Below, piece after piece: positions 1 through 36,014 of a stretch of DNA of 36,014 nt (position 1 is its first letter; the number at the start of each line of letters is the position of its first letter). The notes under the pieces were generated by a model. The model did not search any database. It saw nothing but the letters and a program-made list of their open reading frames with translations, and was not told where the DNA came from. Location of the stretch: assembly GCA_017549565.1 (NCBI GenBank), contig JAFYUI010000023.1, forward strand, positions 1 through 36,014, written 5' to 3'. The stretch is from Clostridia bacterium. GTDB taxonomy: Bacteria > Bacillota > Clostridia > Oscillospirales > Acutalibacteraceae. Made by a program: the position numbers and the translations under genes.

Positions 1-1
1 A

Positions 2-268
2 AAAATGGCTGAAGATAAGCGTGGAATGGTTGTAAATAACGGCACACTTTTCGGTTCCGGTATGGTTGCGGGCGAAGGTGTAGTTGGTATTTTACTTGCA
101 ATTTTCACCGTGCTTGGTGTTAGCGATAAAATTAAAATATTCGGTGATATTAACGGCGGTTTATTTATGATTTTGGGTGCTGTTCTTTTGGTAGTTACCA
201 TTGGCGCATACTTCATGGCGTGCGTTAAAGGCGCAAAGCCGCAACAAAAGGTTGATATTGATGAATAA
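2..268 (+). CDS. OPT-family oligopeptide/metal-chelate transporter, C-terminal end (partial)
   Basis: Only the last ~88 codons lie in the window; the reading frame is open to the left edge, so the first visible ATG (position 5) need not be the start. The peptide has a GTLFGSGMVAGEGVVGI stretch and two hydrophobic segments (roughly residues 25-40 and 50-75 of the visible part), then a charged cytoplasmic tail. The glycine-rich GSGMVAGEG motif followed by a membrane helix is typical of the C-terminus of OPT-family proton-coupled transporters, which carry short peptides or metal-siderophore complexes in the inner membrane. The stop overlaps the start of the next gene by 8 bases, so the two are probably translationally coupled. 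The family call rests on a short fragment and the substrate cannot be judged. Confidence 0.7.
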   Translation, partial: KMAEDKRGMVVNNGTLFGSGMVAGEGVVGILLAIFTVLGVSDKIKIFGDINGGLFMILGAVLLVVTIGAYFMACVKGAKPQQKVDIDE

Positions 269-602
269 AAGTCAAAATCAAAATTTTTTAGAATTTGTGC
301 CACAGCGTAAAATCGAACGGTTTTCTACCGATGAAAAGGGTGTAATAACCCTTGAAATTGAAAACAAAGGTGTTTTCAACAGGGTGGCGCAAAAGCTTTT
401 TGAAAAGCCAAAAATCAGTTATATTCACCTTGACGAAATGGGCAGCTTTGTTTGGCCGCACATTGACGGAAAGCGGGATATAACCGAAATTGGTGTTTTG
501 GTTAAAGAGCATTTTGGCGACAAGGCCGAACCGCTTTATCCCCGCCTTGCACAGTATTTTAAAATACTTGAAAGCTATGGCTTTGTAAAATTAAATAAGT
601 AA
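261..602 (+). CDS. PqqD-like small protein
   Basis: A 113-residue soluble protein resembling the PqqD family (PF05402): the motif HLDEMGSFVWPHIDGKRDI near residues 57-75 and the winged-helix-like remainder are characteristic. PqqD domains (also called RRE domains in peptide-modifying systems) bind peptide substrates and present them to partner enzymes. No PQQ genes, radical SAM maturase or precursor peptide is visible here. The ATG at 261 is chosen because it overlaps the transporter stop and has an AAAAGG site 10 bases upstream; an in-frame ATG at 201 would lie deep inside the transporter gene. A hairpin terminator follows directly. The overlap with an OPT transporter suggests a joint role, but the function is unknown. 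Confidence 0.75.
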   Translation: MNKSQNQNFLEFVPQRKIERFSTDEKGVITLEIENKGVFNRVAQKLFEKPKISYIHLDEMGSFVWPHIDGKRDITEIGVLVKEHFGDKAEPLYPRLAQYFKILESYGFVKLNK

Positions 603-604
603 TA

Positions 605-636
605 AAAAAGCAGACTGAATTTTCAGTCTGCTTTTT
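605..636. terminator. Bidirectional intrinsic terminator
   Basis: The inverted repeat GCAGACTGA (610-618) / TCAGTCTGC (623-631) is flanked by A-tract on the left and T-tract on the right. It can therefore end transcription from the PqqD-like gene on the plus strand and from the histidine phosphatase gene on the minus strand. The two genes converge here. Confidence 0.85.
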
Positions 637-639
637 GTT

Positions 640-1242
640 TTAAATTATGTCATAAACTTCAACAATACCGCTTTTGTGGTAAAGGGATGGGGTTACTAAA
701 AGTGAATAACCCTGACCGCTGTCGGCGGTCCATTCAACCGGCTTGTGTTGGGGAACTGCACAAGCACCAAGCAGCATCATCATTGCGCCGCCGTGCATAA
801 TTACCGCACCGCTTTCAAGGTTGTTTTCAAGCATATCGTTTACAACCTCGTAAAGCCCAACGCATAGGCGTTTAATAAATTCGGCATTGCTTTCACCGTT
901 TGGGGCAGGTATTTTACCCGCAACCCATTCAGCAAAACGGGGGTCTATATCCAATTCCTCGGCGGTTTTACCTTCAAAATCACCAAAGTCATATTCCTTT
1001 AAATTATCAACGGGGTAAATTGGCATATTGGGGTATAAAACCGCGCCAGACTGCTTTGCACGAAGCATAGGGCTTGAATAAAGTCGGTCAATTTCGGGAT
1101 AATCGACATTATCCTTTAAAGCGCGAAGCTCGTTTAAACCCTCGGGCGATAGCGGCATATCGGTTTTACAACCAATGTATTGACCTTTTGTGTTGGCATC
1201 GGTTGCGCCGTGGCGGATAAGGTGTATTTTTAAAGTTCGCAT
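640..1242 (-). CDS. Histidine phosphatase family protein (CobC/phosphoglycerate-mutase-like)
   Basis: A 200-residue protein starting with the phospho-histidine signature LIRHGATDAN (RHG at about residues 10-12) and carrying the second catalytic histidine in VIMHGGAMM near residue 150. These are the hallmarks of histidine phosphatase branch 1, whose members dephosphorylate sugar phosphates, nucleotides or alpha-ribazole phosphate (CobC). The early QYIGCKTDMPLSPEG block resembles CobC, but no cobalamin biosynthesis genes are near, so the substrate is open. Its ATG overlaps the hemW stop by one base (TAATG), so it is the last gene of a pduL-hemW-phosphatase transcript. It is predicted to be cytoplasmic. 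Confidence 0.8.
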   Translation of the reverse strand: MRTLKIHLIRHGATDANTKGQYIGCKTDMPLSPEGLNELRALKDNVDYPEIDRLYSSPMLRAKQSGAVLYPNMPIYPVDNLKEYDFGDFEGKTAEELDIDPRFAEWVAGKIPAPNGESNAEFIKRLCVGLYEVVNDMLENNLESGAVIMHGGAMMMLLGACAVPQHKPVEWTADSGQGYSLLVTPSLYHKSGIVEVYDII

Positions 1243-2324
1243 TAAAGCACCTCCAAAATTTCGGTGATAATTGTGTTTGAAAGCAACATTCCTTGGTCTG
1301 TTAAAGAAAAAATATTGTCCTTTAAAACCCCTAAACCGTTATTGGCAAAAAGCTCACATTTTTCAATGGCTTTTGGGGATAAAGTGTCGGTTTTAATGCC
1401 ATCTTTAAGGCGAAGAGCAAGCATAATTTGTTCCGATAAATCGCCACCGTCACCGTCGGGAATGGGTGTGTTGCCTTTAATAAATTGTTTAAGGTCGCGT
1501 GGATAGAAAAAGCGCTTGCCATTAAAAAACGAATGGGCTGATGGACCGATGCCTAAATATTCATCACAGTTCCAATACTTTAAATTGTGCTGACTTTCAA
1601 AAGAATTTTTGGCAAAATTTGAAATTTCATAATGGCAAAAGCCCGCTTTTTCAAGGGTGTCGCACATTAAAAGATATTGGTCACAAATGCTGTCATCATC
1701 GGGCAAATTAAGGGTGTTTTGTGTTTTAAAAAACCTTGTGTTTTCTTCAATTTTTAAAATATAAGCCGAAATATGCTTAGGACTTAATGAAAGCACAAAA
1801 TCAAGCGATTTTTTAAAGGTTTCACTGCTACTGTTTGGTAACCCCAACATTAAATCAAGCGAAAGGTTATCAAAGCCCAATTCTCTTGCAACCTTAACGG
1901 CATTAACTGTTTCACTTGCGGTGTGGCGACGCCCAAGGGTCAAAAGTTCTTCATCATCACCGCTTTGTGCGCCGATAGAAATGCGGTTAACCCCCGCCAA
2001 TTTTGCGTTTTGCAAAATTTCCAAAACATTGTCTGCAGGGTTTAATTCAAGGGTGATTTCGGCATTATCTAAAACCGTAAAGCTTTCATAAACTGCCTTT
2101 AAAAGCGGCACTAAACGGTGGTTTAAAAGTGACGGTGTACCGCCACCAAGGTAAATAGTATCAATGGGACGGTTTATTTTGCCGCCCCATTGTTTTATTT
2201 CTCTTATAAGTGCAGTTAAATAACTGTCTAAAAGTTCCTCATTTGTAAAAGCCGAATAAAAATCGCAATAAGCGCATTTGCCGTTACAAAAGGGGATGTG
2301 TAGGTATAACCCTAAATTAGTCAA
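1242..2324 (-). CDS. hemW: Radical SAM heme chaperone HemW (formerly annotated as oxygen-independent coproporphyrinogen oxidase-like)
   Basis: The N-terminus has the radical SAM signature HIPFCNGKCAYCDF, with cysteines in the C-x3-C-x2-C spacing that binds a 4Fe-4S cluster, followed by IYLGGGTPSLL and NRISIGAQSG blocks typical of the HemN/HemW superfamily. The third cysteine is followed by DFYS, as in HemW, which hands heme to apo-proteins rather than oxidising coproporphyrinogen. Length is ~360 residues, normal for HemW. Start choice: no ATG is available. The TTG at 2324 gives the usual short leader before LGLYLHIPFC, with GGGTGA-like bases ahead of it; GTG 2333 or TTG 2351 are alternatives. 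It overlaps the 3' end of pduL by about 8 bases, so it is likely coupled to it. Confidence 0.87.
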   Translation of the reverse strand: MTNLGLYLHIPFCNGKCAYCDFYSAFTNEELLDSYLTALIREIKQWGGKINRPIDTIYLGGGTPSLLNHRLVPLLKAVYESFTVLDNAEITLELNPADNVLEILQNAKLAGVNRISIGAQSGDDEELLTLGRRHTASETVNAVKVARELGFDNLSLDLMLGLPNSSSETFKKSLDFVLSLSPKHISAYILKIEENTRFFKTQNTLNLPDDDSICDQYLLMCDTLEKAGFCHYEISNFAKNSFESQHNLKYWNCDEYLGIGPSAHSFFNGKRFFYPRDLKQFIKGNTPIPDGDGGDLSEQIMLALRLKDGIKTDTLSPKAIEKCELFANNGLGVLKDNIFSLTDQGMLLSNTIITEILEVL

Positions 2325-2889
2325 GAATTTCACCCATTTGGTTGGGGCCAACTAATGCAGCGTTTGCTTCGTCGGTGTCGATATGCATTGCAAGTGCGTA
2401 AGAAGGACTAACACGGGCAATAACATCACCAAAAACAAGTGAACGGCCGTTGGTTTCAACCTTAACTGAAACGATTTGCTTATCGTTGATGCCGTATTTT
2501 TCAGCATCGGCAGGGGTCATGTGGATGTGGCGCTTTGCAGCGATAACACCTTGTGCAAGTTCAACTTCACCCTTAGGACCAACAATTTTACAAGCGCCGC
2601 TGCCTGCAACATCGCCTGATTCACGAATGGGGGCTGTAACACCGATAGCGCGTGCATCGGTTAAAGAAAGCTCAACCTGTGTATCGGGGCGAACAGGACC
2701 TAAAATAGATGCCTTTAATGAAGATTTTGCACCAACAATGGTAACCTTTTCTTCACAAGCGAATTGACCGGGTTGTGAAAGGTCTTTTTTAGGGGTAAGC
2801 TCGTATCCTTCGCCAAAAAGAACTTCTAAATCCTTTTGTGAAACGTGAATGTGACGAGCAGAAATTTCAACTAATACTTCTTTTTTCAT
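2317..2889 (-). CDS. pduL: Phosphate propanoyltransferase / phosphotransacylase PduL
   Basis: The 190-residue protein contains the two PTAC half-domains of PduL with their zinc-binding histidine motifs: ARHIHVS near residues 11-17 and KRHIHM near 119-124. PduL enzymes interconvert acyl-CoA and acyl phosphate (acetyl- or propanoyl-phosphate), linking CoA thioesters to substrate-level ATP synthesis through acetate kinase. It starts close to ISARHIHV without the encapsulation peptide seen in microcompartment versions, and no shell genes are nearby, so a housekeeping fermentative phosphotransacylase is the better guess. ATG at 2889 has AAGGAG upstream and a promoter at 2924-2951. First gene of a three-gene minus-strand unit. 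Confidence 0.88.
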   Translation of the reverse strand: MKKEVLVEISARHIHVSQKDLEVLFGEGYELTPKKDLSQPGQFACEEKVTIVGAKSSLKASILGPVRPDTQVELSLTDARAIGVTAPIRESGDVAGSGACKIVGPKGEVELAQGVIAAKRHIHMTPADAEKYGINDKQIVSVKVETNGRSLVFGDVIARVSPSYALAMHIDTDEANAALVGPNQMGEILD

Positions 2890-2923
2890 TTTATAAACTC
2901 CTTAAAGTTATTTCTTTGCCTTT

Positions 2924-2951
2924 ATTTTAACATATTTTCAACATAATTCAA
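2924..2951 (-). promoter_or_regulatory. Sigma-A type promoter for pduL-hemW-phosphatase
   Basis: Read on the minus strand: -35 TTGAAT (2946-2951), 16-base spacer, -10 TAAAAT (2924-2929). The pduL start lies about 35 bases downstream of the -10. Confidence 0.6.
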
Positions 2952-2974
2952 GGGTTTTGTTAGAAATTTTGTAA

Positions 2975-3003
2975 TTGACTTTATATCGCTTATAATGTAA
3001 AAT
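2975..3003 (+). promoter_or_regulatory. Sigma-A type promoter for pyrH operon
   Basis: -35 TTGACT (2975-2980), 17-base spacer, -10 TAAAAT (2998-3003). A TATAAT at 2991-2996 lies too close to this -35 (10 bases) to be its partner. The pyrH ribosome site begins about 20 bases after the -10. It is divergent from the pduL promoter. Confidence 0.65.
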
Positions 3004-3038
3004 ATATTTAATAATATATTAAAGTTAGGGTGTTTAAA

Positions 3039-3743
3039 ATGAAACCTGTTTACAAGCGTGTGCTTTTAAAATTAAGCGGCGAGGTGCTTGCCGGCGAAAA
3101 GGGCGTTGGTCTTGACTTTGACAAGGTGCTTGAAGTTTGCGAAAAGGTAAGGGACTGCGTTGATATGGGCGTTCAGGTTGCTATCGTTGTTGGCGGCGGC
3201 AACTTCTGGCGTGGTCGTTCAAGCGGTAAGATGGACCGAACCAGAGCCGACCATATGGGTATGCTTGCAACCTCTATCAATGCACTTGCATTGGCTGACG
3301 GTCTTGAACAGCTTGGTGTTAATGCCCGTGTTCAAACCGCTATCGAAATGCGCCAAGTAGCAGAGCCATATATCAGAAATAAGGCAGTTCGCCATTTGGA
3401 AAAGGGCAGGGTTGTGATTTTCGGCTGTGGTACCGGTAACCCCTTCTTCTCAACCGACACAGGTGCTGCACTTCGTGCCGCTGAAATTGGTGCGGATGTT
3501 ATCTTCAAAGCCACCAATGTTGACGGTGTGTTTGACAGCGACCCCAAGAAAAACCCCAACGCCAAAAAGTTTGACACACTTACCCACCACGAAGTGTTGC
3601 AAAAAGAGCTTCATGTTATGGATGCTACCGCCGCTTCACTTTGTATGGATAACAACATTCAAATTTTAGTTTTCAATTTAGACAACCCACAAAATATTGT
3701 TTCTGCTATGGTGGGCGAGCCCATCGGCACTATTGTTAAGTAA
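3039..3743 (+). CDS. pyrH: UMP kinase
   Basis: Phosphorylates UMP to UDP with ATP in pyrimidine nucleotide synthesis; cytoplasmic hexamer in the amino acid kinase fold. Visible motifs are [10 protein letters not shown] at the N-terminus, the [10 protein letters not shown] glycine-rich loop, [34 protein letters not shown] and the [12 protein letters not shown] nucleotide-binding region; these are diagnostic for bacterial PyrH. At 234 residues it is normal length. The ATG at 3039 is preferred over an in-frame GTG at 3030 because TTAGGGTG sits 7 bases upstream of it. In Bacillus this gene follows rpsB-tsf; here it is the first gene after a divergent promoter. frr follows after 18 bases. Confidence 0.96.
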
Positions 3744-3761
3744 TTTTTAAGGAGAAAAGTT

Positions 3762-4316
3762 ATGAACGAGCTTATTAAAAATACCGAAGAAAAAATGTTA
3801 AAAACTCTTGGCGTTTTGGAAAGAGATTATAAATCTATCCGTGCAGGCCGTGCAAATGTTTCAGTTTTGGACAGAATAAGCGTTGACTATTATGGTTGCC
3901 CCACACCTATTCAACAAATGGCTGCGGTTTCTGTTCCCGAACCCCGTATTTTAATGATTCAGCCCTGGGATGCAACCACCTTAAAGGCAATTGAAAAGGC
4001 AATTTTAACCTCTGACATTGGCATTAACCCACAAAATGACGGTCGTGTTATTCGCCTTGCTTTTCCACCACTTACCGAAGAACGCAGAAAAGAAATCGTT
4101 AAAGAGGTTAAAAAAATTGCAGAAGATACAAAGGTTGCTATTCGTAACACCCGCCGTGATGCTTTGGAAAAATTAAAGGCACTTAAAAAGGGTAACAGCA
4201 TTACCGAGGATGACGAAGCAAACGGCGAAAAGAAAATTCAAAACCTTACCGACAAATACTGCAAGGAAATTGACAGTATGTCAAGCGATAAGGAAAAGGA
4301 AATTTTAGAAATTTAA
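3762..4316 (+). CDS. frr: Ribosome recycling factor
   Basis: A 184-residue RRF, which with EF-G splits the post-termination ribosome. Recognisable features are KSIRAGRANVSVLDRISVDY (residues ~25-44), VPEPRILMIQPWD, and NDGRVIRLAFPPLTEERR with the conserved charged helical C-terminal half. Length matches the family (about 185). AAGGAG lies 9 bases before the ATG. It is co-transcribed with pyrH, as in most Firmicutes, and followed by a hairpin that may separate it from uppS. Confidence 0.97.
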   Translation: MNELIKNTEEKMLKTLGVLERDYKSIRAGRANVSVLDRISVDYYGCPTPIQQMAAVSVPEPRILMIQPWDATTLKAIEKAILTSDIGINPQNDGRVIRLAFPPLTEERRKEIVKEVKKIAEDTKVAIRNTRRDALEKLKALKKGNSITEDDEANGEKKIQNLTDKYCKEIDSMSSDKEKEILEI

Positions 4317-4329
4317 TTTTTTATAAACT

Positions 4330-4355
4330 GCGGTCTCTATATGGGACCGCTTTTT
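4330..4355 (+). terminator. Intrinsic terminator or attenuator between frr and uppS
   Basis: GCGGTCTC (4330-4337) pairs with GGGACCGC (4343-4350) around a 5-base loop and is followed by TTTTT. No obvious new promoter lies in the 30 bases before uppS, so partial readthrough is likely. That would make pyrH-frr more abundant than the downstream genes. Confidence 0.75.
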
Positions 4356-4387
4356 AGACACAGCCCAAAGGGTAAGGTGATTATAAA

Positions 4388-5092
4388 ATGCTTAAAAAGA
4401 ACGAAAACCGCATTTTGCCACAGCATATTGCAATTATTATGGACGGTAACGGCCGTTGGGCAAAGAAAAAGGGGCTTCCCCGCACCGCAGGTCACATTGC
4501 GGGGGCAAAAACCTTTAAAAACATTGCGAGATATTGCAACAAAATTGGTCTTAAATATTTAACGGTTTATGCCTTTTCCACGGAAAATTGGAAAAGACCT
4601 GCCGACGAGGTAGAAGGTATTATGAACCTGCTTCGTGACTATTTAAAGGATGCCGAAAATTTTAAGGATGAAAACATTCGCGTGCGTTTTATTGGCGACC
4701 GTACACCTTTGGCGGACGATATTAAAGAGCTTATGGCGAAAAACGAAAACGATTCTAAAAACGCCACAGGTCTTACTTTGTACATTGCAATAAACTATGG
4801 CGGACGGGATGAAATTGTAAAAGCGGCGCAAAAAATTGTGGATAGCGGTATAAAGGCGGATGAAATTAACGAGCAGTTAATTTCAGATATGCTTTACACC
4901 TGTGACTGCCCCGACCCTGATTTTATAATTCGCCCAAGCGGTGAATACCGCATTTCAAATTATCTTATTTGGCAGTCGGCTTATTCTGAATTTTGGTATT
5001 CTGACATTTTGTGGCCCGACTTTACCGAAAAGCATTTAGAAAAAGCAATAGCGGATTTTAACAAACGAAACCGCCGTTTTGGAGGAATTTAA
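4388..5092 (+). CDS. uppS: Isoprenyl transferase (undecaprenyl diphosphate synthase)
   Basis: Condenses isopentenyl diphosphate units onto farnesyl diphosphate with cis geometry to make the C55 carrier for peptidoglycan. IIMDGNGRWAK near residues 16-26 contains the catalytic Asp and substrate-binding residues. FSTENWKRP near 60 and the C-terminal RPSGEYRISNYLIWQSAYSE block with WPDF are the other family signatures. The usual RTSGE/RTGGE reads RPSGE here, a conservative variant. 234 residues is normal. AAGGTGA precedes the ATG. Four bases after its stop lies cdsA, and dxr two genes on provides isoprenoid precursor. Confidence 0.95.
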   Translation: MLKKNENRILPQHIAIIMDGNGRWAKKKGLPRTAGHIAGAKTFKNIARYCNKIGLKYLTVYAFSTENWKRPADEVEGIMNLLRDYLKDAENFKDENIRVRFIGDRTPLADDIKELMAKNENDSKNATGLTLYIAINYGGRDEIVKAAQKIVDSGIKADEINEQLISDMLYTCDCPDPDFIIRPSGEYRISNYLIWQSAYSEFWYSDILWPDFTEKHLEKAIADFNKRNRRFGGI

Positions 5093-5095
5093 AAA

Positions 5096-5953
5096 ATGAA
5101 AACACGAATCATATCCGGTCTTATAATGGCGGTAATTGTGCTTTCGGTTTTGGCACTTGGCTACACCATAAACCCAATTATCATTACGGTTTTTATCGCC
5201 CTTATTGCCCCACTTGCAACCTATGAGCTTGTGCACAATGTTGCAAAAATTAAAAGCAAAACCGCAATAATTGTTTCAATGCTTTACACCGCAGTCGGCG
5301 TTGTAAACTTTGCGCTCGGTGGCTTTAAAATTGGTGACTACACCATCACAACTTATCACATAACTGTGGTTTATGTTTTAATTGCAGTTTTTGTAATATT
5401 AAAAAAGCATAAGGAATTTGACCTTGCGGCAATTTTGTCACTTTGCGTTATGCCATTTATTATGGCTTACGCTTTCGGCAGTTTAGAAAAAATTGCAAAC
5501 TTTGGCGCGGCTTATGGCTTTGAAATAAGTCCTATTTCAACATCAAAGGGAATATATTATTTACTGATGATGCTTAACTTTTCTTCCCTTTGTGATATGG
5601 GTGCTTATTTTGTGGGCGTTACCATTGGTAAGCATAAATTGTGCCCTGAAATCAGCCCTAAAAAGACAGTTGAGGGTGCCGTTGGCGGTATTTTAACAAG
5701 CGTGTTGTTTTCGTTTATATTCAGCTTTGCTTTCGGTATGACCGAAAAGTTAATACCTTGCCTTGTTTTAACCCTGCCCCTTTGCATTGTTGGTATGCTT
5801 GGTGACTTGTTCGCTTCCACCATTAAGCGTTCGGTAGGCCTTAAAGATTACGGCAGTTTAATCCCAGGTCACGGCGGTGTGCTTGACCGTGTTGACAGTA
5901 TTTTGCTTATTTCACCCATTTATTTAATTTTAATTAGTCTTGGGGTGTTATAA
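5096..5953 (+). CDS. cdsA: Phosphatidate cytidylyltransferase (CDP-diglyceride synthase)
   Basis: A 285-residue polytopic membrane enzyme converting phosphatidate plus CTP to CDP-diacylglycerol, the branch point for phospholipid head groups. The C-terminal signature is present: ASTIKRSVGLKDYGSLIPGH followed by GGVLDRVDS, containing the conserved S-x3-R, K-D and PGHGG-x2-DR-x-D elements. About eight hydrophobic segments precede and follow it. The ATG is 4 bases after uppS, with GGAGG in the uppS tail. The stop overlaps the dxr start by one base (TAATG). Confidence 0.95.
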   Translation: MKTRIISGLIMAVIVLSVLALGYTINPIIITVFIALIAPLATYELVHNVAKIKSKTAIIVSMLYTAVGVVNFALGGFKIGDYTITTYHITVVYVLIAVFVILKKHKEFDLAAILSLCVMPFIMAYAFGSLEKIANFGAAYGFEISPISTSKGIYYLLMMLNFSSLCDMGAYFVGVTIGKHKLCPEISPKKTVEGAVGGILTSVLFSFIFSFAFGMTEKLIPCLVLTLPLCIVGMLGDLFASTIKRSVGLKDYGSLIPGHGGVLDRVDSILLISPIYLILISLGVL

Positions 5954-7089
5954 TGAAAAAGCTTATTATTTTGGGCTCGACAGGGTCTATCGGCACACAG
6001 GCGCTTGAGGTTTGCCGCCGCGACGGATACACCGTTGTTGCTTTGGCAGCGGGCGGAAATATTGAGCTTCTTGAAAAACAGGCAAGAGAATTTAAGGTAA
6101 AAGCCGTTGCGGTTTTCAACACCCAAAAAGCCGAAGAACTTAAAATAAAATTAAAAGACACTGACATAAAGGTTTTATCGGGTCAAGATGGTGTTTGCGA
6201 AATTGCCCAAATGGATGCTGATATAGTGCTTAATTCTATTGTTGGTATTGCGGGGCTTCGCCCAACACTTGCGGCCATTGAAAGCGGTCACGACATTGCC
6301 CTTGCCAACAAAGAAACCTTGGTTACAGGCGGCGACATTGTTAAAAAAACCGCCAAGGAAAAGGGCGTTAAAATTTTACCTGTCGACAGTGAGCATTCGG
6401 CAATTTTTCAGTCGCTTCAAGGCGCGCCTGAAAAATCGCTTAAAAAGATTTTGCTTACCGCATCGGGTGGCCCATTTTTTGGTAAAACCCGTAAAGACCT
6501 TGAAAATGTAACGGTAAAAGAGGCGCTTGCCCACCCCAATTGGTCAATGGGCGCTAAAATTACTATCGATTCGGCAACCCTTATGAACAAGGGGCTTGAA
6601 GTTATCGAAGCGGTGCATCTTTTTGATATTTCGGCGGATGATATTGAGGTTTTAGTTCACCGCCAAAGCATTTTACATTCTGCGGTTGAGCTTTCTGACG
6701 GTGCGGTTATAGGTCAACTCGGCACACCCGATATGCGACTTCCTATACAATATGCTTTAACCTATCCCGAAAGAAGTAATTATGCCTTTGAAAAGCTATC
6801 TCTTTCGGATATTGGCACTCTAACCTTCCAAAAGCCCGATACCGAAACCTTCCGCTGCTTACCCCTTTGCATAAAGGCAATAAACGAGGGCGGACTTCGC
6901 CCAACTGCCGTAAATGGCGCAAACGAGGAAGCGGTAAGACTGTTTTTAGAGGGTAAAATTAAATTTTTACAAATTGCCGAATTGGTTGAAAAAGCGGCAT
7001 ATTCGGTTAATAATATTAAGGACTTTGGTTTAGAGGATGTTTTAGAGTGCGACAAATTAAGTCGCGCTGCGGTAAATTCTTACATTTAG
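5953..7089 (+). CDS. dxr: 1-deoxy-D-xylulose-5-phosphate reductoisomerase
   Basis: Second step of the MEP isoprenoid pathway: NADPH-dependent rearrangement and reduction of DXP to MEP. The N-terminal Rossmann motif is ILGSTGSIGTQALEV (residues ~5-19). Metal and substrate-binding blocks are ALANKETLVTGG, PVDSEHSAIFQSLQG and ATLMNKGLEVIEAVHLF. 378 residues is family length. The ATG overlaps the cdsA stop. Together with IspG encoded two genes later, it indicates this organism makes isoprenoids by the MEP route, consistent with uppS in the same operon. Confidence 0.97.
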   Translation: MKKLIILGSTGSIGTQALEVCRRDGYTVVALAAGGNIELLEKQAREFKVKAVAVFNTQKAEELKIKLKDTDIKVLSGQDGVCEIAQMDADIVLNSIVGIAGLRPTLAAIESGHDIALANKETLVTGGDIVKKTAKEKGVKILPVDSEHSAIFQSLQGAPEKSLKKILLTASGGPFFGKTRKDLENVTVKEALAHPNWSMGAKITIDSATLMNKGLEVIEAVHLFDISADDIEVLVHRQSILHSAVELSDGAVIGQLGTPDMRLPIQYALTYPERSNYAFEKLSLSDIGTLTFQKPDTETFRCLPLCIKAINEGGLRPTAVNGANEEAVRLFLEGKIKFLQIAELVEKAAYSVNNIKDFGLEDVLECDKLSRAAVNSYI

Positions 7090-8175
7090 GTGATAGATAT
7101 TACTATTTCAGAAATTTGGGGCGCAGTTTGGCCCCGCATAGTGACAGGCTTGAATATATTTTGGCCCTTTGTTGCGGCGATTTCACTTTTTTTAATTTTA
7201 ATAGTTATTCACGAATTCGGCCACTTCCTTGCCGCAAAGCTTTTGGGTGTAAAGGTTAACGAATTTGCTGTTGGCTTTGGCCCGCGCCTTTTCGGTTTTC
7301 AGGGTGAAGAAACCAAATATTCATTTAACCTTGTGCCTCTTGGCGGCTATTGCGCGATGGTGGGCGAGGATGAAAACAGCGATGACAGCCGTGCGTTTTG
7401 TAACAAAGCGGCTTGGAGACGGTTTTTAATTGTTATAATGGGTGCGGTCTTCAACTTAATTTTGGGGCTCATTATTGTTGCAATAATTTTAGCACCTCAA
7501 AAAATGTTTGGCTCCACCACCATTGCCGAATTCAGCGAAAATGCCTTATCCCATCAAAGCGGACTTATGGTGGATGATAAAATTATTGAAATTGACGGCA
7601 GAAGAATTTTTGGCATTTACGATATGAACTATGCCTTTACAAATGTAGAGGACGGCACCCTTGATATTAAGGTTTTGCGTGACGGTAAAAAGGTAGAGCT
7701 TGAAAATGTAAAATTTGAAACCGACGAAATGGAAGGTATATCCTATATAAAATGGGATTTTAAGGTTTACGGCATTAAGAAAACACCCCTGAATTTTATA
7801 AAGCAAACCTTTTCAACCACCACCTCATACTGTGTTATAATTTGGCGCAGTCTTTTAGATTTGCTTTCGGGCAAATACGGCATCAGTGCAATTTCGGGCC
7901 CTGTCGGTATGACGGTTACCATTGCCGATGCGGCAAGACAAAACTTTATGGACTTATTGCCAATGATGGCGCTAATCACAGTTAATTTGGGCATATTTAA
8001 TCTTTTACCCCTACCCGCACTTGACGGTGGACGTTTAGTTTTCATTTTGTTTGAAATGATTTTTAAAAGAAAAGTGCCCGAAAAATATGAAAACGTTATT
8101 CACACAGTTGGTTTTATGGTTTTAATCGGCATAATGCTGCTGGTTACATTTAAGGATATTATTGGACTGTTTTAA
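7090..8175 (+). CDS. rseP: RIP metalloprotease (site-2 protease, RseP/RasP)
   Basis: Membrane-embedded zinc protease that cuts substrates such as anti-sigma factors and remnant signal peptides within the bilayer. HEFGH at residues 41-45 follows the first membrane helix and provides the catalytic site; the second motif LPALDGGRLVF lies near residue 310 in a later helix. A PDZ domain (around residues 165-225, with the GLMVDDKIIEIDGRRI core) lies between them. The GTG at 7090 immediately follows the dxr stop; no good ribosome site is visible, so translation probably depends on coupling. Later in-frame starts (GTG 7141) would leave a very short leader. Located as in B. subtilis between dxr and polC. 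Confidence 0.93.
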   Translation: MIDITISEIWGAVWPRIVTGLNIFWPFVAAISLFLILIVIHEFGHFLAAKLLGVKVNEFAVGFGPRLFGFQGEETKYSFNLVPLGGYCAMVGEDENSDDSRAFCNKAAWRRFLIVIMGAVFNLILGLIIVAIILAPQKMFGSTTIAEFSENALSHQSGLMVDDKIIEIDGRRIFGIYDMNYAFTNVEDGTLDIKVLRDGKKVELENVKFETDEMEGISYIKWDFKVYGIKKTPLNFIKQTFSTTTSYCVIIWRSLLDLLSGKYGISAISGPVGMTVTIADAARQNFMDLLPMMALITVNLGIFNLLPLPALDGGRLVFILFEMIFKRKVPEKYENVIHTVGFMVLIGIMLLVTFKDIIGLF

Positions 8176-8189
8176 TTAGGATGATGAAA

Positions 8190-9242
8190 ATGTTTACAAA
8201 TGATATTACTAAAAAGGTTGCAGTTGGCGATATTTTTATCGGTGGCGGTGCGCCAATAAGTGTTCAGTCAATGCTTTGCGCCGAAGCCCATGACATTAAG
8301 GGTAATGTTGAACAGGCGCTTCGTTTAGAAAAAGCGGGCTGCGACATTGTGCGTGTGACCGTGCCCGATACGGAAGCATTAAAAACTGTTGAAGCACTTA
8401 AAAAAGAAATTAAAATCCCCCTTGTTGCAGATATACATTTTGATTATCGCTTGGCTATTGAAAGTGTTGCCGCAGGGGTTGACAAGGTGCGTATAAACCC
8501 GGGTAATATCGGTGACGACAGCCGTGTTAAAGCGGTTGCCGATGCTTGTAAACAAGCGGGCGTGCCGATTAGAATTGGAGTAAATTCCGGCTCGCTTGAA
8601 AAGGAAATTTTGGCAAAATACGGCGGTGTAACCCCCGAAGCAATGGTGGAAAGCGGTCTTTACCACATTTCACTTTTAGAAAAGTTTGATTTTAATGATA
8701 TTGTCTTGTCTTTAAAATCATCCGACACCTTTAAAATGTATAAAGCATACGAATTGGCGGCAGAAAAATGCCCATACCCCTTGCACCTTGGTGTGACCGA
8801 AGCGGGTACTGAAAATATGGGTGTTATAAAATCGGCGGCGGGTATTGGCGGTTTGCTTCTTCGTGGCATAGGTAACACCCTTCGAATTTCTTTGACCGAT
8901 GACCCTGTAAAAGAGGTAGAAGCGGGCATTAAGCTGTTAAAGGCGATAGGTATTAGAAATGACGGAATAAAGCTTGTTTCTTGTCCCACCTGTGGCAGAA
9001 CACAAATTGATTTAATAAAAATTGCGGCGGATGCCGAAAAACGGCTTGCAAATGTTAATAAAAACCTTACCGTTGCTATAATGGGCTGCGTGGTAAACGG
9101 CCCGGGTGAAGCATCGGCGGCGGATATTGGCATTGCCGGCGGTAAGGGCTGCGGTGTGCTTTTCAAAAAGGGCGAAATTATTGCCAAATTGCCCGAAGAG
9201 CAGCTTTTGGATGCACTTATTGAGGAAATTGAAAAAATGTAA
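8190..9242 (+). CDS. ispG: 4-hydroxy-3-methylbut-2-en-1-yl diphosphate synthase (GcpE)
   Basis: Penultimate step of the MEP pathway, converting ME-cPP to HMBPP with a 4Fe-4S cluster. The C-terminal cluster motifs VSCPTCGRTQ and MGCVVNGPGEA provide three cysteines and the conserved Glu ligand. The N-terminal TIM barrel begins with GGGAPISVQSM and includes PLVADIHFDYRLA. About 350 residues, the two-domain bacterial form. ATG 8190 is preferred since AGGA sits 8 bases upstream; ATGs at 8181 and 8184 are alternatives. It occupies the place taken by proS in Bacillus. AAGGAG for polC follows directly after its stop. Confidence 0.96.
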   Translation: MFTNDITKKVAVGDIFIGGGAPISVQSMLCAEAHDIKGNVEQALRLEKAGCDIVRVTVPDTEALKTVEALKKEIKIPLVADIHFDYRLAIESVAAGVDKVRINPGNIGDDSRVKAVADACKQAGVPIRIGVNSGSLEKEILAKYGGVTPEAMVESGLYHISLLEKFDFNDIVLSLKSSDTFKMYKAYELAAEKCPYPLHLGVTEAGTENMGVIKSAAGIGGLLLRGIGNTLRISLTDDPVKEVEAGIKLLKAIGIRNDGIKLVSCPTCGRTQIDLIKIAADAEKRLANVNKNLTVAIMGCVVNGPGEASAADIGIAGGKGCGVLFKKGEIIAKLPEEQLLDALIEEIEKM

Positions 9243-9254
9243 GGAGATTTAAAA

Positions 9255-12200
9255 TTGGCTACCCCTTTGTTTTTGGATGTGTTTGGCGAATATTTTGGTG
9301 ACGATATAAAAAGCGATTTGTTGGCCGCTGTTATGTCAAAATGCAACCTTGATATTGAAAGCAGAACACTTTTGGTTTCTTTAAATTCTGATAAATACAT
9401 AAAACGGTCGGTTTTGGGGGAAATTTCAAACACCCTTAAAACCTATTTAAAGCTTACAAAATGCGAAATTGACATCTGCTTTTCGGCAGATGCATTTTGT
9501 GTTGCCGCTTGTGAAGATATAATAAACGAAATAAGGCAAAAAAGTGCGGTTTTAAACGGATATTTTAACGGTGCCGATTATGGTATAAACGGTGATGAAA
9601 TAACCATAACCTTAAAGCACGGCGGTTTTGAGAAAATTAAAAACAGCGACTTTGAAAAAATGTTTTTAAATATTTGTGGCAGTCGTTTTGGCAAAAAGTT
9701 TTCGGTTAAATTTGACGGACAGCTTAATGATGTTGAAATTGAAGCGCCAAAGCCGACAGGTAGCGCCGCACCAAAGCCACAGCCCAAAAAAGCCGATGAA
9801 AAACCGCAAATTAAGTTTGAAGCAAGAAAAGAAAAGCCCGAAAACGGCGTAGTTTATCTTGATAACCCCAAGCTTTTTTATGGCAGAAGAATTGATAACA
9901 ATGTAAAAAGAATGATTGATGTCACCCCCGATGATACAATGGTTTCCTGTTGGGGTGAGGTTTTTGGCCTTGAAACACGCAAAATCAACACCCGCCGCGG
10001 TGAAATGAATATTGTCAATTTTGCCGTTTCGGACTATACAAATTCTATCAGTGCATCGCTTTTTATTGATATAAATAAAATGGATGATATCAAAAACCTT
10101 AAAAACGGTAATTTCATCCTTATAAACGGTAGTTATGAATTTGATAATTATAAAAAAGAGCATATTATAAAGCCAACCGCAATGGCACTTTTGCAGCCCT
10201 ATTTTGAAATGGATGAATACGAGGGTGAAAAAAGAATCGAGCTTCATTGCCACACCAATATGTCGGACAAGGATGCCGTTTGCCCTGCCGAAGCGCTTAT
10301 TGAACAAGCGTATAAATGGGGGCACAAGGCAATTGCCATTACCGACCACGGTGTTGTACAGGCATACCCCGCTGCCGCAGGTGCGGTTAAGAAAATTCGA
10401 AAAGCGGGTGGCGATTTTAAGGTTATTTACGGTGTCGAGGGATATTTCGTTGATGACATAAACAACGATATAACAAATCTTGCACCTAAACAAATTAGAC
10501 GCTATCACCAAATCATTTTGGTTAAAAATATGGTTGGCCTTAAAAATCTTTACAAGCTTGTGTCGGATGCACATATAAACAATTTTAAAGGCAGACCGCT
10601 AACCCTTCGCAGTAAATTAGATGAGCTGCGTGAGGGACTTATTATCGGCTCGGCCTGTGAAGCGGGCGAGCTTTATCAGGCGATTTTTGAGGGTAAGCCC
10701 CACGAAGAGCTTTTAAGAATTGCAAGCTATTATGACTATCTTGAAATTCAACCGCTTGGCAATAACGACTTTATGGTTAGAAAATCGACCGAGCCGGATG
10801 AAAAGAATAAAAAGGGCGAGGTTATCCCTAACCCTTACCGCCATGTAACAAGCGTTGAAATGCTTAAAGCATACAACCGCAAGGTTGTTGAAATTGCGGA
10901 CGAGCTTCATAAACCTGTTGTCGCAACAGGGGATGTACACTTCCTTAAAAAGAGTGATGAAATCATCCGTAAAATTTTACTTGCGGGTCAAAATTATGAC
11001 GATTTCGACCACCAAGCACCGCTTTATCTTAAAACCACTGGGGAAATGCTTGACGATTTCTCATATTTCGGCGACAGAGCGTATGAATTTGTTGTGGAAA
11101 ATCCAAACAAAATCGCTGAAATGGTAAGTGATGATATTATCCCCGTTCCCGAAGAAAGCCACCCCCCTGTAATCGAGGGGTCGGATGATATGCTTCGTGA
11201 AATTTGTTGGGCAAACGCCCGCAAAAAATATGGCGAGGTTGTGCCCGAGGTTGTTGTAAAACGCCTTGAAAAAGAGCTTAACGCAATTATTTCCAACGGC
11301 TTTTCCATAATGTATATTTCGGCGCAAAAGCTGGTGGCGTTCAGCGAAGAAAACGGCTATCTTGTGGGATCGCGTGGTTCGGTTGGCTCATCCTTTGTTG
11401 CCACAATGGCAGGCATTTCAGAGGTTAACCCCCTACCACCGCACTATGTTTGCCCCGAATGTCAATATAGCGAATTTTTCTTAAAGGGCGAGGTTGGCTC
11501 GGGCTTTGATTTGCCCGAAAAGAAATGCCCACACTGTGATAAAATGTTAGTTCGCGACGGTCACGACATTCCGTTTGAAACCTTTTTGGGCTTTAAGGGT
11601 GATAAGGTGCCTGATATTGACCTTAACTTCTCGGACGAATTTCAAACCGAGGTACAACGCTATACCGAAGAGCTTTTTGGCAGCGAAAATGTGTTTAAAG
11701 CGGGTACAATTTCAACCATCGCCGAAAAAACCGCCTATGGTTTTGCAAAGGCGTATGCCGAAAAGAAGGGTATCACCCTTTCAAATGCTGAACTTGACCG
11801 TTTGGCAAAGAAACTTGAAAAAAGCAAAATCAAGGCGACAACAGGTCAGCACCCTGCGGGTATGATTGTTGTGCCAAGAAACGAAACAATTTACGATTTT
11901 TGCCCCATTCAATACCCCGCAAACAAGCCCGAAGCAGGGGTTACCACAACCCACTTCGACTTCCATTCGATTCACGATACAATTTTAAAGCTTGACGAAC
12001 TTGGTCATGTTGTTCCTACTACATATAAGTATTTAGAGGAATACACCGGCATACCTGTTGCCGATGTTTCAATGAGCGACCCCAAGATTTACAGCTTGTT
12101 TACTTCGACCGAGGCGCTTGGCGTCACACCCGAAGAAATCGATTCAAATACAGGTACTTATTGTATCCCCGAATTTGGTACATCCTTTGTTCGTGGTATG

Positions 12201-13061
12201 CTTGAAGACTGTAAACCTAAAAACTTTGCCGATTTACTTCAAATTTCAGGTCTTTCCCATGGTACTGATGTTTATCTTGGCAACGCCAAGGACTTAATCG
12301 ACAACGGCACCTGCACCATTTCGGAGGTTATCGGTACCCGTGACAATATTATGGTGTATTTAATACATCAGGGTATGGAAGAGGGGCGCGCCTTTAAAAT
12401 TACCGAAACCGTGCGTAAGGGTCTTATTGCAAAGGGTGCAGTTCCCAAAGAAGTTTGGGATGAAATGGCTGATGATATGCGCAAGGTAAATGTGCCCGAA
12501 TGGTATATTGACTCTTGCCGTAAAATTAAGTATATGTTCCCCAAAGCACACGCGGCGGCTTATGTTATCGGTGCTCTCAGACTTGCGTGGTACAAGGTTT
12601 ACTATCCGCTTGAATTTTACTGTGCATATTTCACCGCCCGCCCCGAAGATGTTGATGTTCCAACCCTTATGGGTGGCAAGGAAGCGGTGCGCCGTTATCT
12701 TCGTGATATTAAGGCAAAAGGAAAAGACGCCACCCAAAAAGAGCTTGATGTTTATGAAAATATGCTTATTTTTAATGAAATGTTCTCCCGCGGGCTTGAA
12801 ATATTGCCAATTGATATAAGCAAGTCACACGCTATGAAATATGTGCCCGAAAATGGCAAAATGCGTTTGCCGTTTGGCGCACTTTCGGGTGTTGGCGAAA
12901 AGGCGGCCTATGCAATTTATGAAGCTGCGCAGGCGGGCAACTATATTTCAAAGGAAGATTTTCAGTTAGAAGCGGGTGTTTCTAAAACAATTATTCAAAA
13001 TTTAAGCGATTTGGGTGCCTTTAAGGATTTACCCGAAACTAATCAAATTTCAATGTTTTAA
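9255..13061 (+). CDS. polC: DNA polymerase III alpha subunit, PolC type, lacking the exonuclease domain
   Basis: Gram-positive replicative polymerase, 1268 residues against about 1430-1450 usually. Order: N-terminal domain (~1-150), a Pro/Lys/Glu linker (~165-195), OB fold (~225-310), PHP domain from ELHCHTNMSDKDA (~329), zinc-finger CPECQ...CPHC (~730-765), palm with PDIDLNFS (D787, D789) and the third acid in LKLDELGH (D914), then fingers and duplicated helix-hairpin regions ending in NQISMF, like the NQLSLF end of Bacillus PolC. The 3'-5' exonuclease normally inserted in PHP is absent: YFVDD (~398-402) runs through about 14 residues into RYHQIILVKNMVGLKNLYKL. No DVETTGL-type motif occurs anywhere in the protein. 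GHDDPT reads GHVVPT and KRTTGQHPGG reads KATTGQHPAG. TTG start with AAGGAG 9 bases upstream. Last gene of the operon. Confidence 0.95.
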   Translation: MATPLFLDVFGEYFGDDIKSDLLAAVMSKCNLDIESRTLLVSLNSDKYIKRSVLGEISNTLKTYLKLTKCEIDICFSADAFCVAACEDIINEIRQKSAVLNGYFNGADYGINGDEITITLKHGGFEKIKNSDFEKMFLNICGSRFGKKFSVKFDGQLNDVEIEAPKPTGSAAPKPQPKKADEKPQIKFEARKEKPENGVVYLDNPKLFYGRRIDNNVKRMIDVTPDDTMVSCWGEVFGLETRKINTRRGEMNIVNFAVSDYTNSISASLFIDINKMDDIKNLKNGNFILINGSYEFDNYKKEHIIKPTAMALLQPYFEMDEYEGEKRIELHCHTNMSDKDAVCPAEALIEQAYKWGHKAIAITDHGVVQAYPAAAGAVKKIRKAGGDFKVIYGVEGYFVDDINNDITNLAPKQIRRYHQIILVKNMVGLKNLYKLVSDAHINNFKGRPLTLRSKLDELREGLIIGSACEAGELYQAIFEGKPHEELLRIASYYDYLEIQPLGNNDFMVRKSTEPDEKNKKGEVIPNPYRHVTSVEMLKAYNRKVVEIADELHKPVVATGDVHFLKKSDEIIRKILLAGQNYDDFDHQAPLYLKTTGEMLDDFSYFGDRAYEFVVENPNKIAEMVSDDIIPVPEESHPPVIEGSDDMLREICWANARKKYGEVVPEVVVKRLEKELNAIISNGFSIMYISAQKLVAFSEENGYLVGSRGSVGSSFVATMAGISEVNPLPPHYVCPECQYSEFFLKGEVGSGFDLPEKKCPHCDKMLVRDGHDIPFETFLGFKGDKVPDIDLNFSDEFQTEVQRYTEELFGSENVFKAGTISTIAEKTAYGFAKAYAEKKGITLSNAELDRLAKKLEKSKIKATTGQHPAGMIVVPRNETIYDFCPIQYPANKPEAGVTTTHFDFHSIHDTILKLDELGHVVPTTYKYLEEYTGIPVADVSMSDPKIYSLFTSTEALGVTPEEIDSNTGTYCIPEFGTSFVRGMLEDCKPKNFADLLQISGLSHGTDVYLGNAKDLIDNGTCTISEVIGTRDNIMVYLIHQGMEEGRAFKITETVRKGLIAKGAVPKEVWDEMADDMRKVNVPEWYIDSCRKIKYMFPKAHAAAYVIGALRLAWYKVYYPLEFYCAYFTARPEDVDVPTLMGGKEAVRRYLRDIKAKGKDATQKELDVYENMLIFNEMFSRGLEILPIDISKSHAMKYVPENGKMRLPFGALSGVGEKAAYAIYEAAQAGNYISKEDFQLEAGVSKTIIQNLSDLGAFKDLPETNQISMF

Positions 13062-13096
13062 TATATACATTATATAAATATATGTTAAATCGCACT

Positions 13097-13134
13097 AAAA
13101 CCAAGGTAAAACGGTTGTTTGCCTTGGTTTTTTT
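13097..13134 (+). terminator. Intrinsic terminator of the pyrH-polC operon
   Basis: AAAACCAAGG (13097-13106) pairs with CCTTGGTTTT (13122-13131), followed by more T residues. The loop region can extend the stem (AAAC with GTTT). Confidence 0.88.
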
Positions 13135-13175
13135 GTAATAATTTTTAAGAAAGTTGCAAAAATATTAAAAAAAGG

Positions 13176-13204
13176 TTGCAATTTTGTAACCTTTTTGTTA
13201 TAAT
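13176..13204 (+). promoter_or_regulatory. Sigma-A promoter for the M23 peptidase gene
   Basis: -35 TTGCAA (13176-13181), 17-base spacer, perfect -10 TATAAT (13199-13204). Transcription should begin near 13211. The long open frame's first TTG (13176) is therefore part of the -35 box and cannot be the translation start. Confidence 0.8.
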
Positions 13205-13232
13205 TGCTCTTGTAAATGTTACAAATTGTAAT
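13185..13232 (+). promoter_or_regulatory. Cluster of WalR-like TGTWAH boxes
   Basis: TGTAAC (13185-13190), five bases, TGTTAT (13196-13201) matches the published WalR/YycF consensus TGTWAH-N5-TGTWAH exactly and overlaps the -10 box. Three more hexamers follow: TGTAAA (13211), TGTTAC (13217) and TGTAAT (13227). A 13-bp near-perfect inverted repeat (AAAAAGGTTGCAA / TTGTAACCTTTTT) spans the -35 region. The position over the -10 suggests repression. The motif assignment is inference from pattern only. Confidence 0.5.
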
Positions 13233-13244
13233 TTTTTAAGAAAG

Positions 13245-14486
13245 GTGCTGACTTTTATTTTTAACAAACTTTGCGATAAACTACTCACAAAAGCGCAAAA
13301 TTTAATTAAGAACAATAAAGTGTTAGTAAAAATCACCTGCTTTGCATTAGTTATGACTTTAAGCTTTGTTATAAGCTTTGTTACTTGTGGAATTACTTTC
13401 GGCTTCAGCGTTATTTATAACGGTCAAAACATTGGTGTGGTTGAAGACACCGCTGTTTTTGCAGACGCTAAGGATTATATTATTGAAAACACCGAGCATC
13501 AAAAGGTTATAAATAATATTGACGATGCTTCCTTCCGTCTTACCTTTGCTTTAAAGGAAAACTTTTTGGGTGAAAAGCAGCTTGCAAATGCTATTGCTGA
13601 AAACACCGATGAAATTACCGAAACAAGCATTTTATATGTAAACGGCAAGCCAATGGCATTTATTAAGGCACAAAATGCTGAAAAAATGCTGGAAGATGCT
13701 CGTTGCCGTTATTATATTGAAGGTGCCGAAAATTCAGCCGAATTTATTGATGAAATCAAAATCGAAAAGGCATATTCTTACACACCCCGTGTGGATAGTG
13801 AAGAAAATGTTAAAAACATCATTTCAAATTTAAAGGTTAAAACCGTTTCAAAGGTTTCCTTTGAAGCTCCTATTGCTTTCTCAACAAAGGTTGTAAACAC
13901 CAGCTCACAATATGTGGGTTATTCAAAGGTTACTACCAAGGGCGTTGAAGGTCGTGCCGCTAAAACCGAATTGGTTGAAACTGTAAACGGCGCCGAAGCT
14001 TCACGCGAAACCCTTAAAAACGAGGTTTTGGTTCAGCCCGTTACACAGGTTGTTGTAAAGGGTACCGCTATAAATATGGCATCTGCCACCGAAAAAGCCG
14101 AAGCTGCTTCTAAGGGCTTTATTATGCCCCTTAAAACCTATGTTTATGTTTCTGCATATTGGGGTGACGGACGCAACCACAAGGCAATAGACTTTGCAGG
14201 CCACAGGGGTACAGCTTTATTTGCCGCAAAGGGTGGTGTTGTTACTTGCGCCGGATATCGTGGCAATTATGGATATTTGGTTGAAATCGACCACGGCGAC
14301 GGCTTCAAAACCCGTTATGCACATTGTAATGCACTTTGTGTAAAGGTTGGACAAACAGTAGCCCAAGGCCAGCAAATTGCAACAATGGGTAATACAGGCC
14401 GTTCAACAGGTGACCATTTGCATTTTGAAATACTTAAAAATGGCGTTGCAGTTAACCCTGCACCATATTTGCCAAAATTCAGATAA
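13245..14486 (+). CDS. Membrane-anchored G5/M23 peptidoglycan endopeptidase
   Basis: About 410 residues: a basic N-terminus, one membrane segment (VKITCFALVMTLSFVISFVT), an extracellular region of two similar ~90-residue stretches, a G5-type domain (~residues 205-285, ending PVTQVVVKGT), and a C-terminal M23/LytM peptidase. Zinc ligands are visible as NHKAIDFAG (H and D) and DHLHFEIL, with YAHCN between them. Such enzymes cut peptide cross-links in the cell wall outside the membrane. HxGID reads HKAID, a mild variant. The start is uncertain. No ATG is in frame after the promoter; GTG 13245 lies at the end of AAGAAAGG, and an ATT at 13257 would be better spaced. Single-gene unit with its own promoter and terminator, possibly WalR-controlled. 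Confidence 0.86.
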   Translation: MLTFIFNKLCDKLLTKAQNLIKNNKVLVKITCFALVMTLSFVISFVTCGITFGFSVIYNGQNIGVVEDTAVFADAKDYIIENTEHQKVINNIDDASFRLTFALKENFLGEKQLANAIAENTDEITETSILYVNGKPMAFIKAQNAEKMLEDARCRYYIEGAENSAEFIDEIKIEKAYSYTPRVDSEENVKNIISNLKVKTVSKVSFEAPIAFSTKVVNTSSQYVGYSKVTTKGVEGRAAKTELVETVNGAEASRETLKNEVLVQPVTQVVVKGTAINMASATEKAEAASKGFIMPLKTYVYVSAYWGDGRNHKAIDFAGHRGTALFAAKGGVVTCAGYRGNYGYLVEIDHGDGFKTRYAHCNALCVKVGQTVAQGQQIATMGNTGRSTGDHLHFEILKNGVAVNPAPYLPKFR

Positions 14487-14500
14487 ACATAATAAAAGCT

Positions 14501-14535
14501 ACAGCACCCTTGGTTAAAAGGGTGCTGTTTTTGTT
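14501..14535 (+). terminator. Intrinsic terminator of the M23 peptidase gene
   Basis: ACAGCACCCTT (14501-14511) pairs perfectly with AAGGGTGCTGT (14518-14528), followed by a T-rich run. Confidence 0.9.
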
Positions 14536-14553
14536 TTAAATTGCAAAAAAACC

Positions 14554-14582
14554 TTGACAAATGTGGTAAATTATACTATTAT
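14554..14582 (+). promoter_or_regulatory. Sigma-A promoter for the TAXI-TRAP operon
   Basis: -35 TTGACA (14554-14559), 17-base spacer, -10 TATTAT (14577-14582). GGAGG follows at 14602. Confidence 0.8.
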
Positions 14583-14614
14583 ACTTGTATACAATTATAA
14601 TGGAGGCAAAGAAA

Positions 14615-15589
14615 ATGAAAAAGATTTTACTCGCAGTATTGGCTATAATTTTAGTTTTCTCAATGGTTGCTTGCGGCGGTGCCACTGAAAATAAGGGTGC
14701 AAGCAAAATGGCAATGGGCACAGGTGGTCCACAAGGCACATATTACGCTTATGGCGGCATTCTTTCAAGATATATGAAAGATAACGCAGGTATTGCTGTT
14801 ACTGCTGTTTCTACCGGCGGTTCAAAAGCAAACATTCAAGGTATTGATATCGGCGACTATCAGTTAGGTACTGTTCAGTCTGACGTTATGCATTATGCTT
14901 ATACAGGTACTCGTTCTTTCGAAGAAGAAGGCAAGGTTGAAACCTTCCGCACAGTTGCAGGTCTTTATGCAGAAGCAGTTCAACTTGTTACCACCAACCC
15001 CAACATCAAAACCGTTGCTGACTTAAAGGGCAAAAAGGTTTCTATCGGCGCTCCCGGTTCGGGCGTTTACTTTAACGCTATCGATGTTTTATCAGCTGCC
15101 GGCCTTTCTGAAAGTGACATTAAAGCACAATATCAAGACTTCGGTCAAAGTGCTGACTCACTTAAAGACGGTAAAATTGATGCTGCGTTCGTTGTTGCAG
15201 GTGCTCCTACACCCGCTATTACCGAACTTTGCATGACCAATAACAAAGCTCGCATTGTTCCTATTGATGGCGCAATTGCTGAAAAACTTATGAAGGACAA
15301 CACCTTCTATTCAGTTTACAAAATCCCTGCAAAAACTTATGCTAATCAAGATGCCGATGTTACAACAGTTACCGTAAAAGCAACACTTATTGTAACTGCT
15401 GATGCTACCGAAGATGATGTTTATAATTTAACAAAGGCAATCTTTGACAATATCGATGCTATTACAAAGGAACACGCAAAGGGTGCAGAATTAAGTCTTG
15501 AAAATGCTACCGAAGGTCTTACTGTTCCTTTCCATGCAGGTGCTGCAAAATACTTTAAAGAAAAAAATATTGAAGTAACAACCAAATAA
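14615..15589 (+). CDS. TAXI-family TRAP transporter solute-binding lipoprotein
   Basis: A 324-residue extracytoplasmic binding protein. The N-terminus is a lipoprotein signal peptide ending in FSMVAC, with Cys20 the predicted lipidation site. The mature protein opens with MAMGTGGPQGTYYAYGG, the TAXI (TRAP-associated extracytoplasmic immunogenic) signature, followed by STGGSKANIQGID and a GKKVSIGAPGSGVYFNA block. TAXI proteins feed small organic acids or glutamate/glutamine-like ligands to a fused TRAP permease; the ligand cannot be predicted here. ATG 14615 is chosen because GGAGG lies 8 bases upstream and the signal peptide begins there. The fused permease follows across a hairpin. Confidence 0.92.
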   Translation: MKKILLAVLAIILVFSMVACGGATENKGASKMAMGTGGPQGTYYAYGGILSRYMKDNAGIAVTAVSTGGSKANIQGIDIGDYQLGTVQSDVMHYAYTGTRSFEEEGKVETFRTVAGLYAEAVQLVTTNPNIKTVADLKGKKVSIGAPGSGVYFNAIDVLSAAGLSESDIKAQYQDFGQSADSLKDGKIDAAFVVAGAPTPAITELCMTNNKARIVPIDGAIAEKLMKDNTFYSVYKIPAKTYANQDADVTTVTVKATLIVTADATEDDVYNLTKAIFDNIDAITKEHAKGAELSLENATEGLTVPFHAGAAKYFKEKNIEVTTK

Positions 15590-15616
15590 TTAACAGCGGT
15601 TAATTTTAAACAATGT

Positions 15617-15650
15617 AATAGCTGCGGCTTTACCGTCGCAGCTATTTTAG
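15617..15650 (+). terminator. Intergenic hairpin between TAXI binding protein and permease (weak terminator/stabiliser)
   Basis: AATAGCTGCG (15617-15626) pairs with CGCAGCTATT (15637-15646), with an inner CGG/CCG pairing. Only a short T run follows, so it is more likely to protect or partly terminate the upstream mRNA, giving more binding protein than permease. Confidence 0.6.
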
Positions 15651-15676
15651 TGTGTTTATGAAGGGTAGGATTTTAG

Positions 15677-17629
15677 TTGGCTTTATTTAAGAAGAAAACA
15701 GTTGCGGCCGAAGGCCCAATGGATGTTGAAGCCGTAATGAAAAAGTATGACAGAGAATCCAACACACGCGTGTGGGAAGGCGTGCCAAAGGTTATTGTAA
15801 ATTCACTTTTGGCAGTTTTTTCTTTGTTTTGTATTTATGTTACATTTTTTGCAACCTGGCTTGATTTAGTTCGTCTTGCAAGCTTTGTTGGTGCAATTGT
15901 TTTTATTGGATTTTTGGTTTTCCCCGCCCAAAAGGGAACTCAAAGAGTAAATTATATCCCGTGGTATGACATTGTTTTAATGCTTGTGGGCTCGGGCACA
16001 TTTTTCTATATGGTGGTTTATGCTGAAAAAATTATTCAGCAAGGCACCAAGTTTGAAGATTATCAAATAATTATTGCAATAATTGGTGTGCTTTGTCTTT
16101 TGGAACTTTGCCGCCGTTGTGTAGGTATTCCGATTATTGTGGTTGCGGTTGCGTTTATGGCTTATGCGCTTATATTTGCTTATACCAACCCCGATTTTAT
16201 GAGAAGAGTTACCCGTTTGTTTGGCGATGTTTTCTTTAAAACTGCATCGGGCGTGCTTTCAACACCTATTGATACATGCTCTAAATATATTGCAATTTTC
16301 ATAATTTTTGGTGCTTTTCTTGAAAGAACAGGCATTGCCGATTTCTTTATTAAAATTTCCAATTCTGTTGTTGGTGGTTTCTCGGGCGGTCCCGCAAAGG
16401 TTGCTGTTGTTGCTTCTGCCATGGAAGGTATGGTTTCGGGCTCGTCGGTTGCTAACACTGTTGGTTCGGGTTCAGTTACAATTCCGCTTATGAAGAAGAC
16501 CGGTTATAAGCCCGAATTTGCAGCCGCTGCAGAAGCTGCCGCTTCCACAGGCGGACAAATTATGCCCCCAATTATGGGTGCAGCCGCTTTCTTAATGGCT
16601 GAAAACATTGGTGTTCCTTACAGTAATATAGTTGTGCGTGCGATTTTGCCTGCTGCTCTTTACTTCTTGGGCGTGTTTATTACTGTTCACCTTGAAGCAA
16701 AGAAAGAAGGTCTTCGCGGCCTTACAAAAGAAGAATTACCAAGATTTTTGCCACTTTTAAAACAGTCTTATTTATTGCTTCCGCTTATAATTCTTATTGC
16801 TCTTGTAAGCTCTGGCTCACGTTCAATTGCTTATGCTGCGGCTATTGCGATTATTGCGGCTATTGTGGTTGGTCTTTTCAACAAAGAAAACCGCATCACA
16901 CCAAAGCGTATTTTCGAAGCTTTAGCAGCGGGCGGACAGGGTATGATTACCGTTGCGGTTGCTTGCGGTGTGGCAGGTATCATTGCGGGTGTTATTACTT
17001 CAACAGGTCTTGCACAAGACCTTATGAACGGAATAGTTAGTTTAGCAGGCGGTCAAAAAATTATTGCGTTGTTCCTTACAATGCTTGCCTGTATTGTTTT
17101 GGGTATGGGTGTGCCTACTACTGCAAATTACTGCATTATGGCGGCTACTTGCGCCCCAATTCTTATTGAAATGGGCATTCCAATGCTTGCGGCTCACTTC
17201 TTCGTGTTCTATTTTGGCATTGTTGCCGACTTAACACCCCCTGTTGCTTTGGCGGCTTATGCGGGTGCGGCAATTGCACAAGCAAACCCGATGAAGACGG
17301 CCTTTACCGCAACCAAACTTGCCATAGGCGCATTTATCGTGCCTTATGTATTTGCGCTCAGCCCCGAAATGTTGTTTATCAATACAGTTTGGCATGAAGT
17401 TGTACTTATTTGCATTTCGGCAATCATCGGTATGTTTGGCGTTTCGGCCGCGCTCGAAGGATATATGATTACCAATATGAAATGGTATGAACGCATTATT
17501 TCTGCGGCGGGTGGTTTGTTGCTTATTTACCCCGGCTTAGTTACCGATGTTATTGGTTTAGGTCTTGTTGGTTTGGTTTTAGTTGCACAAATTATTCGCA
17601 AAAATGCACATAAAAAATCATTAGTATAA
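15677..17629 (+). CDS. TRAP transporter fused permease (DctQ-DctM)
   Basis: A 650-residue integral membrane protein with a cytoplasmic N-terminus (~45 residues), about four helices equivalent to the small DctQ subunit, and then the DctM-type permease. Conserved DctM stretches are visible: GSGSVTIPLMKKTGYKPEFA, AAEAAASTGGQIMPPIMGAA and LGMGVPTTANYCIM with ADLTPPVALAA. TAXI systems typically use such a fused permease, driven by a cation gradient. Start is TTG at 15677 with AAGGGTAGGA upstream; no ATG fits. A strong terminator follows. It partners with the lipoprotein encoded just upstream. Confidence 0.93.
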   Translation: MALFKKKTVAAEGPMDVEAVMKKYDRESNTRVWEGVPKVIVNSLLAVFSLFCIYVTFFATWLDLVRLASFVGAIVFIGFLVFPAQKGTQRVNYIPWYDIVLMLVGSGTFFYMVVYAEKIIQQGTKFEDYQIIIAIIGVLCLLELCRRCVGIPIIVVAVAFMAYALIFAYTNPDFMRRVTRLFGDVFFKTASGVLSTPIDTCSKYIAIFIIFGAFLERTGIADFFIKISNSVVGGFSGGPAKVAVVASAMEGMVSGSSVANTVGSGSVTIPLMKKTGYKPEFAAAAEAAASTGGQIMPPIMGAAAFLMAENIGVPYSNIVVRAILPAALYFLGVFITVHLEAKKEGLRGLTKEELPRFLPLLKQSYLLLPLIILIALVSSGSRSIAYAAAIAIIAAIVVGLFNKENRITPKRIFEALAAGGQGMITVAVACGVAGIIAGVITSTGLAQDLMNGIVSLAGGQKIIALFLTMLACIVLGMGVPTTANYCIMAATCAPILIEMGIPMLAAHFFVFYFGIVADLTPPVALAAYAGAAIAQANPMKTAFTATKLAIGAFIVPYVFALSPEMLFINTVWHEVVLICISAIIGMFGVSAALEGYMITNMKWYERIISAAGGLLLIYPGLVTDVIGLGLVGLVLVAQIIRKNAHKKSLV

Positions 17630-17636
17630 TATAATT

Positions 17637-17678
17637 TTAAGGAGATATTTCGGCACGAAATATCTCCTTAATTTTTTT
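17637..17678 (+). terminator. Strong intrinsic terminator of the TRAP operon
   Basis: TTAAGGAGATATTTCG (17637-17652) and CGAAATATCTCCTTAA (17656-17671) form a perfect 16-bp stem with a 3-base loop, then T7. The feo -35 box begins directly after the T run. Confidence 0.93.
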
Positions 17679-17679
17679 C

Positions 17680-17707
17680 TTGACAAATAAGAAAATTATG
17701 GTATAAT
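17680..17707 (+). promoter_or_regulatory. Sigma-A promoter for feoA-feoB
   Basis: -35 TTGACA (17680-17685), 16-base spacer, perfect -10 TATAAT (17702-17707). Transcription should start near 17713, at the edge of the palindrome described next. Confidence 0.85.
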
Positions 17708-17715
17708 AATTTTCG

Positions 17716-17731
17716 GTTAGCAATGGCTAAC
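17716..17731. promoter_or_regulatory. Palindrome GTTAGC-AATG-GCTAAC, candidate metal-repressor operator (copy 1)
   Basis: A perfect 6-bp inverted repeat with a 4-base centre sits immediately downstream of the -10 box of the feo promoter, where a bound repressor would block transcription. The TTAGC...GCTAA half-sites resemble binding sites of DtxR/IdeR/MntR-type iron or manganese regulators. No regulator gene is visible in this window. The same palindrome recurs at 17994. Confidence 0.55.
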
Positions 17732-17753
17732 TTAACTTTTTGGGAGGTTTCAA

Positions 17754-17975
17754 ATGAAAACTTTGAAGGACCTTAAGGTCGGCAAAACTGCAAAAGTTGT
17801 AAAAGTTCACGGCGAAGGTGCTGTAAGGCGTCGCATAATGGATATGGGCATTACAAAGGGTGTTGAAATCTTTGTGAGAAAGGTAGCCCCACTTGGTGAC
17901 CCAATGGAATTGGCAGTCAGGGGTTATGAATTGTCACTCCGCAAGGCCGATGCTGAAATAATTGAGATAGAGTAA
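17754..17975 (+). CDS. feoA: Ferrous iron transport accessory protein FeoA
   Basis: A 73-residue SH3-like cytoplasmic protein that assists FeoB. Characteristic features are LKDLKVGKTAKVVKVHGEG, RRRIMDMGITKG, PLGDPMELAVRGYELSLRK. TGGGAGG precedes the ATG by 7 bases. The gap to feoB (54 bases) carries a second palindrome. Length is normal for a stand-alone FeoA. Confidence 0.95.
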   Translation: MKTLKDLKVGKTAKVVKVHGEGAVRRRIMDMGITKGVEIFVRKVAPLGDPMELAVRGYELSLRKADAEIIEIE

Positions 17976-17993
17976 TTTATTTTTTGTCTACGA

Positions 17994-18009
17994 GTTAGCA
18001 TTGGCTAAC
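17994..18009. promoter_or_regulatory. Palindrome GTTAGC-ATTG-GCTAAC (copy 2)
   Basis: The same 6-bp arms as copy 1 with a different centre, placed in the feoA-feoB gap about 10 bases before the feoB ribosome site. I see no convincing second promoter here. It may be a second operator or, as RNA, a small hairpin before feoB. Confidence 0.5.
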
Positions 18010-18029
18010 CGCATTTGAAAGGAAAAAAT

Positions 18030-20168
18030 ATGAGTATAAAAATCGCCCTTGCGGGCAACCCAAACAGTGGTAAAACCACACTTTTTAATTTGCTTACCGG
18101 TTCTAACCAATATGTTGGTAACTGGCCGGGGGTTACGGTTGAAAAAAAGGAAGGCAAGCTTAAAAATAACGGCGATATAATCGTTACTGACCTTCCGGGT
18201 ATTTATTCACTTTCTCCCTATACCTTGGAGGAAGTGGTGGCCCGAAATTATATGGTGGATGAGCGCCCCGATGTTATTTTAAACATTGTTGACGGCACTA
18301 ATTTAGAGCGTAATTTGTACCTCACCACCCAACTTATCGAGCTTGGTATACCTGTTGTTATTGCCATAAATATGATAGATGTTTTGCGAAAAAGCGGTGA
18401 AAAAATTGACACCGCTGAACTAAGTCGCAGAATTGGCTGCAAAATTGTAGAAATTTCAGCGCTTAGGGGCAGTGGCATTGATGAAGCGATTGATGAAGTA
18501 ATCAAGGTGGCAGCCGCCCCTAAAAAAACACCAAGTCATATCTTTTGCGGTGATGTTGAGCACGCCCTTGCCCATATTGAAGAGGCGGCGGTGCACCAAA
18601 TGGATGATGAAAAGCAGCGTTGGTATGCCGTTAAAATTTTTGAACGCGATAAAAATGTTTTAAAGTCATTAAAGCTTTCTAAAAAGGTTTTAGACCATAT
18701 TGAAGAAGATATTAAAGCGGTTGAAAGCATTATGGATGATGACAGCGAAAGCATAATTGCAAATGAAAGATATGAATATATTGCAAGAATTTTGCAGGGC
18801 TGTTATAAGAAAAAGCCAATCAACCGTTTAAGTGCATCGGATAAAATTGACCGCATTGTCACAAACCGATTTTTAGCACTTCCGATTTTTGCGATTATTA
18901 TGTTGCTTGTTTATTACATATCAATCGGCTCAATCGGCAACTGGACGGTCGGCTTTATGAATGACACCCTTTTTGGCGAGTGGATAATTCCTTTTGTTAG
19001 CGATACCCTTACAAATTGGAATGTGGCTTCTTGGCTTGTAAGCTTAATTGCTGACGGTATCGTCGGCGGTACCGGTGCGGTGCTTGGCTTTGTTCCGCAA
19101 ATGCTGATACTGTTTTTAATGCTTTCTCTTTTAGAAGACTGCGGTTATATGTCCCGCGTTGCCTTTATAATGGATAAGCTATTTAGAAAATTCGGTCTTT
19201 CGGGTAAATCGTTTATACCAATGCTTGTTGCAACGGGCTGCGGTGTACCCGGTATTATGGCTTCCCGCACTATCGAACAGGACCGTGACCGTAAAATGAC
19301 TATAATGACAACCGGCTTTATACCTTGCGGTGCCAAAATGCCTATTGTTGGTATGATAGCGGGGGCATTGTTTGGCGGCAGCGCTTGGGTTGCCTTGCTT
19401 GCGTATTTTGTGGGTATAAGTGCCGTTGTTGTGACCGGCTTAATGCTTAAAAAAACAAAGCTTTTTGCGGGCAATCCCGCACCCTTTGTTATGGAATTAC
19501 CCTCATACCATGCACCTGTTTTTGCAAATACATTCAGAGCAACCTGGGAGCGTGGCTGGTCGTTTATTAAGCGCGCGGGCACAGTTATTGTTGCGGCAAA
19601 CATTATAATTTGGTTTTTGAACACCCTGTCGTTTGAGGGCGGTGTGCATTTTATTACCGCACAAAATGGTGGTAGCTCGGTGCTTAAGGATATTGGCTCG
19701 CTTATAGCGTGGTTGTTTAAGCCACTCGGCTTCGGCAACTGGCAGGCATCGGTTGCAACGCTTCTCGGTCTTATGGCAAAGGAACAGGTGGTTGGCACCT
19801 TTGGTACACTTTCTTCAATGGCAAATGCCGATTTGGCAATAGAGGGCAACAACCAAATGTATGCCGTAATCGCGCAGGAATTTTTCGGCGGCAGCGGTCT
19901 TGCAGGTATATCATTTATGATATTTAACCTTTTGTGTGCACCCTGCTTTGCTGCAATGGGCGCAATTAAGCGTGAAATGAATAACTGGCGTTGGTCGGTT
20001 GGCACAATTTTATATATGTGCGCCTTTGCCTATGCAATTTCGCTTATGGTTTACCAATTTGGGCTTTTGTTTATCGGTCAAGGCACAATAATCGGTACGA
20101 TAGCGGCAACAGGTGTTTTGGCGTTTATGGTCTATATGCTTTTAAGACCAAATAAAAATTTAAGGTGA
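18030..20168 (+). CDS. feoB: Ferrous iron transporter FeoB
   Basis: A 712-residue inner-membrane Fe(II) transporter. The N-terminal G domain has G1 GNPNSGKT (residues 9-16), G3 DLPGIYSL and G4 NMID, followed by a helical GDI-like spacer and the membrane domain. Conserved gate regions GCGVPGIMASRTIEQDRDRK and FIPCGAKMPI are visible. ATG 18030 follows AAAGGA by 7 bases; an upstream in-frame TTG (18015) overlaps this site and is rejected. It lies between FeoA and the small Cys-rich partner, forming a complete feo unit under the TTGACA/TATAAT promoter. Confidence 0.97.
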   Translation: MSIKIALAGNPNSGKTTLFNLLTGSNQYVGNWPGVTVEKKEGKLKNNGDIIVTDLPGIYSLSPYTLEEVVARNYMVDERPDVILNIVDGTNLERNLYLTTQLIELGIPVVIAINMIDVLRKSGEKIDTAELSRRIGCKIVEISALRGSGIDEAIDEVIKVAAAPKKTPSHIFCGDVEHALAHIEEAAVHQMDDEKQRWYAVKIFERDKNVLKSLKLSKKVLDHIEEDIKAVESIMDDDSESIIANERYEYIARILQGCYKKKPINRLSASDKIDRIVTNRFLALPIFAIIMLLVYYISIGSIGNWTVGFMNDTLFGEWIIPFVSDTLTNWNVASWLVSLIADGIVGGTGAVLGFVPQMLILFLMLSLLEDCGYMSRVAFIMDKLFRKFGLSGKSFIPMLVATGCGVPGIMASRTIEQDRDRKMTIMTTGFIPCGAKMPIVGMIAGALFGGSAWVALLAYFVGISAVVVTGLMLKKTKLFAGNPAPFVMELPSYHAPVFANTFRATWERGWSFIKRAGTVIVAANIIIWFLNTLSFEGGVHFITAQNGGSSVLKDIGSLIAWLFKPLGFGNWQASVATLLGLMAKEQVVGTFGTLSSMANADLAIEGNNQMYAVIAQEFFGGSGLAGISFMIFNLLCAPCFAAMGAIKREMNNWRWSVGTILYMCAFAYAISLMVYQFGLLFIGQGTIIGTIAATGVLAFMVYMLLRPNKNLR

Positions 20169-20172
20169 TTTT

Positions 20173-20331
20173 ATGTGGCCTACAATAATTGTTGGCAGTA
20201 TTGTCGCAATAATCTTTGTGGCAATAATTGTAAACGAAATTAAAAAGAAAAAATCAGGCAAGGGCGGTTGTTCTTGTGGTGGAAATTGTGGGGCGTGCGG
20301 TATGAACTGCCCGTCCAAGCAACAAAAATAA
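20173..20331 (+). CDS. FeoB-associated Cys-rich membrane protein
   Basis: A 52-residue protein. One N-terminal membrane helix (PTIIVGSIVAIIFVAIIV) is followed by a lysine-rich stretch and a cysteine-rich tail GGCSCGGNCGACGMNCP with five cysteines. This matches the FeoB_associated family (PF12669), commonly encoded right after feoB in Firmicutes and analogous to FeoC in position; its role is unproven, perhaps metal handling at the FeoB channel. The AAGGTGA ribosome site overlaps the feoB stop, implying coupled translation. A terminator follows. Confidence 0.9.
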   Translation: MWPTIIVGSIVAIIFVAIIVNEIKKKKSGKGGCSCGGNCGACGMNCPSKQQK

Positions 20332-20335
20332 AAAG

Positions 20336-20364
20336 AAAGCACTTGCTTTATGCAAGTGCTTTTT
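20336..20364. terminator. Bidirectional intrinsic terminator between feo and mntP
   Basis: AAAGCACTTGC (20336-20346) pairs with GCAAGTGCTTT (20352-20362), with A-rich and T-rich flanks on both strands. It ends the feo operon and the convergent mntP gene. Confidence 0.88.
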
Positions 20365-20367
20365 AAT

Positions 20368-20955
20368 TTAAAAATTTATTACACCTAAATGCTCGAGCAA
20401 AATTTTAACACCAAGCAAGATTAGAATTAAACCGCCGGCAAATTCGGCCTTGGACTTAAATTTAGCGCCGTAAATGTTGCCGATTTTAACACCCATTGCC
20501 GACAGGGTAAAGGTGATTATACCTATAAACGCTACCGCAATAAATGCATATGTATGGTTGCCCTTTAAATCCATCGCAAGTGAAATGCCTGCCGCCAAGG
20601 CGTCAATGCTGGTGGCAACCGCCATTACAAGCATTTTTTTAAAGCCATAGCTGTCACAGCCGCAGTCTTCTTCGGCTTCTTCCTTTTCAAATGATTCTTT
20701 AATCATATTAAAACCGATACCGCACAGCAAAACAAGTGCTATATAGTGGTCAATGGCGGTAACATATTTTGCAAAAGCGGTGCCCAAAAAATAACCGACA
20801 AGCGGCATAAGTGCCTGAAAGCCGCCAAACCACGCACCTGTTATAAGCATATGGCGGGGTTTTAGCTGTCTTGTGGCAAGCCCCTTGCAAATTGCAACAG
20901 CAAAGGCATCCATCGAAAGACCGACGGCCAGGATAAAGAGTTCAAAAATACCCAA
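20368..20955 (-). CDS. mntP: Manganese efflux pump MntP
   Basis: A ~195-residue six-helix inner-membrane Mn(II) exporter built from two DUF204 repeats. The repeats begin AVGLSMDAFAVAICKGLATR and MAVATSIDALAAGISLAM; the paired MDAFA / IDALA aspartates are the conserved transport residues. A Glu/Cys-rich cytoplasmic loop (EKEEAEEDCGCDSYG) lies between them. Start is assigned to TTG 20955: it gives the usual MGIFELFILAVGL start and has AAAAGGATG upstream. The longer frame from 20976 would begin before the predicted mRNA start region. It has its own promoter inside the end of spoVFB. No yybP-ykoY manganese riboswitch is seen in the short leader. Confidence 0.92.
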   Translation of the reverse strand: MGIFELFILAVGLSMDAFAVAICKGLATRQLKPRHMLITGAWFGGFQALMPLVGYFLGTAFAKYVTAIDHYIALVLLCGIGFNMIKESFEKEEAEEDCGCDSYGFKKMLVMAVATSIDALAAGISLAMDLKGNHTYAFIAVAFIGIITFTLSAMGVKIGNIYGAKFKSKAEFAGGLILILLGVKILLEHLGVINF

Positions 20956-20989
20956 ATGAAAACATCCTTTTAACAATAATGTGTTTTAC

Positions 20990-21018
20990 ATTATATATTA
21001 AAAGGATGCATTTGTCAA
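20990..21018 (-). promoter_or_regulatory. Sigma-A promoter for mntP
   Basis: Minus strand: -35 TTGACA (21013-21018), 17-base spacer, -10 TATAAT (20990-20995). Both hexamers match consensus perfectly. The -35 overlaps the spoVFB stop codon region, so mntP can be expressed independently of sporulation. Confidence 0.85.
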
Positions 21019-21587
21019 ATAATTACGGGCTCGATTTGCTTGCCCAAAAGTGCCGCTTCAACAGTCTCGGGTATAAGTGAAAAGTCACATATCATTGAGT
21101 TATTTTTGTTTTTTGCATCATCTTGGCGATAGGGCACAAAGAAGATGTTTTTGGTGTTGTGTAAAAGCCCAATGTTTTTGGCACTGCCGCCCAAGGCATC
21201 GTTGGTGGCAACACCTAAAACCACGGGCTTGTTGTTGCGAAGGTGGGCTTTAATTGCCATCGTGACAGCGGTATCGGTAATGCCCATTGCGTGCTTTGAA
21301 AGTGTGTTGCCTGTAACAGGGGCAACCACCAAAATGTCTAAAAGGTTTTTGGGGCCTATCGGCTCGGCACCGACAATGTCGTGTATAACCTTTTCACCGC
21401 ACAGGGCTTCAACCTTTTCTATCAGGTCTTGGGCTTTGAAAAAACGGGTGTCGGTGTTATAAACCATTTCCGACATAATGGGTTTTATTTTAATCGGCAG
21501 TTTTGAAAGTGTCTCTAAAGCTGAAAGAGAAGCTTTAAGGGTACAAAACGAGCCGGTGAAAGCATACCCCAAAGTTATATTTTCCAT
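21015..21587 (-). CDS. spoVFB: Dipicolinate synthase subunit B
   Basis: A 190-residue flavoprotein-like subunit of dipicolinate synthase, which with SpoVFA makes the spore-core dipicolinic acid from a dihydrodipicolinate-pathway intermediate in the mother cell. Recognisable family stretches are GYAFTGSFCTLKASLSALE near the N-terminus, VVAPVTGNTLSKHAMGITD in the middle, and KPVVLGVATNDALGGSAKN. GGAGAAA precedes the ATG, 13 bases after the spoVFA stop. Its presence indicates an endospore-forming organism. Likely expressed from the sigma-K-like promoter ahead of spoVFA. Confidence 0.94.
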   Translation of the reverse strand: MENITLGYAFTGSFCTLKASLSALETLSKLPIKIKPIMSEMVYNTDTRFFKAQDLIEKVEALCGEKVIHDIVGAEPIGPKNLLDILVVAPVTGNTLSKHAMGITDTAVTMAIKAHLRNNKPVVLGVATNDALGGSAKNIGLLHNTKNIFFVPYRQDDAKNKNNSMICDFSLIPETVEAALLGKQIEPVII

Positions 21588-21600
21588 AAAATTTCTCCAA

Positions 21601-22398
21601 TCAGTTGTGGTGTTTAATAATTTCCGTCAATGTTTTTGCTAAAATCTTGCCTGCGGTTTCGGGTGCGGTAACCCCCGGTATACCGCCCGGCTTAAAGGCC
21701 TTAAAGCCAAGTGTGGTGGCATAGCTTAAATCAAAACCGCCCTTGCTTGAAAGGTCAATCAGTAAATCAGCGGGGCAGTTTTCAAGGGTTTTGTCTGACA
21801 AAACGGGAAAATCAACCGTGTTAAAAATTATATTAAAGTCAAGGTACATATCCCCCAGCTTTTCGGTATTTATGTATTTAAAACCTAAAGCCGAAAGGGT
21901 TGCAAAATCCTTGGGTTTTCGGGCGCTTACGGTAACATCGGCACCAAGCGCTTTAAGGCGGTCGGCCATAATTTTACCAACCCTGCCATAGCCAATAACC
22001 AACACCTTGCTTTGCCAAAGGGTGTAATCGGTTTCGCGAATGGCAATTTCAATAGCGCCCTCGGCTGTGGGCACGGCATTTAGCAGTGAAAAGCTGTCAA
22101 GGGTGTTGTAGTCGATAAAATTTTTACCCAAAAATTTATAATTACAGCATAAAACAAGCTGGTTTTTAATTTGCGCTTCAATATCGTTTAAATAAATTTT
22201 TCGGTTGGTAAGTGGGCAAAAAACGGTTTGACTGTCCTTTGTGGTGGGTACAGGAAAAACTATCACATCGCTTTTTTCAATATCCGCACGGTCATCGGGA
22301 AAAAGTCCAAGCGTATCGACATAAAAATTTTCCTTTTCAAAATGGTTTTTAACAATTTTAAGCCGTCTGTCTCCGCCCACAATTAAAATTCGTTTCAT
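21601..22398 (-). CDS. spoVFA: Dipicolinate synthase subunit A
   Basis: A 265-residue protein with an N-terminal subdomain (ILIVGGDRRLKIVKNHF) and a C-terminal Rossmann NAD(P)-binding domain with KVLVIGYGRVGKIMADRLKA (residues ~133-152), then GGIPGVTAPETAGKI near the end. This matches DpaA/SpoVFA, the dehydrogenase-like subunit of dipicolinate synthase, acting in the mother cell. ATG 22398 has GGGTGA 5 bases upstream; a TTG one codon earlier is not needed. It lies just after the cca terminator, and a sigma-K-type promoter overlaps that terminator. Confidence 0.93.
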   Translation of the reverse strand: MKRILIVGGDRRLKIVKNHFEKENFYVDTLGLFPDDRADIEKSDVIVFPVPTTKDSQTVFCPLTNRKIYLNDIEAQIKNQLVLCCNYKFLGKNFIDYNTLDSFSLLNAVPTAEGAIEIAIRETDYTLWQSKVLVIGYGRVGKIMADRLKALGADVTVSARKPKDFATLSALGFKYINTEKLGDMYLDFNIIFNTVDFPVLSDKTLENCPADLLIDLSSKGGFDLSYATTLGFKAFKPGGIPGVTAPETAGKILAKTLTEIIKHHN

Positions 22399-22410
22399 CA
22401 AATCACCCGC

Positions 22411-22450
22411 TAAAAAAATAAAGTGCCATACACTATAATATATGGCACTT
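22411..22450 (-). terminator. Intrinsic terminator of cca
   Basis: AAGTGCCATA (22421-22430) pairs with TATGGCACTT (22441-22450). Read on the minus strand it is followed by TATTTTTTT. The loop contains the -10-like element of the spoVFA promoter. Confidence 0.82.
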
Positions 22451-22463
22451 AAATTTATTTGGT
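22436..22463 (-). promoter_or_regulatory. Sigma-K-like promoter for spoVFA-spoVFB
   Basis: On the minus strand AC (22462-22463), a 17-base spacer and CATATATTA (22436-22444) fit the sigma-K consensus AC-N16/17-CATANNNTA exactly. The spoVF operon is known to be sigma-K dependent in B. subtilis. Predicted transcription start is about 30 bases before the ATG. I see no sigma-A promoter in this gap. Confidence 0.55.
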
Positions 22464-23573
22464 GATTAGATTTAAAAGTCTTGCTTTTGTGTTTTGGGTG
22501 GGGTTTTCAATTACCTCGTTTTGAAGTGTTTTTAAAATTTCGCCAACCCCTTCACCCTTATATCCCAAACTTAAAAGGTCGTTGCCTGTAATTTTAAGGT
22601 GACCTATAAGATATGGCTCGCGGTTTTGTAAAATTTCATCAAGTTCTTCACACGAAATATCCAAAAGCGTTAAAAATTGGCGGGTGATGGTTTCGTTTGT
22701 TGCGGCAAGACAGCGCTTAATGTCGGCTTTTGTTTTTGGAGAGGGCATTTCTTTAAGTCGGTTAATGCCGTTTATAAAATCTTTTTCAATATTTGAAAGC
22801 TTTAAATCGGTTTTAATATTGCCCTGGAACAAAAGATAAAGGCATAAAAGTGGGCTGTTTTTATGCTTTGAAATTTTTTCGAAGTCGGGGCAGGTGTCAA
22901 GCCCTAAAAACGAAAGCGCTCCACAGTCAATAAGCGGTTTTATAACCTTAAAGCTTTCACCTAAAACGGCTGTTTTAAGCTCGGTCATAATACGCTCAAC
23001 ACTAATCTTTGAAATAAGGGGGGCACATTTAATCGCCGCGTCAAATGTGTTTTGTTCAATTTGAAAATTAAGGGTTGAAGCAAAACGGAAAAGCCGCAAA
23101 ATGCGAAGCGCATCTTCTTTAAAACGGGTTTCGGGGTCGCCAACCGCACGCAAAATTTTTGCCTTTAAATCTTCCTGTCCGCCAAAAAGGTCGCAAAGTC
23201 CACTCTCGTTATTATAAGCCATTGCGTTAACCGTAAAATCACGGCGGGAAAGGTCTTCCTTTAAATTTCGCACAAATTTTACATTTTTGGGGTGGCGGGC
23301 ATCTAAATAATCGCCGTCACAACGAAAGGTGGTGACCTCAATCGGCTCACCCTCAATTAAAACGGTCACCGTGCCGTGCTTAATGCCTGTGGGTATGGTT
23401 TTATCAAAAACTGTCATAATTTCATCGGGCGTGGCGGAGGTAGTTATGTCATAATCGTGGGGCGTTTTTAAAAGCAAAATATCCCTAACACAACCGCCCA
23501 CAATATAGGCATCAAACCCGTTTTTATTAAGTTTTTTAATGACATATTCTATTTTTTCGGGAATTTTGAACAT
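22455..23573 (-). CDS. cca: CCA tRNA nucleotidyltransferase
   Basis: A 372-residue class II nucleotidyltransferase that adds or repairs the 3' CCA of tRNAs (or the closely related poly(A) polymerase; the two cannot be fully separated by eye). Visible motifs are YIVGGCVRDILL and HDYDITTSA (catalytic DxD region), EVTTFRCDGDY, LSRRDFTVNAMAYN, DLFGGQEDL and KEDALRILRLFRFAS. No C-terminal HD domain is obvious. AGGTGA lies 10 bases before the ATG at 23573. It is divergent from murC and upstream of, but separated by a terminator from, the dpa genes. Confidence 0.93.
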   Translation of the reverse strand: MFKIPEKIEYVIKKLNKNGFDAYIVGGCVRDILLLKTPHDYDITTSATPDEIMTVFDKTIPTGIKHGTVTVLIEGEPIEVTTFRCDGDYLDARHPKNVKFVRNLKEDLSRRDFTVNAMAYNNESGLCDLFGGQEDLKAKILRAVGDPETRFKEDALRILRLFRFASTLNFQIEQNTFDAAIKCAPLISKISVERIMTELKTAVLGESFKVIKPLIDCGALSFLGLDTCPDFEKISKHKNSPLLCLYLLFQGNIKTDLKLSNIEKDFINGINRLKEMPSPKTKADIKRCLAATNETITRQFLTLLDISCEELDEILQNREPYLIGHLKITGNDLLSLGYKGEGVGEILKTLQNEVIENPTQNTKARLLNLITK

Positions 23574-23600
23574 TTATTTTGTTCACCTGCCAAAAAAGTA

Positions 23601-23629
23601 TTTATTTTTTCCTTAAAAAGTTATATAAT
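23601..23629 (+). promoter_or_regulatory. Probable promoter for murC
   Basis: A perfect -10 TATAAT (23624-23629), with only a weak -35 candidate TTTATT (23601-23606) 17 bases upstream. AAAAGGAG follows ahead of murC. Confidence 0.4.
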
Positions 23630-23661
23630 AGAAAGGATAATAGAAAAGGAGAATTTTTACA

Positions 23662-25035
23662 ATGAAACAGCTCCGTAAAGAAGACATGATAATTGATAAT
23701 GTAAAGCATATCCATATGATAGGTATCGGCGGTAGCGGTATGTGTCCGCTTGCCGAAATTCTTCACAGCAAGGGATATGTTTTAACCGGTTCTGACAATA
23801 ACGAAAGTGACCCCTTAAAGCGTGTAAAAGCGCTTGGCGTTAAGGTGTTTATGGGCCACGCCGCTGAAAATATTAAGGGCGCCGAATTGGTTGTATATTC
23901 AGCCGCAATCAGTAAAGAAAACCCCGAAATTGTCGAAGCCGAGCGTTTGGGCATTCCGCTTATGGAAAGAAGTCAGCTTTTGGGGGCTTTAACCCGAAAG
24001 TTCGACAATGTTATAGGTGTGTGCGGCACCCACGGTAAAACCTCTGTTACCTCTATGATAACACAAATTTTAATTTTAAACAAGATGGAACCTACCGCAG
24101 TTATCGGCGGTAAGCTACCCCTTATAAATTCAAACGGTATTGCAGGCAAAAGTGAAATTATGGTTTGCGAAAGCTGTGAGTTTGTTGACACCTTTTTACA
24201 GCTTTCCCCTGACATTACCGTTTTACTTAACATTGACAACGACCACCTTGACTATTTTAAAACAATGGAAAATATGGTGGCATCTTTTAAAAAGTTTATT
24301 TCAATGGGCAAGGTTTGCTATGTCAATGGTGATGATGAATTGGCATATTCTGCCGTAAAGGAAGCGGGCGTCAAAGCCGTAACCTTTGGCTTTGACTGCA
24401 AAAACGATTTTTATGCCAAAAATGAAAAAGCAGGCAAATTCGGTTTTTCGTTTGATGTTATGAAAGGGGAAGAAACCCTTTGTAATATCGAACTTAAAAT
24501 CCCTGGTCACCACAATATTTTAAATGCACTTTCGGCTTTTGCGGTGGCTTATGATTTGGGTGTTTCGGCCGACGGTATAAAGTCGGCACTTGAAAGCTTT
24601 ACAGGTGCAGGCAGGCGTTTTGAATTTTTGGGCGAATTTAATGGTTTTGTATTGGCGGATGACTATGCCCACCACCCAACCGAAATTAAAGCGACTTTAA
24701 CTGCCGCTAAAAACCTTGATTATAACCGTGTTATTGCGGTTTTCCAACCATTTACTTTTTCACGCACCGCACTTTTGAAGGATGATTTTATAAAAGCGTT
24801 ATCTATCGCTGATAAGGTTATTTTAACCCCCATTATGGGCTCGCGCGAGGTTAACACCTTTAATATTTATTCGGAAGATTTGGCGAAAGAGCTTCCCAGT
24901 TGCGTTATAGTTGATGGCTTTGAAAATATTGCAAACGAGATTATAAATACCGCCAAAGAGGGCGATATCGTAATTACTATGGGCGGCGGCGATATTTATA
25001 AAGCAGCATATATAGTTAAGGAAAAATTATCATGA
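23662..25035 (+). CDS. murC: UDP-N-acetylmuramate-L-alanine ligase
   Basis: Adds L-Ala to UDP-MurNAc, the first amino acid of the peptidoglycan stem, using ATP in the cytoplasm. The N-terminal UDP-binding loop is HMIGIGGSGMCPLAEIL (residues ~18-34), the ATP P-loop is GTHGKTSVTSM (122-132), followed by NIDNDHLDYF and later VLADDYAHHPTEIKATL and FQPFTFSRT. 457 residues is family length. AAAGGAG precedes the ATG. The stop overlaps the start of the alanyl-tRNA editing gene (ATGA). Confidence 0.97.
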   Translation: MKQLRKEDMIIDNVKHIHMIGIGGSGMCPLAEILHSKGYVLTGSDNNESDPLKRVKALGVKVFMGHAAENIKGAELVVYSAAISKENPEIVEAERLGIPLMERSQLLGALTRKFDNVIGVCGTHGKTSVTSMITQILILNKMEPTAVIGGKLPLINSNGIAGKSEIMVCESCEFVDTFLQLSPDITVLLNIDNDHLDYFKTMENMVASFKKFISMGKVCYVNGDDELAYSAVKEAGVKAVTFGFDCKNDFYAKNEKAGKFGFSFDVMKGEETLCNIELKIPGHHNILNALSAFAVAYDLGVSADGIKSALESFTGAGRRFEFLGEFNGFVLADDYAHHPTEIKATLTAAKNLDYNRVIAVFQPFTFSRTALLKDDFIKALSIADKVILTPIMGSREVNTFNIYSEDLAKELPSCVIVDGFENIANEIINTAKEGDIVITMGGGDIYKAAYIVKEKLS

Positions 25036-26156
25036 CAGTAAAACTTTATGATATTGATTCGCATTTAAAAGAGTTTGAGGCGACGGTTATTTCGTGTGAA
25101 AATGCGGTAGCGGTTTTGGATAAAACCGCCTTTTTCCCCGAAGGTGGCGGACAAACCGCTGACACGGGCGAAATTGACGGCGTTCGTGTTTTAGATGTGC
25201 AAATTAAAGATGGTGTGATTTATCATTATCTTGAAAAAGATATAGAAATCGGTAAAATCGTAAAATGCAAAATCGACTGGGACGAGCGTTTTCGCAAAAT
25301 GCAAAACCATTCGGGCGAGCATATAATATCAGGTATTGTTCATTCGCTTTACGGTTTTAACAATGTTGGCTTTCATTTAAGCAAAGCCGAAATGACAATG
25401 GACTTTGACGGTATCTTGACCCGTGAAGATTTGTTGAAAATTGAAAAACTTGCAAACATTGCGGTGTGGCAAAATGTTAAATTTAATTGCTATTACCCCG
25501 AAAGCTTAGAAAATTTAGAATACCGCAGCAAGCTTGATTTAACAGAGGATGTCAGAATTGTTGAAATTGAAAATTACGACCGTTGTGCTTGCTGTGCGCC
25601 ACATGTTAATACATCCGCCGAAATAGGCGTTATAAAAATATTAGATTTTTGTAAGCTTCGCGGTGGGGTGCGCTTGTTTGTGAAATGCGGTAGCGACGCT
25701 TTGGATGATTACAACACCCGCTATCAAAACGACCTTAAAATTTCTTCGCTTTTGTGTGCCGAACAGTCGGAAATTGCCACAGCAGTTGAAAAACTTATTG
25801 AAACCGAGGGCAATTTAAAGTTTTTAATTACCGATTTAAAACGCCGACTTATTGCCGAAAAGGTTAAAAACTTTAACCCCGAAAGTGATGTTACCGCCGA
25901 ATTTGAAAGCGGTATGGACATTAAGGAATTACAGCTTTACGCCGACCAGCTTTACAAAAAAGCAGGTGGTATAAGGGCAGTTTTAAGCGAAACCGACGGC
26001 GGCTATTATTTTGCAATTTGCGGCGACGAAAAACCTTTGGGCGAATTTTTTGCTTGCTTTAAAAATGCCTTTAATGTAAAAGGCGGCGGCAGAGGAAATA
26101 TGGTGCAGGGTACCGTTTTCGCATCGCACGATGAAATTGTTAAAATAATTCTTTAA
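25032..26156 (+). CDS. Alanyl-tRNA editing protein (AlaX-type) with DHHA1 domain
   Basis: A 374-residue stand-alone homologue of the AlaRS editing region, which deacylates Ser- or Gly-tRNA(Ala). The N-terminal OB-like part has TAFFPEGGGQTADTG (residues ~32-46). The zinc site is formed by NHSGEHI (HxxxH) and CCAPH (CxxxH). A helical connector leads to a C-terminal DHHA1 domain ending near GGGRGNMVQGTV. No aminoacylation domain precedes it and the start overlaps murC, so this is not a truncated AlaRS. Coupling to murC is curious since MurC consumes free alanine, but the link may be positional only. Confidence 0.9.
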   Translation: MTVKLYDIDSHLKEFEATVISCENAVAVLDKTAFFPEGGGQTADTGEIDGVRVLDVQIKDGVIYHYLEKDIEIGKIVKCKIDWDERFRKMQNHSGEHIISGIVHSLYGFNNVGFHLSKAEMTMDFDGILTREDLLKIEKLANIAVWQNVKFNCYYPESLENLEYRSKLDLTEDVRIVEIENYDRCACCAPHVNTSAEIGVIKILDFCKLRGGVRLFVKCGSDALDDYNTRYQNDLKISSLLCAEQSEIATAVEKLIETEGNLKFLITDLKRRLIAEKVKNFNPESDVTAEFESGMDIKELQLYADQLYKKAGGIRAVLSETDGGYYFAICGDEKPLGEFFACFKNAFNVKGGGRGNMVQGTVFASHDEIVKIIL

Positions 26157-26180
26157 AAACATACCTTTTTATGATAAAAT
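26153..26180 (+). promoter_or_regulatory. Probable promoter for prmA-prfB
   Basis: -35-like TTAAAA (26153-26158), 16-base spacer and -10 TAAAAT (26175-26180) with a TGA immediately before it (extended -10). It overlaps the AlaX gene's stop. Confidence 0.45.
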
Positions 26181-26210
26181 AATTTGGTTAAATAAATTTT
26201 GGAGCTTTTT

Positions 26211-27128
26211 ATGAACTGGACTGAAATTACAATTAAGGTTAATCAAAAAGATACCGACACCGCAGCAGCCATTGCCAATATGACGGTGCCTTATGGTATT
26301 TATATTGAAGATTATTCCGATTTAGAGGAAAAGGCGGAGGAAATTGCCCACATCAATTTAATTGATGAGGAGCTTATCGCAAAGGACCGCACAACCTCGC
26401 TTATACATATTTACATAAGTGAATGTGACAATGCTTTGGAGGCGGTAGAGTATTTAAAGGAGCATTTAACCGCCGCTAATATTGAAAATTCAGTTGAATC
26501 TATCGGCGTAAATGATGCCGACTGGAACGAAAATTGGAAAAAATATTTCCACACCACCGAAATTGGTGAAAAGCTGGTTATTGTGCCAAGCTGGGAAAGC
26601 TATGACAACAAAAACGGCAGGGTTGTTTTAAATATTGACCCCGGTGCCGCTTTTGGTACAGGTACCCACGCTACAACCTCGCTTTGTCTTTCGCTTTTGG
26701 AAAGTCATATTAAAAACGGCACAAAAATGCTTGACATTGGCACAGGCAGCGGCATTTTAGCAATCGCTTCTTCGCTTTTGGGGGCTGAAACCGCCATTGG
26801 TGTTGATATTGATGCACAGTCGGTTAAAACCGCAAAGGAAAATGCCGAAATTAACAAGGTAGAAAATAAATGCGAATTTATCGTGGGCGACTTGGCCGAT
26901 AAAATAAGCGGTAAATATGATGTTATTTGCGCTAATATTGTGGCTGATGTTATTATCAAGCTTTTCGATAATGTTAAAGATTTTATGACCGATGACGGTG
27001 TTTTAATTATTTCAGGTATTATTGATATAAGAAAAGATGATGTTTTAAATTCTGCCGCAGCACACGGCTTTAAAATAGCAGAAGAAAACTATAAGGATAA
27101 CTGGTGTGCATTTACCCTTACAAAGTAA
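26211..27128 (+). CDS. prmA: Ribosomal protein L11 methyltransferase
   Basis: A 305-residue SAM-dependent enzyme that trimethylates ribosomal protein L11. The N-terminal L11-binding domain begins MNWTEITIKVNQKDTD. A linker carries NWKKYFHTTEIGEKLVIVPS, then DPGAAFGTGTHATTSLCL and the SAM-binding motif MLDIGTGSGILAIASS (~residues 168-183), with CANIVADV as the catalytic-region motif. ATG 26211 has GGAG 6 bases upstream; the in-frame TTG at 26199 overlaps that site. prfB follows after 12 bases. Confidence 0.95.
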   Translation: MNWTEITIKVNQKDTDTAAAIANMTVPYGIYIEDYSDLEEKAEEIAHINLIDEELIAKDRTTSLIHIYISECDNALEAVEYLKEHLTAANIENSVESIGVNDADWNENWKKYFHTTEIGEKLVIVPSWESYDNKNGRVVLNIDPGAAFGTGTHATTSLCLSLLESHIKNGTKMLDIGTGSGILAIASSLLGAETAIGVDIDAQSVKTAKENAEINKVENKCEFIVGDLADKISGKYDVICANIVADVIIKLFDNVKDFMTDDGVLIISGIIDIRKDDVLNSAAAHGFKIAEENYKDNWCAFTLTK

Positions 27129-27140
27129 TGGAGGAAATTT

Positions 27141-28277
27141 ATGCTTGAATTTGAGCAGTTGGGGCTTAAGCTTTCAGCCTTTGAGCCCGAGCTTCGCGAT
27201 TTGAAGGATGCCCTTTCGTATAACGCACTTTGCCGTGAAATTGAAGAGCTTGAAACCAAAGCAGCCGCTCCCGGTTTTTGGGACGACCTTGAAAATTCGC
27301 AAAAGGTTTTGCAAAAAACAGGCAAGCTTAAAAATACGGTTTCGCGTTATGACGGGCTTTGCCAAAGCTATGATGATTTATTGGTTTTAATTGAACTTGG
27401 CAATGAAGAGGGCGATATTTCTTTAATTGAAGAAATCGAAAACGGTATTGAAGACTTCGAAAAAGGTCTTGCCGAGCTTCGCCTTACCACCCTTTTAACA
27501 GGTGAATATGATAAAAATAACGCTGTAATTACATTTCACGCGGGCGCAGGCGGTACCGAAGCTATGGACTGGGTTTCAATGCTGGTTAGAATGTACACCC
27601 GTTGGACCGAACGCCACGGCTTTAAGGTTTCAATGCTTGACTTTTTAGACGGTGATGAAGCGGGTCTTAAAAGTGCGGTTATTGAAATTACAGGCGAAAA
27701 TGCCTATGGCTATTTAAAAAGTGAATCTGGCGTACACCGACTTGTGCGTGTGTCCCCATTTGATGCATCGGGCAGGCGACATACTTCATTTGCTTCCCTT
27801 GAAGTAATGCCCGAAATTACCGACGATATGAACATCGAAATTAGGGAAGAGGATATTAAAATGGATGTGTTCCGCTCGTCAGGTGCTGGCGGTCAGCATA
27901 TCAATAAAACCTCTTCTGCGGTGCGACTAACCCATATACCAACAGGTATTGTGGTGGCCTGTCAGAATGAGCGCAGTCAGTTCCAAAACAAAGAAAAGGC
28001 ATTAAAAATGCTAAAATCAAAGCTTTTAGAAATTAAAGAACGCGAACACCTTGAAAAAATTGATGATATTAAAGGTATTCAAAAGGAAATTGCCTGGGGT
28101 TCGCAAATACGCTCTTATGTATTTATGCCCTATACCTTGGCAAAGGACCACCGTACAGGGTTTGAATCGGGCAATATAAATGCGGTTATGGATGGCGATT
28201 TAGACGGCTTTATAAACGCATATTTAAAGGCCTCCTCTAAAGGAGAGCTTAAAAACGATATTGGAGAAAATGAATGA
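27141..28277 (+). CDS. prfB: Peptide chain release factor 2
   Basis: A 378-residue class I release factor. VSPFDASGRRHTSF contains the SPF tripeptide (residues 205-207) that reads UGA/UAA, and SGAGGQHINKT contains the GGQ (250-252) that triggers peptide release. Unlike many RF2 genes, the frame is continuous from the ATG: the place equivalent to the CTTTGAC programmed frameshift reads GCC CTT TCG TAT near codon 25, so the autoregulatory UGA is absent. TGGAGGA precedes the ATG. The stop overlaps the start of the next lipoprotein gene (ATGATGA), suggesting co-translation. Confidence 0.96.
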   Translation: MLEFEQLGLKLSAFEPELRDLKDALSYNALCREIEELETKAAAPGFWDDLENSQKVLQKTGKLKNTVSRYDGLCQSYDDLLVLIELGNEEGDISLIEEIENGIEDFEKGLAELRLTTLLTGEYDKNNAVITFHAGAGGTEAMDWVSMLVRMYTRWTERHGFKVSMLDFLDGDEAGLKSAVIEITGENAYGYLKSESGVHRLVRVSPFDASGRRHTSFASLEVMPEITDDMNIEIREEDIKMDVFRSSGAGGQHINKTSSAVRLTHIPTGIVVACQNERSQFQNKEKALKMLKSKLLEIKEREHLEKIDDIKGIQKEIAWGSQIRSYVFMPYTLAKDHRTGFESGNINAVMDGDLDGFINAYLKASSKGELKNDIGENE

Positions 28278-29299
28278 TGAAAAAAATTATTGCTTTAATT
28301 TTGGTGCTTACCTTTGTTTTTGCACTTTCGGGCTGTAAAAACGACAAGGGCAGAATAAAATATAATTTAAAATTAGAAAAATATGTAACCCTTTGTGAAT
28401 ATGAGGGGCTTGTAATTGATAAAAAAGGTAACGATTATAAAAAAGCTTATGAAAGCACTATAACATCTGATGTAGAATCTTATGATTTACACGAAAAGAT
28501 TACCGAAGGCAAGCTTAAAGATGGTGATGTTGCAAATATCGACTATGAAGGCAAGATCAATGGCGTTGCTTTTTCGGGCGGCACAGCCAAAGGTTATGAT
28601 TTAAAACTAGGTTCCGACACTTTTATTGACGGCTTTGAAGATAAACTTGTTGGTGTAAAAATTGGTTCTACTGTTGACCTTGATTTAACATTCCCAAAAG
28701 ATTATGGCAGTACCGAATTGGCAGGTAAGGATGTTGTGTTTACTGTTAAGGTTAATTATGTTAAAACTGAAACGGCCTTAAAACCCGAAGCTTTTTATAA
28801 AGACCTTGGTTGTGAAACTGTTGAAGAATATTATGAAACAGTCGAGAAAAGAACCATTAACGATCTTCTTTTAAACAAGGTTTTAACCGATTCAAAGGTT
28901 AATAAATACCCCGAAAAAGAAAAAGAAAGCGTAACCGAACAGGGCATTGAAAACTTTGAAATAAATATGCAAAATTATTATGGTTCGTCGGTTACATTAG
29001 AAAGTTATCTTTCTGCTAATGGTCAAACCCGTGAAGAATTTGAAGATTATGTTTTTGAAAATTACACCAAATCGGTTATGGCTGAGGAAATGGTTATTTA
29101 CGCTATTTTTGATGATGCGGGCATGAAAATGGACAAGGACGCTATTGCTAAACGCATAAAAGAAATTGTTGCTTCTTATGATAGCGACACAATTACCGAA
29201 AAAACACTTAAAGAAACATATGGTGAAGATTATTTTGAATATCTTTATACCCAAGAAAAGGTTTTAGAATATCTTAAAGAAAACGCAAAAATTTCTTAA
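28274..29299 (+). CDS. FKBP/trigger-factor-like lipoprotein (putative extracytoplasmic peptidyl-prolyl isomerase)
   Basis: A 341-residue secreted protein. The lipoprotein signal ends in FALSGC (Cys21). An FKBP-type PPIase domain follows at ~residues 80-165, with DGDVANIDYEGKINGVAFSG, DTFIDGFEDKLVGVKIGSTV and LTFPKDYGSTELAGKDVVFT. The all-helical C-terminal part (~170-341) resembles the trigger factor chaperone arm. The combination suggests a membrane-tethered foldase that helps exported proteins fold; it is not cytoplasmic trigger factor, as it lacks the ribosome-binding domain. It starts inside the prfB stop; two adjacent ATGs (28274, 28277) are possible. A GC-rich hairpin follows. Confidence 0.82.
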   Translation: MMKKIIALILVLTFVFALSGCKNDKGRIKYNLKLEKYVTLCEYEGLVIDKKGNDYKKAYESTITSDVESYDLHEKITEGKLKDGDVANIDYEGKINGVAFSGGTAKGYDLKLGSDTFIDGFEDKLVGVKIGSTVDLDLTFPKDYGSTELAGKDVVFTVKVNYVKTETALKPEAFYKDLGCETVEEYYETVEKRTINDLLLNKVLTDSKVNKYPEKEKESVTEQGIENFEINMQNYYGSSVTLESYLSANGQTREEFEDYVFENYTKSVMAEEMVIYAIFDDAGMKMDKDAIAKRIKEIVASYDSDTITEKTLKETYGEDYFEYLYTQEKVLEYLKENAKIS

Positions 29300-29303
29300 A
29301 ATA

Positions 29304-29325
29304 AAGCGGGGATAAAACCCCGCTT
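29304..29325 (+). other. GC-rich hairpin after the FKBP-like gene
   Basis: AAGCGGGG (29304-29311) pairs with CCCCGCTT (29318-29325). On the plus strand it is followed by A residues, not T, so it is not a standard intrinsic terminator. It may protect the 3' end of mRNA or attenuate weakly before the ABC-F gene. Confidence 0.55.
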
Positions 29326-29351
29326 AAAAAATATATGAAAGGCGGTGTGGT

Positions 29352-31232
29352 ATGCAGTATAAAATTCAAAACGGCGTGGTTGAGCTTTCGGGTCAACCAA
29401 TTTTAAAGCAAATTGATTTTGAAATTAACGATAACAGTAAAATTGCAGTTGTAGGCCGAAACGGTTGCGGCAAAACCACACTGCTTAAACTTATTTCGGG
29501 TGAATATTCGATAGTTAAAAAAGACAGCGACAAGGAAAGTTTTATTGCAGTGTCGGGTAATGTCAGTATTGGCTTTTTGTCGCAAATGACCTTTGAGGAT
29601 GATAACCGCACTCTACTTGAAGAGGTGCGCTCGGCTTACCGTGAAATTCTTGACCTTAAAGAAAAGGTATATATTGCCGAAAACAAAATGCGTGAGTCGG
29701 GTGACGAAAACGACATTAAAGAATACACCAATTTGCTTGATACCCTAACGAATTTGGGCGGTTTTTATTTTGAAAAGGAATATGAAGCCGCAATTAAAAA
29801 ATTTGGCTTTTCGGAAGAGGAAAAGCACCGCAAATTATATGAATTTTCGGGCGGTCAGCGCACAAAAATTGCATTTTTAAAGCTGCTTTTGTCAAAGCCC
29901 GATATTCTTTTATTGGATGAGCCGACAAACCACCTTGACATTGAGTCGGTGCAGTGGCTTGAAGAATATTTAAAAAATTATAAAAAAGCATTTGTTGTGG
30001 TATCGCACGACAGAATGTTTTTAGATAATGTTGCCACCACGGTTTATGAAATTGAAAATGGCAAAACCCACAAATATGTTGGAAATTATACTCGCTTTGC
30101 CGAGCTTAAAAAAGAACGCCGCGCTTTACAGCTTAAGGAATATGAAGCACAGCAAAAAGAAATTGAAAGATTAGAGGATTTGGTTGACCGTTTTCGTTAT
30201 AAGGCGACAAAGGCGGCAATGGCACAGTCAAAAATTAAACAGCTTGAAAAAATGGAGCTTGTTGATGCTCCCGAAAGGGAAGACCTTTCGGTTTTTCATT
30301 TCGATTTAACACCCATTGATATTGGTGTTAAGGATGTGCTTTCGGTAAAAGATTTAAAAATTGGTTACGACAGCGTTTTATCAACCGTTTCACTCGAAAT
30401 GAAACGGGGAGACAAGGTTGGTATTATAGGCGGTAACGGACTTGGCAAATCAACCTTTATTAAAACACTTGTGGGTGAGACCACAAAGCTTGGCGGTGAA
30501 ATTAAATTCGGCCCCCGTGTAAGTGTTGGCTATTTTGACCAACAAATGGCGCAGTATTCGACAATCGACACTATTTTAGATGATTATATGAAGGCATATC
30601 CTGCCTTAACCCCCTTTGAAGCACGGTGTGATTTGGGTGCGTTTTTGTTTACGGGAGAGGATGTTTTTAAAACGGTTAATATGCTGTCGGGTGGCGAGCG
30701 TGTTCGCTTGGCGCTTTGTAAAATTTTTAAAAAGCGACCAAACTTTTTAATTTTGGACGAGCCCACAAACCACATGGACATTGCTTCAAAGGAAGCACTT
30801 GAAGAAATGCTGCAAAATTTTGAAGGTACGCTTTTGTTTGTTTCGCACGACCGTTATTTTATTAAAGAAATTTCAAATTCGCTTTTAAATTTCACCGAAA
30901 ACGGCGTTGAATTTTATGGTTATGGCTATCAGCAATACCTTGAAAAGCAAAAAACCGCAAAGCCGGTTTTAAATGATGCCTTACAAAAACCAAAAGAAAA
31001 GAAAGCATATACAACCCCTTTAAAAGAAAAGGCCAAAAAAGAAAAAGCAATTAAAAAATGCGAAGAAAAAATTGCCAAGCTTGAAGAAGAATTGGCTTTA
31101 ATTGAAAGTGAACTTTCAAAGGAAGAAAATATATCAAACTATGTAAAGCTGGGCGAGCTTAACACCCGCCAAGCTGAGATAGAGGAAGAGCTTTTAATCA
31201 CAATGGAAGAGTGGGAAAACCTTTTTGGATGA
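29352..31232 (+). CDS. ABC-F family ATPase (ribosome-associated, no membrane domain)
   Basis: A 626-residue protein of two ATPase cassettes. Cassette 1 has Walker A GRNGCGKTT (35-43), signature FSGGQRTK and Walker B ILLLDEPTNHLD. Cassette 2 has GGNGLGKST, LSGGERVR and FLILDEPTNHMD. The linker (~245-300) is a charged helical arm, and the C-terminus (~540-626) is a Lys/Glu-rich coiled coil. There are no membrane helices, so it belongs to ABC-F, whose members act on translating ribosomes (EttA-, Uup-, YdiF-like) or protect against antibiotics. The C-terminal coiled coil resembles Uup/YdiF types. Subclass and resistance role cannot be decided by eye. Confidence 0.93.
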   Translation: MQYKIQNGVVELSGQPILKQIDFEINDNSKIAVVGRNGCGKTTLLKLISGEYSIVKKDSDKESFIAVSGNVSIGFLSQMTFEDDNRTLLEEVRSAYREILDLKEKVYIAENKMRESGDENDIKEYTNLLDTLTNLGGFYFEKEYEAAIKKFGFSEEEKHRKLYEFSGGQRTKIAFLKLLLSKPDILLLDEPTNHLDIESVQWLEEYLKNYKKAFVVVSHDRMFLDNVATTVYEIENGKTHKYVGNYTRFAELKKERRALQLKEYEAQQKEIERLEDLVDRFRYKATKAAMAQSKIKQLEKMELVDAPEREDLSVFHFDLTPIDIGVKDVLSVKDLKIGYDSVLSTVSLEMKRGDKVGIIGGNGLGKSTFIKTLVGETTKLGGEIKFGPRVSVGYFDQQMAQYSTIDTILDDYMKAYPALTPFEARCDLGAFLFTGEDVFKTVNMLSGGERVRLALCKIFKKRPNFLILDEPTNHMDIASKEALEEMLQNFEGTLLFVSHDRYFIKEISNSLLNFTENGVEFYGYGYQQYLEKQKTAKPVLNDALQKPKEKKAYTTPLKEKAKKEKAIKKCEEKIAKLEEELALIESELSKEENISNYVKLGELNTRQAEIEEELLITMEEWENLFG

Positions 31233-31236
31233 CCGC

Positions 31237-31265
31237 TTGACAATGGCTATTTTAGGTGTTAAAAT
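31237..31265 (+). promoter_or_regulatory. Sigma-A promoter for the cobalamin riboswitch operon
   Basis: -35 TTGACA (31237-31242), 17-base spacer, -10 TAAAAT (31260-31265), starting 5 bases after the ABC-F stop. Transcription should begin near 31272, just before the aptamer. Confidence 0.8.
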
Positions 31266-31281
31266 TTATAGGCAAAGCAAA

Positions 31282-31459
31282 CCCAAAAGTGAAAGGTTTT
31301 AACCTTTCTTAAACTGGAATAGGGGTGAAAATCCCCTGCGAACTCGTCGCCGTAATTTGCGTTAAATCCTTTCAATATGTCACTGCCGCAAGGTGGGAAG
31401 GCGAAAGGATAGGGTAACCCGAAACACCCGCGCAATAAGTCGGAATACGGGCTTTTGGT
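31282..31459 (+). ncRNA. Cobalamin (B12) riboswitch aptamer
   Basis: A ~178-base leader element. The closing stem is CCAAAAG (31283-31289) with CTTTTGG (31452-31458). Inside are a hairpin AAAGGTTTTAACCTTT, then the core ACTGGAATAGGGGTGAAAAT with a following TCCCC arm, GTCGCCG, then GTCACTGCCGCAAGGTGGGA and finally a B12-box-like AAGTCGGAATACGGGC (31437-31452). These match the order of conserved blocks in the Rfam cobalamin riboswitch class. The downstream genes look like vitamin uptake, which fits repression by B12. The exact subclass (adenosyl- versus aquo/methyl-cobalamin) cannot be read by eye. Confidence 0.88.
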
Positions 31460-31463
31460 GGTT

Positions 31464-31592
31464 AATACAAATGTGTCACGAGTAATTGACGGTGTATTGT
31501 GCTTAAGTGGCCTTGTATTGTGGCGCACTTTTTGTACTTATATCTCCTTTTGTATTGATATTGTTTTGACAACAATACAAAAGGAGTTTTTT
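31464..31592 (+). terminator. Riboswitch expression platform: terminator that also contains the ribosome site
   Basis: CTCCTTTTGTATTG (31544-31557) pairs perfectly with CAATACAAAAGGAG (31573-31586), followed by T6. The 3' arm holds the AAAAGGAG ribosome site of the next gene. Competing copies of the same words exist upstream: AATACAAA (31464-31471) and TTGTATTG (31513-31520). A switch between alternative stems is therefore possible. The 363 bases between the ABC-F gene and the lipoprotein are fully occupied by promoter, aptamer and this platform. Confidence 0.8.
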
Positions 31593-31595
31593 ATT

Positions 31596-32015
31596 TTGAA
31601 AAACAAAAGAATTTTAAAGAAAATCTTGGCACTTACCCTTGTGGTTTTAATGGCGGTGTTCACCCTTGCCGCTTGCCAAAGTGCTGACACAAATTCCGAT
31701 AATTTATCGGGCAGTGTGGAAAGTAAAACAATCACCATTACAGTAACGGTGGTTGCAAAGGACAAAACTGAAAAGGTGTTTAATATCGAAACCGATAAGA
31801 AAACGCTTGGTGATGCACTTTTCGAGCAGGGCTTGGTTAAAGAAAGCGAATATAAATCTGGATTTTACAGCCATATCGACGGTGCTCGTGCGGATTATAC
31901 CCTTGACAAATGCTGGTGGTCCTTTACAAAGGGTGGCGAAACCGTAATGGTTGGTGCAAACGATTTAAAAATAGCAGATGGTGATAAATTTGAAATCACA
32001 AACACGCCGGCTTAA
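31596..32015 (+). CDS. DUF4430 (transcobalamin-like C-terminal domain) lipoprotein
   Basis: A 139-residue lipoprotein: basic N-terminus, hydrophobic segment, lipobox TLAAC with Cys27, a Ser/Asp-rich linker, and one DUF4430-type domain (~residues 47-139). Family features visible are TITITVTVVAKDKTEKVFNI, the TLGDALFEQGLV helix, SGFYSHIDGARADY, CWWSFTKGGE and a [15 protein letters not shown] strand. This fold resembles the C-terminal domain of intrinsic factor and transcobalamin, which caps vitamin B12. It follows a cobalamin riboswitch and overlaps an ECF S-component gene, so a B12-capturing role on the cell surface is the natural hypothesis. TTG start, 9 bases after AAAAGGAG; longer versions would run back through the terminator stem. 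Confidence 0.83.
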   Translation: MKNKRILKKILALTLVVLMAVFTLAACQSADTNSDNLSGSVESKTITITVTVVAKDKTEKVFNIETDKKTLGDALFEQGLVKESEYKSGFYSHIDGARADYTLDKCWWSFTKGGETVMVGANDLKIADGDKFEITNTPA

Positions 32016-32505
32016 ATTAGTCGAGCTTTTAATACTTGTTTTAATGGGCGTTTTAATGTATGTTTCACAGGTTATAATGGCGCCCTTGACTAATATTGAA
32101 TTAGTCAGCTTTTTAATTATAATAGTTGCTCGGCGGTTTGGCGTTAAGTCTTTAATATCGGTTTATATTTTCGCTTTTTTAGAAATTATGACCTATGGCT
32201 TTCATATATGGTCAATAAATTATCTTTATGTTTGGGCAATATTAGTGCTTATTGTTCTTCCTTTAAGGAAAATTGACAATGTGTTTTTGTATACTGTTGT
32301 TTCGGGGATATTTGGTATAGCTTTCGGCACACTTTGTTCAATTCCTTATTTTGTAATGGGCGGGTTTTCAATGGGTGTTGCGTATATAATAAGCGGCTTT
32401 TCGTTTGATATTCCTCATTGTGTGGGCAATATTGTTTTAACTGCAATTTTGTATATTCCAATCACTAAAGCGTTTAGTTACATACTAAATAAAACCCTTA
32501 AATAA
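31990..32505 (+). CDS. ECF transporter S component, predicted cobalamin-specific
   Basis: About 171 residues: a short basic N-terminus (SQTRRLK), then roughly five to six membrane helices, of the size and hydrophobicity of ECF-type vitamin-binding S subunits. Family-like features are [20 protein letters not shown] near the N-terminus and a conserved-looking [20 protein letters not shown] block. No EcfA/EcfT genes are adjacent, consistent with a group II system sharing an energy module encoded elsewhere. Start is uncertain: TTG 31990 has GGTGA 5 bases upstream; ATG 31978 and GTG 31981 lack one. All overlap the lipoprotein gene, so translation is coupled. The substrate inference comes from the riboswitch. 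Confidence 0.78.
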
Positions 32506-32515
32506 GCAAATTCTC

Positions 32516-32560
32516 GCGGCAGTAGAGTTGATTTTTAAAACTCTACTGCCGCACTCTTTT
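32516..32560 (+). terminator. Intrinsic terminator of the B12-uptake operon
   Basis: GCGGCAGTAGAGTT (32516-32529) pairs perfectly with AACTCTACTGCCGC (32539-32552) around a 9-base loop, with a T-containing tail (ACTCTTTTG). Confidence 0.8.
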
Positions 32561-32589
32561 GAATTAGAGAGGCAAAAACTGTCAGTAGG

Positions 32590-32619
32590 TTGTATTATTT
32601 CCACCAACATGGCTATAAT
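32590..32619 (+). promoter_or_regulatory. Sigma-A promoter for degV
   Basis: -35 TTGTAT (32590-32595), 18-base spacer, perfect -10 TATAAT (32614-32619). GGAGG follows at 32638. Confidence 0.65.
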
Positions 32620-32653
32620 CTTGGTATCATGTTTTTTGGAGGCATTTTTGCAA

Positions 32654-33523
32654 ATGAGTTTTAAAATTGTGACAGATTCTTGCGCCAATTTAACAGGCGA
32701 ACTTATTGAAAAATACGGTGTTGAAATTATCTCACTTCAATACCATATGAACGATAAAAGTTATGATAGTTATGTAAAAGGTCAAAACCCCGATTTTAGC
32801 GATGCATATAAATTCTTGCGCGAAAAGGGCAAAGTCACCACATCGCTTGTTGGTCGTGATGAATGTGACCGTGTTATAATCCCACTTTTAAAGCAGGGTG
32901 AAGATGTGCTTGTTCTTGCTTTTTCTTCGGGTCTTTCGGGTACATACCAAAATATTGTAACCGCCGCCGAAGATTATAAGGAAGAATTTCCCGACAGAAA
33001 AATCATTGTGGTTGATACCCTTGCGGCATCAATGGGTCAAGGGCTTTTGGTGCATTATGCGGTAGAGCTTAAAAACCAAGGCAAAACAATAGAAGAGGTT
33101 GCACAATGGGTTGAAGAAAACAAGCTTAACCTTGTGCATATTTTCACACTTGATGATTTGTTCTTTTTAAAGCGTGGTGGTCGCCTTTCGAGCACAAGCG
33201 CCATTGTTGGTTCGGTTTTGGGTGTAAAACCGCTTATGCATGTTGCAAATGACGGAAAACTTTATGCAACGGGCAAAGTTCGTGGTAGAAAAGCAGCTAT
33301 CGAGCATCTTATCACTTCATTAGAAAGACAAGGCAAAAATATAAAAGGTCAAACCGTTTTTATAACCCATGGTGACTGTTTTGAAGATGCCAAGTTTATA
33401 GCGGCGGCAATTAAAACAAAATATGGTGTTGGTGAAGTTGTAATAAACTGCCTTGACCCCGTAATTGCTTCCCACGCAGGCCCCGGCACCCTTGCAATTT
33501 TCTTTGTGGGAAATGAAAGATAA
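32654..33523 (+). CDS. DegV family protein (fatty-acid-binding, FakB-like)
   Basis: A 289-residue two-domain protein beginning [20 protein letters not shown], then [39 protein letters not shown] and the later [20 protein letters not shown] with [10 protein letters not shown]. These are the DegV/EDD-fold blocks; members bind a fatty acid and present it to the FakA kinase for phospholipid synthesis. No fakA is near. ATG 32654 starts at the family's conserved beginning; a TTG at 32648 is closer (5 bases) to GGAGG and is a real alternative. The long upstream extension crosses the promoter and terminator and is rejected. A clear terminator follows. Confidence 0.93.
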
Positions 33524-33524
33524 C

Positions 33525-33552
33525 AAAACGCACCCTGCGGGGTGCGTTTTTT
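33525..33552 (+). terminator. Intrinsic terminator of degV
   Basis: AAAACGCACCC (33525-33535) pairs with GGGTGCGTTTT (33540-33550) around TGCG, followed by more T residues. Confidence 0.9.
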
Positions 33553-33606
33553 AATTCGGAATGCGTATATATAATTTAAATATTGCCAACAATAAATTTG
33601 TATATC

Positions 33607-33635
33607 TTGACTTTATATTAAGGTTTTGATAAAAT
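33607..33635 (+). promoter_or_regulatory. Sigma-A promoter for the Cys/Met PLP enzyme-dapF-murE genes
   Basis: -35 TTGACT (33607-33612), 17-base spacer and -10 TAAAAT (33630-33635) with TGA directly before it. The leader is only about 35 bases long, too short for a SAM riboswitch or T-box. Confidence 0.75.
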
Positions 33636-33677
33636 ATAATGTGACATAAAATATCATTTTTCGGGAGGATAAAATCT

Positions 33678-34862
33678 TTGAAAAATTTCAGTAATTATAA
33701 AGATTTCAGCACAAAGGAAAATTTGCATTTTGAATCTAAAGCGGTTCACGGCGCATTGGGAACAGAGCCAATTACAGGTGCTGTAAGTATGCCGATTTTT
33801 CAGTCGGTTACTTTCCGTCATCCCGAGCTTGGTAATTCAACCGGCTTTGATTACAGCCGTCTTGAAAACCCCACAAGGCAAGAGCTTGAACGCACAATGG
33901 CTATTTTAGAGGGCGGTATCAAGGGCTTTGCTTTTTCAAGCGGACAAGCTGCTAATATGTCGGTATTTTCGCTTTTAAACCCAGGCGACCATATCATTAT
34001 GTCGGACGATATTTACGGTGGCACCCACCGTATTGTTAACGACATTTTTGGTAAATATGGCATTGAACACACAAGCGTTGATTTGGCTGATTTGGATGCT
34101 GTTAAAGCGGCGATTAAGCCAAATACAAAAATGATATTTATTGAAACCCCAACAAACCCCGTTATGAAGGTTGCCGATATTGCAAAGCTTTCAGAAATTG
34201 CAAAATCTATCGGCGCATTAACGGTTGTTGATAACACATTTTTAACACCCTATTTCCAAAAGCCGTTGTCACTCGGTGCGGATATTGTAACCCATTCTTC
34301 CACCAAATATCTTGGTGGTCATAACGACACCATTTCGGGCATTGTGGTTGTTAAGGAAAGTGAAGAGCTTGTTGATAAAATCCGTGTTCATATGAAGTCA
34401 CACGGCAGTCAGTTGGCACCTATGGACAGCTGGCTTTTGCTTCGCGGTATTAAGACACTTCATCTTAGAATGGACCGCCACAACGAAAATGCTTATAAAG
34501 TGGCTCATTGGCTTCGCACACAGCCAAAGGTTAAAAAGGTTTATTATGTTGGTTTTGAGGACCACCGTGATTATGAAATCACCAAAAAACAAACCACCGG
34601 ATTTGGCGGTATGATTTCTTTCACGGTTGACAGTTTTGAAACTGTTAAGAAAATTTTAAAAAATGTTGATATGGTTATGTTTGCCGAAAGTCTTGGCGGC
34701 ACTGAAACCCTTATCACATACCCAACCACCCAAACTCACGAGGACACACCAAAGCATTTAAAGGAAGAGCTTGGCATTACTGACTGCTTCTTGCGTTTGT
34801 CTGTGGGTATTGAAAATGTTGACGATATTATTGCCGATTTAGACCGTGCAATAAATTCATAG
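33678..34862 (+). CDS. Trans-sulfuration PLP enzyme (cystathionine gamma-synthase/lyase or methionine gamma-lyase-like)
   Basis: A 394-residue fold-type I PLP enzyme of the Cys/Met metabolism family. The cofactor lysine is in HSSTKYLGGHND (Lys210). Other blocks are YSRLENPTRQELERTMAILE, GFAFSSGQAANMSVFSLLNP, DDIYGGTHRI, IETPTNPVMKVADI and VDNTFLTPYFQKPLSLGADI, and later SLGGTETLITYPTTQTHED. The family converts between cysteine, homocysteine, cystathionine and methionine, and members cannot be assigned a single reaction by eye. Start TTG 33678 with GGGAGGA 8-9 bases upstream; no ATG fits. dapF follows after 8 bases, so the two aspartate-family genes are likely co-transcribed. Confidence 0.92.
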   Translation: MKNFSNYKDFSTKENLHFESKAVHGALGTEPITGAVSMPIFQSVTFRHPELGNSTGFDYSRLENPTRQELERTMAILEGGIKGFAFSSGQAANMSVFSLLNPGDHIIMSDDIYGGTHRIVNDIFGKYGIEHTSVDLADLDAVKAAIKPNTKMIFIETPTNPVMKVADIAKLSEIAKSIGALTVVDNTFLTPYFQKPLSLGADIVTHSSTKYLGGHNDTISGIVVVKESEELVDKIRVHMKSHGSQLAPMDSWLLLRGIKTLHLRMDRHNENAYKVAHWLRTQPKVKKVYYVGFEDHRDYEITKKQTTGFGGMISFTVDSFETVKKILKNVDMVMFAESLGGTETLITYPTTQTHEDTPKHLKEELGITDCFLRLSVGIENVDDIIADLDRAINS

Positions 34863-34870
34863 GTGATAAA

Positions 34871-35767
34871 ATGAAATTTACAAAGATGCAGGCGTTCGGA
34901 AACGACTATGTTTATATTGACGCCATACATCAGTCTTTGCCCAATTTGCCGGAGCTTGCAAGGTTTGTAAGCAACCGGCATTTTGCTATCGGCTCTGACG
35001 GTATGGTGCTTATTTGCCCGTCTGATGTGGCAGATTTTAGAATGAGAATGTTCAACCTCGATGGTACCGAGGGTGAAATGTGCGGCAATGCACTTCGCAG
35101 TGTGGGTAAGTATGTTTACGACCACGCTTTAACCGATAAGACCGAGGTTAAAATTGAAACCTTGGGTGGTATTAAAACCGTTTGGCTCACCGTAGATAAG
35201 CGTGAAGCCAAAGACGGCGAAAAGCAAATGCCTTATAAAAACCGCGGGTTTGTAAGCGATATTAAAGCCAATATAGGTGCGCCTATTTTGGATACCGAAC
35301 TTATACCTGTCAACACCGATTTAAAGGAATTTGTTGAACAGCCCGTTAAGGTGCTTGATAAAACATTTTATATCACTGCGGTGTCTTGGGGCAACCCCCA
35401 TGTTGCAATGTTTGTTGATTCTGTTGCCGATTTGGATGTTGAAAAGTATGGCCGCGAAATTGAAAATATGACCGAACTTTTTGTGAATAAAACCAATGTC
35501 ACCTTTGCCGAGTTTGTAAACCGCAATTACATAAAAATGCGTGAGTGGGAACGCGGTACAGGTGAAACCATCGGCTGCGGTACGGGCTGTTGCACCGCCG
35601 TTGTTGCGGGTGTTTTAACTGACAGATGCGACCGAGAGGTTACTGTTGAGCAAATTGGCGGTCCTTTAAAGGTTTTGTGGGATGAAAAAACCGACACAAT
35701 GTTTATGACAGGCGCTAGCCATAATGTTTTTGAAGGCGAAATTGATATAAGCCATATAGGAGAGTAA
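34871..35767 (+). CDS. dapF: Diaminopimelate epimerase
   Basis: Interconverts LL- and meso-DAP, supplying meso-DAP for peptidoglycan and lysine. The two catalytic cysteines are visible in GEMCGNALRSVGKYV (Cys71) and GETIGCGTGCCTAVVAG (Cys236). Also present are the N-terminal QAFGNDYVYID block, NPHVAMFVDSV and WERGTGE. About 298 residues, slightly longer than the usual ~275, the extra length lying in an insert around residues 100-120. AGGTGA precedes the ATG. murE follows one base after the stop, so DAP supply and DAP addition are coupled. Confidence 0.96.
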   Translation: MKFTKMQAFGNDYVYIDAIHQSLPNLPELARFVSNRHFAIGSDGMVLICPSDVADFRMRMFNLDGTEGEMCGNALRSVGKYVYDHALTDKTEVKIETLGGIKTVWLTVDKREAKDGEKQMPYKNRGFVSDIKANIGAPILDTELIPVNTDLKEFVEQPVKVLDKTFYITAVSWGNPHVAMFVDSVADLDVEKYGREIENMTELFVNKTNVTFAEFVNRNYIKMREWERGTGETIGCGTGCCTAVVAGVLTDRCDREVTVEQIGGPLKVLWDEKTDTMFMTGASHNVFEGEIDISHIGE

Positions 35768-35768
35768 A

Positions 35769-36014
35769 ATGAAACTTTCAAATCTTTTAAAAGAAATTGA
35801 ATATGAAGTTTTACAAGGCGACATAAATTGTGAAACAACCGATTTGGTTTATGATTCACGCAAAATTACCGAAAAAAGTGTTTTTGTGTGTCTTGTTGGC
35901 GCTAATGTTGACGGTCACAGCTTTGTAAACCAAGCGGTTTTAAAGGGTGCTAGCGCCGTTATTGTTGAAAAAGCAGTTAGCGGTATGCCCGAAAATATGG
36001 CGGTTATTAAGGTT
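35769..36014 (+). CDS. murE: UDP-N-acetylmuramyl-tripeptide synthetase MurE, N-terminal part (runs off the window)
   Basis: The first 82 codons are present and the frame is open to the right edge. The peptide MKLSNLLKEIEYEVLQGD, then TTDLVYDSRKITEKSVFVCL and GANVDGHSFVNQAVLKGASA, is the N-terminal UDP-binding domain of MurE, which adds the third residue (meso-DAP or Lys) to UDP-MurNAc-L-Ala-D-Glu. The adjacent dapF favours DAP. The DNP-R motif that would confirm this lies beyond the window. MurF has a similar domain but SRKITEKSVFVCLVGANVDG is more MurE-like. AGGAGAG overlaps the dapF stop ahead of the ATG. Confidence 0.9.
   Translation, partial: MKLSNLLKEIEYEVLQGDINCETTDLVYDSRKITEKSVFVCLVGANVDGHSFVNQAVLKGASAVIVEKAVSGMPENMAVIKV

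Follow-up and report, generated by a model that had tools for sequence, protein, structure and literature searches.

The window (the whole stretch of DNA that was analysed, 36,014 nucleotides) belongs to a Clostridia bacterium whose genome assembly is 1.49 Mb in size and 96% complete. The + strand carries a promoter, an aptamer, a hairpin, a lipoprotein ORF and a membrane-protein ORF, flanked by an ABC-F gene that ends at position 31232 and by a degV-family gene. The features of the locus are as follows.

31237..31265, + strand: sigma-70-type promoter, TTGACA-N17-TAAAAT, with TG before the −10 sequence (11/12 consensus matches; consensus match only)
31270..31470, + strand: cobalamin riboswitch aptamer RF00174 (80.6 bits, E 1.6e-18)
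31461..31471, + strand: predicted antiterminator helix, 5' strand, at the 3' end of the aptamer (from folding only)
31545..31597, + strand: predicted expression platform, a terminator-like hairpin (31545-31585) plus a U-run to 31597 (from folding; mechanism proposed)
31596..32015, + strand: CbrS-like lipoprotein, 139 aa, TTG start, lipobox Cys27, DUF4430 at residues 70-135 (Pfam; conserved partner of CbrT-like genes)
31978..32505, + strand: CbrT-like ECF S component, 175-aa membrane protein (6fnp_A, E 5.3e-13; 45-sequence profile, E 8.7e-24)

The lipoprotein gene is located directly upstream of the cbrT-like gene, and the two ORFs overlap by 38 nt. Among the matches listed, the closest named relatives were Clostridia MAGs, whose S components showed 92%, 89% and 84% identity with that of the window; the records of the latter two are titled deer colon and goat cecum, respectively.

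A preliminary description of this locus had proposed a promoter, a cobalamin aptamer and a terminator upstream of the two genes, and all three were recovered. The promoter, which lies shortly after the ABC-F stop codon, was the best of seven promoter-like sites found in 31150-32650 (shuffled sequences gave a mean of 3.9 and an sd of 2.0). The Rfam covariance model of RF00174 was matched over its full length (1-189) with 80.6 bits, the gathering score being 31.5. A non-B12 riboswitch was ruled out because Rfam gave RF00174 alone in the window, and a genome search showed that the aptamer at 31270-31470 is the one copy of RF00174 in the host. Downstream of the aptamer, folding revealed an A/U-rich hairpin at 31545-31585 followed by TTTTTTATTTT, with a fold z-score of −3.7 for 31460-31610. 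This hairpin was absent from the list of a fixed terminator scan, which probably missed it because the stem is A/U-rich.

In MFE folds of truncated transcripts ending at 31560-31580, positions 31461-31471 paired with 31549-31559. Once the 3' arm of the hairpin was transcribed, it took over 31545-31557 as its partner in MFE folds computed with no ligand. The antiterminator and terminator helices were mutually exclusive in folding. The 3' arm contains most of the Shine-Dalgarno sequence AGGAG (31582-31586), nine bases 5' of the TTG start. The bases 31578-31584 had an unpaired probability of 0.00, and the U-run paired with the first codons in the full-length fold. Since most of the Shine-Dalgarno sequence lies within the 3' arm and the U-run lies behind it, one hairpin could both terminate transcription and mask the ribosome site.

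The same description had assigned to the two ORFs a lipoprotein with one DUF4430 domain and an overlapping ECF S-type membrane protein, and both assignments agreed with the searches. DUF4430 (PF14478) was the sole match above the Pfam cut-off in the 139-aa protein (31 bits against 23.8), and the lipoprotein gene at 31596-32015 was the one copy of DUF4430 in the host genome. An N-terminal membrane anchor was judged by eye from the lipobox LAAC containing Cys27. Neither Pfam nor NCBIfam matched the membrane-protein ORF at 31978-32505 at E values up to 0.1. When the membrane protein was compared by phmmer with all PDB sequences up to E 10, a single match, 6fnp_A, was obtained (E 5.3e-13). 6FNP is the ECF-CbrT B12 transporter of Lactobacillus delbrueckii, deposited with PMC5997447. 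A profile of 45 S-component sequences matched 6fnp_A with E 8.7e-24, and its other two matches in PDB had E values of 1.6 and 2.3. An S component for another vitamin was rejected, CbrT being the sole S-component match among PDB chains. These comparisons identify the membrane protein as a CbrT homologue and support its assignment as an ECF B12 S component.

For docking on EcfT, S components of the CbrT kind use an AxxxA motif in TM1. One EcfT (PF02361) was found in the host genome, and its neighbours, identified by eye, were two EcfA-type ATPase frames, the outer of which runs off the stretch, and truA. BtuCDF was ruled out as the B12 importer of the host because no FecCD/BtuC-type permease was matched in the host genome. 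A search of the host genome for four B12-enzyme families (B12-binding PF02310, NrdJ, RTPR and QueG) and for PduO adenosyltransferase gave no match, and yet the only cobalamin riboswitch of the host controls an importer pair. NrdJ, RTPR, QueG and PduO gave no match in any of the five pair-bearing relatives searched. PF02310 was also lacking in one of these (G179) and was found in the other four.

The occurrence of the gene pair was surveyed at the order level in 245 genomes. DUF4430 was found at E up to 0.001 in 176 genomes (170 over its cut-off), RF00174 in 155 (142 over its cut-off) and a homologue of the S component in 95, with 97 matches. All 97 S matches (L033-L129), including the window's own, were fetched and examined with HMMs built for this analysis. 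The S frame was found in 96 of the 97 loci, and a DUF4430 frame on the same strand lay directly upstream in 80, the window's own included. For three clear CbrT-like genes, the stretch seen contained no DUF4430 partner. The first (L098, 3475-3993) is located behind a cyclophilin-like gene; the second (L109) has an interrupted S frame and no DUF4430 within its stretch; and the third (L117) is a second copy in its genome (G190), whose contig ends 700 bases away with no DUF4430 in between. L115, in which the DUF4430 frame overlaps a long S frame, was excluded from the pair count. The S frame of L129 was not confirmed, those of L116 and L118 were partial, and L119, L120, L124 and L127 had weak S matches. 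In the six remaining loci (L121-L123, L125, L126 and L128), DUF4430 was found 2.0-2.6 kb upstream. L122 (254-4090) contains a dedicated ECF operon with the order DUF4430-EcfT-fused EcfAA-S (PF07155), in which EcfT was recognised by eye and had no Pfam match; the other five share the spacing only. A cobalamin riboswitch was located upstream on the same strand at a distance of approximately 2.5 kb in G118 (L121) and 11 kb in G178 (L123).

A second, named set consisted of the best 80 of at least 574 relative-encoding stretches (among at least 591 reported) and is not a random sample. In all 80 of these best-matching loci a DUF4430 gene was directly upstream, in 77 by the first rule and in three (L153, L169 and L173) with a longer frame overlap. 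Three of the 80 share their S frame with a locus of the order set. One record (L203) is titled Anaerolineaceae, perhaps owing to transfer or misbinning. These results indicate that the pair of DUF4430 and CbrT-like genes recurs in related bacteria.

Regulation by B12 was then compared across the pair loci. At Rfam gathering scores, a co-oriented B12 riboswitch was found immediately upstream in 39 of the 80 order-set pairs (37 RF00174 and 2 AdoCbl-II RF01689, the latter in L086 and L101) and in none of the 17 non-pair loci. When 15 of the 41 misses were rescanned permissively, six loci showed a cobalamin-clan match in the right place; one scored above the gathering score, which raised the total to 40/80, and the other five scored lower (E 0.0003 to 1). 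The remaining 40 pairs had no B12 riboswitch at the gathering score. In the named set, 18 of the 80 loci were scanned with Rfam, and RF00174 was upstream in 11 and no B12 riboswitch was found at the gathering score in seven. Other riboswitches or leaders were never upstream of a pair: a TPP switch was on the opposite strand in L109, and T-boxes were downstream in L080 and L086. The claim that the pair is under B12 regulation was thus borne out in that B12 riboswitches were the sole class found upstream and co-oriented in the loci scanned, but not for about half of the pairs, which had none at the cut-off. Simple B12-box matching found only three of the 80 loci and was useless as a detector. 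When the 150 best DUF4430 places of the order set (of which 51 come from genomes for which a riboswitch was listed) were compared with the 150 best RF00174 places, 35 were within 8 kb downstream on the same strand, two were upstream and none was on the opposite strand. In L162, a THF riboswitch (4573-4674) directly follows the DUF4430-CbrT pair.

In a phmmer search of PDB with the lipoprotein alone, 3u7z_A was matched with E 3.8e-15 and human transcobalamin-1 (4kki) with an insignificant E of 1.5. An alignment of 45 lipoproteins was then used, consisting of the window's sequence and those of 44 of the 77 rule-passing named loci (L130 was left out); the S-component profile was built from the same loci. 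The resulting profile matched 3u7z with E 6.4e-45 and 4kki with E 5.2e-5, in agreement with the proposal that DUF4430 resembles the C-terminal domain of transcobalamin and intrinsic factor. The stretch aligned to 4kki extends from a G-x-aromatic motif to a conserved W. G89, in the hairpin, was kept in 45/45 named-set sequences and in 40/41 order-set sequences (one gap), and W108 was kept in all sequences of both sets (45 and 41). Position 91 was Y, F or W in 44/45 and 32/41 sequences, respectively (M in nine of the latter). In transcobalamin-like domains, a hydrophobic position of the hairpin is described as stacking on the cobalamin base (Burroughs et al., PMC1796856), and position 91 may correspond to it. 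The aromatic on the ligand side is not kept throughout: in four lactobacillales partners, position 91 was I or V. These results support a relationship, as far as can be judged from sequence, between the lipoprotein domain and the C-terminal beta domain (beta-grasp, SLBB) of transcobalamin and intrinsic factor. With the beta domain of intrinsic factor, transcobalamin and haptocorrin, the lipoprotein shares sequence-detectable homology over the hairpin stretch; unlike these carriers, it is membrane-anchored, has a membrane S component as its partner and, in Pfam searches of its 139 aa, lacks the alpha6/alpha6 domain.

The closest known system is that of L. delbrueckii, in which the gene order is nrdJ-cbrS-cbrT-pduO (PMC5997447). 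In L. intestinalis, the order was nrdJ-DUF4430-ECF S-adenosyltransferase, and its S component matched 6fnp_A with E 5.9e-63. Because the two orders match, CbrS of L. delbrueckii is very probably a DUF4430 lipoprotein, and the lipoprotein of the window is very probably a clostridial CbrS. L. plantarum had the order nrdJ-adenosyltransferase-DUF4430-S. Plasmids of Enterococcus durans and Lactococcus cremoris carried a ribonucleotide reductase gene (annotated as B12-dependent in L. cremoris), an adenosyltransferase gene, DUF4430 and a divergent CbrT-like gene, and the E. durans copy of the last matched 6fnp_A with E 6.3e-21. The linkage with nrdJ and adenosyltransferase genes in lactobacillales provides a B12 context that is independent of the riboswitch argument. 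Four of the 21 distinct plasmid records with a match to either protein were examined. A compact plasmid module of ribonucleotide reductase, cobalamin adenosyltransferase, DUF4430 and CbrT-like S component was seen in Enterococcus, Lactococcus and lactobacilli (L245, 2245-6420; L246, 2245-6420; L247, 2667-6444; L248, 3276-6971). The pair of the window and CbrS-CbrT of L. delbrueckii have in common a homologous S component, an upstream gene that is very probably DUF4430, and genes for the ECF module that lie apart from the pair. They differ in that the window pair is controlled by a cobalamin riboswitch and that nrdJ and pduO are neither alongside it nor elsewhere in the genome; the linkage seen in lactobacilli, a contextual rather than a defining feature, was absent at the locus, where the neighbours are ABC-F and degV, and TIGR02504, TIGR02505 and PF01923 were absent from the host genome.

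Taken together, we consider it likely that the locus is a clostridial CbrS-CbrT operon for the salvage of vitamin B12 (corrinoid). When adenosylcobalamin is low, the leader is predicted by folding to form the antiterminator, so that both genes would be made; when it is plentiful, the aptamer would close and the hairpin would terminate transcription and hide the ribosome site. CbrT would bind B12 and dock on a shared ECF module (EcfA-EcfA'-EcfT) encoded elsewhere in the genome. Outside the membrane, the lipoprotein, a membrane-anchored single domain, would most likely bind B12 from its nucleotide/base side and present it to CbrT, or complete the binding site. The recurrent pairing of the two genes, often under B12 control, argues for such a role of the lipoprotein towards the substrate. 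Several observations weigh against this reading: the activity of L. delbrueckii ECF-CbrT without CbrS, the three CbrT-like genes lacking a DUF4430 neighbour, the missing alpha6/alpha6 domain, the variable residue at position 91, the lack of host matches to the B12-related families searched, and the pairs (40 in the order set, seven of 18 in the named set) that showed no B12 riboswitch at the gathering score.

It is rather unlikely that the S component alone binds B12 and that the lipoprotein aids the assembly or stability of CbrT or docks CbrT to another surface protein. Without CbrS, ECF-CbrT of L. delbrueckii bound B12 with nanomolar affinity, showed ATP-driven uptake of B12 in proteoliposomes and rescued the growth of an E. 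coli mutant (PMC5997447). Since it binds and transports B12 in this manner, the lipoprotein is not essential there. A helper function would also be consistent with the S components whose examined stretch lacked a DUF4430 partner, with the I or V at the ligand-side position of four lactobacillales partners, and with the variable anchor of the 80 order-set partners, which a loose regex that misfiles some (e.g. L047 and L137) divided into 41 lipoprotein-like, 37 single-TM-like and two neither. However, the domain is a homologue of the transcobalamin beta domain, G89 and W108 are kept almost throughout, and the pairing is recurrent and often B12-controlled, all of which weigh against a helper function.

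It is distinctly improbable that the corrinoid imported by the pair is not cobalamin but cobinamide or a different cobamide, and that the lipoprotein determines the preference. L. delbrueckii CbrT binds cobinamide with a Kd of 36 nM as well as CN-Cbl with a Kd of 9.2 nM (PMC5997447). The partner sequences are diverse (22-78% identity to the window's lipoprotein), and the lack of matches to the four B12-dependent enzyme families and PduO in the host genome is in line with this reading. Nothing positive speaks against it, and the riboswitch and the homology do not separate cobamides. A metal-binding (calcium-binding) function of the lipoprotein is hardly credible. The PDB entry of its close relative 3u7z bears the title putative metal binding protein RUMGNA_00854, and PMC3975891 mentions 14 calcium sites in that crystal, but then turns to calciums bound nonspecifically; the name was rejected as a function, and both context and homology point to B12.

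A tentative but quite possible arrangement is a split transcobalamin, in which the anchored DUF4430 protein would act as the beta domain and form an extracellular lid, CbrT would act as the missing alpha domain, and B12 would be sandwiched between the two during capture. In animals, intrinsic factor that has been cleaved keeps B12 clamped between its two halves, IF30 and IF20 (PMC6257451). If the split arrangement is true, it would provide an ECF importer that has a binding partner on the extracytoplasmic side.

In BtuG/BtuB of Bacteroides and in BtuF/BtuCD, an extracytoplasmic B12 protein feeds a B12 importer. The window pair would work like these if the hand-off is true, although the transporter classes are unrelated. 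The preliminary description had regarded the lipoprotein as a new module for the ECF class, but the idea of B12 capture is not new. Bacterial transcobalamin-like domains beside ECF genes were predicted to scavenge B12 in 2007 (Burroughs et al., PMC1796856), the gene name cbrS exists (PMC5997447), and a product name with this meaning is in use (PMC9963975). The transcobalamin-like clade of the SLBB superfamily in PMC1796856 shares with the window a secreted or anchored domain, similar to the transcobalamin C-terminal domain, beside ECF-type genes. The neighbours described for that clade are CbiO/CbiQ (ATPase/EcfT), whereas the neighbour at the present locus is a CbrT-type S component on its own; relatives also show the clade's arrangement as a dedicated operon, as in the DUF4430-EcfT-EcfAA-S operon of L122. 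In L. rhamnosus, the gene of the DUF4430 protein LGG_02295 (K8Q211; 14.3 kDa) lies close to rtpR, which codes for an AdoCbl-dependent reductase, and the protein carries the product name 'Additional lipoprotein component of putative cobalamin ECF transporter' (PMC9963975). This is the same role as that proposed for the window lipoprotein, in name only. In the proteomics of that study, LGG_02295 and RtpR both decreased under air (−1.8 and −2.0 log2, respectively). The main text of PMC5997447 gives cbrS once, as a gene in the cluster, and does not contain the word lipoprotein. In the available text of a 2025 paper on ECF-CbrT (PMC12075633), intrinsic factor appears as an analogy only, and cbrS, DUF4430 and lipoprotein are never used. 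No report of B12 binding by a bacterial DUF4430 protein was found in the open-licence literature, as judged mostly from listings. If the lipoprotein binds B12, ECF importers would gain a substrate-capture subunit like that of other ABC importers, and, in line with the 2007 proposal, a functional relative of the animal B12 carriers would exist in bacteria. With the pairing conserved in Clostridia and a crystal structure of a relative (3u7z) at hand, this prediction is open to direct tests.

Two further regions of the window were observed, both on the − strand. At 2317-2889, a gene for a PduL-type phosphate propanoyltransferase (PF06130) adjoins a HemN-like radical SAM gene. At 21018-22401, there is a dipicolinate synthase-like pair, consisting of a DpaA N-terminal domain protein and a flavoprotein, which hints at a sporulation trait in this small host genome.
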